Shown here piece by piece: positions 1 through 64,000 of a stretch of 64,000 nt of DNA (position 1 is the first letter of the stretch; each line of letters starts with the position of its first letter). This DNA comes from an uncultured Mycoplasmatota bacterium (GTDB lineage Bacteria > Bacillota_I > Bacilli_A > RF39 > UBA660). The notes beneath the pieces are model-generated. The model was not told the origin of the DNA. It did no database searches and saw only the letters and a list, made by a program, of their open reading frames with translations. Location: NCBI GenBank assembly GCA_947305065.1, contig CAMZCT010000002.1, positions 1 to 64,000 of the forward strand, written 5' to 3'. The translations under genes were made by a program, and so were the position numbers.

Positions 1-29
1 TTTATAAAATAAGTAAAAATTATTATACT

Positions 30-88
30 AGTAAATTAATGATTAGCAAGTTCATTAATTTACTAATCAGTATTATACGTGTTATAAT
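30..88 (+). promoter_or_regulatory. Promoter with operator-like inverted repeat before the HAD gene
   Basis: A plausible sigma-A promoter is visible: TTTACT at 59-64, an 18-bp spacer, and TATAAT at 83-88, followed by an AGGAGG site at 126-131. A perfect 13-bp inverted repeat (30-42 and 52-64, loop of 9) ends inside the -35 box. It has no T-run after it, so an operator is more likely than a terminator. This is seen directly in the sequence; the regulator is unknown. Confidence 0.5.
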
Positions 89-136
89 TGTAAACGGAAG
101 GAAGATACTATTTTATAACTATAACAGGAGGAATAA

Positions 137-853
137 ATGAAAAAGAAATATAAAAAACTATTATTTGATTTAGATAATACTCTAGTTGATGATGACGAAA
201 ATAGAAGGTATGCAATTAAAAAAATATTGGAAGAAAGAAAAGAAAAAGTTAATACAAATGATATAGAAGATTTTCTTAATATAGATAATAAATTTTGGCG
301 CGATAGAGCTGCTGGGTTAATAAAAGATCCTTATGAATTTAAAGACCAACAAGAAAAAACAGATTGGGTACGAGCGCAAAGATTTATTATTTTCTTCAAA
401 GATATTTCTTTACAAGAAGGTATAGAAATAAATAATAAATATATCGAATATTTGAATGATAATATTGTACCAATGAAAAATGCCGATAAAGTATTAGATA
501 CTTTATATAGTAAAGGATATGAATTGTATATAATAACCAATAGTCCAGTTAAAGCAATCAACAATAAACTTACTAAATCAGGTTTAAAAAAATATATTAC
601 AGATGTATTTTCTGCTGAAGAAGCGGGACAAATAAAACCACACACTGATTTTTATAATAATATATATAGTAAAATTGGTAATGATGGAGATATGCTTATA
701 GTTGGAGATGAACTTGGATGTGATATAGCACTAGGTATTAATAATAATATCGATACTTGTTGGTTTAACAATAATAGTTCTGAGAATAACACTTTATATA
801 AGCCAAATTTTATGATAAAAGATTTAATTGAATTAACTGATATTATAGAATAA
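137..853 (+). CDS. HAD superfamily phosphatase (YjjG-like)
   Basis: This is a 238-residue cytoplasmic haloacid-dehalogenase-type hydrolase. Motif I is DLDNTLVDD near residue 11, with the nucleophilic Asp and the acid/base Asp. Motif II is the TNSP near residue 135, motif III the Lys of IKPHTDF, and motif IV is VGDELGCDI. A helical cap lies between motifs I and II, as in subfamily I enzymes related to YjjG nucleotidases or phosphoglycolate phosphatases. The ATG at 137 follows AGGAGG by 5 bases. Map follows after 32 bases on the same strand, so the two may be cotranscribed. The family is sure, but the substrate cannot be read from sequence. Confidence 0.88.
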   Translation: MKKKYKKLLFDLDNTLVDDDENRRYAIKKILEERKEKVNTNDIEDFLNIDNKFWRDRAAGLIKDPYEFKDQQEKTDWVRAQRFIIFFKDISLQEGIEINNKYIEYLNDNIVPMKNADKVLDTLYSKGYELYIITNSPVKAINNKLTKSGLKKYITDVFSAEEAGQIKPHTDFYNNIYSKIGNDGDMLIVGDELGCDIALGINNNIDTCWFNNNSSENNTLYKPNFMIKDLIELTDIIE

Positions 854-885
854 TTAGTGATATAATAACTAAGGAGATGATAATA

Positions 886-1671
886 ATGATAATAGAAAGA
901 AGCGAAAATGAAATAAATAAACTTAGAGAGGCTGGCAAAATAGTTGGGCTTACTCATAAATATTTACAACAATTTATTAAACCAGGTATTACTACAAAAG
1001 AATTAGATATATTAGCTAAGAAGTTTATTGAAAGCAAAGGTTGTACTCCTTCTTTTGAAGGATTATATGGTTTCCCTGGTTCTATTTGTATAAGTGTTAA
1101 TGATGAAGTTGTTCATGGTATACCTGGTAATAGAGTTTTAAAAAATGGGGATATTCTAAAATTAGATATTGGGGCTTGTTACGAAGGATATCATGGCGAT
1201 TCTGCTTGGAGTTATATAGTTGGGGAACCAAAGTCAGAGAAAGATATAAGATTACTAAAAAATACTGAGGAAGCTTTAATGGCTGGTTTGGCTGCTATTC
1301 ATGATGGGTGTACTACAGGAGATATTGGTCATGCCGTAGAAAAAGTTGCCCATAAATATAACTTAGGTGTTGTAAGAGAATTAGTAGGTCACGGGGTTGG
1401 TGATGCCGTTCATATGGAACCAGATGTTCCTAATTATGGTAAGGAAGGTAAAGGACCAAGATTACATAAGAATAATGTTATTGCGGTAGAACCAATGTTA
1501 AACCTAGGAAGTAGATATATTTATCAATTAAATAATAACTGGACGATTAAAACTGATGATGGAAAAAATAGTGCTCATTTCGAACACACTGTATTAGTAA
1601 CAGATACTGGTTATGAAATATTAACTAGACGAGATGTTGAATTAGATCCAGAAGATATTATTGAAAAATAA
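886..1671 (+). CDS. map: Methionine aminopeptidase, type I
   Basis: Map removes the initiator methionine from nascent proteins in the cytoplasm. The five metal ligands of the pita-bread fold are present: Asp in KLDIGA (about 94), Asp in YHGDSAW (about 105), His in GHGVG (169), Glu in AVEPM (202) and Glu in HFEHT (233). An in-frame ATG lies at 877, but AAGGAG at 871-876 directly abuts it. The ATG at 886 has a normal 9-base spacing, so I choose that start (261 residues). The length is typical of the short bacterial form without a zinc-finger extension. A bidirectional terminator follows. Confidence 0.95.
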   Translation: MIIERSENEINKLREAGKIVGLTHKYLQQFIKPGITTKELDILAKKFIESKGCTPSFEGLYGFPGSICISVNDEVVHGIPGNRVLKNGDILKLDIGACYEGYHGDSAWSYIVGEPKSEKDIRLLKNTEEALMAGLAAIHDGCTTGDIGHAVEKVAHKYNLGVVRELVGHGVGDAVHMEPDVPNYGKEGKGPRLHKNNVIAVEPMLNLGSRYIYQLNNNWTIKTDDGKNSAHFEHTVLVTDTGYEILTRRDVELDPEDIIEK

Positions 1672-1691
1672 AAAGCCATTAAATGGCTTTT
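1671..1691. terminator. Bidirectional intrinsic terminator between map and ftsI
   Basis: A near-perfect palindrome of 10 bp per arm (AAAAGCCATT and its complement) has T-runs on both strands. It sits between converging map (stop at 1671) and ftsI (stop at 1693), so it can serve both. Confidence 0.85.
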
Positions 1692-1692
1692 T

Positions 1693-3795
1693 TTAATAGC
1701 TTAAATTAATTTCTATTGGTGTTCCAGCAGTAACTGGTGTACCTTCTGGTATGGAGAAAGATACAACATTACCAACTCCATTAATATGATAATCTAAATT
1801 TAATAATTTACATATCGTGATGGCTTCGTTAGAACTATATCCTGTAATATTTGGCATTGTTAATTCTCCACTTGTTATTATGAATACTTTGCTACCATTA
1901 GGTAGTTTTTTATCTTTTTTAGGATATTGGTCAATTATATATTTACCATTTCCGATTGTTACTACGTTTATACTTTGACTCTGTAGTTTTTCAACTGTTT
2001 CTGGGACAGTCTTACTAATATAATTATCTATTTTAACAATCTTTGTAGTATCAATCTTTGTCGTATTATCTGTTATATTTTTATATTTAGCTATTTCTTC
2101 AACTACTTTAGTAACCATACTAGCTAAATCTTTATAAACTCCACTATATTGTTTTACGGAAACGTAGATTATATATTCTGGATTGTCATATGGGAATATT
2201 CCTGCAAAACTACGTACATAATCTGTTTTACCAGTTAAATATTCTCCATTTGATCCAGTTATCTGTGCTGTACCAGTTTTTCCTATCATAGTAACAGTAT
2301 CACTTTTATAATATTTAGCATCTGTTTTTCCACTATAAACTACATCATACATTAAACTACGTAATTTAGCAGCATTTTCTTTTGAAACTTTTTGCCCTAA
2401 TTCTTTTCTTTCATGCTGATAATTTATTTCACCAGTTTCACTATCAACTATTTTTTCAACAATATATGGTTGAATTTCTACTCCATCGTTAGTTAGTATA
2501 CTTAGTGCTTGTAAGTTTTGAATTGGGGTTGTGGTTATACCTTGACCAAAGGCAGCAGTAGCTAATTCAGTTTTATATATAAAGTTGGCACTTCCTTTAA
2601 CTTCCCCTGGTAAAGTTATGTTTGTTTTATTACCAAAACCAAGACTATCATAGAAATCGTGTAATTTATCACGTCCTATTTTTAAAGCCAATTTAGTAGC
2701 TGCTACATTTGAAGAGTAAGCAAAACCTTCGTCATAAGTAATTACACCCCAACCAACACCATTAAAGTCTTTGATTACTGCATCTTCTACGGGAATAGTA
2801 CCAGATAAGTACGTTTCGTTTCCGTTGTAGGCATTATTTTCCATAGCTGCTAGGAAAGAGAATATTTTCATTGTTGATCCTGGTTCATAAGCATATGAAG
2901 TTAGAGGATTTAAGTAGTTTGAGATTACTCTTTCATTTAAATTAAAAGTTGGATTGGAAGCACTGGCTACAATAGCTCCAGTTTTAGCATTCATAACGGA
3001 AAAAGTTAACCAAGCCATACTATTAGAATCACTTATTTCCTTTATACCGTTTTCTAGGAACATTTGAACTTTACTATCAATGGTTAGATAAATATCTTTT
3101 CCAGCTTTAGCTGGTACAGTTACAGAAGTAGTATTAGGCATAATGTAACCATATAGATCTTTTTGGTAAATTGAATAACCATCTTCACCCTCTAATTCTT
3201 TATCAAAATAAGCTTCTATTCCCATCTTACCAGAGATATTTCCATCATCATCATTGGATGCATACCCAATTATATATGGAGCTAAACTACCCATTTGATA
3301 ATATCTTTTATTTGAAGAAGTAAAACCTATTCCAGGTAGATTTAATTCTTCTATTTGTTTTTTAGTTATTTCACTAATACCTCTTCCACCTGGTCCTAAT
3401 TCTACTTGATATTTTTTCTGACTCATTAGTCTTACTAAGGTGTCAACATTCATATTTAGTATTACACTTAACTTGGTTGCTGTATCATAAACATCTATGA
3501 CATGACGAGGTTTATCAGGATTTTCTGTTCTTTTAGAATCTAAAAACGCTATTACATTATATGAATTAATATTCTTGGCAAGTAATTCGTTATCGCCAGA
3601 ATAAATACATCCCCTTTTAGCTGGTAAGATTGTTGTTTCAGTATTTCTTGCTTCAACAAACTTAGATAAATTGATATTATCTATTTTTTTAGCTAAGGAA
3701 ATGTATGATAATTTAAAAATTATTGCACAAAAAGAAAGAATAAGTACAACAAGAATTAAATGACTAATTGTTATTGTATTATTCTTTCGTTTCAT
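1693..3795 (-). CDS. ftsI: Division transpeptidase PBP2B/FtsI with PASTA domains
   Basis: This is a class B penicillin-binding protein of 700 residues that crosslinks septal peptidoglycan. It has one membrane segment (about residues 10-32) and a PBP dimer domain (about 55-230). The transpeptidase domain follows, with the active-site STMK at 308-310 after PGS307, SSN at 361-363 and KTGTA at 506-510. Two PASTA-like repeats form the last 125 residues, as in PBP2x/PBP2B of Bacilli. The ATG at 3795 follows GGAGAAG. It is the last gene of mraZ-rsmH-ftsL-ftsI and starts one base after the ftsL stop. mraY and murD do not follow, so the division cluster is truncated compared with Bacillus. Confidence 0.95.
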   Translation of the reverse strand: MKRKNNTITISHLILVVLILSFCAIIFKLSYISLAKKIDNINLSKFVEARNTETTILPAKRGCIYSGDNELLAKNINSYNVIAFLDSKRTENPDKPRHVIDVYDTATKLSVILNMNVDTLVRLMSQKKYQVELGPGGRGISEITKKQIEELNLPGIGFTSSNKRYYQMGSLAPYIIGYASNDDDGNISGKMGIEAYFDKELEGEDGYSIYQKDLYGYIMPNTTSVTVPAKAGKDIYLTIDSKVQMFLENGIKEISDSNSMAWLTFSVMNAKTGAIVASASNPTFNLNERVISNYLNPLTSYAYEPGSTMKIFSFLAAMENNAYNGNETYLSGTIPVEDAVIKDFNGVGWGVITYDEGFAYSSNVAATKLALKIGRDKLHDFYDSLGFGNKTNITLPGEVKGSANFIYKTELATAAFGQGITTTPIQNLQALSILTNDGVEIQPYIVEKIVDSETGEINYQHERKELGQKVSKENAAKLRSLMYDVVYSGKTDAKYYKSDTVTMIGKTGTAQITGSNGEYLTGKTDYVRSFAGIFPYDNPEYIIYVSVKQYSGVYKDLASMVTKVVEEIAKYKNITDNTTKIDTTKIVKIDNYISKTVPETVEKLQSQSINVVTIGNGKYIIDQYPKKDKKLPNGSKVFIITSGELTMPNITGYSSNEAITICKLLNLDYHINGVGNVVSFSIPEGTPVTAGTPIEINLSY

Positions 3796-3796
3796 A

Positions 3797-4096
3797 TTAC
3801 TTCTCCTTGTCTTGCTCGACTACTATTACGTTATCATTATTATAAGACAATCCGTTTTCATTTGCAACCGATTGAATCTTGTCGAGAGAAGCTAATTCGT
3901 TGATTTCCATCTTTAAACCTTCGTTGGTATTTGCTTGTTGTTCTAAATTATCTTTTGCTGTTTGTAAGGTTATATTTGTTTCTGATAAAACAGCTTTTAT
4001 ATATACACTACTAATTGGTATAGCTAGCAATAAAAGTGCTACTATACACCAAAGGAATCCTTCGAAGAAGGGTATTTTAATTTTAGGTTTTCTCAT
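3797..4096 (-). CDS. ftsL: Cell division protein FtsL
   Basis: This is a 99-residue bitopic protein: a short cytoplasmic N-terminus, one membrane segment (about residues 14-33), then an extracytoplasmic heptad-like coiled coil rich in Leu, Gln and Asn. The size, topology and position between rsmH and ftsI identify it as FtsL, which pairs with DivIC/FtsB in the septal complex. Sequence conservation in this family is low, so context carries much of the call. The ribosome site is AAGGATTT before ATG 4096. It is translationally close-packed with both neighbours. Confidence 0.85.
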   Translation of the reverse strand: MRKPKIKIPFFEGFLWCIVALLLLAIPISSVYIKAVLSETNITLQTAKDNLEQQANTNEGLKMEINELASLDKIQSVANENGLSYNNDNVIVVEQDKEK

Positions 4097-4097
4097 A

Positions 4098-5021
4098 TTA
4101 AATCCTTTCTATTACTCTCAACTTAGCGCTTTTACTACGAGTATTTTCTTTTATTTCTTCTGAACTAGGTAAAATAGGTTTCTTATTAATTAGTTTTATT
4201 AACGGTTTATACTCTTCTGGTATTTCTGGTAAACCTTTTACTAGTTCATCAATATCACTATCTTTTTTAAATTCTTGTTTTACTATTCTATCTTCTAAAG
4301 AATGGAATGTTATTACACTTATTCTACCACCTGTATTAAGTAGATTTATAGCTTTTGGTAAAATGGTGTGTAAAGTATCTAATTCTTTATTAACTTCTAT
4401 TCTAATAGCTTGAAAAATGTTTCTTTCTGGATGATTAGTATTAAAGTACTTAGCGCCAACAGCGCCGGCTATTATTTCTACTAATTCTTTAGTTGTTTTA
4501 ATCTCTTTTTCTTCTCGAACTGAAACTATCTTTTTAGCTATTTGTTTGCTCATTTTTTCTTCACCATATGAATAGAATATATCTAATAACTTTTCATATG
4601 GATAATTATTAATTACTTCTTTAGCAGTAAGAGCATCTTCTCTATTCATACGCATATCTAATGGAGCGTCACTCATAAAGGAAAATCCTCTTTCTTTTTC
4701 ATCTATTTGAGGACTAGATAATCCTAAATCGAATAATATACCATCTACTTTAGAAACATTTAACTTTTTCAATTCTTCAACCATATTAACAAAGTTGGAA
4801 TGAATTATTGTAAAATTATTTCCTATTTTGGATAACCTATCTTTTGAATATTCTATTGCTTCTTTATCTTGATCAAAAGCATATAAGTGTCCATTAGGTA
4901 TTCTTTTTAGTATTTCACTACTATGTCCTCCATAGCCTAAAGTAGCATCTACATAGATGCCATCTTTTTTTATGTTCAAACCTTCTATTGATTCAGAAAG
5001 TAAGACGCTATAATGTTTCAC
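4098..5021 (-). CDS. rsmH: 16S rRNA (cytosine1402-N4)-methyltransferase RsmH
   Basis: RsmH (MraW) methylates C1402 in the 16S rRNA P site using S-adenosylmethionine. The SAM-binding start DATLGYGGHS is seen near residue 25. FDLGLSSPQ, the family motif GFSFMSDAPLDMRM and the C-terminal FHSLEDRIVK follow. The frame is open upstream to a TTG at 5039, but the product of that start lacks a ribosome site. A GTG at 5021 lies about 10 bases after AGGGG and gives the usual N-terminus MKHYSVLL (307 residues). It overlaps the mraZ end by 14 bases, suggesting coupled translation. Confidence 0.95.
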   Translation of the reverse strand: MKHYSVLLSESIEGLNIKKDGIYVDATLGYGGHSSEILKRIPNGHLYAFDQDKEAIEYSKDRLSKIGNNFTIIHSNFVNMVEELKKLNVSKVDGILFDLGLSSPQIDEKERGFSFMSDAPLDMRMNREDALTAKEVINNYPYEKLLDIFYSYGEEKMSKQIAKKIVSVREEKEIKTTKELVEIIAGAVGAKYFNTNHPERNIFQAIRIEVNKELDTLHTILPKAINLLNTGGRISVITFHSLEDRIVKQEFKKDSDIDELVKGLPEIPEEYKPLIKLINKKPILPSSEEIKENTRSKSAKLRVIERI

Positions 5022-5454
5022 CAAAATCAATCCCCTCAAATAGTTTCTCAGCTGTATCTTCTAGTTTACCACTATTTTCTGAAAGCATTTTATCCCATGC
5101 TTCTTTTGCCCATATTTCTATACGGTCACTTGCGCCGATAATGATACATTCTTTATCAATACCGGCGTAACTAACCAATGGGGAGGTAATGCAAACTCGT
5201 CCTTGCGAATCGAATTCACACTCAGTAGCACCAGAAAAGAAGAATCTTGTGAACATACGGACGTCTTTTTTGGTAAAAGGTAGAGTTTTTATTTTTGCCG
5301 TTATTTCGTTCCATTCCTTTTCTTGATAAACATAAAGGCAGTTTTCTAAACCACGGGTTAGGATGAACCTTGTTCCTAGTTCAGATCTAAATTTAGCTGG
5401 AATGATTAAACGGCTTTTATCATCTATGGTATGATGATATTCGCCCATGAACAT
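5008..5454 (-). CDS. mraZ: Transcriptional regulator MraZ
   Basis: MraZ is a DNA-binding regulator of the division and cell-wall operon, with two tandem SpoVT-AbrB-like folds. It begins MFMGEYHHTID as in Bacillus and keeps both signature patches, DKSRLIIPAKFR and FDSQGRVCI. The frame is open to 5487, but the ATG at 5454 has a GGGGGA site 5 bases upstream and matches the family start (148 residues). It is the first gene of its operon. Three putative MraZ boxes lie just before it, and the last one overlaps the ribosome site, which suggests autoregulation. Confidence 0.94.
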   Translation of the reverse strand: MFMGEYHHTIDDKSRLIIPAKFRSELGTRFILTRGLENCLYVYQEKEWNEITAKIKTLPFTKKDVRMFTRFFFSGATECEFDSQGRVCITSPLVSYAGIDKECIIIGASDRIEIWAKEAWDKMLSENSGKLEDTAEKLFEGIDFGETL

Positions 5455-5460
5455 TTTAAT

Positions 5461-5488
5461 CCCCCACTTTCCTCCACTATGTGCCACT
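5461..5488 (-). promoter_or_regulatory. Three MraZ boxes, 10-bp period
   Basis: On the minus strand AGTGG occurs at 5488, 5478 and 5468, followed by CA, AG and GG. That gives three direct repeats of GTGGNN with an exact 10-bp period. This matches the known MraZ operator pattern of direct GTGG(A/G)G repeats one helical turn apart. The boxes lie in the 5' leader, just after the predicted transcription start. The protein family's binding mode is established; binding here is inferred. Confidence 0.8.
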
Positions 5489-5498
5489 GTCTATAATT

Positions 5499-5527
5499 AA
5501 TATACCTGCAAAGGTTATCTTTGTAAA
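5499..5527 (-). promoter_or_regulatory. Sigma-A promoter of the mraZ operon
   Basis: On the minus strand TTTACA (5527-5522) is followed by a 17-bp spacer and TATATT (5504-5499). The predicted start, near 5492, is a few bases before the first MraZ box. Confidence 0.7.
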
Positions 5528-5594
5528 TATTTTTTTGCATTTTTTTAATTTTTTACGTCAATTTACGTAAAACAATTTATATAAAAATATTCCA

Positions 5595-5629
5595 TAAAAA
5601 AAGATTTCACTGTTAATTAGTGAAATCTT
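5595..5629 (-). terminator. Terminator after ddl
   Basis: An 11-bp stem (AAGATTTCACT at 5601-5611 with its complement at 5619-5629) and a T-run on the minus strand overlap the ddl stop codon. It ends the hydrolase-murF-ddl unit. Confidence 0.85.
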
Positions 5630-6830
5630 ATTGCATTTTCATTTTACCTTTAGCGCCTTTAGATCCGTTATAAGTACTTAGTACATTCGATTCGAAACTA
5701 GTTGTTTTTCTTAATTTGTTTTTATACTCTTTTATAGCAGTTGTAATCATATCATCTAATAATTTAGGATATTTCTTACCTTTTGGAGTAAAGAAGAAAA
5801 AGGCTAAACAACCAGGAATAGTATTTGGTTCATTAACATATACTTCTTTGGTTTTCTTATTTACTAAGAAGTCAAATCTAGTTACACCTGATAGGTTTAA
5901 AGCACGATAGGCTTTTTTAGAATAATCATAGATTTTTTCTTCTGCTTCTTTACTTATTTCAGCTGGAATTTTAAGGGTGGATAAGGAAAGTTTTCCGCCA
6001 TTTTTAGCAGGTCCCTTCTTCCCTCCTTTACCACCTTCGCCGATATATTTGTCTTCAAAAGTAAGAAAGTCGTTATCAGTAAACATCTCGCCTATTAAAG
6101 AGCATTCTACTGAAGAAGGAGAACCAACTACAGCACAATCTACTTCTTGTAAGTTTTCTATTACTTTTTCAACAATTATTTTTTCATCGTATTTGATTGC
6201 TTCTTCGATTATCCTTGTAATGTCTTTTTCGCTTTTAGCTATTTCTATACCAACACTACTTCCTAAAGAAGCAGGTTTTACGATAACCGGATAGCCAAAT
6301 TTTTTTATCTTAGCAAGGATTTTTTCTTCGCTTTCTTTATATTCAAAATCGTAAAACCAGATATAATCTACGACATTTACTCCTTCTGCTTTCATTACTT
6401 CTTTCTGAATTATTTTATCTTGTCCCAAAGCAGCTGATAAAGTATTAGGTCCAACAAAAGGAATACCAATTGTTTCTAGGTAACCGGCCAAGGATCCATC
6501 TTCTACGCCTTTACCATGAACGATAGGAAAAGCAATATCAATAGTTTCTAATACACCTTTAAATAAACCATTCTTCTTTTGTAAAACGAACTCATTATCT
6601 TTTCTAGTTAATGTTACTTCTTTTGTCATATTTGGGACAATGGATAAATCTTTGTAAGTTTCCATTTCTTTTAGGCATTCTCCTGTATACCAGTTTCTAT
6701 CTTTGCCTATGTAAATTGGAATTATTTTATATTTACTTTTATCAAGGAAACTCATTGCTTGAACAGCTGTAATTATACTAACTTCGTGTTCAACTGATTC
6801 TCCTCCAAATATTACACCAACTTTTAGCAT
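5628..6830 (-). CDS. ddl: D-alanine--D-alanine ligase
   Basis: Ddl is a cytoplasmic ATP-grasp enzyme that makes the D-Ala-D-Ala dipeptide for peptidoglycan. N-terminal FGGESVEHEVS, HGKGVEDGSLAGYLE, the ATP-binding KPASLGSSVG and the Mg-binding NEPNTIPG are visible. At 400 residues it is longer than the common 310-370. It carries a Gly/Lys-rich segment (GGKGGKKG near residue 262), which I recall from Clostridia-type Ddl proteins, and a charged 30-residue tail. NEPNT replaces the usual NEINT but keeps the metal-binding Glu and Asn. It lies 14 bases after murF, whose substrate it makes, so the pair supply the stem-peptide end. Confidence 0.93.
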   Translation of the reverse strand: MLKVGVIFGGESVEHEVSIITAVQAMSFLDKSKYKIIPIYIGKDRNWYTGECLKEMETYKDLSIVPNMTKEVTLTRKDNEFVLQKKNGLFKGVLETIDIAFPIVHGKGVEDGSLAGYLETIGIPFVGPNTLSAALGQDKIIQKEVMKAEGVNVVDYIWFYDFEYKESEEKILAKIKKFGYPVIVKPASLGSSVGIEIAKSEKDITRIIEEAIKYDEKIIVEKVIENLQEVDCAVVGSPSSVECSLIGEMFTDNDFLTFEDKYIGEGGKGGKKGPAKNGGKLSLSTLKIPAEISKEAEEKIYDYSKKAYRALNLSGVTRFDFLVNKKTKEVYVNEPNTIPGCLAFFFFTPKGKKYPKLLDDMITTAIKEYKNKLRKTTSFESNVLSTYNGSKGAKGKMKMQ

Positions 6831-6844
6831 TTATTATCTCTCCT

Positions 6845-8437
6845 TTATTCATTATAAATATCAGGCAAGTCACTTTGAAGAAGGCAATAAGTATTTCCTT
6901 CGTCTAGTTTTTTTAGAATTTCAAAGGCTTCCATAATATCGTTAGTAATATGTATTTTTTTATTATTATACTTTTTCTCTTCTAGTCCATCTTGAATAGG
7001 TTTTGTTTGATTCTTTCCTACTAAGATAACTTCATCAGTTTTATTATCAGCTATTATTTCCCCTAGTTTTTTATTCTCCTCGTATTCTTTTTCACCTAGT
7101 TCAATCATTCCTGAAGTGATTATAACTTTTTTACCAGGCATTTTTGATAAGACATCTATAGCCATAGCACAACCTTTTGGATTGGCATTATAAGCATCGT
7201 CTATAAGATTAATATTGTAATATTTTTTCATTTGTAAACGATGCTCTACTGGTTCAACACCTTTAACTGCTTTTTGTAAATCGGCAATACTTATTCCTAG
7301 TTCACGACCTAGTAGAATACCGGCTAATAGATTATAGATATTATTTTTACCTAATAACTTAGTTTGAAATTCATATTCTTTATCGTTACCTTTAAATACG
7401 ACATTAAATTTAGTACCCATATATGTTAATTCTATATCTTTGGCGTAAGCATCACTCTTTTTATCATCTATACCAACCCATAAGATCTTGCAATCGTTAT
7501 TAATGTGATAAGATTTTTGTTTAGGATCATCGGCATTTAGTATTCCTATTCCATCACTTGGTAAACTTTCTATTAATTCAAATTTAGTTTTTTGAATGGC
7601 TTCTTCAGAACCAAATGTTTCCAAATGAGCTAGACCAATACTAGTAATAATTCCGTATTTTGGATGAACTAAATCACATAGCTCTTTTATTTCGCCTTTT
7701 TTACAAGCACCCATTTCAGCTATAAAAAAATCGTTATATTTATCTAAGTGTTCATTGATAGTTATCATCAATCCAAATGGAGTATTATAGTTAGCTGGTG
7801 TTTTAAAGGAATTATATTTAACATTTAAAATATCATTCAAGATATTTTTAGAACTGGTTTTTCCATAACTACCTGTTATTCCTATAACTTCCATATTACT
7901 CATACTGTTTAATTTGTTAACAGCTTGATTACGGAAGTGATTCCCGACCATTTTTTCTATTGGGCGATTTATAAAATTAATTAATATAACCATCAAACTA
8001 TTAAAATAAGCAATTAATCCAAGTAACAAATAATAAGTTACAGAAGTTTCTTGAATTAATAATGGTAAAGCTACAATAAATAGTATATGTATTATCGTGT
8101 TTGTAGCAATTAATCTTTTTATACGAGCCGTATATTTTAATGGTATTTTAGTATTCTCTTTCTTTCTATTAATGATAAATACATATATCAAGAACAAATA
8201 AATTACTATTGCTATTAAACTTACATAGTTAGCTAGATTTTCACTCAAATATAAGAAAGCAAAAACTAGTAGTATTAAAGTATAATTTAAAAAGACTTCT
8301 TTAATATTTTTAGTTAACCATTTTACGTACTTATATCCTCTATTATATCTGTTTTGTTGTAACATTTGTAATGACTTAGTACTTACTAAGCTGATATATA
8401 CTAAATAAATAATTATACTAATAATAAATATTAACAT
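6845..8437 (-). CDS. murF: MurF-type Mur ligase with N-terminal membrane domain
   Basis: The C-terminal 350 residues form a Mur ligase. It has P-loop GITGSYGKTSSK near residue 187, AEMGACKKGEIKEL, the Mg-binding HLE region, and a C-terminal domain with DAYNANP. MurF joins D-Ala-D-Ala to UDP-MurNAc-tripeptide. Unlike the classic 450-residue soluble enzyme, this 530-residue protein starts with about 150 residues holding four to five membrane segments. It should therefore be membrane-tethered, near MraY. The C-terminal LLQSDLPDIY resembles other membrane-type MurF proteins as I recall them. It has a strong AGGAGG site and lies in an operon with ddl downstream. Confidence 0.88.
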   Translation of the reverse strand: MLIFIISIIIYLVYISLVSTKSLQMLQQNRYNRGYKYVKWLTKNIKEVFLNYTLILLVFAFLYLSENLANYVSLIAIVIYLFLIYVFIINRKKENTKIPLKYTARIKRLIATNTIIHILFIVALPLLIQETSVTYYLLLGLIAYFNSLMVILINFINRPIEKMVGNHFRNQAVNKLNSMSNMEVIGITGSYGKTSSKNILNDILNVKYNSFKTPANYNTPFGLMITINEHLDKYNDFFIAEMGACKKGEIKELCDLVHPKYGIITSIGLAHLETFGSEEAIQKTKFELIESLPSDGIGILNADDPKQKSYHINNDCKILWVGIDDKKSDAYAKDIELTYMGTKFNVVFKGNDKEYEFQTKLLGKNNIYNLLAGILLGRELGISIADLQKAVKGVEPVEHRLQMKKYYNINLIDDAYNANPKGCAMAIDVLSKMPGKKVIITSGMIELGEKEYEENKKLGEIIADNKTDEVILVGKNQTKPIQDGLEEKKYNNKKIHITNDIMEAFEILKKLDEGNTYCLLQSDLPDIYNE

Positions 8438-8449
8438 TAGTTATTCCTC

Positions 8450-9178
8450 CTAACTAAGAAAAGATTGTAAAATACTTATAGTCTGATCTAATCTTTCTAA
8501 GTAAGCATAATGAGAATTTCCTTCATAGGTTACTAAACCACTATCTGGTATTATCGTTTCCAATTCTTGACCATCTTCATAAGGTACTTCTTCGTCTTCA
8601 GTTCCCCAAATTATTAACGTTGAACAAGTTATTTTATTTAAATCTGCACTTATATCAGTATTAATATGATGGACCAAGATATCTCTCATCATAGGTGTGG
8701 CATTTCGATAATCCCTCGATCCAATATGCTTTTTTGCTTCGTTAGCTAGTAAGTTTAAACCTGGTATTTTCTTTAGTTTTTTCAGTAATTTTTGTTTATT
8801 ACTTAACTCTTTGATTTTCTTTTTATAAGGACTAGCTAATAAAACTAGTTTACTAACGGGATGGTTTAAAGCATATAGAAGTGCTATTTTGCCCCCAAAT
8901 GAATGACCAACGATAGTGATATTCTTCATTTCTAAAGTTTGAGCTAAAGAATAAACCATCTCTACGAAGTCTGATAATTCCCATAGACGTTTTGGTTCTT
9001 CGGAAGATCCAAAACCTGGTAAATCTATAATAAGAACATGATTTGTATCATAAAATGGTTTAGCAATAGGTTCCATCATTGAAATATTTTGTCCCCAACC
9101 ATGTAAAAAAATGATACTATCTTGTTCTTTTGACCCTACTTCTTTATAGTTAATTTTTATATTATCATATTCAAACAT
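8450..9178 (-). CDS. Alpha/beta-fold hydrolase
   Basis: This is a 242-residue soluble hydrolase. The oxyanion motif HGWGQN is near residue 26, the nucleophile elbow GHSFGG near 92, the acid in WGTEDEEVP near 190, and the catalytic His in NSHYAYLE near 221. This is the Ser-Asp-His triad of the esterase/lipase group. A short helical lid (about 125-160, rich in Lys) lies before the acid residue. It is the first gene of the unit that continues into murF and ddl, at 12 bases, with GAGGTG before ATG 9178. Its substrate is unknown, and a wall-related role is only suggested by position. Confidence 0.85.
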   Translation of the reverse strand: MFEYDNIKINYKEVGSKEQDSIIFLHGWGQNISMMEPIAKPFYDTNHVLIIDLPGFGSSEEPKRLWELSDFVEMVYSLAQTLEMKNITIVGHSFGGKIALLYALNHPVSKLVLLASPYKKKIKELSNKQKLLKKLKKIPGLNLLANEAKKHIGSRDYRNATPMMRDILVHHINTDISADLNKITCSTLIIWGTEDEEVPYEDGQELETIIPDSGLVTYEGNSHYAYLERLDQTISILQSFLS

Positions 9179-9264
9179 AATAACACCTCGTAAAACTTAA
9201 CCACCTATATAAATTTTACCACATATAGAAGATTATTGATTAAATATTAATGGTTATTTACACG

Positions 9265-9289
9265 AAAAAAGGCATTATTTCATGCCTTT
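9265..9289 (-). terminator. Terminator after the 1451-residue gene
   Basis: An AAAGGCAT stem with a 6-base loop and a T-run on the minus strand spans the stop codon of the gene ending at 9275. Confidence 0.8.
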
Positions 9290-12200
9290 AGTTCTATCAT
9301 CATTATTTTTTATATCTTCTTTAGTCAGTTTCTTTATGAATCTAGCAATATAGTAATTAGTTTCGATCGTATTATATTGTTCTGGTTCAAACTCTACGTA
9401 ATCACCGACTTTTATATCATTTCTATTAGTATTTGCTAATTCTTGATAGTTTAAAATGTAATTAATGCCATCGATTCCTTTTATTGTACCGTTATATCCG
9501 TCATAATCTTTTACTATTCCGTATGTTTTCAAAACACCTCCCAAAGCGCTTTGGCTTTTTATATCGTCAAGCCCATATTGGGTAATATATTCTTTCGTTT
9601 GTTCTATGCTTTCTGTCATCTCTTCTTTAGCTTTCTTTGGGTCATTGCTATTTTCCATAATGTAATTATCTATTTTACCAGTAGAATCAACAGAAATATA
9701 CCAATCTTCTCCTTGAATTGCATATATTATATCTTTATCAACGTCAATATCAAAATCTTCGTAATTTCCACTACCATAATGCTTATCTAATAGCAATGTT
9801 TGAAGTACTAAGTCTATGGCTTCTAGCCCTAAACCAATCTTTCTATCTCTTCTAAGTAATTCGTATCTTTCAGCGTTGCTAGGACCTAGTTTAATTGGTA
9901 CTAAAGAATTATCTTCGTTACTTGTAGCTAGTACTATGGATTCTTGTGAAACATCTATATAGAATGATTTATATCCTTTTTGAATATTTTGAACACCGAT
10001 ATCTTGAGATTCATTAGAATGAGATTTCATAGCGAAATATGGAGATATAACAACGTTATCTATTGGATATTTAGAGTTTTTACTATCCTCTATTAATCTT
10101 TTAGAAAACATTCTACAAGCTTCTACGATGTTTTCATTAGTATATTTTTCTCTTAAACTAAAGCGTAATTCATTTAAGAAAACAGTATTACCATTTCTAA
10201 ATCCTGATACTCGAGAAACTATCTTTCCGTTTTCAGGATCTGTGAACAATACATGAAAACCATTGATATTTTTTAAGCAGAAATTAAACAATGAGTAACC
10301 AGGGCCACCAATTCTCATACAAGCCCCAGTTCTTTCACCTAGCGTTAAATTATCTAAGTTATGTAAATCACCAACGCTTATATTTATTTGCTTTTTATTA
10401 TGTAATGTATAAGTATCTCGACTAGGTGGAACAGTAATAAATTTTCTTTCATGCAGTTCTTTTAGCAGTTCTATTGCCGTACTTATTCTTTGCTTAGATG
10501 TATACTCTCCTCGGTATGGCATTGGATTCCTTTTTAATAAATCAAAGTTCTCTTTTCCAAACAATAATCTTACACGTTTAGATGAAGAATCAAAGCAGTT
10601 AGCCATATCAATAAGGGCCGTTGAACTAACTAGACTTTGCTTCTTTATATTCTTAACAAATTCACATATTTCAACTAATATTTTTTCTATAACATCTTTT
10701 GGTAAAGTATCTTTAATATTTTTATCAATACATTCAAGGGCTTCATCAATTCCTGTTGTTCTATAAATAATAGCTGAATCAAACAAATTCTCTAATATAA
10801 AGGAATTTTTTAATTCTGGAACATAACTATTAATTTTATCAATAGTGTTGAATAGATTTATTACTTCATTTTCTTTTGGAGAAATTGGACTTTTCTTTAT
10901 GATATTTTCATAGGCAATTCGCCAGCTGAAGGAATTTATTTTCAACAAAATATGATAAATTTGTTCTTTGTTATAAAGACTTTTTATTTCGGGATTTAAT
11001 ACATTAACGGCTGATTCAATTCCTGAAGTTTTTATCAATTTAGAAGATTCTATTAGTTTTTTAACTAATTTACTAGCAGGTATTTTGCAACGGGTAGACA
11101 TTTCTTCTAGCATAACTATTAAATCATTTCTCTGACCATTAGGATTGTTAATATTATTTAATAGTATATTTTCTACATTTACTTCATTGGCTGAATTTAT
11201 AAAGTTTTTTAATATTTCTTTTACTTTGTTAGCTTCTTCTTTAAATACTAATTTTCTTATTTCTTTGTAATTGGTAATAAGTGAAGCAATAACACTTGGA
11301 TATAGATCAACATCGGATTCACCTGGTAATTCTCCAAAACGACCTAGCCAGCAATGTATTTTCTTCTTGCTTAATAATTCTACTAATTCTTGATATATTT
11401 CATCATCTTTTAAAACGGTATCTTTAAATTGCAAGGTGCCTAGTTCACATAGAGTTTCTAATAGTTCATTTTTATCAGCTGTTCCGGCTGATTTCGCTCT
11501 TTTTACAGAAACAAAATGTTTATTCTTATATACTTTCATTAGCATTTCTTCTAAAACACTAATTTTATCTTTTACTTCACCGCTTATTTCTTTGTTATCT
11601 TTTGGATTCTTCTTAAACTCTATTACTTTTCTTAGTAACGGTAAATCTTTTATAAGCTCTGTTTCTTCTTTAGTAAATATTCCTTCATAATAATTTGTTT
11701 TATTAAAGAACGTATTTATAACACTTATAATATCGTCTACTGTAAAAGTTTTCATTAAATATTTTACTAACGAATTCTTTTCATATGAATTCATACTGTA
11801 TAGTATATCAGCCAACTGTTTTTCTTCTATATCAAATTTTGTTCTTAGTATTTTTATATATTCATTAGTAATTTTGTTATATAACTCTATAATATCTGGA
11901 TTTTTTTTCATTAATCCAACTACTAATTCTTCTTTAGTTATGTTAAATCTAGTAAGCGCTATAACTTCGTTTATTATTTCAATATATTTTAACACTTCTT
12001 GTTTGTTATCATCTGCTACAGCTCTTAAAGTTTGAGTGAATATTAATATTTTGTTTGGATGAGTTATTCTAAATTTTCTTTGAATCATTGAATTCAAAGC
12101 ATCGTTTAGATTATTAACTGTAAACTCCGTAACCTCTTCTGAAAATAAATGGACTATTTTTTGAAAGTCATCATTAGACGTACTTAATAACTGTATAATA

Positions 12201-13630
12201 TTAATATTATCTAGTTTAGCAAGAATTCCTAAACCAAATATTTGTGCAAGTTTAATTAGTCTTGGAGTACTATAATGGAAGTAGTTAGCCACATTTGTTA
12301 TTAAAGAATTATACTTTTCGTTATATTCTGGAAATTCTTCAGTATGAGCAATAGATTCATATAAAAATGGGGTCATTTCCATTTCATTATAGAAAGAAAC
12401 TATTTCTTTATTACCTTCTCGGTATTCTTTTACTACTTTAGCTTTGTTTGAAGGTGTTAGTTTAGAAAATATAAAAAGTTCTAATTCACTATCTTCTGGA
12501 GAGAACAACTCTATTAAAATACTTTGATTATTAATATAACTAATTGCCTCTTTGGCACGAGTCATATATTTTAATCTATAGGCACAGCTTTTTAAATTAC
12601 TAATTTTTTTAATGCCCAAAAATGCTTTAAGCATAAGATCTTCTACGGCATAATCACAGTTTTCAACAAAACTTACTTTAGCTTTTTCCCCTTTTAAAAG
12701 ATAGAAATATTTGTAGATAAAGACTTTATTTTTGAAACTAGCTACTATTTTCCCAATTTCTTCTCCTTTTAGAAAAGTTTTATACTGTAACAATAACTGT
12801 TCTTTTAACTCATCACTTTTAATAGATGCTATTAGGTCACCTTTATTACGAGTGGTAAAGGTTAGAAATTTTACTTTAACATCATCTTCTTCAATACTAT
12901 ATATAGTTTCTTCGCGTTCTTGTCCTTTCAACTTATTCAAATATATAAGTTTTAAATCTATTGATTGCAATGTTCTAATTAATAGTCCTTTTATAGCTTC
13001 AGAACTTACTTTATTAAATAATTCTATTCTTTGTTCATCATTTATCAATTTTGATAAAACAGATAGGATTCTTTCGTTATTAGGATACATATCGATTAAC
13101 ACTTTGGCAACTTCGGTAGAGAAAGGTTTATTTCTATAATTTAAGGCCTCAGCGACCTTCATTTCGCCCATTTCTTGAAGATGAGGTAGTAATAGTTTGT
13201 CATCATCTAGTGATTTAATAGCAATTTCTAAAACATCCCGTCCCCAGTAATTAAGAAGACATGAAACAGCTTCTTGATCTGTTAGATACTTAATTCCTTT
13301 GCATCTTTCGATTAGTTTTTTAAAGATATGCTCATCGATAAAAAGCATATACATTTTTTCATCATAATTAAAATTATCGTTTATTAACTCTGCGGTTATT
13401 TCAGGTGATTCAAGGATTATTTGAGCTCTTTTTTCAAGCTCAGGACTATGAATTCTTACGTTTCTTTGATTACAACGAGAAAAAAATTCTTGAAGATTAG
13501 CGTCTTTACCAGAATTAGCGTACATATTTAACAATTCTTCTCTACTAAATTCTTTTAGTAAATCTGTTTCTGTAAAAGTTGTACGACTATTAAAGTAATC
13601 AATCTTTTTATAGGTTTCTATATCTATCAT
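9275..13630 (-). CDS. Giant soluble protein of unknown function with C-terminal OB-like domain
   Basis: I do not recognise this 1451-residue protein. There is no signal peptide or membrane segment. Residues 1 to about 1060 are almost entirely helical, Lys/Glu/Leu/Ile-rich and resemble degenerate HEAT/ARM-like repeats. Residues about 1080-1260 form a mixed alpha/beta domain with a conserved-looking core (TGACMRIGGPGYSLFNFC, then FTDPENGKIVSRVSGF). The last 75 residues (TYGIVKDYDGYNGTIKGI then VGDYVEFEPE) look like a cold-shock/S1-type OB fold, which suggests nucleic-acid binding. It is a single-gene transcript with its own terminator. The ATG at 13630 follows AGGATTG. Codon use matches its neighbours, so recent transfer is not indicated. 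Confidence 0.75.
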   Translation of the reverse strand: MIDIETYKKIDYFNSRTTFTETDLLKEFSREELLNMYANSGKDANLQEFFSRCNQRNVRIHSPELEKRAQIILESPEITAELINDNFNYDEKMYMLFIDEHIFKKLIERCKGIKYLTDQEAVSCLLNYWGRDVLEIAIKSLDDDKLLLPHLQEMGEMKVAEALNYRNKPFSTEVAKVLIDMYPNNERILSVLSKLINDEQRIELFNKVSSEAIKGLLIRTLQSIDLKLIYLNKLKGQEREETIYSIEEDDVKVKFLTFTTRNKGDLIASIKSDELKEQLLLQYKTFLKGEEIGKIVASFKNKVFIYKYFYLLKGEKAKVSFVENCDYAVEDLMLKAFLGIKKISNLKSCAYRLKYMTRAKEAISYINNQSILIELFSPEDSELELFIFSKLTPSNKAKVVKEYREGNKEIVSFYNEMEMTPFLYESIAHTEEFPEYNEKYNSLITNVANYFHYSTPRLIKLAQIFGLGILAKLDNINIIQLLSTSNDDFQKIVHLFSEEVTEFTVNNLNDALNSMIQRKFRITHPNKILIFTQTLRAVADDNKQEVLKYIEIINEVIALTRFNITKEELVVGLMKKNPDIIELYNKITNEYIKILRTKFDIEEKQLADILYSMNSYEKNSLVKYLMKTFTVDDIISVINTFFNKTNYYEGIFTKEETELIKDLPLLRKVIEFKKNPKDNKEISGEVKDKISVLEEMLMKVYKNKHFVSVKRAKSAGTADKNELLETLCELGTLQFKDTVLKDDEIYQELVELLSKKKIHCWLGRFGELPGESDVDLYPSVIASLITNYKEIRKLVFKEEANKVKEILKNFINSANEVNVENILLNNINNPNGQRNDLIVMLEEMSTRCKIPASKLVKKLIESSKLIKTSGIESAVNVLNPEIKSLYNKEQIYHILLKINSFSWRIAYENIIKKSPISPKENEVINLFNTIDKINSYVPELKNSFILENLFDSAIIYRTTGIDEALECIDKNIKDTLPKDVIEKILVEICEFVKNIKKQSLVSSTALIDMANCFDSSSKRVRLLFGKENFDLLKRNPMPYRGEYTSKQRISTAIELLKELHERKFITVPPSRDTYTLHNKKQINISVGDLHNLDNLTLGERTGACMRIGGPGYSLFNFCLKNINGFHVLFTDPENGKIVSRVSGFRNGNTVFLNELRFSLREKYTNENIVEACRMFSKRLIEDSKNSKYPIDNVVISPYFAMKSHSNESQDIGVQNIQKGYKSFYIDVSQESIVLATSNEDNSLVPIKLGPSNAERYELLRRDRKIGLGLEAIDLVLQTLLLDKHYGSGNYEDFDIDVDKDIIYAIQGEDWYISVDSTGKIDNYIMENSNDPKKAKEEMTESIEQTKEYITQYGLDDIKSQSALGGVLKTYGIVKDYDGYNGTIKGIDGINYILNYQELANTNRNDIKVGDYVEFEPEQYNTIETNYYIARFIKKLTKEDIKNNDDRTKGMK

Positions 13631-13675
13631 AATATCAATCCTATTCTCTATTGATTATAACATTTTGAAAGCAAT

Positions 13676-13699
13676 AAAAAAAGAGCTTTATTAAGCTCT
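13676..13699 (-). terminator. Terminator after efp
   Basis: An AGAGCTT stem with an AATAA-type loop, followed by a T-run on the minus strand, overlaps the efp stop codon at 13691. Confidence 0.8.
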
Positions 13700-14257
13700 A
13701 CTTGAGTATTTTCCATCTTCTGTAGTAACAATAATTCTCTCACCTTGATTGATGAATAATGGAACTCTTACTGTTAATCCATTATCTAATGTAGCATCCT
13801 TTGTAGCGTTAGTTGTTGTATTTCCTTTAACAGCATCTGTAGTTTCTACTATTTCATATTCAATCTTTTCTGGAAGAGTTACACCGATTATATCTCCTTC
13901 ATAGAAATCAATTTGAACTTCTAAGTTTTCTTTTAGATATTTTTCAGCATCTCCTAATTTATCAGAAGTAATTTCTATTTGCTCATATGTTTCATTATCC
14001 ATAAATACATATGCACTACCAGTATTATATAAATATGCCATTTTTTTCTTATCTACATGTGCTTTTTCAATTTTAACATTACTATTAATAGATTCTTCTG
14101 TAATAGTACCAGTTTTTAAATTACGCATTTTAACTTTCATTATAGCTGCGCCTTTACCAGGTTTAACATGTAGGAAACTTTGTACTTGGCAAATATTTCC
14201 ATTATAGAATACTGTCATACCATTTTTGATATCATTAATATTAATAAGTTCGTTCAT
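13691..14257 (-). CDS. efp: Translation elongation factor P
   Basis: EF-P binds stalled ribosomes between the P and E sites and promotes peptide bonds at polyproline. It has 188 residues and the usual three beta-barrel domains. The loop KPGKGAA carries the Lys (about 35) that is modified in Bacillus. The N-terminal domain motif IKNGMTVFYNG and the C-terminal signature LTVRVPLFINQGERIIVTT with DGKYSSRA are present. No epmA or epmB gene lies nearby. The ribosome site is GGGTG. It follows rpmG by 11 bases, so both are probably read from the rpmG promoter. Confidence 0.97.
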   Translation of the reverse strand: MNELININDIKNGMTVFYNGNICQVQSFLHVKPGKGAAIMKVKMRNLKTGTITEESINSNVKIEKAHVDKKKMAYLYNTGSAYVFMDNETYEQIEITSDKLGDAEKYLKENLEVQIDFYEGDIIGVTLPEKIEYEIVETTDAVKGNTTTNATKDATLDNGLTVRVPLFINQGERIIVTTEDGKYSSRA

Positions 14258-14268
14258 ATATCAACACC

Positions 14269-14433
14269 CTATTTCTTTTCTTTATGATCTGTCGTTTTAT
14301 TACACCATTTACAATATTTTTTAATTTCTAATTTATCTGGAGTATTTTTCTTATTTTTCTTAGTAACATAATTTTCATGTTTACATTCACTACATACTAA
14401 AACTATATTTGCTCTATTTTCATTCTTAGCCAT
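14269..14433 (-). CDS. rpmG: Ribosomal protein bL33
   Basis: This short gene encodes 54 residues beginning [17 protein letters not shown] and ending TTDHKEKK. Two CxxC pairs (Cys14/Cys17 and Cys41/Cys44) form the zinc ribbon of the Zn-containing L33 paralogue, a component of the large subunit near the E site. An AGGAGGG site lies 7 bases before ATG 14433. A promoter is present upstream and efp follows. Some Bacilli carry a second, Cys-free L33 that replaces this form in zinc shortage; none is seen here. Confidence 0.95.
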
Positions 14434-14464
14434 AAAACAGCCCTCCTTTTTTTATATCATAGGT

Positions 14465-14493
14465 ATTGTACCATATATTATTATTATTTCCAA
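14465..14493 (-). promoter_or_regulatory. Promoter of rpmG-efp
   Basis: TTGGAA (14493-14488), a 17-bp spacer and TACAAT (14470-14465) lie on the minus strand, about 32 bases before the rpmG start. Confidence 0.65.
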
Positions 14494-14579
14494 ATAAAAG
14501 TTTTAATAATTTATCTTTTTATTTAGTTTATTTACCTATAATATTACTTTTATTATAAAAGAATTATAACATATCTTAC

Positions 14580-14667
14580 CAAAGAAAAATAGAAGAATAA
14601 TCTTCTATTTTTCGAACAAAATAATATTCAGAAGGATTGGTTACAAGTGTAAAGCAATCTTCCGTGG
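14580..14667 (-). ncRNA. Possible small RNA between the GT-C operon and rpmG
   Basis: The 286-base gap between the glycosyltransferase gene and rpmG holds a minus-strand promoter-like pair, TTGCAA (14700-14695) and TATTAT (14678-14673), spaced 16 bp. A hairpin follows (GAAG-ATTG paired with CAAT-C-CTTC around a TTAC/GTAA stem). Near 14585-14612 is a 12-bp terminator-like hairpin with an interrupted T-run. No reading frame is apparent. It could equally be a 3' UTR and terminator of the upstream operon. No known family was recognised. Confidence 0.3.
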
Positions 14668-14719
14668 GTAATATAATATCACACTTTTTTATAATTGCAA
14701 GTTTTTTTAACCAATTTTT

Positions 14720-16345
14720 CTAAAAAAATATGTTTGTGTCTAAATAGTAAACATTATAAGCTCCAAAGCGTTTACACTTCATACCTATATCATACTTGTA
14801 TTTAGTTATATATATTTCTCTATTATTCATATCTTCAATGTAGAAATTATAATTATTATATTTTAGTATTTTGTTTCCTTTAATAGTCATATTTTTATTA
14901 AACTCATAAGGATTGGTTTTTTCTTTAAGTAAAATATAAATGTATGGTTGAACAATGTTTTTTTCATCTATATTTATGATTTTTACATCTTGGCTTTTTT
15001 CTTTTGCAAATTCATAAGCTTTATAAAAATCTTGAGAAACAAAGTGTATTCTGTCTTTAATTTCATTATCAAAATCATTAAAGTAATATTTAGTAAAACT
15101 TATGAATAAACCTAGATATAAGCATGTTATCACAATACCAATTGAACAACTCTTTCTATAAATATATGATAATGCAAGAGCAATGTAATATGTTATTGGT
15201 AAGTAGATACAATTGATTTTATTTATATTCACATTGGAAATACAAAGAGATAAAAGAAACATAGTTATGAATATGATGAATATAGGTAGATCAATTATAT
15301 ATTCTTTTTTGTTTTTAATTAGATTGGATAAGGAGATAACTAAACCAAAAACCACTAATAAAGAACTAATACTATATAAAGTTCCATAATTTGAAATACT
15401 ATTCCAACTACAGCCGTCATCTTTAAACATCACTGTTAAAATATGATAATTAGAAAGATTATACTTGATGTTGGCAAACGATAAGTCTCCTCCTCTGTAG
15501 TTTAATAACTTAGGAATAGATATTATATTAGTTTTTATTTCGTTGGGAATAATATTGTTATTTATTAATAGTAATAGTATTAAGGGAAGAGCTAATATAA
15601 ATAAGGGAATGCTAAAACTAATAATGTTTTTTATAGTTATCTTCTTTTGTATTAATAAATATAAAATACTTACTATGACAAAAACAAATATGACTACATA
15701 TGATATAGCGTAAGTATAAAGAGTTATCCCAAGTAGCGAACCTGCTAGGAAGTAGTAGATATTTTTAGAGGTTTTAGTAGCATTCATAAAGAAATAAAGA
15801 GATATTATAAGCATTGGTAAAAACAGGTATGACTCTAATGCCCATCTTGATTTCATGATAAAAAAAGGTGTTATAAGCATAACAAAAAGTGTAATTATTG
15901 CAGTTATATCATCTTTATTTTCTTTAATTAATTTATATCCGAATAAAAGTGTTAATAAACCAAATATGACTGCCGGTATTCTAATAGTTAGTAGTTTGTA
16001 ATCAAAAACACGAAGTAATAATGATGTTATATAAGTATATAAAGCGTTTTGACCATCTCCATAATTAATAAAATATACAGGGTTTTTATATAGAAAACGA
16101 TCTACTCCATAATGAGCCATAGAATAAGCATCATATGCCATTCCAGCTTCATCAACATTTAAACCTATTGGTACTAAATCCAATTTATAGGTATAGAGAA
16201 ATAATGCCATAATAAACATTATAATTAGAAGTATGATTCTATATTTTTTTATAAATCTTATTAGGAAATTATCTTCTTTTTTTTCCTTAACTAAAACGCT
16301 AATAATTATTAATATACCAATTATTAAATAATAATTATCATACAT
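14720..16345 (-). CDS. GT-C membrane glycosyltransferase (PMT/ArnT-like)
   Basis: This is a 541-residue polytopic protein with roughly 11-12 membrane segments in the first 410 residues and a C-terminal extracytoplasmic domain. The first outer loop carries NVDEAGMAYDAYSMA. The acidic DE pair after the first long segment is the catalytic and metal-binding hallmark of GT-C enzymes, which use lipid-phosphate sugars. It lies 17 bases downstream of a second GT-C gene and in line with a YfhO-like gene. That suggests a joint role in glycosylating a surface polymer or protein. Donor and acceptor are not predictable. The site GGGGGGA precedes ATG 16345. Confidence 0.75.
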   Translation of the reverse strand: MYDNYYLIIGILIIISVLVKEKKEDNFLIRFIKKYRIILLIIMFIMALFLYTYKLDLVPIGLNVDEAGMAYDAYSMAHYGVDRFLYKNPVYFINYGDGQNALYTYITSLLLRVFDYKLLTIRIPAVIFGLLTLLFGYKLIKENKDDITAIITLFVMLITPFFIMKSRWALESYLFLPMLIISLYFFMNATKTSKNIYYFLAGSLLGITLYTYAISYVVIFVFVIVSILYLLIQKKITIKNIISFSIPLFILALPLILLLLINNNIIPNEIKTNIISIPKLLNYRGGDLSFANIKYNLSNYHILTVMFKDDGCSWNSISNYGTLYSISSLLVVFGLVISLSNLIKNKKEYIIDLPIFIIFITMFLLSLCISNVNINKINCIYLPITYYIALALSYIYRKSCSIGIVITCLYLGLFISFTKYYFNDFDNEIKDRIHFVSQDFYKAYEFAKEKSQDVKIINIDEKNIVQPYIYILLKEKTNPYEFNKNMTIKGNKILKYNNYNFYIEDMNNREIYITKYKYDIGMKCKRFGAYNVYYLDTNIFF

Positions 16346-16362
16346 TTTTATCCCCCCAAATA

Positions 16363-18009
16363 TTAATCGTTTACTAAATAGAAATCTACTACGCTATTGT
16401 TTTTATATTTATATTTATAAACTAATTTATACTTAGAAAAATCTTTAAAGCTATAAACTGTATTCATTACTAAATAAACAGGTTTATTATCTTTTGTATA
16501 TTCTTCCACGTCTTTTTCATCAATAACGACTACTTTATCTTTTAAATTATAAGAATTGAACAACGCTTTTTTTAAATAATCTGGTTTAACTGGACAATCT
16601 ATAGTATATAAGTATAATTTCTCGTTTTTATTTGTTTTATAATTATTAGCTTTCATAAACTTGTTAATAGCATCTTTAGTTGTTATGGCGTAATAATCTA
16701 ATTCATATTTTTTAGATAAATCTTTTTGACCAACTAAAATATTATAATACGCAGTATTGTTAATTCCATATCTTGTTAAGTTATAAACACTTGATGTTAA
16801 ACTAATTACTATTAATAGAACAAGTAAATATCTTACTTTACTGTTTTGAGAAACATATAATATATAACTAGAAATAATTAGCATTAAACCATACAAGAAA
16901 TAGAAGTGTCTCCAAACATTATAAACATTCGGATGAGAAACAACCGCTATTATTAAAGGTACTAAGAACATTATTTGACAAGAAAGCATTATATATTCCG
17001 GCAAAGATATTTTTTTCTTTTCTATTATTCTTTTTATTAATATTACAATGATACTCATAAAAGATATGATGAATAATAAGATAAGTACTACCGGTAGTGT
17101 TATTACTATATTTTTGATAATGAAGTACCAAGGCAACAAATTATCTCCGTCGATTTTGTAGACATTTCCTTCGAAGGTAATTTTTCCTGTCCAACGAGAA
17201 AAGTTAGTACTGTTATCTAAACAATATTTAAAATGTTGAATAATGTGTAATCCGTGATCCCACATAGCTGGAGTAATAATAAAGAAAATCAAGAAATAGA
17301 CAAAGAAGACAAAGATAATATCTAATACTTTTTCTTTGGACATTTTTTTGTTTATTAATAAATATAATATATAAGTTAAAGCCAAGACTCCCGTAAAGAA
17401 GACACCAAGTATTTTTATGTTACTTAGTAAAGCTGCAACTATTGCAAACATAGACATATATTTATTTTTATCTTTTTTTATTATCTTAGCTAAGTAGTAA
17501 ATACTTATCACCAATAAGGTCATAAAAGTTATATCTTTATTATTATGAAGAGAATCAATTAGTATTCTAGGGCTTAGATAATATAATAAAGTAATAATAG
17601 TAGATATTTTAGGATTATTAAAAAGTAACTGTAATAGTTTATATAGGTATATTACTCCTATAAAGAATATTGTAAAAGCGTATATTTGCCAGATTATTGA
17701 AACGGTATTAGGAGTTTGATTTTTTAACATTAATAAAGGAAATAAGGGATAATAAGGTGCCACTCCATGATCCGATTCTTCAGAATAACCTATCATTATT
17801 GCCCCAGACCTGCTTAACGCTTCACTTAATTCTTTATTTCTAAAAAAGTTAGCATAACTATTAATGTTAGATAATACTATTTTTTGTTCTAATTCCTCAT
17901 CTAAATTAGCTGTTATACTTGGTATAAAAGTCATAGCAAAAAGATATAAAATTGTAAAGAAAATTATAATATACTTATTATCTTTAATTGTTTTTATTAC
18001 TCTTTTCAT
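16363..18009 (-). CDS. GT-C membrane glycosyltransferase (GT39-like)
   Basis: This is a 548-residue polytopic protein. The first outer loop has NLDEELEQK, with the acidic pair typical of GT-C enzymes. SPRILIDSLHNNKDI and LLPWYF further on are patterns I associate with the protein-O-mannosyltransferase-like (PMT) group. About 11 membrane segments precede a soluble tail of about 130 residues. Its AGGTAAAA ribosome site overlaps the end of nfo, so it is in the nfo operon. The function is probably transfer of a lipid-linked sugar outside the membrane; this is inferred from family. Confidence 0.75.
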   Translation of the reverse strand: MKRVIKTIKDNKYIIIFFTILYLFAMTFIPSITANLDEELEQKIVLSNINSYANFFRNKELSEALSRSGAIMIGYSEESDHGVAPYYPLFPLLMLKNQTPNTVSIIWQIYAFTIFFIGVIYLYKLLQLLFNNPKISTIITLLYYLSPRILIDSLHNNKDITFMTLLVISIYYLAKIIKKDKNKYMSMFAIVAALLSNIKILGVFFTGVLALTYILYLLINKKMSKEKVLDIIFVFFVYFLIFFIITPAMWDHGLHIIQHFKYCLDNSTNFSRWTGKITFEGNVYKIDGDNLLPWYFIIKNIVITLPVVLILLFIISFMSIIVILIKRIIEKKKISLPEYIMLSCQIMFLVPLIIAVVSHPNVYNVWRHFYFLYGLMLIISSYILYVSQNSKVRYLLVLLIVISLTSSVYNLTRYGINNTAYYNILVGQKDLSKKYELDYYAITTKDAINKFMKANNYKTNKNEKLYLYTIDCPVKPDYLKKALFNSYNLKDKVVVIDEKDVEEYTKDNKPVYLVMNTVYSFKDFSKYKLVYKYKYKNNSVVDFYLVND

Positions 18010-18011
18010 TT

Positions 18012-18923
18012 TTACCTTCCATATTCTTCTCTAATATTTTTCATATAGTCTTTGTTATATTTCTTATTTCTTAACATTTCTATTTCGTATTTGTAAGGAG
18101 GATAGATTCTTTCTTTGGAATCATCTGTTTCTCCTATATAAGGGGTTTCTAAAATTTTAGGAACATTTTTTAATCTATCGTTGTAAGCGATGTTAAGTAG
18201 ATTATCGAATCCTATTGTTCCTATACCTAGGTTAGCATGGCGATCTTTATGAGAACCCCTTTCGTTTTTAGAATCATTTAGATGAAGACACTTTATCATT
18301 TTTAAATCTATATTCTTACTAAAGTCATCTAAGTATTTATCAAAATCATTCATATCATACCCAGCATCATTTAGATGACAGGTATCTAAACATACCCCTA
18401 TTTGTTTATTATTCTTTATGCCATTTATAATGTTGTTTATTTCTTCGATGCTAGAGCCACATTCACTACCTTTTCCAGCCATAGTTTCTAATAATATTTG
18501 ACAGTTTGTAGTACCATCTAACACTATATTTAATGCTTCAATAATATTATTAATTCCTTCTTCTTTAGATATTTTAACTGCATTACCAGGGTGCAAAACC
18601 ATTTTATTGATACCTAGTTCATCACATCTTATTAACTCTTTTTTTATGAAATCTATACTAAATTGCCATTTATCTAAATCACTTTTATTAGCAAGATTAA
18701 CAATATAAGGAGCATGACATACTACGTTGTTGATATCTATATTGTTTTTTTTCATTAGCTCGTGAGCCTGGTTAACTATATCTTTATCAATATCTTTTCT
18801 AATAGTATTTGTAGGAGCACCTGTATAAAACATAAATGTGTTGGCATTATAACTTAAAGCTTCCTCAACACTATCTAAAATACCATGTTTTCCATATGAT
18901 ACATGAGATCCAATTATTAACAT
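18012..18923 (-). CDS. nfo: Deoxyribonuclease IV (AP endonuclease)
   Basis: Endonuclease IV cuts DNA 5' of abasic sites in base excision repair. The TIM-barrel start IGSHVSYGKHGI and the three-zinc ligands are visible: HAPYIVN, HPGN, ETMAGKGSECG, CLDTCHLNDAGYD and HLNDSKNERGSHKDRH. The frame is open to 18992. However, the 23 extra residues are unlike the family, and AGAGGTGG precedes the ATG at 18923, which gives a standard-length protein of 303 residues. It sits, unusually, between membrane glycosylation genes, probably by operon accretion. Confidence 0.95.
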   Translation of the reverse strand: MLIIGSHVSYGKHGILDSVEEALSYNANTFMFYTGAPTNTIRKDIDKDIVNQAHELMKKNNIDINNVVCHAPYIVNLANKSDLDKWQFSIDFIKKELIRCDELGINKMVLHPGNAVKISKEEGINNIIEALNIVLDGTTNCQILLETMAGKGSECGSSIEEINNIINGIKNNKQIGVCLDTCHLNDAGYDMNDFDKYLDDFSKNIDLKMIKCLHLNDSKNERGSHKDRHANLGIGTIGFDNLLNIAYNDRLKNVPKILETPYIGETDDSKERIYPPYKYEIEMLRNKKYNKDYMKNIREEYGR

Positions 18924-18969
18924 ATTAACCACCTCTTTTATTATACTATAAAAATAAAAGAAAGAGTAT

Positions 18970-21267
18970 TTACTTAACTCTTCTCTTATCAAAACAATCT
19001 ATTAAATATAATATAAGGGATATAATAGATACTAAGACCGGTATTGTAAAATGATACTTATATTCTAATTTTATTTTATGTTTTCCTGGTTTAGCTTCTA
19101 TACCCATTAATGAATTTATAATTTTTACTGGTTTTATCTTTTTACCATCTAAATATACATCCCAGTTAGTATCATATGCAATAGATGTAAAGATTAATTG
19201 ATTTTTGTCAACGTTGATATTACCTTCAATTTTACTATCAGTATAATGCGTATACTGTATTTGATTTTTTTTAAGTATGTCATAAGCTTTTTTTAACTTA
19301 TCTTTATTATAAACATAATAAACTATTTCTTTATTATACTTTGTTTTTTTCTGAAGTATATATGGATTAGAACTTATAGAATTCTTTTTATTGCCTTTTT
19401 TATCATAACTATCAAAGTAGTAATAGTTTTTACCGATATAATATAAATCATTAGTTTTATTATTCTCATCTAAAGGGATAGTATTTATATCAAAGATGCT
19501 TTCTTCTCCAGTCATAGCTTTTATCATGTTATCTTGATTACTGGCAAAATTATTGGGTTGTATTTTTACTTTAAGTACATCTTTATTAACACTGTATATT
19601 TTTTCTAAATAATATCTATTTTCTACATTATATATCATATCGATAAATTCATTTCTTTTATCGTGAAAAATTGAAGTGTTAAACATTGCATCTTCCCCAA
19701 AATATTTTAAGTCATAGATGGCGTTACTATAGGTCATAGAAGTTAGTATATCTATTACTTTGCCATTAAAATACATATTGCAATTAACAAATATATTTAA
19801 CTCTTCTATACCATGCTCATAACAATAATAATTGTTTTTCCCAATATATGATCTAAATTTGTCGTCTTTCTTTTTAAGTGATACGTTTATTATTTCATCT
19901 TCTTTACTCATCAGTAATTTTGGAAAATAGAAGATTGTAACACTTTCTAATGAGATTAGAACAATTAATATACTCCTAAATACTTTGTTATTATCATATA
20001 AGAATAATAATACTAAGATGGAAGGTAAGTAGATAATTAATTGTAGCTTTGATAAATCATAAAATTGGTCTTTAGCCAGAGTATATAAAGCGAAGACAAA
20101 TAATACAGAAATGATAATTTGTCTTCGACTAATCTTGTCTTTAGGGTCAAAATCTTGAACATTTCTTAAAAAAACCATTATTTCTAAGAAACAAGCTATA
20201 AAACAATATCTATAAGTAAGGCCACGTATTTCGTGGAAGAAATTCATTGCATAATCTAATTGATAGACCGTAAAGACATTAATTATTATTAATAAGCCGA
20301 TTAGGGAAAATACTCTTTCTCTAATACTAATTTTATTGTTTAAAAAATAGTAAATTAAACTAACTAATATTAATGTATTACAACATATATTTGGGAACGT
20401 TTCCCCATAGTTTTCTAATATGATATCTTCTTGACCATAGAAAAGTGAAGCAATTAATGATTTAAATGTTATATAGTAATCGTTGAAATGAGGATCTTCA
20501 AATCTTAGTCCCATTCTTAAATATGAATCTGTAAGTATATATAACCAAAAGAAAGTTATAAAAAAGACTATTATAGTTGCTTTACTAATATCTAAGAAAC
20601 TATGGATTTTTTCTTTAAATGAATCTTGTTTATATAGCACTCTATAGATAATAAAATAAACTATTGTATAAATACATACTGGAAAACATAGATAAAAATT
20701 AGATATAATCATATATGATAGTGAAAATACATAGATTTTATTTTTACCTTCATTCAATAATCTTTCTAATCCATATTGGAATAACGGAAACATCATAAAG
20801 ATATCGACAAAAGATAAATAATAGTAATATATTAAGAACCATCCACAAAAACAATATGATAAACTGGCTAGTATTATAGCGACTTTATTATCAGTTTTGC
20901 TTTTGGCATAGATTGTAGTATTTATAGAAGTAATTATAAGCTTTATCAATAATATGGTGAAATACATAAGATTTGGACTATTAAAAAGTAAAGCTATAAA
21001 GTTTATTGGACTAGAAACATAGTATAAATAATTAAAAATAGTTGGATTACCTAAACCGTTATTAAAACTATATGTTCCTAACATGCCCATTTTCATTTTA
21101 GTAAAAAATTCATATATCATGGGTTTAAACTGACCTAATCCATCACTCATACCAAAAGGTTTAGTAGTAAATGGGTAAGTTTTAGATAAATAACAGAACA
21201 TTATAAATAATGATGATACTAGTATAACGTTAATAATATATACTGAATACTTTTTTAAAAATCTCAT
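18970..21267 (-). CDS. yfhO: YfhO-family membrane protein
   Basis: This is a 765-residue protein with about 12-13 membrane segments and a large outer C-terminal domain. The N-terminal FGMSDGLGQFKPMIYEFF and the C-terminal pattern IAYDTNWDVYLDGKKIKP with KPGKHKIKLEY plus a last membrane segment are typical of YfhO. In Bacilli, YfhO-type GT-C-like proteins take part in glycosylating teichoic acids. It leads the operon yfhO-nfo-GT-C-GT-C with AGGAATGATG before ATG 21267. The family call is firm; the acceptor is inferred. Confidence 0.82.
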   Translation of the reverse strand: MRFLKKYSVYIINVILVSSLFIMFCYLSKTYPFTTKPFGMSDGLGQFKPMIYEFFTKMKMGMLGTYSFNNGLGNPTIFNYLYYVSSPINFIALLFNSPNLMYFTILLIKLIITSINTTIYAKSKTDNKVAIILASLSYCFCGWFLIYYYYLSFVDIFMMFPLFQYGLERLLNEGKNKIYVFSLSYMIISNFYLCFPVCIYTIVYFIIYRVLYKQDSFKEKIHSFLDISKATIIVFFITFFWLYILTDSYLRMGLRFEDPHFNDYYITFKSLIASLFYGQEDIILENYGETFPNICCNTLILVSLIYYFLNNKISIRERVFSLIGLLIIINVFTVYQLDYAMNFFHEIRGLTYRYCFIACFLEIMVFLRNVQDFDPKDKISRRQIIISVLFVFALYTLAKDQFYDLSKLQLIIYLPSILVLLFLYDNNKVFRSILIVLISLESVTIFYFPKLLMSKEDEIINVSLKKKDDKFRSYIGKNNYYCYEHGIEELNIFVNCNMYFNGKVIDILTSMTYSNAIYDLKYFGEDAMFNTSIFHDKRNEFIDMIYNVENRYYLEKIYSVNKDVLKVKIQPNNFASNQDNMIKAMTGEESIFDINTIPLDENNKTNDLYYIGKNYYYFDSYDKKGNKKNSISSNPYILQKKTKYNKEIVYYVYNKDKLKKAYDILKKNQIQYTHYTDSKIEGNINVDKNQLIFTSIAYDTNWDVYLDGKKIKPVKIINSLMGIEAKPGKHKIKLEYKYHFTIPVLVSIISLILYLIDCFDKRRVK

Positions 21268-21354
21268 TTCATCATTCCTTTCAATAGATGGTTGTTTTAA
21301 ATAGTATTTCTTACTAACAATTATATTTTCTCATATCTTTTATTTTATGCAAAT

Positions 21355-21382
21355 AAAAAAATAGTTTTTTCAAACTATTTTT
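21355..21382 (-). terminator. Terminator after the pilin-like pair
   Basis: A 12-bp AT-rich stem (AAAAAATAGTTT with its complement, 4-base loop) with a T-run ends the pilin-like unit at its stop codon. It also has the symmetry to act on the other strand. Confidence 0.8.
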
Positions 21383-22068
21383 TATGCAGCTGATTCAACA
21401 TTTGCGTTTATACAAACAATGTTAGAATAAGTAGATCCTGTTCCACCTCTAGTGTCTGGAGGAGCAACTAAAGTAAATTGTGCAGAATCTGAAGTTGCAG
21501 TACCAACTGGGTTATTATTACCAGAAATGTTCATAGCAGTTCTAATTTGTGCTTTTAATCCTTCTAGTTTAGTTATTACACCTAAACCTGTTCCGTAATC
21601 AGTAACACCTGATCCAGATGGATTATTATTCTTCTTGTATTTTAGCTTATTAATGTAATTCTTCTCTACACCAAAGATTCCATATTGACCATTATGCATC
21701 CAAACATCATATTTTGCTGCAGAACCATCATAAGGAACTTCAATTAAGATTATTCCACCGTATGTAGATAAGTCTTTCTTTAAGAAACCATTATTTACAA
21801 GTCCAGATAAAGTTACGCACATTCCTTGATAATCACCATTATCACTAGTTACTAAGTATTTTGTTGAAATATCACTTGTCATAGATATTTCAGAATACAT
21901 ATCCTCTGCACTGTTTACTGCAGTTAATGCTTCATTTTTAAATGTGTTAATCTTTGAATTGTTCATTGTAGACATAACACCAGCACCAGCAGATACCATT
22001 AAGATTGCTAAGATAACGATAACAGCCAATAACTCAACTAATGTAAAACCTTTTCTATTTCTTTCCAT
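21382..22068 (-). CDS. Type IV pilin-like protein A
   Basis: This 228-residue protein starts with a class III prepilin signal: basic MERNRKG, cleavage expected between Gly and Phe, then FTLVELLAVIVILAIL with Glu at position +5. The mature helix continues to about residue 60, followed by an outer beta domain with two Cys (GMCVTL and IVCINA). The frame is open to 22167, but AGGAG precedes the ATG at 22068 by 9 bases. It is a paralogue of the next gene, nearly identical over the first 55 residues and diverging in the C-terminal third. No pilin peptidase, ATPase or platform gene is in the window. It may be a pseudopilin or a surface pilin. Confidence 0.82.
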   Translation of the reverse strand: MERNRKGFTLVELLAVIVILAILMVSAGAGVMSTMNNSKINTFKNEALTAVNSAEDMYSEISMTSDISTKYLVTSDNGDYQGMCVTLSGLVNNGFLKKDLSTYGGIILIEVPYDGSAAKYDVWMHNGQYGIFGVEKNYINKLKYKKNNNPSGSGVTDYGTGLGVITKLEGLKAQIRTAMNISGNNNPVGTATSDSAQFTLVAPPDTRGGTGSTYSNIVCINANVESAA

Positions 22069-22150
22069 TTTTCTCTTCTCCTTACTATATTCATTATAAT
22101 ATTTATAAATTATTTTTTCAATACTTTTTTTACAAGATTTTTTAGGTTTA

Positions 22151-22855
22151 CTAATCGATTTTTTCATTAATACAAGTTAATCCTACATAATCGTTTCCTG
22201 TACCGCCTCCGACTTTATCAGAATTGACGTTTATAGTATTATTTGTTAATGAAGTTGGATTCCCAACTATATCTGATCCATAAGCTTGCTTAATTAACAA
22301 CTTAATTCCTTTTAAGTTGGTTACTATACCTACTTTACCGCCGTTTATTTTGTCTGCAGTTCTTGTGGTTCCAGCTTTTCTACTTTCATTATTATTTTGC
22401 TTTTTATATTTTAATTTATTTATTTTATTTTTTTCTATTCCATTTATTCCATATACAGAGTTATGAGCCCAGACCATAGCTTTTGTAGCACTACCATCAT
22501 GAGGCACTTCAAGCAATATTACTCCAGCATAAGTAGAGACATCTTTTTTTAAGTAACCATTGTTTACTAAGCCTGCAAGAGTTACACACATACCCGACAT
22601 ACTGTCAAAACCAGTTCCTTCACCTGTTCCATCACTGTTATTCATCATAAATGAATTGAATAATTCGGGATCTAAAGAGGCTTCTGAATACATATTCTCT
22701 GCACTATTAATTGCTGTTAACATTTCGTTTTTAAATGTGTTTATTTTAGAATTATTCATTGTAGACATAACACCAGCACCAGCAGCTACCATTAAGATTG
22801 CTAAGATAACGATAACAGCTAGTAATTCAACTAAAGTAAAACCTTTTCGTTTCAT
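22151..22855 (-). CDS. Type IV pilin-like protein B
   Basis: This is a 234-residue paralogue of the protein encoded at 21382-22068. It has the same prepilin start MKRKG then FTLVELLAVIVILAIL, the same MSTMNNSKINTFKNE helix, and shared outer motifs (MCVTLAGLVNNGYLKKD, KLKYKK, CIN near the end). It lies 82 bases upstream of its twin on the same strand. It has AGAAGGTGATAAT before ATG 22855. Tandem duplication with divergent heads suggests subunits of one fibre or antigenic variants. Confidence 0.82.
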   Translation of the reverse strand: MKRKGFTLVELLAVIVILAILMVAAGAGVMSTMNNSKINTFKNEMLTAINSAENMYSEASLDPELFNSFMMNNSDGTGEGTGFDSMSGMCVTLAGLVNNGYLKKDVSTYAGVILLEVPHDGSATKAMVWAHNSVYGINGIEKNKINKLKYKKQNNNESRKAGTTRTADKINGGKVGIVTNLKGIKLLIKQAYGSDIVGNPTSLTNNTINVNSDKVGGGTGNDYVGLTCINEKID

Positions 22856-22882
22856 ATTATCACCTTCTATTTTGATTTTACT

Positions 22883-22906
22883 AAAAAAAGGATAGAAAAT
22901 CTATCC
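22883..22906 (-). terminator. Terminator after parC
   Basis: A GGATAG stem (22890-22895 with 22901-22906) and a minus-strand T-run overlap the parC stop codon. Confidence 0.75.
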
Positions 22907-25440
22907 TATAATTTGAAGTCATTTATAAAATCATCAATTGTTAATTCTTCTATTTCTTCTTTTTCTTCAGATGTTACTACAACAGGCGTTTCATTTTTTA
23001 TACTACTGTTTTCGTCTAATTTCTTTTCTACTAAATCAGTAGCTATAAAAGTATCTTCTAGATTTTGTTTTGTAATAGTAGATCCGGTTGACGCCATATC
23101 CATTATTGGGATATCAGCAGCTTTAATACCTTTTATTTCTCCATCTACTTTTAGTCCAATAATATTTTTAGCATCTATTGCAAAAACATTAGTTATGAAA
23201 TATGGTTTAGATTTAACTCTCTTTATTAAAGAAGAACCTTTTAAAGCACGAGATGCTTTATCTAAATCACTAATTTTGATTCGCTTAGCAGTGTTCTTAT
23301 CTGTTACTATTCCTAAATAATCATAACCTTCTTTTAACGACAAACCTGAAACCACAACATCATCTTTTAACTTAATTCCTTTTACACCGGCAGCTTTAGA
23401 TGAAACAATTGTTATTTCCTCAGAATCAAAGTATAAATAGTAACCATTTCTAGTTATGAATAATGTATTACCATAATCTAGGAAAGCTGATACTACTTCA
23501 TCATTATCTTTTAATTTCATCGCATTAATTGGTTTGCTATAACGACTTACTACTAATTCACTAATATTAATTCTCTTTGTTATACCTTGTTTAGTTACTA
23601 AAGTTAAAACGTCATTTAAATTATCTATTATGATATTACCTATTATCTTTTCTTCAGGAGCTAAAGGAATGATATTACTTATATGTTTTCCAAGTTCTTT
23701 CCATTTTGTTTCTTGAATTTCATGAATAGGTACATATAGGTAGTGACCTAAATTAGTAAATAATAATAATGTATCTTTAGAAGTTGTATTATATAAACCT
23801 GTTATATAATCACCAGGTTTTAATGTTGTTGGTTCTGATGAAGCACTTGAGTAAGATTTTAATGGAATCTTTTTTACGTATCCTTCATTTGTTACGACAA
23901 CAACAACGTTTTCTTTAGGAATCATTTCCATAGCATCAATCTTTATTTCTGTTACTTCGTCTTTTATTTCAGTACGACGAGGTGTTGCATATTCTTTTTT
24001 GATTTCTTGTAATGATTTTTTTATTTGACCTTTTAAGATCTCTTCATCATTTAAGATTGAGTTTAAGAATTCAATCATCTTTAAAAGATTACCTTGTTCT
24101 TCAATTAAAGCATTAACATCAGTATTAGATAATCTATATAGACGTAATGTTACGATTGCATTAGCTTGTTCATAGGTGAATTGGAAAGCTTCACATAAGT
24201 TTTTAATTGAATCTTCTTTATTTTTAGATTCTCTTATTATTCTTATTACTTCATCTAGAACATCTACAGCTTTTAACAAACCCTCAACAATATGAAGTCT
24301 TTCTTTAGCTCTTTCTAAATCAAATTTAGAACGTCTTAGAATTACTTCTTTTTGATGTGTAATAAAAGCATCTAATATTTCTAATATACCAACTTGTTTT
24401 GGTCGTCTATTTACAATAGCTACCATATTAAAATTGTAATTTACTTGTAACTCTGTATTCTTTAATAGATAGTTAAGTATTAATTCGGCATTTGCTCCTT
24501 TTTTTAATTCTATTACTAAACGAGCCATATGATCTTTATCGGATTCGTCAAAAACATCAACGATGCCATCTACTTTTTTATCTATTTTAATATCTTCAAT
24601 CTTTTTTCTTAATCCTTCTTTTAAAACATCATAGGGAATTTCGTGAACTATTATTTGATATTTTCCTCGTTCTTCTACTATTTCTGTTTTAGCCTTAACT
24701 ACGACTTTCCCACGTCCAGAAGTATAAGCATTGATTAATCCTTCTTTTCCTTCTACTACTCCACCGGTTGGAAAATCTGGTCCTTTTACATAAGAAAGGA
24801 TTGTTTCTAAACGACAGTTAGGATTTCCTAACCTATGTATTGTGGCGTCAATTACTTCTCCTAAGTTATGAGGCGGAATGTTAGTCGCATATCCGGCACT
24901 TATACCTGTAGATCCATTTACTAGTAAATTAGGAAAATTTGCTGGTAATACAGTTGGTTCAAAGTCCTCATCAGTATAGTTAAGCATCATATCAACTGTA
25001 TCTCTATTAATGTCTCTTAGCATTACTTCAGCTAGTTTAGTTAATCGTGCTTCAGTATAACGGTAAGCTGCTGGACCATCACCATCGATTGAACCATTGT
25101 TACCATGTACATCAACAAATGGTTCGCGCATCTTCCAATCTTGAGACATATAAATCATTGCACCATAGATAGATGAGTCGCCATGAGGGTGATATTTACC
25201 CATTATATCTCCAACTGATTTACCACATTTACGATAAGGTTTATCATAAGTGTTTTTATCTTCATACATTGTCCAAAGAATTCTTCTTTGAACTGGTTTT
25301 AAACCATCTCTAACATCAGGAAGCGCACGATCTTGAATAATAGATTTTGAATATCTACCAAATCTATCTCCCATAATGTCTTCTAATGTATAGTCATATA
25401 TTTTTTCAATGATAGATTTTTCTTCTTTTTTTCTTGCCAT
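22906..25440 (-). CDS. parC: DNA topoisomerase IV subunit A
   Basis: ParC cuts and rejoins DNA, and with ParE unlinks daughter chromosomes. At 844 residues it has the winged-helix start RALPDVRDGLKPVQRRIL and the catalytic Tyr in AAYRYTEARL near 120. A coiled-coil gate and a C-terminal beta-pinwheel follow (VTNEGYVKKIP, TRNGYYLYF, AAGVKGIKL repeats). The GyrA box QxRGGKG is absent, which favours ParC over GyrA. The frame is open to a GTG at 25449, but the ATG at 25440 has AGAGGTG upstream. It starts 5 bases after the parE stop. Confidence 0.93.
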   Translation of the reverse strand: MARKKEEKSIIEKIYDYTLEDIMGDRFGRYSKSIIQDRALPDVRDGLKPVQRRILWTMYEDKNTYDKPYRKCGKSVGDIMGKYHPHGDSSIYGAMIYMSQDWKMREPFVDVHGNNGSIDGDGPAAYRYTEARLTKLAEVMLRDINRDTVDMMLNYTDEDFEPTVLPANFPNLLVNGSTGISAGYATNIPPHNLGEVIDATIHRLGNPNCRLETILSYVKGPDFPTGGVVEGKEGLINAYTSGRGKVVVKAKTEIVEERGKYQIIVHEIPYDVLKEGLRKKIEDIKIDKKVDGIVDVFDESDKDHMARLVIELKKGANAELILNYLLKNTELQVNYNFNMVAIVNRRPKQVGILEILDAFITHQKEVILRRSKFDLERAKERLHIVEGLLKAVDVLDEVIRIIRESKNKEDSIKNLCEAFQFTYEQANAIVTLRLYRLSNTDVNALIEEQGNLLKMIEFLNSILNDEEILKGQIKKSLQEIKKEYATPRRTEIKDEVTEIKIDAMEMIPKENVVVVVTNEGYVKKIPLKSYSSASSEPTTLKPGDYITGLYNTTSKDTLLLFTNLGHYLYVPIHEIQETKWKELGKHISNIIPLAPEEKIIGNIIIDNLNDVLTLVTKQGITKRINISELVVSRYSKPINAMKLKDNDEVVSAFLDYGNTLFITRNGYYLYFDSEEITIVSSKAAGVKGIKLKDDVVVSGLSLKEGYDYLGIVTDKNTAKRIKISDLDKASRALKGSSLIKRVKSKPYFITNVFAIDAKNIIGLKVDGEIKGIKAADIPIMDMASTGSTITKQNLEDTFIATDLVEKKLDENSSIKNETPVVVTSEEKEEIEELTIDDFINDFKL

Positions 25441-25445
25441 GATGA

Positions 25446-27356
25446 TCACCTCTTAATATTGTCATCTAAAGTAAAATCAACATTTTCATTTATCCATTCT
25501 TTTCTTGGTTCTACTTTATCTCCCATTAATACTGATACTCTTTTCTCAGCTAATGCTGCATCAGTTATAGATACTTTTATTAGACTACGATGTTCTGGTG
25601 ACATAGTTGTACTATATAACTCATCATCATTCATTTCTCCTAATCCTTTAAACCTTTGAACTTTATAAGAATTAGGTTTTAAAGTCTTCTTTCTCTCTTC
25701 CAATTCTTCATCTGTTGCAACGTATTCTTTATATTTACCAAAATCTAAGGCATATAAAGGTGGATTGGCTATATATAGCATTCCTTCTTCGATTAAAGGA
25801 CGCATAAATCTATAGAAGAAAGTCAATAGTAATATCTGAATATGTGCTCCATCATCATCGGCATCGGTCATAATAATTATTTTTCCATAATTACTTTCAG
25901 CAGGATTGAAATCGGCACCAATACCTGCTCCAATAGCATAAGTTAAAGTGTTTAATTCTTCGTTAGCATGAATTTCTGCTTCTGAAGCTTTTTCGCAATT
26001 CAAAACTTTACCACGTAGTGGTAATATTGCTTGAGTTTCACGGTCACGACCTTTTTTAGCTGAACCTCCAGCTGAGTCTCCTTCGACCAAGAATAATTCA
26101 TTTTTAGAAATATCTTTACCAATTGCTTTAGCAAGTTTACCAGAAAGTATTTTATCTTTCTTTTCTTTTCCTTTGCCATTTTTTACGGCATCTCTTGCTT
26201 TTCGTGCTGCTTCACGAGCTTCTTTAGAAGTTTTAGCTTTATCCATTATTCTTAAAGCAAGTTCTCTATTTTCTTCTAAAAAGAATTTCATATTTTCATA
26301 AGTTATTTGCTCTGTAACTGTCTTAGCTTCAGGGGTTCCTAATTTACCTTTTGTTTGACCTTCAAATTGTAATAATTTTTCAGGAATTTTTAAACTAATT
26401 ACTGCTGTTAAACCTTCTCTTACATCACTACCATCAAAAGTAGTATTTTTTAATATATTATTAGCTTTAGCATATTCGTTAAATGCTTTGGTAATTCCAG
26501 TTTTAAAACCTGTTTCATGTGAACCACCATCACCTGTTTTAACATTATTAACAAATGATAGAATATTTTCTTGATAATCGTTTCGATATTGTAAAGATAT
26601 ATCTACTTCTATTCCTTGTTTAATACCAGTAAAGTTTAATACTTTAGGAGTTAAAACACTTTTTCCATCATTAATATATTCAACAAATGAAATTAAACCT
26701 TCATCATAGTGATATTTAACGCTTTTATTATCTTCTACATCTTCTACTTCAATCGTTAGTCCGCTAATTAAAAAAGCACTCTCCTGCATTCTTTCTGTAA
26801 TAGTTGTGTAAGAAAATGCTATTGAGTTAAATATTTCAGGATCAGGATAAAAAGTTACAGTAGTTCCTGTTCTGTTAGTGGTTCCTATTTTTTTAAGTTT
26901 TTCTTTAACTTTTCCACCGTTTTCAAATTTTATTTCATTTATTTCACCGTTATTATAAATAGTTACAGTCATCCATTTTGATAAAGCATTTACTACAGAT
27001 GCACCTACTCCATGTAAGCCGCCTGAAACTTTATAACCGTCGTTATCAAATTTTCCACCAGCATGAAGAATTGTATATATTACTTCTGGTGTTGATTTAC
27101 CACTTTTATGTTTACCAGTTGGCACTCCTCTTCCGTGATCTTCCACGGTAATTGAGCCATCTTTGTTCATAGTTATTTTAATATAGTCACCGAAACCATT
27201 TATAGCCTCATCAATGGCATTATCTACTATTTCCCAAATTAAATGATGAAGTCCTCTTTTATCAGTAGAACCTATATACATACCTGGTCTTTTTCTAACT
27301 GCTTCTAAGCCTTCTAATATTTTTATTGAATCTGCATCATATTTATTTGTACTCAT
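25446..27356 (-). CDS. parE: DNA topoisomerase IV subunit B
   Basis: ParE is the ATPase subunit of topoisomerase IV. GHKL motifs are present: EIVDNAIDEA, DHGRGVPTG and GGLHGVGASVV. The TOPRIM domain follows with LVEGDSAGGSAKKGRDR and MTDADDDGAHI, and the C-terminal QRFKGLGEMN is intact. The frame is open to 27413 and an ATG also occurs at 27368. I choose the ATG at 27356 (MSTNKYDADSIK), which has a weak GGTGA site and matches usual ParE starts; 27368 cannot be excluded. It ends in TGA and is coupled to parC. Confidence 0.93.
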   Translation of the reverse strand: MSTNKYDADSIKILEGLEAVRKRPGMYIGSTDKRGLHHLIWEIVDNAIDEAINGFGDYIKITMNKDGSITVEDHGRGVPTGKHKSGKSTPEVIYTILHAGGKFDNDGYKVSGGLHGVGASVVNALSKWMTVTIYNNGEINEIKFENGGKVKEKLKKIGTTNRTGTTVTFYPDPEIFNSIAFSYTTITERMQESAFLISGLTIEVEDVEDNKSVKYHYDEGLISFVEYINDGKSVLTPKVLNFTGIKQGIEVDISLQYRNDYQENILSFVNNVKTGDGGSHETGFKTGITKAFNEYAKANNILKNTTFDGSDVREGLTAVISLKIPEKLLQFEGQTKGKLGTPEAKTVTEQITYENMKFFLEENRELALRIMDKAKTSKEAREAARKARDAVKNGKGKEKKDKILSGKLAKAIGKDISKNELFLVEGDSAGGSAKKGRDRETQAILPLRGKVLNCEKASEAEIHANEELNTLTYAIGAGIGADFNPAESNYGKIIIMTDADDDGAHIQILLLTFFYRFMRPLIEEGMLYIANPPLYALDFGKYKEYVATDEELEERKKTLKPNSYKVQRFKGLGEMNDDELYSTTMSPEHRSLIKVSITDAALAEKRVSVLMGDKVEPRKEWINENVDFTLDDNIKR

Positions 27357-27435
27357 TTTTTTCACCATAGCTATAATAACATAAATTATTTTGTTTAAAA
27401 AGTCTTTTGACACTTTTTTGATCTATTTTACTTTG

Positions 27436-27465
27436 AAAAAACTACACATAATGTGTAGTTTTTTT
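27436..27465 (-). terminator. Terminator embedding a stop codon
   Basis: A stem of AAACTACACAT (27439-27449) and its complement (27452-27462) with flanking T-runs on both strands contains the TAG stop of the secreted-type gene above it. It separates that gene from parE. Confidence 0.85.
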
Positions 27466-28086
27466 AGTTATTCCTTCGTCTTCTGGTTCTGCACCAGCGG
27501 GAATGTTTGTTCCTTCAGTATCACTTTGACCGTCAGTTGGTTCTGGTGGAGTACCCATATCTTCAAAATTTGATCCTGCTGGGTCATCGTTAGGTTCTTC
27601 TACCGTTTCATCTGCTGAGTCATCGTTAAGGTCTTCTACCGTATCATCTGCTGGGTCATCGTTAAGGTCTTCTGCCGTATCATCTGCTGAGCCTGTACCT
27701 TCTGGGTTACTTGTTGCGCCTGTATTACTTGTAGCTGCACCTGTATCTTGAAGTTCTCCTTCAAGTTCGTTTAATATATCTTCGGCTGCAGAGTTTGCTT
27801 CGCTAGAAGCTGTTGCTGCTGCCATTTCAGCATCTATTGTATCTACTGAGAAGTTAGCCATTGCAGCTGCTAAATCAGCAATATTTTCTTGAATATGAGT
27901 TGCTAATTTTAGAAAGAAGTCTTGAGTTGTTGTCCAGCCATCTTTCAAATCTGTATTTACACCTTCAAATCCTGCAGCTATCTCGCCAGCAGTTTTATGA
28001 GCTTTTTCTGCATCTCCTGTTTCTTGGTTCGAACCAGCCAATTTATTTACTGCTTCTAATAGTTCTTGTGCTGATGATAATGCCAT
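27442..28086 (-). CDS. WXG100-like protein with acidic repeat tail
   Basis: This is a 214-residue protein with no classic signal peptide. Residues 1 to about 110 are helical and Ala-rich, with a DGWTTTQ turn between helices. That resembles a WXG100/ESX hairpin, although only the Trp of the WXG is kept. Residues 115-205 are a disordered, strongly acidic, Asp/Glu/Pro/Thr-rich tail with a 12-residue repeat (ADDTVEDLNDDP type) encoded by 36-bp DNA repeats. It follows a second small WXG100-like gene by 20 bases. No EssC-type ATPase is in the window, so type VII export is only inferred. Strong AAGGAG site. Confidence 0.6.
   Translation of the reverse strand: MALSSAQELLEAVNKLAGSNQETGDAEKAHKTAGEIAAGFEGVNTDLKDGWTTTQDFFLKLATHIQENIADLAAAMANFSVDTIDAEMAAATASSEANSAAEDILNELEGELQDTGAATSNTGATSNPEGTGSADDTAEDLNDDPADDTVEDLNDDSADETVEEPNDDPAGSNFEDMGTPPEPTDGQSDTEGTNIPAGAEPEDEGITKKTTHYV
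27576..27683. repeat. Three 36-bp in-frame direct repeats
   Basis: Units start at 27576, 27612 and 27648, each beginning CTGCTG and differing at a few bases. A partial fourth starts at 27684. They encode the 12-residue acidic repeat of the gene at 27442-28086. Repeat number is likely to vary between strains. Confidence 0.85.
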
Positions 28087-28106
28087 TTTATCTTTCTCCT
28101 TTCATA

Positions 28107-28415
28107 TTATCCGTTTTGTACTCTATTATCTTGTGAGTTCAAGAATTGATTTGTGGCAGGTATTAAGCCACCATCAGAATCTATAACGTTAGAATATCTT
28201 GTTAAAGCTCTGCTTATAGCTGCAAGATTCTCTTTTTGAGTTTGTCCAAATTTTCCACTTTCGTATAAGCTTTGAACAGTAGCGTCATTGTTAAATAACT
28301 CTATTATTTTATCCACATGAGTTTTATAATCGGTCACTTCAGTACCAAAGCGATTCACTTCTTCTCTTATAGTATCTATATCTCCCGTACCTAATATTTT
28401 ATTGTTTCCAGCCAT
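28107..28415 (-). CDS. Small WXG100-like helical protein
   Basis: This is a 102-residue soluble protein starting MAGNNKILGTGDIDTIREE. It is predicted to form two helices around a central LYESGKFGQTQ turn. The size and helix-turn-helix shape fit WXG100 substrates such as EsxA, but the WXG triplet is replaced by KFG. The frame is open to 28526, yet GGGAGG precedes the ATG at 28415. It is cotranscribed with the longer WXG100-like gene and followed upstream by membrane-protein genes, which is a plausible secretion context. Family membership is a shape-based guess. Confidence 0.55.
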   Translation of the reverse strand: MAGNNKILGTGDIDTIREEVNRFGTEVTDYKTHVDKIIELFNNDATVQSLYESGKFGQTQKENLAAISRALTRYSNVIDSDGGLIPATNQFLNSQDNRVQNG

Positions 28416-28510
28416 CTTTTTTCCTCCCATCCTATTACTATCTATTTTATATTTTACTATAATTTTTTTTAGAAGTAAAATGATTTTAGTTAAAAATGTA
28501 AATATTTCAT

Positions 28511-28540
28511 AAAAATAATCAAGCAAATTGCTTGATTATT
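28511..28540 (-). terminator. Terminator after the 175-residue membrane gene
   Basis: A stem of AATAATCAAG (28514-28523, extended by C/G) pairs with CTTGATTATT (28531-28540), with A/T runs beyond. It overlaps the stop codon at 28536. Confidence 0.7.
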
Positions 28541-29063
28541 TAGCCGAACTAAAGATATTTTGTTTTAAATAGTCACTGCTATCATCAATATTATTTTTTT
28601 CTTTCATACTAATATGATCCACTTTTGCTTTGGGAATTATTATAGTATTATCCAAATCTTCTTTAGTTAGATTTGGTATTATAGTAGTATCTTCTATTTC
28701 ACTTACATTTATCACTTTATATGGTTTTTGACTTCTTTCTAATGGTAATAAATTATCTTTTTCTTGATTTAATTCTTTTTCTAATGACATTTTAAACTCT
28801 TCTAAGTTCTTTGTAATCGAAGGATATTCAAATGTTATATCTTCTTTTATTTTGTCTTCCTCTTTTATTTCATCGAAAGTAATATCTTGTTGTTCTGCTT
28901 CTCTTTCTTTTTGTTTCTTTAATTCTTCTTTTTTATTATCAATCATTCCCATGATAAAAACTAATGAGAATAAAACCATTAGTATAATTATTGCTACAAT
29001 TAAGGCCGTAGTGAAGTATTCACTACTATATATTTTATCAATAATGTTTAATACGCTCTGCAT
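28536..29063 (-). CDS. Single-pass membrane protein with charged cytoplasmic tail
   Basis: The family is not recognised. In its 175 residues there is a short N-terminus, one membrane segment (about residues 17-40), then a Lys/Glu-rich coiled region and a Thr/Ile-rich patch (DTTIIPN and NTIIIPK). The positive NKKEELKKQK just after the membrane segment puts the tail in the cytoplasm. The paired TTIIP-type motifs resemble short linear docking or phospho-threonine sites, which is speculative. It lies beside WXG100-like genes and a second membrane protein of similar build. AGGTGATA precedes ATG 29063. Confidence 0.65.
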   Translation of the reverse strand: MQSVLNIIDKIYSSEYFTTALIVAIIILMVLFSLVFIMGMIDNKKEELKKQKEREAEQQDITFDEIKEEDKIKEDITFEYPSITKNLEEFKMSLEKELNQEKDNLLPLERSQKPYKVINVSEIEDTTIIPNLTKEDLDNTIIIPKAKVDHISMKEKNNIDDSSDYLKQNIFSSAK

Positions 29064-29121
29064 AATATATCACCTATTCTATTTAATACATAATATCACA
29101 ATATTTACATAATATCAAAAG

Positions 29122-29149
29122 AAAAAACTTGTCACTAGACAAGTTTTTT
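29122..29149 (-). terminator. Terminator after the 339-residue membrane gene
   Basis: A 12-bp stem (AAAAAACTTGTC and its complement, ACTA loop) with T-runs on both strands. Confidence 0.85.
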
Positions 29150-30167
29150 ATTTAATTTTCTTTTTGTAAGATGAAGTTCTTCGCGTAGCATGGGTATTTT
29201 TTACTGGTTTTCTTGGTTTCTTAGCAGTTGTCTTAGTCTTAGTATCCTTAGCCATTGCTTTTTCTACTTCTTTTACTTTCTTACTTTCTACCTTTTTCTC
29301 TTCAACAACCTCATCTTCGTTCATTATTGAGATTATTTCAGGATCAATCTCTTCTTTTTCTTCTTTCATAATCTTGTCATACAGAGATTCTTCTGGTTCT
29401 TCTTCAACCTTTTCAAAAGTATTTTTACTACTTTTTTCTTCCTTGTATTCCTCTTGAAGATTATTAATTTGTTCTTGAAGATTTTTTAGAATGCTTGTCT
29501 TAGATAATTCGTCGATTAAAGTATCTTCATTAAATTTTTTGTTCTGTTTAATTTTATTTTTTATTGGAGAAGAATCTATTACTTCTATTCTATTTCTATT
29601 TCTTACTGGAGATATTTTAACGCTTCTTAATTCATCTAATTTTAGTACTAGAGTATTCTCAATATTATCTAGTAATGATTCGTAATTTAATTGTTTAGCA
29701 TCCTCTTTTTGAATAAATCTTAAAGATTGTTCAGTTGGTGATATTACATCGGGATTAAGTCTTAAGATGTAAACACATGCTTCATTATAGTGAAGCAATA
29801 AAAAGAAACATGAATCATTATCATTTTTGTAGTAAATAGGTTCTCTTAGTTCTAATTGAGCATCTACTAAATCATCCATAGATTTTACTTTGATTATATT
29901 CTTTCCAGCTATATTAGGGAGATTTTCTACTTCTATGATAGCAGAGCTATAAGTCTTAAGAATTCTTTTCTTTTCTTTTTGAAAAACACTGTATTCATCA
30001 GGTTTTTCTTTAATATAAAAGCCTAGGGAGATTAATAGAATAATAAACAGAGTTAATAGCACAGCAAAGAAACCGTATAATTCGGTTGTAAATGTAATAA
30101 GTAAAACGATAGCAAGAATAACTAACGCTACTATTGAACCTATGATGATAGATTTCTTGTTATCCAT
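29148..30167 (-). CDS. Two-pass membrane protein with long basic tail
   Basis: The family is not recognised. It has 339 residues from the ATG at 30167, which has GGGAGA 8 bases upstream; an in-frame start at 30191 lacks a site. Two membrane segments (about residues 6-27 and 32-52) are followed by a compact alpha/beta cytoplasmic domain (about 65-180, with FFLLLHYNEACVYILRL). A Glu/Lys-rich coiled linker and a Lys/Arg/Thr-rich end (TKTTAKKPRKP) complete it. The basic tail could bind nucleic acid or acidic partners. Position beside the 175-residue membrane gene suggests a shared complex. Confidence 0.65.
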   Translation of the reverse strand: MDNKKSIIIGSIVALVILAIVLLITFTTELYGFFAVLLTLFIILLISLGFYIKEKPDEYSVFQKEKKRILKTYSSAIIEVENLPNIAGKNIIKVKSMDDLVDAQLELREPIYYKNDNDSCFFLLLHYNEACVYILRLNPDVISPTEQSLRFIQKEDAKQLNYESLLDNIENTLVLKLDELRSVKISPVRNRNRIEVIDSSPIKNKIKQNKKFNEDTLIDELSKTSILKNLQEQINNLQEEYKEEKSSKNTFEKVEEEPEESLYDKIMKEEKEEIDPEIISIMNEDEVVEEKKVESKKVKEVEKAMAKDTKTKTTAKKPRKPVKNTHATRRTSSYKKKIK

Positions 30168-30249
30168 ACATGATCTCCCTTTATTATTCATATATTTTTA
30201 TTATAGCATTTTTTTTGTCTTTTGTAACTGATTATTTTATATATCGGTA

Positions 30250-31359
30250 CTAATTTAACATTTCTGATACAAACACAGATGGATATCCTAGATAAGGAAT
30301 TCGTAGTTTTACCAAACCGATGACGTCGTTTTTAGTCTTTTTAGTTATATCCTTAGAGTTGTTGTTATCACCTTTTGTAATAAAGACGCCATCTTTAATC
30401 TCTATTACTCTGTGGGTGATTATATTACCTTCTTCTTGGAAAACGATTATGTCTCCTGTAGATATATTCTTTTTTTCTCTATCACTTAATTTTTTTATAA
30501 TGATTGCATCTCCCTTTTGGAGAGTTGGAAACATGGAATTAGAAGCAATAGATGACAAACTATATTTAAATAGTCCTGAAACTAAGCTGATTGTTATAAT
30601 TACTAAGATACAAAGAAAGACTTCTAATATTACTAAGAAACCTTTTTTATATTTGTTAGCTGCTTCCATTTCTTTCCTTCTATTAGGTTTTAGTACTAAA
30701 ATAACTAATATAGCATTCATTATAGTTAAAGCTATTATAAATAGATAGTTTGATAATTTTGGAAACGTAAGAATGTTAGGTAATAATTCTATTAAGAATA
30801 CGTATAATAAATTAGCTTTAAATCCATTCTTACAGTTAATATTTAATATGAAGTTTTTTTCTATACTCATAATACTTATAGTTATTACATTTTCTAGATA
30901 GCAATAATTATTTACTACAAGTATTTCGAGCAGACTAAAGAAGATAAAACTTATAAAGTGTTGACCTTTATCATTTAAGTTTTTGCTATAGATAGTGAAT
31001 CTTAATACTTCTATTAATATAATCGTTAAAGTCATATATATTAATTCTTCTATTTTAGAAAAATTATAAATATGTTTTGTAAAATCTACTTTCATACCTA
31101 AGGAATATATAATTGTTAGATATAATAAGAGTATTATTGTAAACTCTAAAAAGTTTTTAAGTTTAATACTGTTGTTACGATCTTTTCTATAACCGAATAA
31201 AACGATTGCAGCAAATAGTAGAATCATTATTATGGATAATGTTATCGGTCTAATATATTTATTATTTTTAAGAAAGTATAATAAAAATAAACATAGAAAA
31301 GAACTAACATTAAATAATAATAAATTTAGTTTTTCTTTAGTATTATACTTCCCTATCAT
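30250..31359 (-). CDS. ER/SipW-type signal peptidase I with polytopic N-terminus
   Basis: This membrane protease cuts signal peptides. The last 100 residues hold an S26 domain: SNSMFPTLQKGD with nucleophile Ser275, ISTGDIIVF, and THRVIEI with His316 where most bacterial enzymes have Lys, then GDNNNSKD. The Ser-His dyad marks the ER/SipW type. Before it are about 240 residues with seven or so membrane segments, where SipW itself has only one or two. SipW enzymes in Bacillus process TasA-like matrix proteins. Nearby genes at 32523 and 33081 encode small exported beta-rich proteins that could be clients. The length is 369 residues, AGGTAATAG before ATG 31359. Confidence 0.83.
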   Translation of the reverse strand: MIGKYNTKEKLNLLLFNVSSFLCLFLLYFLKNNKYIRPITLSIIMILLFAAIVLFGYRKDRNNSIKLKNFLEFTIILLLYLTIIYSLGMKVDFTKHIYNFSKIEELIYMTLTIILIEVLRFTIYSKNLNDKGQHFISFIFFSLLEILVVNNYCYLENVITISIMSIEKNFILNINCKNGFKANLLYVFLIELLPNILTFPKLSNYLFIIALTIMNAILVILVLKPNRRKEMEAANKYKKGFLVILEVFLCILVIITISLVSGLFKYSLSSIASNSMFPTLQKGDAIIIKKLSDREKKNISTGDIIVFQEEGNIITHRVIEIKDGVFITKGDNNNSKDITKKTKNDVIGLVKLRIPYLGYPSVFVSEMLN

Positions 31360-31426
31360 ATCTATTACCTCTATCTTTATATTATATTATAAAAGAATTT
31401 TATTAACAAGAACTTATGTAAGTATT

Positions 31427-31455
31427 AAAAAACTCTTATTTCATAAATAAGAGTT
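31427..31455 (-). terminator. Terminator after the metallophosphoesterase
   Basis: An 11-bp stem (AACTCTTATTT at 31431-31441 with 31445-31455) and a T-run on the minus strand. It lies 18 bases after the stop codon. Confidence 0.8.
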
Positions 31456-31472
31456 CTATCTACTTGATAATA

Positions 31473-32507
31473 TTATTTCTTTTTAAGAACTAGTTTATTA
31501 GATTCTACTAATTCAACAGAATCTTCCCCATTATCTAAATGTAAGGTAAAAAACTCAGGCGGAAATAACCAACGATCTAGTATTGATTTAAATATAGGAT
31601 TCTTTACCAATAAACCTAATTCAGATGTAGGTGATATTTTGGTAACTCCTCCAGAAATAATTAATGGATTTTTTCCGTTATATAATCCTGAACAAATTTT
31701 AGGGAATAAGGATGCATAAGGACCAGCTAAGCCGAAGAAATGCTCTACTTTTCTCCTAATAAAGTCTGGTACTAATCCGCCATGCATATGACCGGAAATG
31801 ATCAAATTGCTTTTCTTTAATTCGTCCATAACTATATATTGAGTTAGAGGATTAACTACTCTTCCTAAAACTGAAGATGAGTCTTTATCAACTTTTGCTT
31901 TAGTCTTTTCAACTATTAGGTTTTTAGGAGTATGAATGGCCGAAATTATATAGTTATTTGATTCAGTTTCATCATTTGGTGCTTGTTGTAAATAAGCCGC
32001 TAATTCTTCCTTCTTTTCACCAGTTTCATAATAATCTATTGGTAGATTTATCGTTTTTAATAATACTCCACCTAAATCCCAAGTTTTGAAAGTAGGTTTA
32101 TCAGTTGGTGTATCAGGTACAAAAACGTTAGGTATAGTTCTTAAATCCTCTATCATTTTTGATTCCTTAGATGGAACTTCTTTACCATTTATAAATTCTA
32201 CTAAATCATGATTCCCCAAAACTACGTAGATTTTATTATTTAAAGCACTATTTTTTATAATATTTATTAGTTCATCATTATTTTTATCAGTAGTACTATC
32301 AAATATATCACCATTTAATATAATATTCTCGCTAGTTTGACAGGCGCGTTTCATTATAGCGGAAAATTTTTCTATATCACCATGAGCATCGCTAATTACA
32401 GAAAATGATTTTGGTTCTTTAATATTGTAACTTTTAACATTATATACTCTTTCTCTAGCTACTAAACTAGAAAATTTATCTTTTAATAATTTTATAATAT
32501 TATTCAT
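31473..32507 (-). CDS. Calcineurin-like metallophosphoesterase
   Basis: This 344-residue enzyme has all five dimetal motifs: SDAHGD near residue 38, NGDIFD near 66, GNHD near 97, the single His of SAIHTPKN near 191, and GHMHGG near 241. There is no signal peptide, but residues 1-20 are basic and amphipathic. Related proteins hydrolyse phosphodiesters or phosphoproteins; the substrate is unknown. It starts 16 bases after the gene for an exported protein at 32523 and is probably cotranscribed with it. Confidence 0.85.
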   Translation of the reverse strand: MNNIIKLLKDKFSSLVARERVYNVKSYNIKEPKSFSVISDAHGDIEKFSAIMKRACQTSENIILNGDIFDSTTDKNNDELINIIKNSALNNKIYVVLGNHDLVEFINGKEVPSKESKMIEDLRTIPNVFVPDTPTDKPTFKTWDLGGVLLKTINLPIDYYETGEKKEELAAYLQQAPNDETESNNYIISAIHTPKNLIVEKTKAKVDKDSSSVLGRVVNPLTQYIVMDELKKSNLIISGHMHGGLVPDFIRRKVEHFFGLAGPYASLFPKICSGLYNGKNPLIISGGVTKISPTSELGLLVKNPIFKSILDRWLFPPEFFTLHLDNGEDSVELVESNKLVLKKK

Positions 32508-32522
32508 TTTTTACCTTCTTTA

Positions 32523-33026
32523 TTAATATATTGCTTTATATGTTATTCTAAGTTGAAGATTTAGTTTTAATTCTTTATATATTTTAGCTTTTGTATCAGG
32601 GTATTCAATACGTATTTTAATAGTTTCTTTGTTATTAGATAATAATTTATCTCCTTTTTTTATCTCACTATTATCTAAATAAGTTATTCTACATTTTAAA
32701 ATATCATCGGTACTAGTTATTTCTTTAGTGATTTTACTTATATAAGCCGTCAAAGTACCAGAATTAACCACATCAAATGTCACTTCATAAAACTCTTCTG
32801 GTTTGGTCAATGTAACATTTAAGTTTACTTTGTTGTCTTTTTCTTCTATTTGACCTTCTTTAGACCCTTCTGCTACTTTTATATTGTTATATTTAATATT
32901 CCACATATAAGTTGTATCTATCTTTTCATGATGTATCTTATTAACAAATTTAAATAATAAAAAGCAACTTAGAAATAATAGCAATATGATTACAGATATT
33001 TCTATTATTTTTACTGTTTTTTTCAT
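32523..33026 (-). CDS. Membrane-anchored extracellular beta-rich protein
   Basis: The family is not certain. In 167 residues there is an N-terminal signal anchor (about residues 6-28) and a beta-rich outer domain of about 130 residues (NLNVTLTKPEEFYEVTFDV, then TAYISKI). This resembles the Ig-like fold of TasA/camelysin-type and similar SipW-processed proteins. The true start is the ATG at 33026; the frame also opens at a GTG at 33035. The ribosome site is weak (AAGTGATA). The SipW-type peptidase two genes downstream makes it a possible client. No sorting motif is present. Confidence 0.65.
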   Translation of the reverse strand: MKKTVKIIEISVIILLLFLSCFLLFKFVNKIHHEKIDTTYMWNIKYNNIKVAEGSKEGQIEEKDNKVNLNVTLTKPEEFYEVTFDVVNSGTLTAYISKITKEITSTDDILKCRITYLDNSEIKKGDKLLSNNKETIKIRIEYPDTKAKIYKELKLNLQLRITYKAIY

Positions 33027-33066
33027 ATTTATCACTTCTTGAGTTAGATATTATATCGTAATTCAT

Positions 33067-33094
33067 AAAAAAAGACAACTTTACCAGTTGTCTT
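33067..33094 (-). terminator. Terminator after the NPSTG surface protein
   Basis: A stem of AAGACAACT (33072-33080) and its complement (33086-33094) with a minus-strand T-run. The stop codon lies in the loop. Confidence 0.8.
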
Positions 33095-33659
33095 CATATC
33101 TAGGTATATTTTTGTGAGTAATTATATATATAAATAATATTGTAAATAATGCTAATAAACCAAGTAAGGCGATATGATCACCTGTAGATGGGTTCTCTTT
33201 TTTTTCTTCTTTTTTATTCTCTGAAGGAATAACTACTTTTGAATTGTTCCTTTTAAGTGAATAACTATTAACAGTAATAAATGAATCAGTACTTATTATT
33301 CCTTTGTATGTAGTAAAATCTAGATCTTCTATTTTGATACGATAGTTAGGTACTTCTTTTACTGTTAAATTATAATTTCCACCCTTAGGTATATTCATAA
33401 GAATTAAATCAGTATTACTTTTAACTGTTATGCTGGTGTTACCATCATAATCAAATACTACATAGTCTTCTTCAGTACCATTTGTTATTTGAACAGCACC
33501 TTTAACATTATCTATATGAATATCATAATTATATTCAATTATATCTGTTGTATTTTGAATATTTTTAATAGTAAAATTAGTTCTATCTGCAGCAAATACA
33601 ACACTATTAACTACGAAAATACTGACAACTAAAAGAATTATTAGAAACGTCTTTTTCAT
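33081..33659 (-). CDS. Secreted protein with NPSTG cell-wall sorting signal
   Basis: This is a 192-residue exported protein. A signal peptide (about residues 1-23, ending VVFAA) is followed by a beta-rich domain of about 120 residues. A Lys/Glu linker, the motif NPSTGD near residue 156, a hydrophobic span (ALLGLLALFTILFIYII) and a short tail end it. This is the layout of a sortase substrate with an NPxTG-type signal in place of LPxTG. The span is followed by a longer tail than usual (THKNIPRYEDNW), so a simple membrane anchor is also possible. No sortase gene is in the window. AGGTGATTAT precedes ATG 33659. Confidence 0.75.
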   Translation of the reverse strand: MKKTFLIILLVVSIFVVNSVVFAADRTNFTIKNIQNTTDIIEYNYDIHIDNVKGAVQITNGTEEDYVVFDYDGNTSITVKSNTDLILMNIPKGGNYNLTVKEVPNYRIKIEDLDFTTYKGIISTDSFITVNSYSLKRNNSKVVIPSENKKEEKKENPSTGDHIALLGLLALFTILFIYIITHKNIPRYEDNW

Positions 33660-33717
33660 ATAATCACCTACTATTATACTTTAATTATAATATATAAAGT
33701 TACTAATAGCAACAAAT

Positions 33718-33749
33718 AAAAGGATTATGCGTTATGACATAATCCTTTT
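33718..33749 (-). terminator. Terminator after the phasin-like gene
   Basis: A perfect 12-bp stem AAAAGGATTATG/complement with an 8-base loop and T-runs on both strands overlaps the stop codon at 33748. Confidence 0.88.
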
Positions 33750-34023
33750 ATTTATTTAATTCTTTAATTAATGCTTCTCTATCTTCTTTAGATAAACTGT
33801 TGATATCATTTAAGATAGAATCTTTACTAACAACTTTGGTAACGTCTTTTTCTTCAAACTTTTCTTTGATGTTGTGTTTTAACTCTTCGTTAGCTATTAA
33901 TCCCTTATTATAAAGATCTTCGCCTTTTTTAAATAGTTTTTCTTTTTCTGCTTCTATTCTATCACCAGTTTCACTCATTAAGCCTAAACCCATGAAGAAT
34001 ATACGTTTTAAATCTTCTTTCAT
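33748..34023 (-). CDS. Phasin-like small coiled-coil protein
   Basis: In its 91 residues, an amphipathic start MKEDLKRIFFMGLGLM is followed by a Lys/Glu-rich helix and a C-terminal pattern LSKEDREALIKELNK. The shape fits the phasin-superfamily proteins common in Firmicutes, whose role is not settled; polyhydroxyalkanoate genes are absent here. It has an AGGTG site and its own terminator, and is expected to be cytoplasmic. The call rests on overall composition and length. Confidence 0.55.
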   Translation of the reverse strand: MKEDLKRIFFMGLGLMSETGDRIEAEKEKLFKKGEDLYNKGLIANEELKHNIKEKFEEKDVTKVVSKDSILNDINSLSKEDREALIKELNK

Positions 34024-34120
34024 AAAAACACCTCATCAATATTATAGCACAATATTTAAAAACCGAGTATTGCCTTCTTAAATAACATTATCGAGGATTA
34101 TTTTAGAATTAATTTATACT

Positions 34121-37100
34121 TTAGTCAAATTTATCTACATAATTATCCTTTATGTTATATTCTAAAAGTATCCTATTTACTTGGGCTTTGTCCTTAGTTT
34201 TTAAATGTTTATAAAGGACCTTTGACAATGAAGTGATTGGATATTTATAACCATTTTCACTTAGCATTTTTACACACTTACTTAAGTTAGATATCGTAGT
34301 GTTTCTTTTATAATTATCTACTAATCTATTATAAATATCTTCTTTATTTAGCAATATTATTTTTAGCTCTTTATATGGTTTAAAAGATTTATATAGTTTT
34401 ATAGCATCTACTATAAATGATAAATCTTCAGTATTATCCTCAATAACAAGTATGTTATCAGGAAGAGTTAAAGAGTTACTATTTTTGCTATTTGAATATT
34501 TATTTAAGTAATAACCATCTTCATCAAAATCTTTTAATGAATTACTATTGAAATTAGAATAAGTATAATAAATACCATTTTGAGGAGAAATATTATCTTC
34601 TTTTAAAAGGATTGTTCTAAAACTTGTAGATACGTCATTAATATATTTCATATACTTATCAAATTTTAATTGATTATTATCTAGTATTAAATAAGTATAT
34701 TTATCTTTAGATGCGTAGAAAGTAAAGTTCTCTTTAACTAGCTTATTATTAATCTTTTTTAGATTGTTTGTTGTCTTTTTTAATTCATAAGATAGTTTAT
34801 TATTATAATCTTCTTTTATATTTGTTAATTCTTTATAGACTTCTAAAATCTTATAATTTCTTTTAATGCCTTTGGCTTTATTTTTTAAATTTAAATGATT
34901 AATTGTATTGATAAATAAATAACCTTTTGAATATTTATTTGTTAAATAATATATTTCTTCTCTTGTTAATTTATAATTATTTAGTAATGGATCACTAGCA
35001 AGTTTATTAAAATCTATTTCATAGTTTTTAATATCACTATAACTTGTAGGTACATCTACTATATTGTTTTTTATTGCTTCAGGTACTAAAGGAATATGAT
35101 AAAGCAAGTAACTTATAATATTTAACCAATCTTCCTCGTTGATAATCTTTATTTCTTTAAAGAATCTTACAAAATTACCTACTTTTTTTCTGTTTTTACC
35201 TTTTAAGCTCTCTGTAATTAGTTTTAGTAATTTTGGCAATAGATACTCTTTATCATAATCTTTTAAAGATAAGAAAAGATTAGTAATATCTTTAGCTGTT
35301 ATATAATTTAACAAAACAAGGGTATAATCCTGTAATTCTTTGTATTTAGTTATATATTCCAATATATTAAATCTTAGTTTTATGGTATCTTCATTTAAGA
35401 AGGAAATGTTCAATGTATTATATATATCTCGATTCTTTTCTTTTAAATTATTTAATACTTTTATAATATCTTTTGAATATAAATAATCTAATAAGTCCTT
35501 AGTAATATATCTCTCTTTTTGCTCTTTATTCAATCTATCCAAAATAGAAAGTAATAATGGTAAGTCATATAATTCTATATACTCTTTATCAAGGAAAATA
35601 TTTAACATTTCATCAGAACTTAAAATGATATTTCGTTTAAAGTCATTTGAATATTTTTCTTTTATCAATTTTATTACTAATGAATCATTTCTTCTAAGAT
35701 TTTTTAATAAGATGTCAGTTGGGGTATTAAGATAGAAATCTGTACTATCTTTATCTGTGTAAGCAGCGAATTCTCTAATTATAGTAGCTAGTTTAGGATT
35801 GCTTATTTCTTCTTGTTTTATTTTTAATAAATCATCTCTACTTAAATTCTTTAATAGATATTTAATTTTAGTTTCTTCGGTAGGTATAAAACTATTTATT
35901 ATTCTGTATAAGTTCTTATTACTTCTTATAACTTCTAAAAAAATAGGTATATTTTTAGAAAAGAAATCAACATATAAATAACTTGGGAAGAAATCTGTAA
36001 TATCTTTAACAAATTCTTTTTGATAAGATAAATCTAGTACTGATAAAATACTATTTATGTCTTCGACACTCATTTTATTTTTTTCTATTTCATTTATAAA
36101 CTCGTTATAGAATTTTTTGTTGTCTAATAATTCTTTCTTTTCTTTATCATTTAGTAAGGAAAAATACTCATAATACTTTATGTATGAATCCTTAGTTTTC
36201 AAAATATCTAATAATAATTTATCATCTAAGTAATTATAAACTACATATTGGTTAGTATTATAAAGTGTATTTTTTATTACATCTTTTTCTAATAACCATT
36301 CGTGGTATTTATCTTTAGCGTTTATAAATAGATTTAGATATATTACTTCTTTAGGATTTTGAGCAATTATTTTGTCTATATGAGCTTTACTTAATAGCTT
36401 AAATAAGACGATATTTGGAGATATATCTTTTATTTTATCGATATAAATTTTTAAAAATTCTTCATTATCTAGTAACTCTTCAGGTTTTTCTACTGAAGAA
36501 GAAAACTCGTTGATAGTGGTAAATGGATATGCTTTAAAGACATTAATATTGTCTAATAAATTATTTATCACACTAGCTTCTAAAACATCATATCTTAGTC
36601 CTTTTGTTAGAAAGATGTTTTTAATATCGATATCGGTTTTTAAATATAAGACTTCTTCTTTAGATAAATATGGTGTGATTGATTCTGGTGTTGTTTTTAA
36701 TTCTTGTAAAAATCTATTAGATGTCATAATCTTTTCACGGAACGGATTATTCATAGAGTATTCTAGTATTTTTGACGTTTTTATAGCACTGTTATTGTAT
36801 TGAATTATAAAATCATAATCATCTATTAAAACTTCTACTACATTATACAATTTATTTTCATAAGCGTAAGATAAAACATCCTTTATTTGCGAAAGACTAA
36901 GTAAAGAAATAGAAAATTGTTTTTTTTCTATTCTTTTACTTATCTCTTCAACCACTCTTGAAGAAGGAAGTTGAATCAACATATTATTTTTCATATGTTC
37001 TATTTGATTATCTGAAAAAGGATAATTATCAACTAATAAGAATTTAACTATTAAAGGTTGTTCTTCACGTAAGTAAGACAGATTAGAGTTCAGATGCATT

Positions 37101-37300
37101 TCATCATCATAGATATCTTTAATGTTAGAAACAAGAATATTTAAATAATTATTAACAATTATCTTTTTTGAATTGTTTTTTAGATATAAATATAGTTCTT
37201 TTATTGTTATAAAGTCTTCTTCATTAATAGTGTTAATTATTTCTTTTTGTAATTCTTTTTCGTTATTTTCTAAACGTAACGCTATTTCTCTATAATCCAT
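34121..37300 (-). CDS. Large helical protein of unknown function
   Basis: I do not recognise this 1059-residue protein. It has no signal peptide or membrane segment. It is Lys/Leu/Ile/Asn/Tyr-rich and almost wholly helical, like a chain of short HEAT-type repeats (many LLxxLxxKD and DDLLKI turns) to about residue 830. A final 200 residues have beta character (TYLILDNNQLKFDK, NILVIEDNTEDL). The build recalls the first two thirds of the 1451-residue protein at 9275, but no shared motif is evident by eye and the OB-like end is absent. AAGGAGAT precedes ATG 37300. The next gene downstream is 97 bases away with no clear terminator. Confidence 0.7.
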   Translation of the reverse strand: MDYREIALRLENNEKELQKEIINTINEEDFITIKELYLYLKNNSKKIIVNNYLNILVSNIKDIYDDEMHLNSNLSYLREEQPLIVKFLLVDNYPFSDNQIEHMKNNMLIQLPSSRVVEEISKRIEKKQFSISLLSLSQIKDVLSYAYENKLYNVVEVLIDDYDFIIQYNNSAIKTSKILEYSMNNPFREKIMTSNRFLQELKTTPESITPYLSKEEVLYLKTDIDIKNIFLTKGLRYDVLEASVINNLLDNINVFKAYPFTTINEFSSSVEKPEELLDNEEFLKIYIDKIKDISPNIVLFKLLSKAHIDKIIAQNPKEVIYLNLFINAKDKYHEWLLEKDVIKNTLYNTNQYVVYNYLDDKLLLDILKTKDSYIKYYEYFSLLNDKEKKELLDNKKFYNEFINEIEKNKMSVEDINSILSVLDLSYQKEFVKDITDFFPSYLYVDFFSKNIPIFLEVIRSNKNLYRIINSFIPTEETKIKYLLKNLSRDDLLKIKQEEISNPKLATIIREFAAYTDKDSTDFYLNTPTDILLKNLRRNDSLVIKLIKEKYSNDFKRNIILSSDEMLNIFLDKEYIELYDLPLLLSILDRLNKEQKERYITKDLLDYLYSKDIIKVLNNLKEKNRDIYNTLNISFLNEDTIKLRFNILEYITKYKELQDYTLVLLNYITAKDITNLFLSLKDYDKEYLLPKLLKLITESLKGKNRKKVGNFVRFFKEIKIINEEDWLNIISYLLYHIPLVPEAIKNNIVDVPTSYSDIKNYEIDFNKLASDPLLNNYKLTREEIYYLTNKYSKGYLFINTINHLNLKNKAKGIKRNYKILEVYKELTNIKEDYNNKLSYELKKTTNNLKKINNKLVKENFTFYASKDKYTYLILDNNQLKFDKYMKYINDVSTSFRTILLKEDNISPQNGIYYTYSNFNSNSLKDFDEDGYYLNKYSNSKNSNSLTLPDNILVIEDNTEDLSFIVDAIKLYKSFKPYKELKIILLNKEDIYNRLVDNYKRNTTISNLSKCVKMLSENGYKYPITSLSKVLYKHLKTKDKAQVNRILLEYNIKDNYVDKFD

Positions 37301-37346
37301 CTTACATATCTCCTTATTATGTATTATTATACTATTTTTTCGAAAA

Positions 37347-37372
37347 AGAAAAAAGTGTATTGTTACACTTCT
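37347..37372 (-). terminator. Terminator after the anchored secreted gene
   Basis: An AAGTGTA stem (37353-37359 with 37364-37370) and a T-run on the minus strand, 10 bases after the stop codon at 37381. Confidence 0.7.
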
Positions 37373-37380
37373 TTCTTGTA

Positions 37381-38046
37381 TTATTTTTTGTGAACTTTGA
37401 TTATCGATAAGATAAAGATGATTAGAGCAATTATTATAATAATTGTTAATATTAATTTAATAGATATTTTGTTTTCTTTTCTCTTTTTATCTTCTTTTTG
37501 CTCTTTTTCTTCCTTCTTTTCGGTTTCTTCTTTATTTTCAGATTCTTTCTTTTCTTTTTCCTTTTTTATTGCTGCTACTTCTTCAACAATACTATCATCT
37601 AATAAACCGTCGACAGTTTTTTTAACTTCTTCTCTTCTATCAAAGCTACTATTACCATATACTACAGAATTATGAATTCTATATATATAATAATAAGTTA
37701 CATATCCATTTTCTTTATATGTTGTTTTATACTCAATCATACTATAATCACTTTGAGTGTTATAATTGTTTAAATTATAGTTAGATAATTCTTCATTATT
37801 AGGATATTTTAACACTTCTTCGTATAAACCTTTAAAATGAGTAATAGCTTCCTCTAAACTATCATAATTAGTATAAGAATACATGTCTGGATAATTTGAA
37901 GCTGTACTACCTTTTGTTATTTCTACTACTCTATATCCTTTTGCTTCCATATAGGTTTCAAAGTCTTTTTGAGTAATCTCTGTTTTAGCAAATGTGATAG
38001 TTAAAGGTAATATTAATAATACTACTAATGTTATAATCTTTTTCAT
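37381..38046 (-). CDS. Exported protein with charged stalk and C-terminal membrane anchor
   Basis: This 221-residue protein has a signal peptide (about residues 1-20, ending TITFAKT) and an outer globular domain of about 125 residues rich in Tyr and Asn. A Lys/Glu stalk (about 155-195) precedes one membrane segment (about 197-215) with a short basic end. No sorting motif is seen. It starts 12 bases after the giant pilin-like gene, whose stop overlaps its AGGAGATG site, so the two are cotranscribed. It may be an accessory or anchoring partner of that adhesin, which is inference from position. Confidence 0.7.
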   Translation of the reverse strand: MKKIITLVVLLILPLTITFAKTEITQKDFETYMEAKGYRVVEITKGSTASNYPDMYSYTNYDSLEEAITHFKGLYEEVLKYPNNEELSNYNLNNYNTQSDYSMIEYKTTYKENGYVTYYYIYRIHNSVVYGNSSFDRREEVKKTVDGLLDDSIVEEVAAIKKEKEKKESENKEETEKKEEKEQKEDKKRKENKISIKLILTIIIIIALIIFILSIIKVHKK

Positions 38047-38058
38047 TCAAATCATCTC

Positions 38059-41043
38059 CTAGCCTGGACAAGCAGCATTACATGGTGAATTAGTATAACT
38101 TATACATGCATCTCTTACAAAGTAAGTTGTGCCTCTATAACTAATTTTATGTAAATATAATCCGTCTAATGTTGCGGCATTTGTAGCGATAAGTTTAACT
38201 GGAGTTATAACTCCTTCAGGAGTGACGTAATCTCCGGTTTCTTCTCCCCATCCTGAACAAGTAAATGGAGATTTATGGAATACCATTCTTGTAGTATCGC
38301 ACGCATATACAGTATCACAACCTTCTGGATGTGCTGCGGAGCAACAAGATTCTGAGCAACCGTTTTTAGTAACTACGGCATCACAGGCAACACCTGTAAA
38401 TTTATCTTTCTTTTTTTGCGTCTTATCTGCATATCTAGTTCCATTATTACAGCTTCCGTAAGTACCACATGTTGCGTTACCATCATTTACTGTAGTAGTA
38501 CAATTATTGTATACTTTATAATTTTCTGTTTTTTTATCAGAAACATTTCCAGCGCCATCTTTTGTCCATACATAGAACGTAACTGTTGTTCCATCTTGTT
38601 TTGATGAAGCGGCTATATTCGTATATTTTTCGTCACCATCAAAATTTTGCCAACTACATTTTGATAAGCTGTCTGTTGTTTGGATACAAACTTTACTAAT
38701 TGAACTTCCTCCTTGATCATTACCTTTTACAGTAATATCAACAGATTTAGTATGGTAATCAGAGTTGCGACTTGCTACCTTAACGTTTGAAATTACAGGT
38801 TTGGTAACATCAAGTTTAACTGTTTGAGCAGCACATACTTTACTTCTATTAGCATTATCATATACTGTTCCTGGTGATTCGCTCTTATTAGTGTTAGTGC
38901 TGTATTCTTTTGTTACATCGGCTTTACAACCACTACCACCTGTATCACTACAAGTTCCTTTAATAGTTACTGGTGAGCTTGAAATTCCTCGCCAACTATT
39001 ACTTCCACCAGATGATGAACATTCTGGATCGTGTAAATCGATATGAACTTCTTGGTTAGCTGGACAATCAGCATGGTTTCCAGCTTTATCATATACGGTT
39101 CCTGGTGATTCCTTCTTTGAGTCGATTTCTGCTGAATATGGTTTAGTTATGTTACCATCGTTATCATATGTTGTATCTCCTACTTTGTCATGTTTTGCAC
39201 ACTGACTTTGTGTATCGCTACAATCACCAAAGATGCTGAATCCAGAACTTTGCCATGCTGTTTTACCACCTCTACTAGTACATGTAGGAGGTGTATTATC
39301 GTATTTAATTAAGAAAGTAGATACTGTATTATTAGGATTATTGTGAGCTTTATCTTCGATACTTATACCTCTAACCCACATGTAGTATTCTCCTGATAGT
39401 GCATCTTCTCCATTATTTTGATTTATTGTTGTTGTAAATGTTACTTTTTTACCACTTACATTTCCGCCAGTTACTTCTTTCCATTTAGAATCAGCTGGAG
39501 GCGTTGTATTACTTGTTGATAATCCAACTTCAATTGAATTGCTTGTAGAATAGAAACCACTTCTTTCGTCTTCTACGGTTATACTTACACTATGTGTTTT
39601 TTCATATGTATCACAGTCTGAACATGTAAGAGTAACTGTTGGTTTTGTTTTATCAACACCTAAGTTTGTTTTACAATGTGTGTCTTTTATATCATTATTA
39701 TTCTTTGATAATCCTTGCATAGCTAGGTAAAAATCAGTTAAATCAATTTCTTCTGTTTGATCATAAGTATCAGATAATTTATTTACTCCAGCTTTTGGTA
39801 TAAAGATTTTTTTCAATTGAGCTTCTGTTGGAAGATTTGCATTTGGTCCGATAAAGTATTTAACTCCCATTGTACCAATGTCATTATTACTTTCTCCCTT
39901 AATTCTTATATTTTCATTGTACCAAGTATCATCTAATTCATTTCCAGTAGCTATAGAGTAAACAGAAATATTACATGTATTTAGCTCAGTATCAAAGTTA
40001 GATAAGTCTACTTGATTAACTTCTGATTCGTTTCCAGCTTTATCATATACTATTATGTAGTATGTTCCTTTTTCTCCATAGAAATAAGACTTATAACCGT
40101 TAAATGATCCAGTACCTTCTGATGTATCTAGTGCTTCGGCTTTTTTATTTATAATTTTTGGACTAGAAAAGTCTAAGGTTCTTGATAATTTGAAACTCTC
40201 TACACCGCTACCATTACCATCATCTAAGTATAAATCTACTTTCTTAGTAGATGCGACAGTTATGTCGTTAGTTTCAGATGCTCGACCTGTAGGAGGCTCT
40301 TTATCTATTCTAACTACGATTGTTCTACTATGAGTAGATCCATCTGCCATATTATATGTTACAGTTACTTCACTGTTTAACATTACTAATACATCGTTTA
40401 TTGCAAATTTATTACAATCTTCTGCGTTATAAACATTGTTGGAAATTGGATTGTTTTTATCTTTTGTTGTAGTTTTTCCATCAAAGTCATAACTAATACT
40501 TACATAGTCAGCATATTTTGTAGAACCTGTTACTAAAACAACATCACTTTTTGTCCAATCACTTATATTATTGTTAAGTAAGTCTTTACTACGATCGATT
40601 GTTGCTCCGTCTAGTTTGTAAACGTTTATTGATATATCCATATCAACCATATCTTGTTCTGCAACTTCACAATCTTTCTTACTATCATTGTATTCTGCTA
40701 CATATACATCATCATGAATAGTAATACGGACTAGATTACAAATCATATTTTCATTGTTTTGAGGATTGTTAATTGATGACAAACCAGAATCAGTAGATTC
40801 ATCTGGTTGAATAAAGCCATAAACTACTAATTTATTAACAGATATTGTCGTACTTGTTTTTAGATTTGTCTCCTTTGCATATTTTAGTGCTGCATTTTCA
40901 ATTTCTTCTACTTTTGACTCATATGATTTTTTCTTACTGTTTTTAGTCATTGTAGTATATCCACTGATTGCGGCGATTGACAAAACAGCAATAATTGCTA
41001 TTACTGCCAACAATTCTGTTAATGTGAATCCTTTATTATTCAT
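38059..41043 (-). CDS. Giant pilin-like Cys-rich adhesin
   Basis: This is a 994-residue protein whose N-terminus is a prepilin signal: MNNKG then FTLTELLAVIAIIAVL, with Glu at +5 and the usual long hydrophobic helix. After a pilin-like head (to about 130) come Ig-like modules with VYDKAGN-type ends. Two related modules of about 80 residues (about 585-750) each have SESPGTVYD-like and CSDT motifs. A C-terminal region (about 845-994) has around 20 Cys (GCSESCCSAAHPEGC). A normal major pilin is 130-170 residues, so this is a large tip or adhesin-like minor pilin. The frame is open to 41052, but TAGGAGT spacing favours 41043. Disulfide bonding outside the cell is expected. Confidence 0.8.
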   Translation of the reverse strand: MNNKGFTLTELLAVIAIIAVLSIAAISGYTTMTKNSKKKSYESKVEEIENAALKYAKETNLKTSTTISVNKLVVYGFIQPDESTDSGLSSINNPQNNENMICNLVRITIHDDVYVAEYNDSKKDCEVAEQDMVDMDISINVYKLDGATIDRSKDLLNNNISDWTKSDVVLVTGSTKYADYVSISYDFDGKTTTKDKNNPISNNVYNAEDCNKFAINDVLVMLNSEVTVTYNMADGSTHSRTIVVRIDKEPPTGRASETNDITVASTKKVDLYLDDGNGSGVESFKLSRTLDFSSPKIINKKAEALDTSEGTGSFNGYKSYFYGEKGTYYIIVYDKAGNESEVNQVDLSNFDTELNTCNISVYSIATGNELDDTWYNENIRIKGESNNDIGTMGVKYFIGPNANLPTEAQLKKIFIPKAGVNKLSDTYDQTEEIDLTDFYLAMQGLSKNNNDIKDTHCKTNLGVDKTKPTVTLTCSDCDTYEKTHSVSITVEDERSGFYSTSNSIEVGLSTSNTTPPADSKWKEVTGGNVSGKKVTFTTTINQNNGEDALSGEYYMWVRGISIEDKAHNNPNNTVSTFLIKYDNTPPTCTSRGGKTAWQSSGFSIFGDCSDTQSQCAKHDKVGDTTYDNDGNITKPYSAEIDSKKESPGTVYDKAGNHADCPANQEVHIDLHDPECSSSGGSNSWRGISSSPVTIKGTCSDTGGSGCKADVTKEYSTNTNKSESPGTVYDNANRSKVCAAQTVKLDVTKPVISNVKVASRNSDYHTKSVDITVKGNDQGGSSISKVCIQTTDSLSKCSWQNFDGDEKYTNIAASSKQDGTTVTFYVWTKDGAGNVSDKKTENYKVYNNCTTTVNDGNATCGTYGSCNNGTRYADKTQKKKDKFTGVACDAVVTKNGCSESCCSAAHPEGCDTVYACDTTRMVFHKSPFTCSGWGEETGDYVTPEGVITPVKLIATNAATLDGLYLHKISYRGTTYFVRDACISYTNSPCNAACPG

Positions 41044-41121
41044 CTTAATCATACTCCTACGCTATTCTACATAATATTCTATAATAAAAAGAAGTTTTAT
41101 TCAATGTAAAAAACGATATTA

Positions 41122-42009
41122 TTATACCAAATAGTTACATAGTAATACTGCATCATCTAAATTATCTGTTACCGCTATGAATCCGTTTGAATGTAAGAAT
41201 TTAGCGGTTTTTACACCACTTTTTTCAACTAACTCTTCGTCGTGTAAGCCCCACCATTCTTTGGGGAAATTGTATTTTAATTCATATGAACCATTACCTA
41301 CCGTTACTGGTTTGATAGTATATCCTCCTCTAGTTGCAGGAAAGATAACAGCTTTAATATTTGCAGAATTATTATCACTAAACAAAGCTTCCTCATATGG
41401 TATATACTTATCTAAGATTAATAAATTATTAGAAGTGTTTTTTATTGCTTCTTTAACCATAGCAAAAGCCATACTATAAGCTATCTCTCTTCTTACTAAA
41501 TTATCAAATATTTCTGAAGCAACACTTACAGCTCTAATAAAATTAGAATCATTATTTTTTTCTTCGTTCCAATTAGAATTGTATAGGTCAATAATATGAT
41601 CTAAATCCATTAGTTCATAATCAGCAGTAATTGTAGGAAAATTACCATTATCTATGCCATCTATTTGGCAAACTAATTTTGTATCTATTCTATTCCAAAC
41701 ATCTTCGTAATTATCAGTGATATTTTTAAGATATTCTACTCCATATTCTTTCCATAAAAGGCCCAGAGAGGAATATTTAATTTTTTCATTTCTCCATTTA
41801 GCATCGGGACCATGATGATCGAATCTTCCAAATCCAATATCATACACGATTTGATCTTTAGTTGTTTCTGAAACGTTATTCACTCTTATAACTTTACTAT
41901 CTGGGTATATTTTTGATAAGAAAGCCGTAGAAAAAACATCATCAGGATGAAAAATTCCTGAATGAGTGATTAGTTTTGCTTCTTCTACTTTATTTGTTAT
42001 TTCTATCAT
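41122..42009 (-). CDS. MYG1/UPF0160-family metal-dependent hydrolase
   Basis: This is a 295-residue soluble protein of the DHH-related MYG1 family. Metal-binding motifs are THSGIFHPDDVFSTA near residue 15, YDIGFGRFDHHG near 58 and ICQIDGIDNG near 112. Eukaryotic MYG1 is an RNA exonuclease; bacterial members are poorly studied, so nuclease or phosphoesterase activity is inferred. The ATG overlaps the upstream membrane gene's TGA by four bases (ATGA), giving coupled translation. No clear terminator follows. Confidence 0.85.
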   Translation of the reverse strand: MIEITNKVEEAKLITHSGIFHPDDVFSTAFLSKIYPDSKVIRVNNVSETTKDQIVYDIGFGRFDHHGPDAKWRNEKIKYSSLGLLWKEYGVEYLKNITDNYEDVWNRIDTKLVCQIDGIDNGNFPTITADYELMDLDHIIDLYNSNWNEEKNNDSNFIRAVSVASEIFDNLVRREIAYSMAFAMVKEAIKNTSNNLLILDKYIPYEEALFSDNNSANIKAVIFPATRGGYTIKPVTVGNGSYELKYNFPKEWWGLHDEELVEKSGVKTAKFLHSNGFIAVTDNLDDAVLLCNYLV

Positions 42010-43130
42010 TGTTTATCCCTCTTTCTTTTTTTAGTAAATCTAGCAATTTTTATTATGTCTTCCCAGCCGATAGCTATAATTATTATGATAACTAGTTTTA
42101 GATAATTTATTGGTTTAAATAAATTATATTTATCATAGAATTGGTGCATTATTATGAAAGTAGTTAAACTAGTTATGATTATAGACATATATATTTTATT
42201 AAATATATACTTTATTAGATTAATTACAGTCAGTGAGTCGTTTAAATGATAAGCGACATTTATCAAATTGGTGATTATCAAACTGACTATAAAAACATAA
42301 GATGTAATAACAGTGTTTTCTGTACTATACAGTATTATCATATATGGTATTGTGATAGCAATAAGAGTAGAAAAAATATTAACGATAATAAATAGTTTTT
42401 CTTCTTTAGAAAATAATGTATCATTTGGTTTTCGGGGATTTCTTTCCATAATGTCTTGTTCACTAGGTAAAAAAACCGATAAAAATATATTAGTTATAGA
42501 CAATAGGAAATAAGTTGTAAGTAAAATAGTATTATTTAAAGGGTTGGGTATTTGGAAGACAAATATAAAGGTAATAATAAGAGGAATTATGAAAGAGGAA
42601 ACTAATTGGTATTTTCTACTTCTTACTAGATTTTCATATTTGATTCGATTTTTTTCTATTTCAAAATAATAATTTTCTAAATCTTTAATATTATTAGCAA
42701 CTAATGATGTTTCGTCTATATCATATTTATTTTGGCTATCGATAATAAATCCTGCTCTTTTATACTTATCAATTAGATTGGTATCTATTTTTGCTTTTTT
42801 AGTAAATATTATTCTATTAATATAAATATATTCTTTATTAAGAATAAGTTTAGGTCGATAAAGATAGTAAGTAGTCATTAGTAATAAAAGAATTATTGTG
42901 TCTAAAAAGTTATAAGTAATAAAATAATACATTATACTTATTACTACATAAAAAAGAATGGTAACTTTATTATACTTTGTTATAGTTATACCATCTTTTT
43001 TGTTAATTATAATATCTATTATTAATGGGGTAAAAAGCAGTAAAAAAGACAAAAAGATATTAGTATCTTTGGCTATTATTATTAAAATTATATTCATAGT
43101 CGTAAAAATTAATAATAGTATTTTTTTCAT
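42006..43130 (-). CDS. Membrane protein resembling the C-terminal core of a P-type ATPase
   Basis: This 374-residue protein has about 10 membrane segments. Its second half carries FLSVFLPSEQDIMERNPRKPND followed by two pairs of membrane segments. That is the pattern at the end of membrane segment 6 of calcium- and cation-transporting P-type ATPases (EPxEPDIMxRPPRxP). The phosphorylation motif DKTGT, the TGES loop and the nucleotide domain are all missing, so ATP-driven pumping is not expected from it alone. The ATG at 43130 follows GGAGGTAAAA; a further in-frame ATG at 43142 overlaps that site. It could be a degenerate pump or a re-used membrane core. Confidence 0.65.
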   Translation of the reverse strand: MKKILLLIFTTMNIILIIIAKDTNIFLSFLLLFTPLIIDIIINKKDGITITKYNKVTILFYVVISIMYYFITYNFLDTIILLLLMTTYYLYRPKLILNKEYIYINRIIFTKKAKIDTNLIDKYKRAGFIIDSQNKYDIDETSLVANNIKDLENYYFEIEKNRIKYENLVRSRKYQLVSSFIIPLIITFIFVFQIPNPLNNTILLTTYFLLSITNIFLSVFLPSEQDIMERNPRKPNDTLFSKEEKLFIIVNIFSTLIAITIPYMIILYSTENTVITSYVFIVSLIITNLINVAYHLNDSLTVINLIKYIFNKIYMSIIITSLTTFIIMHQFYDKYNLFKPINYLKLVIIIIIAIGWEDIIKIARFTKKRKRDKQ

Positions 43131-43145
43131 TTTTACCTCCAAATT

Positions 43146-43167
43146 AAAAAGGTGCTATAAAGCACTT
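43146..43167 (-). terminator. Terminator after the 161-residue gene
   Basis: An AGGTGCT stem (43150-43156 with 43161-43167, one G-U pair) and a minus-strand T-run overlap the stop codon at 43155. Confidence 0.7.
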
Positions 43168-43640
43168 AATTGTTCTGTTTTAACAGGTGTATTATCTAAA
43201 TAATCCTTAGGGAATTCTTCAGAGAATACTTTTTCTTGTAAAAAGCCGATACTACAATATGAAGTGTGAGAAACCACGGTGTTTTCTTCTTCAGAAATGA
43301 TATCTGTTGTTCTAATCATTTTTTCTTCTCCATCAATATTGCGAGTTATATCAAGTAGAATGTGATATTCACTATTTTTTTCAGTAAGATAAGCAACAAA
43401 AGATCTTTCTTCCTTTTCAGTTCCATCTTCTAAACACAATAAACCTGATAAATAAGTATAACCTTTTTGTTTACTAGCATATAATTCTGAAATCGTTAAT
43501 TCTGTAACCTCAGAATTATGCAAAGGATATGAAGTATCTCTTATTTCTTTACAGCTACTTAAAAGAGTAACAAGCTTTTGTTGTCTTTTTTTCAATTTTA
43601 TACCATCAAATATAAAGTTGTTTTTAACATCTTTCGTCAT
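43155..43640 (-). CDS. Conserved-looking cytoplasmic protein, unknown
   Basis: I do not recognise this 161-residue soluble protein. It has a basic helical start (IKLKKRQQKLVTLL), a beta-rich middle (TYLSGLLCLEDGTEKEERSFVAYL) and four Cys spread singly, so a zinc site is unlikely. The frame is open to a GTG at 43649, but the ATG at 43640 is better placed behind AGGTAG. It has its own terminator. Its neighbours are a membrane-anchored gene upstream and the P-type-like membrane protein downstream. Confidence 0.6.
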   Translation of the reverse strand: MTKDVKNNFIFDGIKLKKRQQKLVTLLSSCKEIRDTSYPLHNSEVTELTISELYASKQKGYTYLSGLLCLEDGTEKEERSFVAYLTEKNSEYHILLDITRNIDGEEKMIRTTDIISEEENTVVSHTSYCSIGFLQEKVFSEEFPKDYLDNTPVKTEQLSAL

Positions 43641-43728
43641 CTTGCTCACTACCTTTTAATAATTTTCTCTATTGATGATATCGCAGAATACTATAATAGT
43701 AAATACCTTTATTTTCACACTGTAAACG

Positions 43729-44289
43729 TTATTTTATGTTATCGAAATAAAGTACGTATGTTAAATATCCATTAACAATTGTTATTTGGGTGATTTTTTT
43801 CAAATCAGAATAAACTATTATTTGACCTTTTAAATTTAGTATATTTACATTATATGTATAATATCTTTTGACATCTAAATTTGTCATAACTGGTTCGATA
43901 TCTTTTATTTGTTTATAGATGTAGTCTACATCTAAATAATTAGTATCTATATCTTTAAATACTTCTTGATAGTTTTCGTTAGTATATTCTATTTCTTTTG
44001 GTTCGGTACATTTTCCTTTTTCTTCTTCTTTATTCTTAGTTCCTTGACATTTATAAGTAACACCATTGTGATTAATACTATAATGGTAATCGTAATTCTT
44101 ATTTAATAAAGAATCCAGTTGTTCTTGATAATAATCTGTAGGTTTTAAGGTCTCTTTAATCTTAGCTGTTTCTTTCTTTTCATTAATGAAATATTTATCA
44201 TCTGCTACAAACATAATAATTAATAAAGCAATTATTATGACAAGACCATATATAAATAAGAATTTGTAGTTATCAATTATCTTTTTCAT
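43729..44289 (-). CDS. Membrane-anchored extracellular protein, unknown
   Basis: In its 186 residues there is an N-terminal signal anchor (about residues 10-28), a linker, and an outer domain with two Cys (about 81 and 94) that could form a disulfide. The C-terminal half is beta-rich (YNVNILNLKGQIIVYSDLKKITQITIV). No lipobox or sorting motif is present. The start overlaps the fmt stop by four bases, so it is translationally coupled to fmt. The family is not recognised. Confidence 0.65.
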   Translation of the reverse strand: MKKIIDNYKFLFIYGLVIIIALLIIMFVADDKYFINEKKETAKIKETLKPTDYYQEQLDSLLNKNYDYHYSINHNGVTYKCQGTKNKEEEKGKCTEPKEIEYTNENYQEVFKDIDTNYLDVDYIYKQIKDIEPVMTNLDVKRYYTYNVNILNLKGQIIVYSDLKKITQITIVNGYLTYVLYFDNIK

Positions 44290-45221
44290 TCGATAATATC
44301 ATGAAGAAGTTTGTTTTTATCTACACCATTTAAATAGTCTTTAACTAACATTTCCTTTTTACCAAAAGGTTTAATTTTTGTTATATATATTAATTTATCT
44401 TTAGTAGCTATGCCAATAGCATCCTTAGTAATATCGCATATTGTTGAAGAAGAAAAATCACTATCTTTTTCACCAATGTAGGCTTCTAAGATTTTTGTTT
44501 CTTCATTATTAATTAAGCAATAAGCTTTAGGGAAAGGATATAATCCTCTAATTTGATTATATACTTCTCTAGCAGTTCTGTTGAAATTTATATGTTCTTC
44601 TTCTCTTTTTATATTCCAAGCATAAGTGGCTTCTTCGTCATTTTGTTTAGTTCTAGTTATAGATCCAACCAACATATTAGTTAATGTTTCTATTAATAAA
44701 TCTGCCCCTATTTTACTAAGTTTATCATGAAGAGTTTCAACATTATCCGTGTCTTCAATTGGGCATTCTCTTTGACTAATTATGTCACCAGTGTCCATAT
44801 TTTTATCCATATACATAATGGTTATACCTGTTTTGTCATATCCATCTATTATTGCATGATGAATTGGTGCTCCACCTCTTAATTTAGGAAGTAGTGAAGC
44901 ATGAACGTTAATGCAACCCATTTCTGGATTGTCTAAAATTACTTCTGGTATTATCTGACCATAGGCACATGTTACTATTAAATCTGCTTTGGCGTTTAGT
45001 ATTCTTTCGTTATCTTTACTAATCTTCTCTGGTTGAAATACTGGGATTCCAACTGAGTTAGCAAACTCCTTTACCGGAGATGGCTTTAATTCTTGTTTTC
45101 TTCCTACTGCTTTATCTGGTTGAGTAACTACAAGAATAACGTTAGTATTCTCTACCAAAGCTTTTAAAACGGGAACAGAAAAATCTGGTGTTCCCATAAA
45201 TATTACTCTTAAATCTTTCAT
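44286..45221 (-). CDS. fmt: Methionyl-tRNA formyltransferase
   Basis: Fmt formylates initiator Met-tRNA with 10-formyl-THF. The 311-residue protein shows the N-terminal VIFMGTPDFSVPVL and the catalytic INVHASLLPKLRGGAPIHHAI, with the conserved Asn and His. MDKNMDTGDI with the active Asp and the C-terminal oligonucleotide-binding domain follow. The frame is open to 45239; GAGGTAATTAAT before ATG 45221 sets the start. The formyl donor's precursor enzyme, formate-THF ligase, is encoded further along at 50437. No peptide deformylase gene is in the window. Confidence 0.96.
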   Translation of the reverse strand: MKDLRVIFMGTPDFSVPVLKALVENTNVILVVTQPDKAVGRKQELKPSPVKEFANSVGIPVFQPEKISKDNERILNAKADLIVTCAYGQIIPEVILDNPEMGCINVHASLLPKLRGGAPIHHAIIDGYDKTGITIMYMDKNMDTGDIISQRECPIEDTDNVETLHDKLSKIGADLLIETLTNMLVGSITRTKQNDEEATYAWNIKREEEHINFNRTAREVYNQIRGLYPFPKAYCLINNEETKILEAYIGEKDSDFSSSTICDITKDAIGIATKDKLIYITKIKPFGKKEMLVKDYLNGVDKNKLLHDIIE

Positions 45222-45268
45222 ATTAATTACCTCATACAAATTATAGCAGATATAAAAAAATTGTGTTA

Positions 45269-46147
45269 CTATTTTCTTCTGTTTTCACTTATTAATTCCA
45301 TATCTGTTGTTAATTGTTTTATTCTTTCAATAATTCTTCTAGCTTTGATTTCATCATCACTGTAAGAATTAATACGTAAGTGTCTTTCTAATTCTTCCAT
45401 ATTAAGATTTGAAGTAAAGAAAGTTGCTTTATAATTATTCATTCTCTTTTGAAGAATAGTTCCTAAGATTTCATCTCTACTCCATTCTGTTACTTTTTCA
45501 GCCCCAATGTCATCAATTAAAAGTAGATCTACGTTTTCTAAATATTCTATTCTATCCCCATATGTATCAAAGTCGTTTTTTATGTCTCTTAATAACTCAG
45601 GGTAGTAAACTATTTCTGTGCTTATTCTTTTTTTAGATAGTTCATTAAATAACGCTGAAATTAAATAAGTTTTTCCACAGCCAAAATTACCATGAAGATA
45701 AAGACCTTTAAAAGAACCATTCTTGTTGTAATTATCACAAAATTCTTTTAACCATTTTATTACTTTTACTCTTTTTTTGTCGGTTATATCAATTTCTTTA
45801 AAATTAGCATTAAATATATCTTTATCTCTGGTGTTTTTTTCTTCTTCAGCTTTTACTTGTTCTTTGGTATAATGGCAAGGTACGTAAGAAAAGATTATTT
45901 GTTCATTATTAACACTAGGATAAAAAATATGACCCTCTAATCGATTTTGGCAGTATATTAAACCAGGGCAATCTTTACAATTGTTTAATTCTTTTGTTGA
46001 TTCTTCTAAAGAAGAAGTATATTTCATTGCTACTTCTGGTTTAGCTTTAATTGTTTTAATTAGTTTTCTAAAAGTAGAATTATTCTTTAATGTTTCGTTA
46101 TAATTATTAATTAATTCTTCTTTATTGACATCACTTTTTATAGCCAT
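45269..46147 (-). CDS. dnaI: Primosomal helicase loader DnaI
   Basis: DnaI is the AAA+ loader that places the replicative helicase on DNA in Bacilli. The N-terminal half has a zinc-binding-type cluster (NCKDCPGLIYC, then VPCHY). The ATPase half has Walker A LHGNFGCGKTYL near 155, Walker B LLLIDDIGAE near 208 and sensor TSNLNMEEL. It has 292 residues and begins 4 bases after the dnaB stop. DnaB, DnaI and PriA in one window give a complete restart primosome set apart from DnaD. Confidence 0.94.
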   Translation of the reverse strand: MAIKSDVNKEELINNYNETLKNNSTFRKLIKTIKAKPEVAMKYTSSLEESTKELNNCKDCPGLIYCQNRLEGHIFYPSVNNEQIIFSYVPCHYTKEQVKAEEEKNTRDKDIFNANFKEIDITDKKRVKVIKWLKEFCDNYNKNGSFKGLYLHGNFGCGKTYLISALFNELSKKRISTEIVYYPELLRDIKNDFDTYGDRIEYLENVDLLLIDDIGAEKVTEWSRDEILGTILQKRMNNYKATFFTSNLNMEELERHLRINSYSDDEIKARRIIERIKQLTTDMELISENRRK

Positions 46148-46151
46148 ATTA

Positions 46152-47435
46152 TCACCTATATTCTTTTAATAATTCTTCTAGTTCTTTTATTTCTTCAGCA
46201 CTCATTTCTTCTTTTTTAGCATCCATATTAAACCAGGCAGGATTGTCTCCTTTCGGCTTAAGACTAGTATTTTTTTCTATTTTTTTAGTTATTTTATTAT
46301 TCTCCTTCTTGGCAATTTCCATTGCTTCTGCTGCTGTTTTAATGTTACTACGTCGCCATTGAATTCCAATGGTTTCCATATATTCTTTATTAAGTTTATT
46401 ATTATTTTTTCTTAAGACATAATCAACTAAAACATTTACTACAGATGGAGGTAGTTCTAAGTCAACCATAAGTCCCTCTATAATCTTTAAATCTCTGTTA
46501 GAAGGTTCAACTCCTTTGTTTTTTATCTTTAAGAAATCATACGGAGTAGTATTTTCAAACATATAGATTATTTTGGCTTTAGTAGATTTATCACCCGCTG
46601 GACTCTTAAGATATTCTGGTTGGGTTCTATATACTAAAGTTGGTAACTTACCATTGTTATTATATTGATAATATTTACGTGCTGTTTTTCGTATTTCTTC
46701 TCGGTCAAAAGTGCCTTTTTCAGTTATTGTCATACGAAGTATTTCCACCATTTTTAAGGTATCTAAGTTATAGATAAAAGCCAATTGTTCTATTAATTCT
46801 TTAGTCTTTTTGGTTAAAGCTTTCTCATTTATTAATCCTTTTGGTAAGGAAGAAATAACAAGGTCAAAATCAATAATATTATCTAATTTTATATCTAATT
46901 CATTTCTTTCTAACACTTCAAATGATTCTAAAGTACTAGAAGATTTAAAGGTAAGATTCAAAGGTTTAGAAATATCAGTATATTCCTTTAAATCTATCCT
47001 TGGTATTTGATATTCATATTTTAGTAAATCATATTCATTTTTACCTATATTGTTGTATAGAGTTATATTAAATATTGGTGAATTAAAGAATTCTTTAGCT
47101 CCTAAAGGTGAATATAATTCATAAACAAATGAATTAGTACTACCTTCTTTGTAATAGGTTTTTATTAAGCCGACTGCTTCTAATGTTTCTCTAGCCAACT
47201 TAATGGAATCAAGAGAACTACGCATTATTGTCATAAGGTGGTGATGAGTATATTCACTTGATATAACATCAGAAAGTTTTAAATCATGTTCTAAAGTAAA
47301 GTAAAGAGCTAGAGCTATGGGGCCAATAATTGGTTCATATAAAGATATTAAGTTTTTCTTATCTTCAGAACTTATAATCGTTCGACAAATAACGTTATAA
47401 GTATCTGCTGGTAAAAGTGTTATAACTTTACTCAT
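46152..47435 (-). CDS. dnaB: Replication initiation and membrane attachment protein DnaB
   Basis: This is the Bacillus-type DnaB (not the helicase), a helicase co-loader at oriC and stalled forks. It has 427 residues with an N-terminal winged-helix part (about 1-120) and two DnaD/DnaB2-type domains. The C-terminal domain contains the motif YMETIGIQW (the YxxxIxxxW pattern). A Lys/Glu-rich end follows. AGAGGGTGG precedes ATG 47435. The kinase-like gene is 42 bases upstream with no terminator, so the transcript may run through dnaB-dnaI-fmt. In Bacillus nrdR often precedes dnaB; it does not here. Confidence 0.9.
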   Translation of the reverse strand: MSKVITLLPADTYNVICRTIISSEDKKNLISLYEPIIGPIALALYFTLEHDLKLSDVISSEYTHHHLMTIMRSSLDSIKLARETLEAVGLIKTYYKEGSTNSFVYELYSPLGAKEFFNSPIFNITLYNNIGKNEYDLLKYEYQIPRIDLKEYTDISKPLNLTFKSSSTLESFEVLERNELDIKLDNIIDFDLVISSLPKGLINEKALTKKTKELIEQLAFIYNLDTLKMVEILRMTITEKGTFDREEIRKTARKYYQYNNNGKLPTLVYRTQPEYLKSPAGDKSTKAKIIYMFENTTPYDFLKIKNKGVEPSNRDLKIIEGLMVDLELPPSVVNVLVDYVLRKNNNKLNKEYMETIGIQWRRSNIKTAAEAMEIAKKENNKITKKIEKNTSLKPKGDNPAWFNMDAKKEEMSAEEIKELEELLKEYR

Positions 47436-47477
47436 TGAACCACCCTCTTACATATAATTATTATATCTTATTTTACA

Positions 47478-48443
47478 CTATTTTAATAGCTGTCTTATTC
47501 TATCTTCGTCTTTGAATCCATTTTCATTATAAATTTCTTTAGCAAGTTTTTGAGGAATTCCACGCTTAACTAAGTCTTGGATATAGCGTTCCATTTCTTC
47601 ATCGGTATCAGCATCTAAAAAATCTATTCCTGATATTATTTCTAAAGCAAGAATTGAAAAGGAAGATAAAGATCTTTCATATTCTCTTCGACAAAAACTA
47701 TCTGAATAATAAGTACTTATACCATCTAAATCTATTATTTGTGGTTCCAAATTATAATCTAATATAACATTAGATTCTTTCTTACTAAAAGGTAGTAAAT
47801 CATTTTTTTGGGCTAAAGTAACAGGATATATATTATTTTCATATAATTCTTTTAGTTTTAAATACAATTTTTTTAACACCTCTTTACGTTTACTCAAAGG
47901 AAAATATGAAAGAGCATAGATTCCAAATACTGAATTATATCTTTTATAAACGCAACCAACTAATCTACCGTCTACTTTAATTAGTTTTTGAGGAAGGTTT
48001 GTATATTTTACTTTTTCTTGCTTTTCAATTGCTTTTAAGATAGCATCCTCACGATTAAGTATTACCCCATCACCATCGATGTAATTAATAGGTTTATTAT
48101 TTATTCTTGTTCCTCTATGTCTTAATTCTTTAGGGTCTCTAATGTTAACTTCTTCAGCGTCTAATACGCCATCTTCTTCTATTTTTATAGAATCTGATGT
48201 ATTATGATATATTTTATAAACTTCTTTAGAATTAACTCCATAAACTTTTCCATCTACACCAGAACCTATTTCTTTTTTTCTTCTTACTATTTTATCAAAT
48301 TCATCTTTTGTTAATTCTATTATATTTCCCACTTCTTTAGAATTAACTCCATAAACTGTTCCATCTACACCAGAACCTAATTTTTTTTTTCTACTTTTTA
48401 TTTTATCAAATTTACCTTTTGTTAATTCTATTATATTTCCCAT
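47478..48443 (-). CDS. Atypical protein-kinase-like protein with duplicated glycine loop
   Basis: This 321-residue soluble protein has the look of a eukaryotic-type or aminoglycoside-kinase-like fold. A glycine loop GSGVDGKVYGV is followed by a Lys in VYKIYH. A partial catalytic segment has AQKNDLLPFSKKESNVILD, and IIDLDG stands in place of DFG. The canonical HRD is degenerate. The first 37 residues after Met, including the glycine loop, are duplicated in tandem by a 111-bp repeat. The second copy continues into the kinase core. A weak promoter (TATAAT at 48473-48468) and the RNA A terminator precede it. The substrate is unknown. Confidence 0.65.
   Translation of the reverse strand: MGNIIELTKGKFDKIKSRKKKLGSGVDGTVYGVNSKEVGNIIELTKDEFDKIVRRKKEIGSGVDGKVYGVNSKEVYKIYHNTSDSIKIEEDGVLDAEEVNIRDPKELRHRGTRINNKPINYIDGDGVILNREDAILKAIEKQEKVKYTNLPQKLIKVDGRLVGCVYKRYNSVFGIYALSYFPLSKRKEVLKKLYLKLKELYENNIYPVTLAQKNDLLPFSKKESNVILDYNLEPQIIDLDGISTYYSDSFCRREYERSLSSFSILALEIISGIDFLDADTDEEMERYIQDLVKRGIPQKLAKEIYNENGFKDEDRIRQLLK
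48219..48440. repeat. 111-bp tandem in-frame duplication
   Basis: Units 48330-48440 and 48219-48329 encode GNIIELTK...GVNSKEV twice with a few substitutions (GTV/GKV, KL/EI). The divergence of several codons shows the duplication is not an assembly stutter of identical sequence. Confidence 0.9.
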
Positions 48444-48579
48444 ATTTATTCACCCTTATGTGTGTTTATTATAAAACAATTAATGAGGAAATAAAAGATA
48501 ATTATATAATTTTTTTAGCATTTTTATAATTTTTAATTATAGATAAAGCCTTATATATAACTTATTGTTTTTTCAACAA

Positions 48580-48942
48580 CTAAAAAAATATGTTGTGAAC
48601 AACATATTTCTTTAGGTGGCAAAGTTGTCATACCTCTCGTATACTGACAAATATTACTTGAGGTTCCTGTCAAAAGCGCCACATTCCGGAATACTTAATA
48701 GTTTGACAAGAAAGTTTAAAATCACTAATTTAGTCATTAGCTAGAAAGTACTGAGTTTTTTCCAATGAGGACCATTTGCATCATTGAGACGCCTCCCAAC
48801 AATGAACAGCACCACTCATATATATGGGGCCACCTTTCCTTTTAAAAAGGGTTTTTATAACAGTAATAAAGGTTATCTACGACAGTATACACCGTCATAA
48901 AAGGATTTCATTACATAAATAAAACACTCTATACTATTAAGT
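48580..48942 (-). ncRNA. Structured non-coding RNA A, family unknown
   Basis: This is a predicted transcript of about 360 bases with no plausible reading frame. It runs from a sigma-A promoter to a strong terminator. The 5' ATACTTAATAG (48944-48934) can pair perfectly with CTATTAAGTAT (48701-48691), closing a domain of about 240 bases. That domain contains a GAC/GTC hairpin (48881-48896). The 3' domain is closed by GTGGC (48682-48678) with GCCAC (48620-48616). Inside it TTGTC-AGT-ATAC pairs with GTAT-GACAA around a GAGAG loop, which is complementary to an upstream CCTC. It does not match tmRNA, RNase P, SRP, 6S or T-box signatures. It is 137 bases before the kinase-like gene, so a leader role is also possible. 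Confidence 0.55.
48582..48609 (-). terminator. Terminator of RNA A
   Basis: A perfect 11-bp stem (AAATATGTTGT at 48586-48596 with 48599-48609) and a run of seven T on the minus strand. Confidence 0.88.
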
Positions 48943-48948
48943 ATCTTT

Positions 48949-48977
48949 ATTATACTATTTATTATTTTTTAAGTCAA
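48949..48977 (-). promoter_or_regulatory. Promoter of RNA A
   Basis: TTGACT (48977-48972), a 17-bp spacer and TATAAT (48954-48949) on the minus strand. The predicted start is near 48942. Confidence 0.8.
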
Positions 48978-48998
48978 TTGACATTTGTGTAAAAGTAA

Positions 48999-49310
48999 CA
49001 AAAAAAAAGACATATTATCTGTCTATAATATGCCTATTTCTGTAGCGTTAATTAACTATAAAACAGTGACAGTTGTTATATAGTTTCTCACCAAATGCTA
49101 CAATACACGTATATACTTAATAGCTTGATAAGATACAGATTTAACGATTAATATAAATTATTAACCTCAGTAACGAATATCTTAAATATAATATTAAGTA
49201 ACGAGTTACAAAATAAAAATAATAAGATATATATATAGCAATAAAGATAAAATAAATACGAGATTTAAAATATAAAAATTACTACATAAATGTCACTCAT
49301 ACTATTAAGT
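48999..49310 (-). ncRNA. Structured non-coding RNA B, paralogue of RNA A
   Basis: This predicted transcript of about 310 bases lies upstream of and in tandem with RNA A. It starts with the same ATACTTAATAGTAT (49312-49299) and GAGTG..TTTATGTA. It has the same internal CTATTAAGTAT (49123-49113), again 11 bp perfectly complementary to the 5' end. The 3' domain is closed by TGTAGC (49102-49097) with GCTACA (49046-49041), different bases from RNA A but the same place and pairing. Inside is AACTATA (49085-49079) paired with TATAGTT (49060-49054). The middle is far more AT-rich than in RNA A, with a GTAAC/GTTAC hairpin. No reading frame and no recognised family. Confidence 0.5.
49000..49034 (-). 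terminator. Terminator of RNA B
   Basis: The minus strand reads GGCATATTAT, a 6-base loop, ATAATATGTC (10 bp with one G-U), then nine T. Confidence 0.88.
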
Positions 49311-49316
49311 ATCTTT

Positions 49317-49345
49317 AGTATACTATTTATAATAATTATTGTCAA
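49317..49345 (-). promoter_or_regulatory. Promoter of RNA B
   Basis: TTGACA (49345-49340), a 17-bp spacer and TATACT (49322-49317) on the minus strand, 40 bases after the stop of the HD gene. The spacer ends and the bases after the -10 box match the RNA A promoter, showing duplication of the whole unit. Confidence 0.8.
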
Positions 49346-49384
49346 TCACAAAAGAAGGAATAGTTGTCAAGTAATCAACACTTA

Positions 49385-50413
49385 TTAATTAATAGTTTTA
49401 ATACTTTTAACAAATCCATACCCTGTATCTTTGTAATCATCTATTTCCTGGTATATATCTCGAGCTTCGCTTGATAAGTTTGTAATTCTATCAATAGTAC
49501 CATCTTTTTGTAATAGTGGTATAGTATTTCTTTTTTTGGTTTCTATATGAACACAAAATCTATCATCGACAGGATTAGCACTAGTTAAAACTTTTGTTGC
49601 ACTTCTAAATAAAGGCCATGATTTAAAGTTTGAAGAGAAAATTCTAATTAATTCGGATTCTGATTTGGTATAGAGATCATCTAAAGTTATTATTCTATTA
49701 TTTATAGCTAATTTTATTAATTCAGATAAATACATCGTTACGTATTTATTTCTTGCGCTTTGTAGCTCTTTGGCATATGTTGAAACAACCTTGGCAAAGT
49801 TAATACATTGTTCTTCATCTATGAAACCTATTTCATTTATACCATCTTCATTTACTAAAAGTTTCATACTATCATAAATATTTTTAATAGTATCTAAAGT
49901 ATGTGTTTGAAGCCATATATATCCTGTATGTAAAACGCCATCAAGACGGTCTGTACATAATCTTGGAGTTTTGTTTTCAAGTATTGGGCAATCACTTAGA
50001 TTACTTACTTCTTCTATTTCAATACCATCTCTTTTTAATAAGCTTTTCAGCTTATTATCTTTAACTATTACATCACGTAAGTATTGTTCGGACTTTTCTT
50101 GATTTAGATAATCACCAAAGTAATAATCTATAGTATGAGCAAAGCAAGGAGTTTTATGATCGTGTAAAACCGCTTTAATAGTTTCGATTTTGTCATGACC
50201 GAAATGCCAAGTCATATGAGCTACTATATCGCTATGATTATAACGAGTATACTTAGCTCTTGTATTATATATTTTAGTATAATCACAACCACAGAACTGT
50301 GTATCTCCTTGTAATCTTTTTAAAGTACTAGTAGCTAAATATTCATCAATAAAGGATGGATATTCTTCTTTATCAACAAATATAGATTTGTAATCTCTTA
50401 TTATTTGACTCAT
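49385..50413 (-). CDS. HD-domain phosphohydrolase (SAMHD1/dGTPase-like)
   Basis: This 342-residue soluble protein has RYNHSDIVAH (His60) and AVLHDHKTPCFAHTID (His84, Asp85, His93). This follows the RxxHS and LHDxxxxPFSH pattern of SAMHD1/dGTPase-type HD enzymes. A later Asp in CTDRLDG near 155 could be the fourth metal ligand. Members remove triphosphate or phosphate from nucleotides; the substrate here is not known. It lies 23 bases after fhs with an AGGAGG site and is probably cotranscribed. RNA B's promoter starts immediately after its stop codon. Confidence 0.78.
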   Translation of the reverse strand: MSQIIRDYKSIFVDKEEYPSFIDEYLATSTLKRLQGDTQFCGCDYTKIYNTRAKYTRYNHSDIVAHMTWHFGHDKIETIKAVLHDHKTPCFAHTIDYYFGDYLNQEKSEQYLRDVIVKDNKLKSLLKRDGIEIEEVSNLSDCPILENKTPRLCTDRLDGVLHTGYIWLQTHTLDTIKNIYDSMKLLVNEDGINEIGFIDEEQCINFAKVVSTYAKELQSARNKYVTMYLSELIKLAINNRIITLDDLYTKSESELIRIFSSNFKSWPLFRSATKVLTSANPVDDRFCVHIETKKRNTIPLLQKDGTIDRITNLSSEARDIYQEIDDYKDTGYGFVKSIKTIN

Positions 50414-50436
50414 CGCAACCTCCTGTTTTTTATCTT

Positions 50437-52002
50437 TTATTTTACTCCTATTATTTCATTATTAACTAAATCAATATTTTTGTAATTTGGTTCTTTATTT
50501 AAACCAGGCATGGTTATAATATTACCTAAGTAGATTGTTATAAAACCGGCACCGTTATATAACTTGACGTTCTTTACGGTTACTTCATAGTCTTTTGGAT
50601 AACCTAGAACATCTTTATTATCAGATATTGAATATTGAGTTTTAGCTATACATACTGGTAATTTATCTAATTTATTATCTTTTATTAATTGAATAGTTTC
50701 TAAAGCTTTTGTACTATACTTTATATTACCAGCTTTATAAATGTCCTTCACTATTCTTTCAATTCTATCTTCTAGTTTATCATCGACTTTGTATATTTCA
50801 TTGTATGAAACGTTATCATATTCTAATACTTTTTTTGCTAGTTCAATAGATCCTTTTTCTCCATCTAGGTAAGAAGTACTTACTGTAAATGGTAGTTTTT
50901 GTTTTTCGACAAATTCTTTAACTAATTCGATTTCATTAGGTTGATCTTCACTAAACTTATTTAAACAAACTATGATATTTTTAGTAAAGTTACTTAAGAT
51001 ATCTATATGAGCTTGGAGATTGGATAATCCTTTTTCCAAGTTGTCTTCACCGTTATATTTTAGTGCTCTGATTGTTGTTACTAGAACAGTTGTAACAGGG
51101 CGTAAATTATTCTTACGGCATTTTATATCAAAGAATTTTAATGCCCCCAAATCAGAGCCAAATCCAGCTTCAGTTACACAATAATCTCCCAGTTTAAGAG
51201 CTGACTTTGTAGCTAGATATGAACAGCAACCGTGAGCTATATTGGCAAAAGGTCCACCATGAACAATTACAGGGTTTCCATAAGCTGTTTGAACTAAATT
51301 TGGTTTTAAAGCATTTTTTAATAGTGCTAACATAGAACCAGTAACCTCTAAGTCCTTAGCAAAAAGTGGTTTCCCCTCCTCGTTATAACCTATCAAGATA
51401 TTATTTAATCTCTCACGTAAATCATCGTAATCTCTAGCAAGACAGATTATTGCCATTATTTCTGATGCAGCAGTTATTGAAAAAGCTTCTTTTCTCTCAT
51501 AATTTTTTCCGTGAATTGTTATATCTTTTAAGGCACGATCATTAACATCTAAGCATCTACTAAACATTATTTTATCTGGATCTATTTTTAATTCATTACC
51601 TTGATGAATATGATTATCTATCGCTGCACATAGTAAGTTGTTTGCAGAAGTTATAGCATGGAAATCTCCAGTAAAGTGAAGATTTATTTCGGTACTAGGC
51701 TCAACAGTTGCTTTGCCTCCCCCAGTTGCTCCACCTTTCATTCCAAATACTGGTCCCAAAGATGGTTCTCTTAAAGAAGCAATTGCATTTACTCCTAATT
51801 TATTTAATGAATCTAATAATCCTAGACTTATAGTTGTTTTACCCTCTCCAAAAGGTGTTGGTGAAGTAGCTGTAACTAGTACTAATTTACCTTCTTTTTT
51901 AGAAGTTAGTTTAGTAAAATCTATCTTAGCCATGTAATTGCCATATAATTCTAGTTCTTTATTAAGTCCTATTTTTTTACCTATGGTTTTAATATTTTTC
52001 AT
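50437..52002 (-). CDS. fhs: Formate--tetrahydrofolate ligase
   Basis: Fhs makes 10-formyl-THF from formate, ATP and THF, feeding purine synthesis and Fmt. The P-loop TPFGEGKTT is near residue 57. SLGPVFGMKGGATGGG, HFTGDFHAI and GGPFANIAHGC are all family signatures. It has 521 residues, somewhat shorter than the usual 555-560. The frame is open to 52032, but AAGGAGGG followed by ATAAT sets ATG 52002. It is divergent from the deacetylase, with an inverted repeat between them, and is followed by the HD gene. Confidence 0.95.
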   Translation of the reverse strand: MKNIKTIGKKIGLNKELELYGNYMAKIDFTKLTSKKEGKLVLVTATSPTPFGEGKTTISLGLLDSLNKLGVNAIASLREPSLGPVFGMKGGATGGGKATVEPSTEINLHFTGDFHAITSANNLLCAAIDNHIHQGNELKIDPDKIMFSRCLDVNDRALKDITIHGKNYERKEAFSITAASEIMAIICLARDYDDLRERLNNILIGYNEEGKPLFAKDLEVTGSMLALLKNALKPNLVQTAYGNPVIVHGGPFANIAHGCCSYLATKSALKLGDYCVTEAGFGSDLGALKFFDIKCRKNNLRPVTTVLVTTIRALKYNGEDNLEKGLSNLQAHIDILSNFTKNIIVCLNKFSEDQPNEIELVKEFVEKQKLPFTVSTSYLDGEKGSIELAKKVLEYDNVSYNEIYKVDDKLEDRIERIVKDIYKAGNIKYSTKALETIQLIKDNKLDKLPVCIAKTQYSISDNKDVLGYPKDYEVTVKNVKLYNGAGFITIYLGNIITMPGLNKEPNYKNIDLVNNEIIGVK

Positions 52003-52033
52003 ATTATCCCTCCTTAAGCGGATATTTCCCACT

Positions 52034-52076
52034 TAAATAATATAACATTATTTTGGAAAAAGTGTTATATTATTTA
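52034..52076. promoter_or_regulatory. 14-bp inverted repeat between divergent fhs and deacetylase
   Basis: A perfect inverted repeat (TAAATAATATAACA at 52034-52047 with its complement at 52063-52076) has a 15-base centre containing TTGGAA. It lies in the 88-base divergent intergenic region, so it may be an operator for both genes or simply overlapping AT-rich promoter boxes. No T-run fits a terminator. Confidence 0.45.
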
Positions 52077-52090
52077 TTAGATGATGTCCT

Positions 52091-53443
52091 ATGAAGAAAA
52101 ATAAAGTAATAGTATTTGCTATAATTCTAATATGTGTTGTTGGTGTAATGATTAACACTTATTTAGTTTGGCTAAATTTATTTACTTTTAAAATAAATAC
52201 AGAAAACTTTATAGTAGATGCAAATAATTATTCTATTAAGGTAACTAAGATTAAGAGTAATGATTGGAAATTAAATAAAGAAATAGATAATATTATTGAC
52301 TCTGTCCAAAATAGTTTTATCAAGGAAGTTAATAATAAAGAAGGTGAGTTAACTATTAATTATGAATATTCAAAGTACAACGATATTTACTCATTTCATA
52401 TTAAAAGTATTTCTAGTATAAAGAATATTATAAAAAGAAAAGATCATATTTTGTATTATGATAAAAACGAAAGAAAAGTATTAAAGCAGAAAGATTTAAT
52501 AAAAAGAGATTATGGGTTATACACTATTTTTAATTCTAAATGTGTGGATTATTTAAAAGAGAAGAATATTTCCGAGTACGATGAAAATTTATTAGAAATA
52601 GATGATAAGAATTATCAATTATTAGTTTTTAGTAATGAGGAAATATATGTCTTAATAATCAACAATAATAAAGAAATAAGTGTTCCAATAAAATATGGAT
52701 ATATAAAAGAATATCTTAAAGAGCCATATTATAAAGGTATTGAAAAAATAGAAGAAGAATTAGAAAACAAGGAAATAGAAGTTACGGAAGATAAGAAAGA
52801 AACTGTTCAGGAGAATGTTGATAAAACAGAAGAATTAAATTTTCCTAAGTATATAGCCTTTACTTTCGATGATGGTCCTTCTCCATCAACAACTATTCCG
52901 TTACTAGATGGTTTAAAGGAAAGAAACGCTAAAGCTACTTTCTTTGTCCTTGGTAATAGAGCTGAAAATCAAATAGATATTATAACAAGAATGATAAGTG
53001 AAGGACATTTAGTAGGATCTCATACTTATAGTCATAAGAATTTATTAAAATTAAACTTAACTGATGCTTTAGAGGATATTAACAAAACTAATGATATATT
53101 AACTAATATATCTGGTGTTAAACCAAAATATTTAAGACCTCCTTATGGTAATTATAATAAAAATATATTGGAAAATAGTAATATGACATTTATTTTATGG
53201 AGTGTTGATACTGAAGATTGGAAAAAACGAGATACAGAATTAATATACGATTATATTATAAATAATGTTAATGATGGTGATATTGTTTTGCTACATGATT
53301 TATATCAAACTTCTGTAGAAGGTGTCTTAAAAGCTATGGATTATTTAAGTACTAATAATTATCGCTTTGTTACAGTTGAAGAATTATTTAACAAAAAAGG
53401 TATCACTCCGGAAATAAATAAATCTTATCGATATGTAAGATAA
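52091..53443 (+). CDS. Membrane-anchored polysaccharide deacetylase (PgdA-like)
   Basis: This 450-residue protein has one N-terminal membrane segment (about residues 7-32) and an outer alpha/beta domain (about 40-205), as in PgdA-type enzymes. A Glu/Lys linker precedes a NodB domain from about 252. The motifs are complete: TFDDGPS (Asp260, Asp261), HTYSH (His311, His315), RPPYGN, DTEDW and LLHD. It should remove acetyl groups from peptidoglycan or another wall glycan, which gives lysozyme resistance in related species. It is one of only three plus-strand genes. The ribosome site is weak. A bidirectional terminator follows. Confidence 0.9.
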   Translation: MKKNKVIVFAIILICVVGVMINTYLVWLNLFTFKINTENFIVDANNYSIKVTKIKSNDWKLNKEIDNIIDSVQNSFIKEVNNKEGELTINYEYSKYNDIYSFHIKSISSIKNIIKRKDHILYYDKNERKVLKQKDLIKRDYGLYTIFNSKCVDYLKEKNISEYDENLLEIDDKNYQLLVFSNEEIYVLIINNNKEISVPIKYGYIKEYLKEPYYKGIEKIEEELENKEIEVTEDKKETVQENVDKTEELNFPKYIAFTFDDGPSPSTTIPLLDGLKERNAKATFFVLGNRAENQIDIITRMISEGHLVGSHTYSHKNLLKLNLTDALEDINKTNDILTNISGVKPKYLRPPYGNYNKNILENSNMTFILWSVDTEDWKKRDTELIYDYIINNVNDGDIVLLHDLYQTSVEGVLKAMDYLSTNNYRFVTVEELFNKKGITPEINKSYRYVR

Positions 53444-53470
53444 AAACTCGTTTAAATAAACGAGTTTTTT
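53442..53470. terminator. Bidirectional terminator after the deacetylase
   Basis: AAAAACTCGTTTA pairs with its complement around a short AAT-type loop, with T-runs on both strands. It serves the deacetylase and the converging minus-strand remnant. Confidence 0.88.
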
Positions 53471-53494
53471 ATTAGCTACCAGAATATCCTTTTG

Positions 53495-53906
53495 TTAATT
53501 CTTTATATTTTTCTCTTCGTCAGATGAGCCCTGTTCTAATGCTCTTAGTATCTCATCTAATGGCTTAATTAGTATATCATTTAGTTGTTGGATCTTTTTA
53601 TTAGTTTTTTTGTCTTATCATTTAGCGAAAATAAAGGCTTATTTCTATTTATAATACTATGATATTCTGATAACTGATTTTTTATAGCTTTAAGATAATT
53701 TAAATAGGTTTCTAGTAACTTTTTTTAGATTGTTTACTCATTGTTAAAGAAAATCTTTCAATCATTAGTTTTCTGAATCTTAATTCTGCAGATTTTTCTT
53801 CTTCATTTTTTCTTTGCATACTAGTTGCATATATATCGCCGTATTTTGCTCTTATTCCCTCGATATCACGTGGGCCAAAGGGTTCTCTTATTTTATCACT
53901 CATCAT
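53495..53906 (-). pseudogene. Frameshifted small helical gene
   Basis: An intact start reads MMSDKIREPFGPRDIEGIRA and stops after 64 residues (53712). Shifting frame at the A7 run near 53725 continues KLLETYLNYLKAIKNQL and NRNKPLFSLNDKTKKLIK. A second shift at an A5 run near 53595 continues IQQLNDILIKPLDEIL to a TAA at 53495-53497. A single ancestral product of about 135 residues, soluble and helical, explains all three pieces. Two homopolymer slips mean decay, phase-variable slippage or sequencing error. Its start (KYGDIYATSMQRK) is like the start of the next gene product (RYGEVYIRLLQKK). Confidence 0.6.
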
Positions 53907-53989
53907 ATATTACCTATTATGATTATATCATATAGTGCCTTATATAAATATTATATTTTTATTTTTAATTTTAATAACATTTAGGATTT

Positions 53990-54016
53990 TAAAAGAACTT
54001 GTCATTAAACAAGTCC
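53990..54016 (-). terminator. Weak terminator after the 364-residue gene
   Basis: A GAACTTGT stem (53995-54002) pairs with ACAAGTCC (54009-54016), with one G-U pair and a short T-run on the minus strand. Confidence 0.5.
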
Positions 54017-54046
54017 TGTTATTTGTTGAAATATTATTAAATAGTA

Positions 54047-55141
54047 TTAAATTTTTGCTCTTCCGTGCGAAAAACTCGAATTATCTTCACCAGCACCTGC
54101 TATAGTTTCAGTGTATGGGATATTCTCAATAATTTTGGCTACACTCTCAATTCTTAATCTTTCGCGAATTGTTTTTAGAAGCATTATTTTAATTCTATTT
54201 ATAGAAGAATTTATTAGTAATACTAATTCATCTATATCTTTTTGATTTTCTTTGCTTTCTATATTAATATCACTTAGAAGAGAAGATATCTCTGTAAAAC
54301 CTTCTAAAACTTTTTCTAATATTATTTCTCTTATTAGTAAACTTTTATATTTTTTTTCATCAATTGGCTTTTCACTATGTTGTTTAAAAGCTATAGAACT
54401 AATTTCTTCTATATAAGATATTGCTTCATCACTTGGTAGCGGAATAGAATATCTATCAACAATATCTTTTTTTATCTTATTGTAATCAAATGAACCATTT
54501 ATTTTATAAAAATCTAAAAGATTTTTTAATTCGTTGTACTCTTTATTTCCGATCATTTTTAATAATATACTTTTAAACTTAATTATATGATGCCCTAATA
54601 CTTTTATACACTGAAAGGTATCATAATTCATGTAGAAATTAATTGTTGTTATCTTATTTTTTATTGCTTCCAATAATTCCGTTAAAACATAATAGAAACC
54701 ATCAAAGCTATCTTCTTGTTCTAACGCTTCTAATTCTTTCTGATAATAAACAATTGTCAATAAGTTTGTTACTATTTCTAATGATGTATAAGCTTTTTCT
54801 TTATATTTAAATAATTTTATACATTCATCAAAAGGTTTTATAAAAAATGTATCAGTATCCAATATGTTATTGTTTATATCATCGCGTCTGCTTGCATATT
54901 TGACTTTACCAATAATTCCTACGTTATCAGCTGTGTTTTCTAAAATTTTCCCATATATTCTTTTTGATACTGTCGCATTTTTTAAATAGTTTACAAATGA
55001 TTCAAGTTTTGTTATAGATGGGTTTTTAATATCTAAAAATTCTTTTTTACATCCATCTGTTCTTTCTAATTTTTTTTGTAGTAATCTAATGTAAACTTCA
55101 CCATATCTTGATTCCTTTTCATCTAGATTTCTTATACTCAT
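54047..55141 (-). CDS. Helical soluble protein of unknown function
   Basis: I do not recognise this 364-residue protein. It has no signal peptide or membrane segment. It is helical with Leu/Ile/Lys-rich heptads, so coiled-coil or bundle structure is likely, and ends in a flexible Gly/Ser tail (AGAGEDNSSFSHGRAKI). The N-terminal SRYGEVYIRLLQKKLE resembles the start of the frameshifted gene downstream, so they may be distant paralogues. GAGGGTTT precedes ATG 55141. It starts 34 bases after priA ends and may share its transcript. Confidence 0.6.
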   Translation of the reverse strand: MSIRNLDEKESRYGEVYIRLLQKKLERTDGCKKEFLDIKNPSITKLESFVNYLKNATVSKRIYGKILENTADNVGIIGKVKYASRRDDINNNILDTDTFFIKPFDECIKLFKYKEKAYTSLEIVTNLLTIVYYQKELEALEQEDSFDGFYYVLTELLEAIKNKITTINFYMNYDTFQCIKVLGHHIIKFKSILLKMIGNKEYNELKNLLDFYKINGSFDYNKIKKDIVDRYSIPLPSDEAISYIEEISSIAFKQHSEKPIDEKKYKSLLIREIILEKVLEGFTEISSLLSDINIESKENQKDIDELVLLINSSINRIKIMLLKTIRERLRIESVAKIIENIPYTETIAGAGEDNSSFSHGRAKI

Positions 55142-55175
55142 AAACCCTCACCGATTAATATTCTATATAATTATT

Positions 55176-57356
55176 CTAAACTTGTAAAGGATTATTATCT
55201 ATTTCTATATTTACTTTATTATTGGTAATATACATATTGTCTAATTCTTTTAATATATTCATTAAATTAGGTTCTTTTTTATATTTAATTATTATTTGAA
55301 ATCTATAAATGTTGTTCATTTTAAAAACTGCTGCTGTAGATGGTCCTAGTATAATTGCACTTTTGGCTAGGTTAGATTCTAAATATCTTTTTACTTTAAG
55401 TATCTCTTTGGAGGCTAATTCATATTCTTTGGAAACAGTCTTAATACTTGTTAGGTAATAATATGGTGGATAGTTTAGTTTATGACGATTAGTCATTTCA
55501 TATTTATAGAATTTCATATAATCATTATCTTTAACACAATTAAGAGTAAAATTTTCAGGATTAAATGTTTGGAGTATAACTTCTCCTAATAAACCACTAC
55601 GACCTGCTCTTCCAGATACTTGACTTAATAAGGAGTAAGTTCTTTCGGCGCTACGAAAATCAGGCATGTTAAGAGTTGTGTCAGCGTTAATTATACCAAC
55701 TAATGTTACTAACGGAAAATCTAATCCCTTACTAATCATTTGTGTTCCTAATAAGATATCAAATTCATGATTCTTAAATTGATTGATAATATTTTCGTGA
55801 GCGCCTTTGTTTCTTGTAGTGTCAGCGTCCATTCGAATAACTCTCGCTTCACCAAATTCTTTCTTTATTTCTTGTTCTAATTTTTCGGTACCAAGACCTC
55901 TATCATCTAAAGATTTTTCATAGCATTCTGGACAGGTATCACTTTTTATTACTGTATATCCACAATAATGGCATCTTAAATTGTTTGAGGTTTTATGATA
56001 AGTAAGAGTTATATCGCAATATGGACATGTATAAGTATACCCACAGTTTTTACAAGTAACTACCGTTGAGTAACCTCTTCTATTAAGCAGAAGAATGATT
56101 TGTTCTTTTTTAGTTAAACGATCTCTAATCTTTTCTTTTAGAAGGGAACTAAATATCATGTTTCTTTTTCTAAGTTCCAAAGACATATCTACAATAGATA
56201 CTTTAGGTAAAACTGAATCGCCTATTCTATTTTTCATTTCTATGTACTTATAAACACCTTTTAGGGCTCTAGCCATTGTTTCTAGTGATGGTGTAGCACT
56301 ACCAAGTACTAATGGTATGTTATGATATTTAGTTCTAAATATTGCCATATCTAAAGCGTGATAGCGAGGATTAGAATCTTGTTTGTAAGTATCACTATGT
56401 TCTTCATCAATAATAATTATTCCTAGGTTTTCTAAAGGAGTAAATATTGCACTTCTCGTACCAATAACAATATGAACTTCGCCACGATAAATCTTTAAAT
56501 ATTCATCATATTTTTCACCATCTGATAAAGCACTATGAAATATGGCTACATCATTACCAAATCTATCATAAAATTTGTTTATTATTTGCGTAGTTAATGA
56601 TATTTCTGGAACGAGCATTATGGCATTTTTACCACTATTAATTACTTTATCTATTAATTGCATATATACTTCGGTTTTACCTGAACCAGTTACACCGTGA
56701 AGTAGATAAGTTTCCTGTTTTTTTAATTCAATACTATTTAAAGCATTTTGTTGCTCTTCACTAAGTTTTAGTTTTTCTTCATGTTTAGATTCTTTGTTTA
56801 TTCTATATATCTGCTCTTTAGTTATTTTTACTAATTTTTCTTCTAGTAATGTTTTTATAATAGTACTAGGTATAGAACTTTTTGATTGTCTTTCAATATT
56901 TAATAAGTCTAATATCTCAATTTGTTTTTTAGCTCTTTTATGACTTAGTTTATATTCATTTATAGTGTTATCATTAGCAGCTAGTTCTACGTATTCAAGA
57001 TATTTTGAATAACTCTTTTGTTTTTTATCTTTTACCTTTAATGAAGAAGGTAACATGGTTTGATAGGCTGCTATTTTGGTACATAATGTCTTTTCTTGTA
57101 AATATGTACCAAGTTCTAACATCTCTTTGTTTAAGACTAAGTATTCGTCTACTATTTCTACTATTTCTTTTAAGTCGTATTCAGAAGTATATGTATCTAA
57201 AATGTTGGTGACAAAACCATTAATAATACGATTGACAAATGGAACTTTTACTTTCATACCTTTCTTTATTATAGATTTAATACTGTTAGGTATTAAATAG
57301 GTAAAAGTTTTATCTACAGATTTAGAATTATATTCAATTAGTACTTCTGCATACAT
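55176..57356 (-). CDS. priA: Primosomal protein N' (replication restart helicase PriA)
   Basis: PriA recognises stalled forks and reloads the replisome. It has 726 residues with an N-terminal DNA-binding domain. The helicase core follows: GVTGSGKTEVYM, IIDEEHSDTYKQ, GSATPSLE, and QVSGRAGRSG. The zinc-binding insert has eight Cys (CKNCGYTYTCPYC, then CHYCG and CPEC). The frame opens at a GTG at 57365, but AGGTG before ATACAA and ATG 57356 gives the start MYAEVLIEYN. It agrees with dnaB and dnaI in the same window. Confidence 0.96.
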   Translation of the reverse strand: MYAEVLIEYNSKSVDKTFTYLIPNSIKSIIKKGMKVKVPFVNRIINGFVTNILDTYTSEYDLKEIVEIVDEYLVLNKEMLELGTYLQEKTLCTKIAAYQTMLPSSLKVKDKKQKSYSKYLEYVELAANDNTINEYKLSHKRAKKQIEILDLLNIERQSKSSIPSTIIKTLLEEKLVKITKEQIYRINKESKHEEKLKLSEEQQNALNSIELKKQETYLLHGVTGSGKTEVYMQLIDKVINSGKNAIMLVPEISLTTQIINKFYDRFGNDVAIFHSALSDGEKYDEYLKIYRGEVHIVIGTRSAIFTPLENLGIIIIDEEHSDTYKQDSNPRYHALDMAIFRTKYHNIPLVLGSATPSLETMARALKGVYKYIEMKNRIGDSVLPKVSIVDMSLELRKRNMIFSSLLKEKIRDRLTKKEQIILLLNRRGYSTVVTCKNCGYTYTCPYCDITLTYHKTSNNLRCHYCGYTVIKSDTCPECYEKSLDDRGLGTEKLEQEIKKEFGEARVIRMDADTTRNKGAHENIINQFKNHEFDILLGTQMISKGLDFPLVTLVGIINADTTLNMPDFRSAERTYSLLSQVSGRAGRSGLLGEVILQTFNPENFTLNCVKDNDYMKFYKYEMTNRHKLNYPPYYYLTSIKTVSKEYELASKEILKVKRYLESNLAKSAIILGPSTAAVFKMNNIYRFQIIIKYKKEPNLMNILKELDNMYITNNKVNIEIDNNPLQV

Positions 57357-57385
57357 TTGTATCACCTAATAGTTATAATAGCATA

Positions 57386-57413
57386 ATAAAAAGAACTATT
57401 AAAGTTCTTTTTA
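57386..57413. terminator. Terminator between deoD and priA
   Basis: AAAAAGAACT and its complement (57389-57398 and 57403-57412) with A/T runs on both sides. It ends deoD on the minus strand. A second small hairpin ATCAC/GTGAT lies between it and the deoD stop. Confidence 0.75.
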
Positions 57414-57450
57414 TTAAGGCACTTAGGTACCAGTATCACTTTCCCCGTGA

Positions 57451-58176
57451 TTAAATTAAAGCATCTAAGCCTAACTTAATCATTTCATCTAGTGATTTTT
57501 CTCTATCTTCGATAGATAGAATTTTATCACTAAATTTTGAGTCAACAGCAGTTACTATTGCTGCTGCTTCTCTTTTGAAACTATTAGCTACATGGATCAA
57601 AGCAAATGCTTCCATCTCTTCACCCAAAACATTTAATTCTTTAGGTGAACGTTCCACAATAGCCTCATCATTTACGTATGGTCCAAATACTTCTGTTGTC
57701 ATTATAGAACCAATATGAATTGGTTGATTACTCTCTTTCGCTCTTTGAACGATCTTATTAGTAAGATTCATACTTGGAGTAACAACGTGCCCAGTAAAGC
57801 CGTTGTAAGAATATGCGAAAGTTGATTCACTCCATACTTTATCCGCAACGATAATTTCTGGAATTTTAACTATCGGATTAACGACACCACAAGTTCCTAC
57901 ACGAATTATTTTTTGAACGTTGTAATAATAGAACAATTCAAAACAATAAATTCCCATAGATGGTAGTCCCATACCAGAGCCCATAACAGTAATTCTGTTG
58001 CCTTTATAATATCCTGTATAGCCAAGCATATTTCTTACTGATGTAACTAGTTTGGCATCAAATAAGAATTTCTCCGCAATGTACTTAGCTCTTAAAGGAT
58101 CTCCAGGCATTAGAACCACTTCTGCAATTTCACCTTTTTTGGCGTTTATGTGAATTGGCTCCTTTTGAGGTTTCAT
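57451..58176 (-). CDS. deoD: Purine-nucleoside phosphorylase, DeoD type
   Basis: DeoD splits purine (deoxy)nucleosides with phosphate, in salvage. The 241 residues are standard for the hexameric type. MPGDPLRAKYIAEKF, the phosphate-binding GSGMGLPSMGIY, RVGTCG, and EMEAFAL near the catalytic Asp in TAVDSKFSD are all seen. AGGAGGATTGATAAA precedes ATG 58176. It is monocistronic, with its own promoter and terminator. TGTAAAC repeats around the promoter suggest regulation. Confidence 0.96.
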   Translation of the reverse strand: MKPQKEPIHINAKKGEIAEVVLMPGDPLRAKYIAEKFLFDAKLVTSVRNMLGYTGYYKGNRITVMGSGMGLPSMGIYCFELFYYYNVQKIIRVGTCGVVNPIVKIPEIIVADKVWSESTFAYSYNGFTGHVVTPSMNLTNKIVQRAKESNQPIHIGSIMTTEVFGPYVNDEAIVERSPKELNVLGEEMEAFALIHVANSFKREAAAIVTAVDSKFSDKILSIEDREKSLDEMIKLGLDALI

Positions 58177-58203
58177 TTTATCAATCCTCCTCTATGATTA
58201 CAT

Positions 58204-58251
58204 TATATATCGTTTACAGATTATTTTGTAAATATTTTGTACCTGTTTACA
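58204..58251 (-). promoter_or_regulatory. deoD promoter with TGTAAAC repeats
   Basis: TTTACA (58232-58227), a 17-bp spacer and TATATA (58209-58204) on the minus strand. TGTAAAC occurs at 58218-58212, inside the spacer, and again at 58251-58245, 33 bases upstream. The position over the promoter fits a repressor site. The regulator is unknown. Confidence 0.5.
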
Positions 58252-58298
58252 TTTTTGTTTTACATGTGCCTAGTAAATTAAAATGTATATTTTTTGTA

Positions 58299-58325
58299 CA
58301 AAAAAAATACTGCTAAATGCAGCAT
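58299..58325 (-). terminator. Terminator after the NlpC/P60 gene
   Basis: A TGCTGC/GCAGTA stem (one G-U pair) around ATTTA, followed by eight T on the minus strand. Confidence 0.75.
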
Positions 58326-58336
58326 TCTTAATGTTT

Positions 58337-59260
58337 TTATGTAACTCTTATTATTTTTCCTGGACGGCTATCTCTAATGAAATTACCGACAACAATTGGT
58401 TCATCTTGCCTCCAGTGACTAGCGGATCCACAGTCATACGCTCTAACTACACCGTTTTCTACAGCTACTACAAATATAACATGCCCATATCCACCTGGAT
58501 TAGTTCTAACAAGTATATCTCCAGGAATTACTTTGTTAGTTGCATCTTCTCCACCAGCAACAGGAATTTCTGTCCAACCATATTTATCTGTCCAGTTTAT
58601 TTCCATAAACTCTTTAGTATGATGTTGCATTCCTGCAAATCCAGTGTAACCAAAATTATATAACACCGTGCTTATGTAGGAACTACAATCAACATATGGT
58701 GGTGATATAGGCACATGATTGCTTCCGGCTTCATAAGAATATCCACCATGAACAATGCTCAACCAGACTTCTTCAGCTATTTCTATTAGTTTTTTAGTAT
58801 CACCTGTTACGTTAGCTGTATAAGATGATGAAGATGAACTTCCGTTATTATTCTTTTCCGGTTGTTTTTCATTTAAATCTGAAGTATTAATAGTTCCTGA
58901 TATCGATTCTTCTTCAATAATAAATTTATCATCATCTAGGAAGGCACCATTAAAATTAACTTCAGTATCTGCTTCATCCCAACAATATGACACATACGAC
59001 CCGTTGGTCATATTATGCATTATTCCATTGATAGCAGATGGAATCAAGAAGATAGCTAATAAAGAGATGAGACCATTCTTCAATCTATTAATTACTATAG
59101 ATTTACCTTTATTTGGATCTTTTATGTAATTATAAAATGAAAAAGATACTAAAACTATCACCACTATAGGTGTAACTATTTGTAGTACCTTAATAATAAA
59201 TTTCATAATTGCAATTATATACAGTATCAATTCGTTTTGACAATATCCATCCAGTCCCAT
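58337..59260 (-). CDS. Membrane NlpC/P60-like peptidoglycan hydrolase
   Basis: In its 307 residues, two membrane segments (about 18-45 and 62-80) have a basic loop between them, a build like TrbC/VirB2-type pilin-like membrane proteins. A Ser-rich linker (about 138-147) leads to a C-terminal NlpC/P60-type domain with VDCSSYISTVL (Cys192) and GYGHVIFVVA (His260). The domain would cut stem peptides outside the membrane. The combination is typical of lytic components of Gram-positive DNA- or protein-transfer machines, but no VirB4 or coupling gene is present. It is the last gene of the run from YgjP through trmD; AGGTGTTTAG precedes ATG 59260. Confidence 0.78.
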   Translation of the reverse strand: MGLDGYCQNELILYIIAIMKFIIKVLQIVTPIVVIVLVSFSFYNYIKDPNKGKSIVINRLKNGLISLLAIFLIPSAINGIMHNMTNGSYVSYCWDEADTEVNFNGAFLDDDKFIIEEESISGTINTSDLNEKQPEKNNNGSSSSSSYTANVTGDTKKLIEIAEEVWLSIVHGGYSYEAGSNHVPISPPYVDCSSYISTVLYNFGYTGFAGMQHHTKEFMEINWTDKYGWTEIPVAGGEDATNKVIPGDILVRTNPGGYGHVIFVVAVENGVVRAYDCGSASHWRQDEPIVVGNFIRDSRPGKIIRVT

Positions 59261-59272
59261 TTTCTAAACACC

Positions 59273-59719
59273 TCACATATGTCTTGTATTTGATTTTTCT
59301 AGTGTTTCTAAATATATTGCTTTTTTCTTTATTTCTATTTTTTTCATTTGTAATTGGTTTTCTATTATTTTTATCTTTTTTAAAAATAATTGTTCTTTTT
59401 CATAATTAAGATATTTTTTATATCTGTTTTCTAATATTTCTTTAACTAATTGAGCTTCATCTAATACGATATCAGCAGCATCGTCGCTCGAATCATCATC
59501 CTCTATTACTCTTAATGCCAAAGTAGCTAAACGGCGAAAATATTTTTCGAATTTCATAGAAAGTATTTTATCTATCATCGTTTTATCGACAATGGTTACC
59601 TTCGATACTTTTATGGGATTGCTCCTATTATCTTTAGGAGAAAAATCGTAACCATCATACTTTCCAATATTAAGTATATTAGCATTATTACTATTTTTAG
59701 CTACTTTATAATTAGACAT
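59273..59719 (-). CDS. Charged coiled-coil protein, unknown
   Basis: I do not recognise this 148-residue soluble protein. It has an Asn/Asp/Lys-rich start and a helix with MKFEKYFRRLATLALRVI. A strongly acidic patch (EDDDSSDDAADIVLDE) precedes a long basic coiled coil (about 100-145). It lies 12 bases after trmD and 12 bases before the membrane hydrolase. The adjacent placement with the hydrolase, not with RNA genes, suggests a paired role, but there is no direct evidence. AGAGGGTG precedes ATG 59719. Confidence 0.6.
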   Translation of the reverse strand: MSNYKVAKNSNNANILNIGKYDGYDFSPKDNRSNPIKVSKVTIVDKTMIDKILSMKFEKYFRRLATLALRVIEDDDSSDDAADIVLDEAQLVKEILENRYKKYLNYEKEQLFLKKIKIIENQLQMKKIEIKKKAIYLETLEKSNTRHM

Positions 59720-59731
59720 TTTTTCACCCTC

Positions 59732-60397
59732 TTACTGTAATAAATCTGGACGACGTTCCTTTGTCTTTTTTATACTTTGTTCTTGACGCCAGGCAGCAAT
59801 CTTAGCATGATCACCTGATAATAAGACCTCTGGCACCTTCATACCTCTATACTCTCTAGGTTTTGTATAAGTAGGATAATCTAACAAGTAATTATCATTA
59901 AATGAATCTTCTATGTGACTTTGTTCATTTATCACTCCTGGTATTAGCCTTATGATTGAATCAACTAACACCATGGCTGGTATTTCTCCTCCTGTAAGAA
60001 CATAATCACCGATACTTATCTCAGCGTCAGCTAAAGTTCTGATTCTGTCATCAAACCCTTCATAGTGACCACAGATAAGTATCAGATGTTTTTCCTTACT
60101 ATATTTATAAGCCATTTTTTGTTTATATTGTTCTCCATCTGGAGTTAATAGTATTACTTTTGATTCAGGAGTTCTTAGTTTCTCTACACAATCAAATATT
60201 GGCCCTGGTGCTAGAACCATTCCTGCTCCTCCTCCATAAGGAGTATCATCAACTTTTTTATGAGGATCATTACTAAATTCCCGAAAATCTACAATGTTTA
60301 TTTCTACTTTATTACTGTCTATTGCTCTTTTTATAATTGATTCATTAAATATATTATCAAACATATGTGGGAAAATAGTTAATATATCTATTTTCAT
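59732..60397 (-). CDS. trmD: tRNA (guanine37-N1)-methyltransferase TrmD
   Basis: TrmD makes m1G37 next to the anticodon, which prevents frameshifting. The 221-residue SPOUT enzyme has the knot motifs DDTPYGGGAGMVL, LICGHYEGFDDRI and SIGDYVLTGGEIPAMV. At 221 residues it is at the short end of the family (240 is common). The ATG overlaps the rimM stop by four bases. The usual neighbours rpsP and rplS are missing. Confidence 0.96.
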   Translation of the reverse strand: MKIDILTIFPHMFDNIFNESIIKRAIDSNKVEINIVDFREFSNDPHKKVDDTPYGGGAGMVLAPGPIFDCVEKLRTPESKVILLTPDGEQYKQKMAYKYSKEKHLILICGHYEGFDDRIRTLADAEISIGDYVLTGGEIPAMVLVDSIIRLIPGVINEQSHIEDSFNDNYLLDYPTYTKPREYRGMKVPEVLLSGDHAKIAAWRQEQSIKKTKERRPDLLQ

Positions 60398-60873
60398 AAT
60401 ATCAGTCCTTTAGCATTTTCTGTAATTATTTCTTTCTTATCACGGTCAATTTTCTTTATAAAATCACCATTATAAGGTATATAAAAACTTTTATTACCAA
60501 ACACATGTAATAGATTGTTACCATTATTATAATCTATTTCTTTTACTTGTCCTAATATTTCGTTGTCTTCAATTATACTATAATTTATTAATTCTTCTAA
60601 TATAAATTCATCATTTTTTAAATTTAAATCTTCTTCTTTAATAAAAACTTTTTGACCTTTATATTTTAATACTTGATTAATGTTATTATAGTTTTTTAAA
60701 GTAATCATATCAAATTGTTTATGGTGACGATAAGAATTAATTATTTCTTTTTGATTATTTATATAAATAGGCATGTTAGGAATAAAAACTTTCTCTTTAG
60801 CTGTAAAATTACTTAGCATCCTTAATTCTCCTTTTATACCATGAGTGTTAACTATCTTACCTAAATATATCAT
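60394..60873 (-). CDS. rimM: Ribosome maturation factor RimM
   Basis: RimM helps 30S assembly at the S19 head region. In its 159 residues, the N-terminal barrel begins YLGKIVNTHGIKGELRM with the family GxxGxxGE-like pattern, and a PRC-barrel follows (LVEEL-like FILEELINYSII, then LLHVFGNKSFYIPYNGDFI). It is directly coupled to trmD, as in most bacteria. The ribosome site is weak (AAGAAG). Confidence 0.93.
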   Translation of the reverse strand: MIYLGKIVNTHGIKGELRMLSNFTAKEKVFIPNMPIYINNQKEIINSYRHHKQFDMITLKNYNNINQVLKYKGQKVFIKEEDLNLKNDEFILEELINYSIIEDNEILGQVKEIDYNNGNNLLHVFGNKSFYIPYNGDFIKKIDRDKKEIITENAKGLIL

Positions 60874-60889
60874 TTTTCTTCTTCTTTCA

Positions 60890-61624
60890 TTAATTATTCT
60901 TATCTAATTCATATAATATTATACTTGTTGCTACACCAACATTTAAGCTTTCACACTTAGAATTCATTGGTACATAGAAATACTCATCACACTGAGTAAG
61001 TATTTCTTCTTTTACTCCATTCCCCTCATTACCAACTATTATAACATATTTATCAGGTAATTCTAGGTCATCTACTAATTTTCCTCCATTAACATTCGTT
61101 CCATATATTTTATAATTGTTATTTTTTAATTCAGCTATATAAGGAATGAGATCTTTTTTTGTAATATTTATATTAAATATCATTCCTTCAGATGCCCTAA
61201 TTGCTTTATCGTTATATAAATCAACGGTATGGGATGATATAACGATTGTATCAATATTAAATGCTACTGCACTTCTTATTATTGTCCCTAGATTACCAGG
61301 GTCTTGTATATCATCTAGCATTAATACTTTATTACCAATATTTCCAGGTGGAAGAGTTCTACAAACACCAATTATTGATTGGGGATTACTCATTCCACTT
61401 ATTTTTTTTATTATATCATAAGTAACATAAGTCGTAGGGACATCTAAACAAATATTGTTATCTTCAGTTTTTATAACTTCTAATAAATTATTAGCTTTAT
61501 ATGCTTCACTTACTAAATGATCACCTACTACTAGGAATTTTTGTTCTTCTTCTCGATATTTTTTTTGTAATAGTTTAGTAAATTTTTTTACTCTTTTATT
61601 ATCAAATGATTTTATTATCTCCAT
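60890..61624 (-). CDS. TrmH/SpoU-family RNA 2'-O-methyltransferase
   Basis: This is a 244-residue SPOUT methyltransferase. A short N-terminal substrate-binding domain has QKFLVVGDHLVSEA. The knotted catalytic part carries the three motifs LDDIQDPGNLGTIIRSA, IVGNEGNGVKEEI and MNSKCESLNVGVATSIILYEL. Relatives modify 23S rRNA or tRNA; the exact target is not readable. It starts one base after the YgjP-like gene's stop and precedes rimM, so RNA-maturation genes are grouped. Confidence 0.9.
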   Translation of the reverse strand: MEIIKSFDNKRVKKFTKLLQKKYREEEQKFLVVGDHLVSEAYKANNLLEVIKTEDNNICLDVPTTYVTYDIIKKISGMSNPQSIIGVCRTLPPGNIGNKVLMLDDIQDPGNLGTIIRSAVAFNIDTIVISSHTVDLYNDKAIRASEGMIFNINITKKDLIPYIAELKNNNYKIYGTNVNGGKLVDDLELPDKYVIIVGNEGNGVKEEILTQCDEYFYVPMNSKCESLNVGVATSIILYELDKNN

Positions 61625-61625
61625 A

Positions 61626-62258
61626 TTATTCCAACCTCAATTTCTTCCTTGCCATTTTATAATCTGGATATCTTAGTGATACTTGATACCAAAATCTATC
61701 GCTATGATTTCCTTCATAGAAATGACACAATTCATGAACTATTACATAATCAATTAATGAAATATCTTTTTTTAATAATTCAGTATTTAATGTGATAATC
61801 TTTTTAGTAACGTTATTAACTCCCCATCTACTAGTCATTTTTCTGATTCTTAAATTAAATTTGGGTATATTATTAAACCTAGGTAATAAGTATTCGATTC
61901 TCTCTTGAAAAACTTTTAAACATTCTTCTTTATACCACTTAGAAAATTGTTTTTCATTTTTTGTATATAAAATATCATCTTCGATACTAGTTCCTTTAAT
62001 GCTTTCATCATATACTATGGTAAGTAATTTCCCTAGGTAATGAAAACCAATATCGTTATTTTCTTTTCTTTTTACTTTTTTATACATCTTTAATAACGAA
62101 TCTTGGTTATTAGTAATTAATCTTTTTATCTCTCTTTCTGAGACAAATCTATTACAGGTGACATAAAGAATATCATTTTTAAAACGAAAATATATATTTT
62201 TATTATTCTTTCTTATTATCTCAACTGGAAATGTATAAGAATCAATGCTTATTTCCAT
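61626..62258 (-). CDS. YgjP-like (DUF45) zinc metallopeptidase-like protein
   Basis: This 210-residue protein has a zinc-binding HELCHFYEGNHSDRFW near residue 172 and the family run RKMTSRWGVNNVTKKI before it. The two His and Glu of HExxH plus the third His fit the WLM/YgjP group. Activity is inferred; E. coli YgjP has been linked to nucleotide-phosphatase activity, while the fold is peptidase-like. It has an AGGTGG site and heads the run YgjP-SpoU-rimM-trmD-59273-58337. Confidence 0.85.
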   Translation of the reverse strand: MEISIDSYTFPVEIIRKNNKNIYFRFKNDILYVTCNRFVSEREIKRLITNNQDSLLKMYKKVKRKENNDIGFHYLGKLLTIVYDESIKGTSIEDDILYTKNEKQFSKWYKEECLKVFQERIEYLLPRFNNIPKFNLRIRKMTSRWGVNNVTKKIITLNTELLKKDISLIDYVIVHELCHFYEGNHSDRFWYQVSLRYPDYKMARKKLRLE

Positions 62259-62296
62259 AAAACCACCTAATATAATAATAACACTTTTACTATATT

Positions 62297-62322
62297 AAAA
62301 AAAGTATTACACAAGTAATACT
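62297..62322 (-). terminator. Terminator after the 406-residue gene
   Basis: An AGTATTAC stem (62303-62310 with 62315-62322) and a T-run on the minus strand, at the stop codon. Confidence 0.8.
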
Positions 62323-63541
62323 ATTTAATAATACTTATTGTTTCTGTTTCAGTAACAATAATACTATTTCTGTTTATAGCATCTAACAAAGCATTAAATG
62401 AATCTTCGAAAGACTTGGTAATTATATATGGATTTTTACTTTCTTTCAGTGCTATAAATACATCATAATCTTCTACAGGTATAATATAAAAATTATATCT
62501 TGTTTGTTGATTGTTAACAGAAATTAAGTTTTTATTTTTAATAGACAGTTTATTATTCCCTATTATTCTTGAAAGTTCTTTATTAACATTTTTAAAATCA
62601 TTAGTAATATTTATATAAGACATTATGTTACAGTTAGGAGTTGTTGTATAACTATCATATTCAAAATAGATAAAATTGGATAAAGTAGAATATAATTCAT
62701 TCCATAGAGTATATATAGTTTTTACATAAGGAATATATTCTTCTTCTTTCTTTTCTTCTGCAACTACAACTTCTTCTACTGGCGATTCTGAAACAGGTTC
62801 TTCTACTGGTAGCTCTGGATTAGGTGCTTCTTCTTCATCTTGGACAACTATTGGCTGATTAGCAAATTCAGAATCTTTAAATACTTCTAGCGCAATTTGT
62901 TCTATTTCTTTTATAGCATTTGAAACATCGCTTATTAATATGTATCCTTGTTTCATATCTAATTTCTTCAAAGTAATATAAGAAAGTATATCATTTTCTA
63001 CTTCTTCCCATTCTTTTGGAGTCATTTTTCCATCTATATATGTTAATCTAGAACAAAGATCTTCTTCCATTATAGAATATGCTGTCTTATAATACGGATC
63101 AACAAACGCTCCGATTCGAGTAGATATTTCTCTTTTTATTTCTCTTACATTTTTAGATATATTAACTTTTTGTGGCTTTTTTTCAGGAACTATTTCCTTG
63201 AAAAAATCAAAGTTTTCAATAGTATCGATAGCATATGGCAAAATATTTATATCTTTGTACTTGTAATTCTTTTTACTTATTTCTGATTTTATTACATCAA
63301 ATATTTTTTCATATGCATCAGGAGTCCCACAATTCATATTAGTGTATGTTCCGTCTTTATTATCTCTAATTATAGAGAAAGAGCCTACCTTTTTTTCAGA
63401 AGTGTTATTAGCTTCTGTTAAATCAACATACCAAATAGTATCAATATCTTTGCCATTAATAGTTAATGTTACAAAGTGATTTACACTAGCAGTATGAAAA
63501 TTATTGTTAGGAAACTTGATTAAGATAATTCTACTCTCCAT
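62321..63541 (-). CDS. Soluble protein with acidic linker, unknown
   Basis: I do not recognise this 406-residue protein. The start MESRIILIKFPNNNFHTASV and a YVDLTEANNTSEKKVGSF stretch suggest a beta-rich N-terminal domain. The next 130 residues are helical (VREIKREISTRIGAFVDPYYK). A Glu/Pro/Val-rich linker (about 245-278, EEPVSESPVEEVVVAEEKK) separates it from a C-terminal alpha/beta domain. The frame is open to 63568, but AGAGGTG sets ATG 63541. It has its own terminator and follows the ABC gene by 66 bases. Confidence 0.6.
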   Translation of the reverse strand: MESRIILIKFPNNNFHTASVNHFVTLTINGKDIDTIWYVDLTEANNTSEKKVGSFSIIRDNKDGTYTNMNCGTPDAYEKIFDVIKSEISKKNYKYKDINILPYAIDTIENFDFFKEIVPEKKPQKVNISKNVREIKREISTRIGAFVDPYYKTAYSIMEEDLCSRLTYIDGKMTPKEWEEVENDILSYITLKKLDMKQGYILISDVSNAIKEIEQIALEVFKDSEFANQPIVVQDEEEAPNPELPVEEPVSESPVEEVVVAEEKKEEEYIPYVKTIYTLWNELYSTLSNFIYFEYDSYTTTPNCNIMSYINITNDFKNVNKELSRIIGNNKLSIKNKNLISVNNQQTRYNFYIIPVEDYDVFIALKESKNPYIITKSFEDSFNALLDAINRNSIIVTETETISIIK

Positions 63542-63595
63542 AACACACACCTCTATTATGTACAACATTATAACATAAATTAGTCCTTTTAGGTA

Positions 63596-63626
63596 AAAAA
63601 AGAAGTATTAGAAATCTAATACTTCT
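63596..63626 (-). terminator. Terminator after the ABC exporter
   Basis: A perfect 11-bp stem (AGAAGTATTAG and its complement, AAAT loop) and a T-run on the minus strand. Confidence 0.85.
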
Positions 63627-64000
63627 GGACTGTATAATTTCTTATACATTTTAGAGGTTTTCATAAGTTCTTCATGAGTTCCATAAGCACTTACTTGACC
63701 TTTTTCTATACAATAGATAACGTCTGCATCCATAATAGTGGAAAGACGATGAGCAACTATTATAATTGTGTGATCTTTTACTAAGTCATCTATTGTTTTC
63801 TTTATGTATTCTTGGGATTCATTGTCTAAAGCAGATGTAGCTTCATCAAAAAGAATGATTTTAGTATTCTTTAATAATGTTCTAGCTATAGCTAATCTTT
63901 GTTTTTGACCTCCAGATAAGTTAACTCCACCATCCCCAATTAATGTATCATATTGGTTAGGTAATGACATAATATAGTCATCTATATAAGCTTTTTTACA
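63608..64000 (-). CDS. ABC exporter ATP-binding domain, 3' end (partial)
   Basis: This gene runs off the window edge. The frame stays open past the ATG at 63970 to 64000, so that ATG is internal. The visible 131 codons cover the end of an ABC ATPase domain. They show the signature LSGGQKQR, Walker B IILFDEATSALD, the H-loop AHRLSTI, and a tail with YGTHEELMKTS. This pattern, with DALD-type Walker B and GTHEEL, is that of membrane-fused exporters (MsbA/LmrA/lipid or peptide exporters). The substrate cannot be told from this part. Confidence 0.9.
   Translation of the reverse strand, partial: CKKAYIDDYIMSLPNQYDTLIGDGGVNLSGGQKQRLAIARTLLKNTKIILFDEATSALDNESQEYIKKTIDDLVKDHTIIIVAHRLSTIMDADVIYCIEKGQVSAYGTHEELMKTSKMYKKLYSPEVLDF

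Follow-up and report, generated by a model that had tools for sequence, protein, structure and literature searches.

The window analysed here, a stretch of 64,000 nucleotides from an uncultured Mycoplasmatota genome (G000), contains a gap of 941 bases (48444–49384) that holds two complete minus-strand RNA units, A and B (Table 1). No gene-sized frame is present in this gap, the largest ORFs in the ORF listing being of 42–43 amino acids, as a sequence-only reading of the window had stated. That reading had also described two tandem, related and structured transcripts of about 360 and 310 bases, each with a near-consensus sigma-A promoter and a hairpin followed by a T-run; the corresponding units are of ~363 nt (B) and ~313 nt (A), and their hairpins are terminator-like. 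Both units have a common start, ATACTTAATAG, a common GAGTG..TTTATGTA, and an internal segment, CTATTAAGTA, that is the complement of the 5′ end. The A and B promoters are the top two in a promoter scan of the region (11/12 matches), although promoter matches alone are insufficient, because promoter-like sites are not enriched in this AT-rich region (10 sites, compared with 8.4 expected from shuffles). A terminator scan with a minimum of three G-C pairs called no terminator for A or B, since their stems are AU-rich. Compared with dinucleotide shuffles, the folding energies correspond to z = −4.4 (A) and z = −4.1 (B), with 0/100 shuffles matching either. The shared sequences, the complement and the folding energies thus confirm the earlier observation, but what settles the reality of the units, at the level of sequence comparison, is conservation: the tandem is present in three relatives within the genus (73–79% identity in a DNA search), and more than 60 homologues have the promoter geometry and P1, the helix between the 5′ end and its internal complement.

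Table 1. Coordinates of the RNA units, their elements and the further copies in the same genome
Feature	Position	Strand	Evidence or remark
Unit A RNA gene	49000–49312	−	~313 nt; sequence, conservation, folding z −4.4
Unit B RNA gene	48582–48944	−	~363 nt; sequence, conservation, folding z −4.1
Unit A promoter, TTGACA-17-TATACT	49317–49345	−	sequence, promoter scan, homologue geometry
Unit B promoter, TTGACT-17-TATAAT	48949–48977	−	sequence, promoter scan, homologue geometry
Unit A P1 5′ strand, TACTTAATAG	49302–49311	−	pairs with 49123–49114; covariation, 61 units
Unit A P1 3′ strand, CTATTAAGTA	49114–49123	−	covariation
Unit B P1 5′ strand, TACTTAATAG	48934–48943	−	homologue comparison
Unit B P1 3′ strand, CTATTAAGTA	48692–48701	−	homologue comparison
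Unit A Pa 5′ strand, TCTTATCA	49126–49133	−	pairs with 49093–49086, crosses Pb; 8/8 pairs with double changes
Unit A Pa 3′ strand, TGGTGAGA	49086–49093	−	covariation count
Unit A self-complementary stretch, TATACGTGTA (one G-U)	49104–49113	−	proposed dimer contact; predicted mostly unpaired in monomer
Unit A Pb 5′ strand, TGTAGC	49097–49102	−	aligned variants
Unit A Pb 3′ strand, GCTACA	49041–49046	−	compensatory GCAGC/GCTGC in G012
Unit A Pc loop, CTGTC	49068–49072	−	kisses terminator loop; 97.9% paired, switches
Unit A terminator loop, GACAG	49019–49023	−	covariation count
Unit A terminator-like hairpin and T-run	49000–49035	−	8/8 stem pairs with double changes
Unit B Pa 5′ strand, CTTGTCAA	48703–48710	−	pairs with 48673–48666
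Unit B Pa 3′ strand, TTGACAGG	48666–48673	−	covariation count
Unit B palindrome, ATTCCGGAAT	48683–48692	−	proposed dimer contact; ATACCGGTAT in three relatives
Unit B Pb 5′ strand, TGTGGC	48678–48683	−	aligned variants
Unit B Pb 3′ strand, GCCAC	48616–48620	−	aligned variants
Unit B TGTCA...TGACA	48626–48649	−	UGUCA partner upstream, not terminator loop; conserved in four genomes
Unit B terminator-like hairpin and T-run	48582–48609	−	sequence, comparison with orthologues
Copy C, 3′ core	C3:97259–97402		covariance model match
Copy D	C2:105003–105134		covariance model match
Copy H	C2:91683–91816		covariance model match

Rfam 15 gave no relevant match in the window (E ≤ 5) or at 17 homologous loci in relatives (E ≤ 1). 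A RAGATH-7 match at 47641–47718 on the plus strand is a chance one, its 20.6 bits falling short of the gathering score of 111.8. No description of such an RNA was found in the literature consulted; the candidates reported by a human-microbiome RNA screen measure at most 219 bp (PMC8040213), and partial overlap with one of them is possible. The comparison with Rfam by Infernal, the collection of homologues and the covariance modelling, which had been proposed as a check, therefore favour the earlier view of the units as RNA genes of an unknown family, and A and B almost certainly belong to a new one.

Besides the tandem, the DNA search of this genome and its relatives gave partial matches, and inspection of the loci located other complete units of the same design in the window's genome; three covariance models built stepwise (R1, R2, R3) recovered more than 60 homologues with total lengths of 271–429 nt. 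Beyond what the sequence-only reading had described, the analysis thus revealed five copies in the genome (A, B, C, D and H), a pseudoknotted 3′ core as the most conserved part, and a switching palindrome. The relatives G007, G010 and G012 have five matches each, of which one (G010 C14:8396–8531) is weak and atypical, and at least one match is found in 13 of the 15 genomes of the genus, the second match of G003 being spurious. In the wider family about one genome in ten has a match (16/193 with R1, 6/39 with R2), usually as a single copy, and in the order 13/117 genomes do (R3). The rest of the class and phylum gave no convincing match in broad searches that score few candidates per genome, such that homologues could be missed. 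When 84,980 named species genomes were scanned with a pattern, the hits, with chance matches in unrelated bacteria set aside, came only from assemblies of uncultured gut Bacilli, Erysipelotrichaceae or Mycoplasmatota and from Bacillales UBA7476; one loose motif scan was discarded as too permissive. Independent tandem pairs occur at L117 and at L106/L107, and one homologue (L065, 1501–1632) lies among at least nine clustered tRNA genes. The weak matches L017/L083 and L095 are partial, without palindrome or P1, and were rejected as spurious; L017 is one of 34 rows in the R2 training set, and both L017 and L083 are absent from R3. A phage origin was likewise rejected: viral contigs gave two hits with a specific pattern and 80 loci with a loose one, none of which scores with R2 at E ≤ 0.1.

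The start of the RNA was located by seeking the P1 5′ strand upstream of each core in 62 units, with promoter-like sites rewarded. The best solution sets P1 right after a promoter in all but one unit, with a −35/−10 spacer of 17 nt (16 in four units) and a distance of exactly 5 nt from the −10 element to P1; since the search rewarded promoter-like sites, this constant distance is its informative part. The outlier, L055, fits on inspection, having TTGCAT-17-TATAGT followed by 5 nt and then TACTTAATA. The fixed position of P1 after the promoter implies that the RNA starts at P1. Pairing of the 5′ end with an internal segment, as the sequence-only reading had supposed, is borne out by pairs 3–9 of P1, which are formed in 61/61 units with C-G/G-C/U-A switches (variants include ACUUAAUAG/CUAUUAAGU, AGUUAAUAG/CUAUUAACU, ACUUGAUAG/CUAUCAAGU, ACUCAAUAG/CUAUUGAGU and GUCUAAUAG/CUAUUAGAU). 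The 5′ domain that P1 encloses differs among copies and has compensatory changes within orthologous groups, although the folding of parts of it is less certain.

Comparison of the homologues demonstrates that the conserved 3′ core is pseudoknotted, comprising P1, a helix Pa that crosses a helix Pb, and a hairpin Pc whose loop kisses the terminator loop. In a covariation count on 52 sequences, covering Pa (for example CUUAUCAAG/CUUGAUAAG), Pc, the kissing pairs and the terminator stem, 88.8% of cells are paired and 27/28 pairs have double changes, with the Pa and terminator counts leaning towards structure because the alignment was fitted to models containing both. The covariation score is 0.566 versus 0.198 in shuffles (0/500 as high) and at most 0.16 with slid partners. 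The kissing pairs, which are absent from the models, are 97.9% paired and switch from CUGUC/GACAG to CUGAC/GUCAG, CUAUC/GAUAG and UUGUC/GACAA; the Pc hairpin is 76% paired, and this helix is less certain. Pb, which crosses Pa because it closes around the 3′ half of Pa plus Pc, is represented by at least ten different complementary sequence pairs among the homologues, such as UGUGGC/GCCACA, UGUAGC/GCUACA, GCAGCA/UGCUGC, UGUGAC/GUCACA, CAAGUA/UACUUG and UUGGUGGA/UCCACCGA. These aligned compensatory changes constitute better evidence for the proposed Pb than a blind longest-helix test (real mean 6.3 versus 5.6 for mismatched partners), in which the separation is moderate because AU-rich stretches often yield some helix.

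P1, Pa, Pb, Pc, the palindrome and the promoter geometry are present in both A and B, with the terminator-loop kissing differing in B. In class B (48582–48712 in the window; L038, L041 and L042 elsewhere) the terminator loop lacks GACAG and a conserved UGACA has been gained upstream of the Pb 3′ strand, so the conserved UGUCA seems to have switched partner. The class B 5′ domain is also more conserved, and higher in G+C, than that of copy A.

A self-complementary stretch of 10–14 nt lies between the P1 3′ strand and Pb in nearly every group (for example AUGUACGUACAU, AAAAUGUACAUUUU, AUGUAAUUACAU, GUAUGCGCAUAC, AUACCGGUAU, AUUCCGGAAU and AUAUAGCUAUAU), and its centre switches between ACGU, GUAC, UAUA, CCGG, AAUU, GCGC and others. 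With strict Watson-Crick pairing, arms of at least 4 are found in 53/62 units, with ten different self-complementary centre tetramers. With G-U pairs allowed, 83% of 64 units have arms of at least 6, compared with 4% of shuffled stretches; because the search chose whichever centre scored best within a short range, observed and control values are both inflated. The central dinucleotide is self-complementary in 62/64 units (CG 32, UA 14, AU 13, GC 3). In unit B, AUUCCGGAAU takes the place of the AUACCGGUAU of three relatives, such that both sides have changed and self-complementarity is kept. Weak palindromes do occur: C copies have arms of only 4, one of them also deviating around the ACGU centre, and H copies keep only the ACGU core or have a shifted centre. 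In the predicted monomers the palindrome is mostly unpaired in A and partly paired in B, and duplexes of such palindromes have a predicted gain of 9–18 kcal/mol.

Palindromes are typical of DNA sites, and the patchy distribution and varied insertion sites of the family are in line with selection on the palindrome as DNA, either as the site of a dimeric DNA-binding protein or as a recombination or mobility site, the rest of the unit being a passenger. We regard this as highly improbable: many surrounding RNA helices have compensatory changes, the centre is too variable for one protein, and 15/16 asymmetries at the four innermost positions are G-U, which pairs in RNA but not in DNA. This count is helped by the G-U-tolerant search; the departures appear to fit RNA rather than DNA pairing.

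A second reading treats the RNA as a monomeric trans-acting regulator, in which variable 5′ domains pair with target messages, the 3′ core acts as a handle for stability or protein binding, and a dimeric RNA-binding protein recognises the palindrome as its two-fold site. The conserved 3′ core beside a fast-evolving, P1-closed domain, the several divergent copies per genome and the 3′ end in a terminator hairpin would all suit such a regulator. A protein site should, however, keep its letters, whereas the palindrome keeps only its self-complementarity through at least ten centres. Moreover, the 5′ domains are folded, with compensatory changes, and so leave no obvious long unpaired seed. We consider this reading unlikely, though not negligible.

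Because adjacent bases cannot pair within one chain, the switching palindrome argues instead for homodimers. From adjacent bases that covary as palindromes, Kretsch et al. argued that OLE and GOLLD form kissing loops between molecules, and these loops are backed by cryo-EM (PMC12286853). Palindromic covariation of adjacent nucleotides at one site, which marks an RNA homo-oligomer, is likewise observed here, and on these comparative grounds dimerisation through the palindrome is likely. The chances seem about even that the RNAs form a free-standing family of gut Bacilli that needs RNA-only homodimers (possibly larger assemblies), the palindromes of paralogues having diverged to give separate dimer specificities (CCGG in B versus ACGU-like in A, C and D).

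Neighbouring genes, whose names come from reading the sequence where family-search support is lacking, are conserved among close relatives only. A and B lie downstream of FTHFS and an unmatched 342-aa protein, and upstream of a kinase-like gene and a DnaB_2 protein gene; an alanyl-tRNA synthetase-like gene lies upstream of D, and dnaE downstream of C. Other homologues are found near an ACP/holo-ACP synthase region, rpsL-rpsG, cyclophilin and others. Across these homologue neighbourhoods, neither a gene partner conserved throughout the family nor a conserved regulated downstream gene, as expected of a riboswitch or attenuator, was found.

Several features of the neighbouring proteins were observed in addition. 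A ~100-aa protein without a Pfam match is encoded on the same strand 50–173 bases upstream of the E/F/H copies in the genus (L044, L069, L013, L011, L075, L077, L078, L089, L091 and L092) and not elsewhere, and a WXG100-like protein follows the H copy in G000. Upstream of unit A, the 342-aa protein (49385–50413, minus strand) resembles an HD-phosphohydrolase by eye and has no Pfam match at E ≤ 0.001. The kinase-like gene (47478–48443, minus strand) has a near-perfect tandem duplication of ~38 aa at its N-terminus (window 48443–48210; duplicated unit GNIIELTK.[KE]FDKI..RKK..GSGVDG.VYGVNSKEV), which suggests that the glycine-loop region was duplicated recently and in frame; the proteins in relatives are shorter, at 293 and 312 aa.

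In most units a terminator-like hairpin forms the end and a gene on the same strand follows, as would be expected of cis-acting leaders or attenuators that each control the downstream gene via a ligand-dependent terminator. Such an arrangement is very unlikely, given that the downstream genes vary (kinase-like, dnaE, ACP/holo-ACP synthase region, rpsL, cyclophilin, metal ATPase and others) and that both members of a tandem have a full promoter and terminator of their own. The A+B pair of G010, furthermore, has been retained beside different upstream genes and without the kinase-like gene downstream. The unconserved neighbours and the G010 locus argue against a cis-regulator of one gene and point to a trans-acting RNA.

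We therefore favour, as the probable explanation of the locus as a whole, that A and B are free-standing members of an RNA family the working form of which is a homodimer. The unit geometry, helices, pseudoknots, switching palindrome and trans-acting arrangement are established by the comparison of homologues. Transcription of each unit would be driven by a separate sigma-A promoter and would begin with the first bases of P1, and the 5′ end and internal segment would pair as P1 to close the fast-evolving 5′ domain. The 3′ end would then form the compact pseudoknotted core with its Pa/Pb crossing and its kissing of Pc and terminator-hairpin loops. The exposed palindrome may pair with its counterpart in a second molecule, giving a homodimer or a dimer-based oligomer that resembles, in principle, OLE, ROOL and GOLLD. 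Copies with the same palindrome (A, C and D, with an ACGU-like centre) could mix, whereas B, with CCGG, would be restricted to self-pairing. The dimer is likely to act in trans, perhaps as an RNA or RNA-protein scaffold; a scaffold role is a guess by analogy, which we think rather doubtful, and the patchy distribution (~10% of the family) would be unusual for a core scaffold.

Very few natural homo-oligomeric RNAs are recognised, the bacterial ones being OLE, ROOL and GOLLD, the functions of which are still open. If the present interpretation is correct, the family would provide a small case (~300 nt) in which the evolutionary signal of self-pairing is unusually strong, with about ten different self-complementary centres at one site, and selection on RNA quaternary structure in cells would become directly testable. 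The locus also shows that at least two families of ornate RNA coexist in an uncultured, genome-reduced gut lineage.

The similar size and complexity of known RNAs, the presence of OLE variants in the same genomes, and the use by OLE, too, of a switching palindromic kissing loop (PMC12286853) might suggest a strongly diverged member of a known family (OLE, 6S, ROOL, GOLLD, raiA, tmRNA or RNase P). We give this the slimmest of chances, as permissive Rfam scans gave no match and this genome has both OLE and a sub-threshold 6S match at other loci. There is no OLE (RF01071) score at the A and B loci; G000 has OLE at C6:56063–56543, in a shortened form of ~480 nt that exceeds the gathering score with 215 bits, and this agrees with a report of shortened OLE variants from the RF39 clade (PMC11332333). 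OLE was found in 13/20 tested genomes (G000 and 12/19 others), with the full ~610-nt form in G016, G017, G137 and G147, and its presence has no simple link with that of the new RNA. The only 6S-like (RF00013) match in the genome is at C7:18275–18469 (35.8 bits, E 8e-6, below the gathering score of 46.4). ROOL (RF03087) had no match in G000, in a search in which no control genome scored, and none at the A and B or homologous loci in the Rfam scans.

6S RNA is a free-standing bacterial RNA the 5′ end of which pairs far downstream; the new RNA is similar in both respects, but is pseudoknotted and has no 6S match. The raiA motif RNA (RF03072) is a pseudoknotted, free-standing RNA of Firmicutes in the 200-nt class, and the new RNA shares its first two properties but not an Rfam match. 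By cryo-EM, raiA is a monomer (PMC12286853). Retroviral dimer initiation sites, such as the HIV-1 DIS, dimerise via a self-complementary loop (PMC7357161), the analogy being one of mechanism only, since these belong to viral genomic RNA of unrelated sequence and context. ROOL and GOLLD are likewise large, ornate bacterial RNAs, and form homo-oligomers backed by covariation of intermolecular contacts (PMC12286853), but are longer (the ROOL model has 574 positions) and match the new RNA in neither sequence nor structure. OLE, at about 480–616 nt, differs in sequence and architecture and occupies a separate locus; it is similarly free-standing and complex, occurs in the same genomes, and forms a homodimer that uses, among other contacts, a symmetric kissing loop with a tetranucleotide that switches between palindromes (PMC12286853).

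Follow-up and report, generated by a model that had tools for sequence, protein, structure and literature searches.

Paralogous RNA genes with a covarying 3' fold and a variable palindrome: a candidate family of RNA homodimers in uncultured Mycoplasmatota

The window analysed here, a stretch of 64,000 nucleotides from the genome of an uncultured Mycoplasmatota bacterium of the gut, carries two neighbouring genes, RNA A and RNA B, which by sequence comparison are paralogues within one little-known structured RNA family. Their products look like untranslated, structured transcripts of about 310-360 nt made from independent genes. The best explanation of the whole, which we judge to be fairly probable, is that these independent structured RNAs would form homodimers through a palindrome and carry a functional 5' domain. 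The palindrome, the pairing of the 5' end in helix P1, a contact between a hairpin loop and the terminator, and the link to PGK RNA were all absent from the initial annotation.

Two adjacent RNA genes and their relatives

The minus strand (window coordinates) is the coding strand of both RNAs, and the strand of the initial annotation has to be corrected accordingly, by the promoters at 48977-48949 (A) and 49345-49317 (B). Both promoters are strong, near-consensus elements with 17-nt spacing. B comes first and is followed by A with its own promoter, the pair being flanked by open reading frames at 50413-49385 and 48443-47478. Each RNA ends in a hairpin followed by a T run; a generic terminator scan gave no match at A or B, because that scan demands three G-C pairs. 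The individual elements are as follows.

49317-49345 (-): promoter of RNA B, TTGACA-17-TATACT (promoter sequence)
49000-49311 (-): RNA B, whole transcript (start inferred from promoter; fold, orthologues)
49302-49312 (-): P1 of B, 5' strand ATACTTAATAG (P1 covariation; alignment of B orthologues)
49124-49132 (-): pseudoknot of B, 5' strand CTTATCAAG (RNAalifold; pair counts)
49113-49123 (-): P1 of B, 3' strand CTATTAAGTAT (P1 covariation; alignment of B orthologues)
49103-49114 (-): palindrome of B, ATATACGTGTAT, with one kind of G-U pair (p 0.447 alone; family evidence)
49097-49102 (-): closing stem of B, 5' strand TGTAGC (run test; RNAalifold)
49087-49095 (-): pseudoknot of B, 3' strand TTTGGTGAG (RNAalifold; pair counts)
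49054-49085 (-): inner hairpin of B, AACTATA.AACA ... TGTT.TATAGTT (pair counts; alignment)
49068-49072 (-): loop CTGTC of B, predicted to contact the terminator loop (pair counts, helix 4)
49041-49046 (-): closing stem of B, 3' strand GCTACA (run test; RNAalifold)
49000-49035 (-): terminator hairpin and T run of B, loop GACAG at 49019-49023 (pair counts)
48949-48977 (-): promoter of RNA A, TTGACT-17-TATAAT (same element upstream of relatives)
48582-48943 (-): RNA A, whole transcript (start inferred from promoter; fold, orthologues)
48934-48944 (-): P1 of A, 5' strand ATACTTAATAG (P1 covariation; alignment of A orthologues)
48702-48710 (-): pseudoknot of A, 5' strand CTTGTCAAA (RNAalifold; pair counts)
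48691-48701 (-): P1 of A, 3' strand CTATTAAGTAT (P1 covariation; alignment of A orthologues)
48683-48692 (-): palindrome of A, ATTCCGGAAT (p 0.007 on its own)
48678-48682 (-): closing stem of A, 5' strand GTGGC (run test; RNAalifold)
48666-48674 (-): pseudoknot of A, 3' strand TTTGACAGG (RNAalifold; pair counts)
48632-48664 (-): inner hairpin of A, ACCTC ... GAGGT, with TGTCA in the loop at 48645-48649 (orthologues)
48626-48630 (-): TGACA of A, possible partner of the TGTCA loop in A-type RNAs (invariant)
48616-48620 (-): closing stem of A, 3' strand GCCAC (run test; RNAalifold)
48582-48609 (-): terminator hairpin and T run of A (pair counts; orthologues)

Folded singly, A and B reach z scores of -4.14 and -3.65, and none of 100 shuffles of either folds as well. 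Neither RNA shows signs of coding; the four A orthologues differ by indels of one and other lengths, so a protein product is unlikely. The reading frame next after RNA A (47478-48443, minus strand) opens with a repeat, in which GSGVDG.VYGVNSKEV occurs two times.

When 59 genomes, including that of the window, were searched at the DNA level, RNA A turned up in three more members of the genus, in each case with a B-like promoter stretch next to it. The search also gave many short matches to the promoter and first nucleotides, a pattern present in several copies per genome. In a named genome collection the exact promoter pattern occurs in 13 stretches, one of them in Candidatus Coprovivens excrementavium. 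No phage or plasmid relative was matched, either with one exact pattern or in the other searches, which used RNA A only. Two models were built, R1 for the 3' region from 22 sequences and R2 from 43. R1 matched at least 25 of 291 genomes of the window's taxonomic family, and R2 at least 13 of the 15 genomes of the window's genus (E up to 0.1), at least 44 of 385 genomes of the order and at least 4 of 395 of the class, the latter two sets lying wholly within the same family. These figures are lower bounds, since in genome searches over 40 genomes few candidates (8-14) were scored per genome.

R2 finds five copies in the window's genome: A, B, C2:91684, C2:105003 and C3:97257. Among the 15 genomes of the genus, G000, G007, G010 and G012 have five matches each and most other matched genomes have one; the five-copy genomes are a lineage-specific expansion. 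A further locus of the window's genome (L063, G000:C2:141700-142900) holds two more RNAs, with promoters at C2:142275 and C2:142804. They have the promoter, P1 and terminator common to the family and the palindromes GCGATCGC and, at 18 nt, ATATTGTGTACACAATAT; their bodies are different and give no R2 match, and similar RNAs occur in L066, L071 and L079. These are probably further branches of the family. Another match to the promoter pattern (L077, G009:C68:1-500) lies ahead of GGTGGTACCACG and a reading frame similar to aminoacyl-tRNA synthetases, an element that, we presume, resembles a T-box leader.

Covariation of the 3' domain

The initial annotation had proposed that A and B, as paralogous RNAs, share a compensatory 3' domain, and comparison with the relatives bears this out. 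In a first alignment, unguided RNAalifold settled on the pseudoknot helix plus the terminator, with two-sided changes. Pairs were counted over 80 aligned matches (one row is an antisense artefact, leaving about 79 relatives) in four helices: the pseudoknot, the inner stem, the terminator stem and a loop-loop contact. The model to which the alignment was fitted contains the first three of these; the loop-loop contact lies outside it. Over the four helices and 80 rows, standard pairs fill 94.0% of cells, versus 65.7% when shuffled and 36-51% when slid; 29 of 30 pairs show two-sided changes, and the covariation score is 0.731 versus 0.207 in shuffles. Counted over these four helices, the shared domain passes the deep-alignment covariation check that had been put forward with the proposal.

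The loop-loop contact joins the inner hairpin loop to the terminator loop in B and most relatives, so that there the terminator would belong to the fold. Of its cells 94.4% are paired, and two-sided changes occur in 5 of its 6 pairs. The first of these is CG in 64 members, AU in 1 and UA in 1, the third GC in 71 and AU in 2, and the fourth UA in 60 and AU in 13. The terminator loops of A and its three orthologues are without GACAG, and all four A-type RNAs have an invariant TGACA directly after the inner stem. This TGACA may replace GACAG as the partner of the TGTCA loop, a pairing that the initial annotation had named as an alternative for A; being constant among the four A-type RNAs, the TGACA/TGTCA pairing is neither supported nor excluded.

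P1, in which the 5' end of the transcript pairs with CTATTAAG, covaries among 43 members, with C-G replaced by G-C in 6 and A-U by G-C in 3; its strand pairs include CTCAATAG/CTATTGAG (L068), CTTGATAG/CTATCAGG (L064) and TCTAATAG/CTATTAGA (L119).

The closing stem was counted apart. The strings given for it lie where they had been placed, GTGGC/GCCAC of A at 48678-48682 and 48616-48620 and TGTAGC/GCTACA of B at 49097-49102 and 49041-49046, and many relatives keep the stem with different bases (TGTGAC/GTCACA, AGCAGC/GCTGCT, TTGGGA/TCCCAA, TGCGAC/GTCGCG, GGTGGA/TCCACC, AAGTGG/CCACTT). RNAalifold predicts it in separate four-sequence alignments of A and of B. A run test gave a modest excess, the mean longest run being 5.06 versus 4.44 with partners shuffled (200 shuffles, maximum 4.76); it covered all 79 members including a PGK-like subtype, in which the stem was not seen and which therefore dilutes the test. 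Covariation supports the predicted P1, pseudoknot, closing stem, inner hairpin and loop-terminator contact.

Other details of the proposed domain have to be redrawn. In the hairpin TTGTC..ATAC/GTAT..GACAA suggested for the inside of A, the TGTCA/TGACA part is kept in all four orthologues and the inner part is broken in two of the three others; the inner stem found here instead changes on both sides, from ACC/GGT to GCC/GGC, in two of the four. Neither of the small pseudoknots suggested is conserved: CTC/GAG of A forms part of the inner stem, while in B GTGA falls in a strand of another, conserved pseudoknot and TCAC partly coincides with the loop opposite the terminator.

The palindrome and its possible partner

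Just 3' of P1, nearly every member carries a palindrome. In A orthologues it is ATACCGGTAT, and relatives have others, such as GTATGCGCATAC, AAACACGTGTTT, AATATACGTATATT, ATGTAATTACAT, ATAGTATACTAT, TTGCATGCAA, TATGATCATA and ATATAGCTATAT. Over 76 distinct windows the strict palindrome averages 9.4 nt, versus 4.8 in dinucleotide shuffles; it reaches at least 10 nt in 45 windows (1.7 expected) and at least 12 nt in 27 (0.4 expected). As a control, 5.2% of 757 other 30-nt windows from 43 of these RNAs reach 10 nt. These counts are of sequences and not of evolutionary events, except in the set of 28 clusters formed after the palindrome had been excised, of which 22 have at least 8 nt (1.9 expected) and 14 at least 10 nt (0.4 expected). 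Fourteen of the 76 fall below 8 nt when read strictly, and 13 of those reach 10 nt if G-U pairs are allowed, as the palindrome of B, which falls short of significance by itself, requires; palindromes of this kind are common by chance. Of the 62 longer palindromes, eight are of the GTATATAC type, which lies off the usual centre and overlaps the end of P1.

Across relatives 21 different central 8-mers occur, and in these 62 palindromes the central dinucleotide is CG in 23, TA in 19, AT in 13 and GC in 7. Adjacent bases of one RNA chain cannot pair with each other. The palindrome covaries even at its two central, adjacent bases, and from this we infer homodimerization. An internal partner was ruled out, as a second copy of the central 8-mer occurred in the same RNA in 0 of 62 cases. 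The pattern therefore suggests that each RNA pairs with a second copy of itself.

Other readings of the palindrome and of the RNAs have to be set against this one. It could function at the DNA level, bound by a dimeric protein, or form a simple hairpin, with no contact between RNAs; the binding sites of such proteins are palindromic, and a hairpin of 3-4 bp with a four-base loop is feasible for several of the palindromes. However, a hairpin leaves its loop unconstrained, yet in windows picked after the palindrome had been noticed the spacer between four-bp arms is itself self-complementary in 27 of 41 cases where it has four bases and in 45 of 56 where it has two. A single protein would keep one sequence where 21 central 8-mers are seen, and the palindrome keeps nearly the same position in molecules that elsewhere covary as RNA, so that we consider this reading quite unlikely. 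It is very unlikely, in our estimate, that the main role of the palindrome is to link different paralogues or to base-pair with other RNAs of the cell. Cross-pairing among B and the copies at C2:92 kb, C2:105 kb and C3:97 kb is indeed about as good as self-pairing, but A, whose palindrome is the only clearly private one in the window's genome, pairs poorly with the other four (-4.6 to -9.3 versus -15.9 kcal/mol with itself), and most genomes outside the window's subclade, where each search gave one match (a lower bound), still have palindromes.

The RNAs might also be cis-regulatory leaders, in which the fold senses something and the terminator, tied to it by the loop-loop contact, attenuates the next gene. 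Rfam classes PGK RNA (RF03040) as Cis-reg, the terminator participates in the fold, and among the downstream reading frames, called mechanically for 59 of 79 members, 47 are on the same strand, many of them 40-140 nt past the terminator. On the other side, the remaining 12 are on the opposite strand and what follows B is A, with its own promoter. Downstream genes are diverse, and one common regulated gene was rejected over the 59 scored; recurring groups are mostly among close relatives, and the two that span genera are an opposite-strand group (L099/L125/L126) and a transporter-like one (L110/L116/L133). A leader would also have no need of a palindrome that covaries at adjacent bases. We regard the leader reading as unlikely and, because no common downstream gene is found and 12 of 59 neighbours lie on the opposite strand, take the RNAs to be independent genes.

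For independent homodimeric RNAs we propose the following mechanism. The 5' end of the transcript would pair in P1 with a strand near the 3' end, and the pseudoknot and closing stem would organise the 3' domain. The palindrome beyond P1 would then pair with its counterpart in a second copy of the RNA, and a duplex of about 10-14 base pairs would hold the resulting dimer, which would have two-fold symmetry. The 5' domains differ between A and B and the core is conserved, which suggests a dimeric platform with variable effectors. The least certain steps are that the 3' core would be this platform and that the 5' domain would carry the specific function of each paralogue, probably through the binding in trans of a protein or of a different RNA. 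The putative role that we favour is that of a dimeric RNA scaffold.

PGK RNA and other structured RNAs

Several known RNAs invite comparison. RNase P was ruled out by the lack of a model match, its class B gene lying elsewhere (C3:53042), and so were tRNA and tmRNA. OLE, ROOL and GOLLD are, like A and B, large structured bacterial RNAs, and the raiA motif RNA is a structured bacterial RNA of similar size class; A and B match none of their Rfam models. In retroviruses, a short RNA palindrome, the dimer initiation site, drives homodimerization; there it lies in a loop and serves the packaging of a viral genome, and no common descent with A and B is implied. Section 8 of PMC12286853 names retroviral dimerization, reports raiA RNA as a monomer, and describes symmetric contacts with a covarying palindromic core in OLE and GOLLD. 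A predicted symmetric contact with a covarying palindrome is likewise found in the A/B family, and our case for homodimers uses the same adjacent-base argument as is applied there to OLE and GOLLD (PMC12286853). By comparison, A and B carry their palindrome as a linear stretch next to P1 that is longer and varies far more, and their dimer is putative.

Functional RNA oligomers are described in a passage of PMC7357161 as rarely observed in nature, and one of PMC12286853 gives OLE, ROOL and GOLLD as recent exceptions. Few natural RNA homodimers have evolutionary support. A literature search for palindromic homodimers of bacterial noncoding RNA with covariation found no paper, and another gave no title on this RNA family among the matches listed. 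The 21 forms of the central eight bases across relatives make self-recognition testable by palindrome swaps.

The closest known family is PGK RNA, whose source is reportedly a 2017 paper; our literature search for PGK RNA, PGK motif or RF03040 found no paper. The Rfam model is 92 nt long and leaves the palindrome unpaired. A and B were rejected as PGK RNA, and as members of any Rfam family: they have no Rfam match at the gathering cut-off, and the PGK model gives none in 48400-49420 up to E 10 and none in the window's own genome. Elsewhere the model passes its cut-off in L169 (58.1 versus 50.8 bits) and falls below it in L166, L168, L171 and L175, and R2 finds all five of these places; the two models also match the same place in G221 and G279. 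In the taxonomic family it has matches in 45 of 291 genomes, with 30 above cut-off; it also matches 5 of 296 genomes of the class, all in that family, and 0 of 14 control genomes.

PGK loci resemble A and B in having the same kind of promoter, P1-like strands and a palindrome, often ACAATTGT and in other loci different. Their terminator loop TTATCAG stands opposite the loop CTGATAA. A palindrome of 8 nt or more occurs in 24 of 30 loci, and in 22 the loops are exactly complementary over 6 nt; several of the misses have no T run inside the stretch examined. Of the pseudoknot helix, hairpin and inner stem that the PGK RNA model spans, the helix CUUAUC/GAUAAG has its equivalent in the covarying pseudoknot helix of A and B. 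The GAGAAAG..CUC hairpin that follows the palindrome in L165-L171, L173 and most PGK loci is absent from A and B, which have the TGTGGC-type closing stem in its place. The inner stem of PGK RNA carries a conserved CUGAUAA loop; an inner stem is present in A and B, with the loop UUGUCA in A and CUGUCA in B. Given the shared promoter, P1-like strands, palindrome and loop-terminator contact, PGK RNA appears to be the 3' core of a sister subtype that shares the architecture of the A/B family.

Taken furthest, the whole family would be homodimers in which a linear palindrome serves as an evolving self-recognition code and the terminator hairpin is built into the fold by the loop-loop contact; RNA A and paralogues of that kind would avoid cross-dimers by switching palindromes, and PGK RNA would be a family fragment misfiled as a leader. 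To this combined reading we attach roughly even confidence. If it is true, the orphan Rfam family PGK RNA would turn from a leader fragment into an independent RNA gene, with boundaries given. PGK RNAs also occur in tandem about 315 bases apart, like A and B (G128:C62:14745 and 15060; G251:C26:5757 and 6069).
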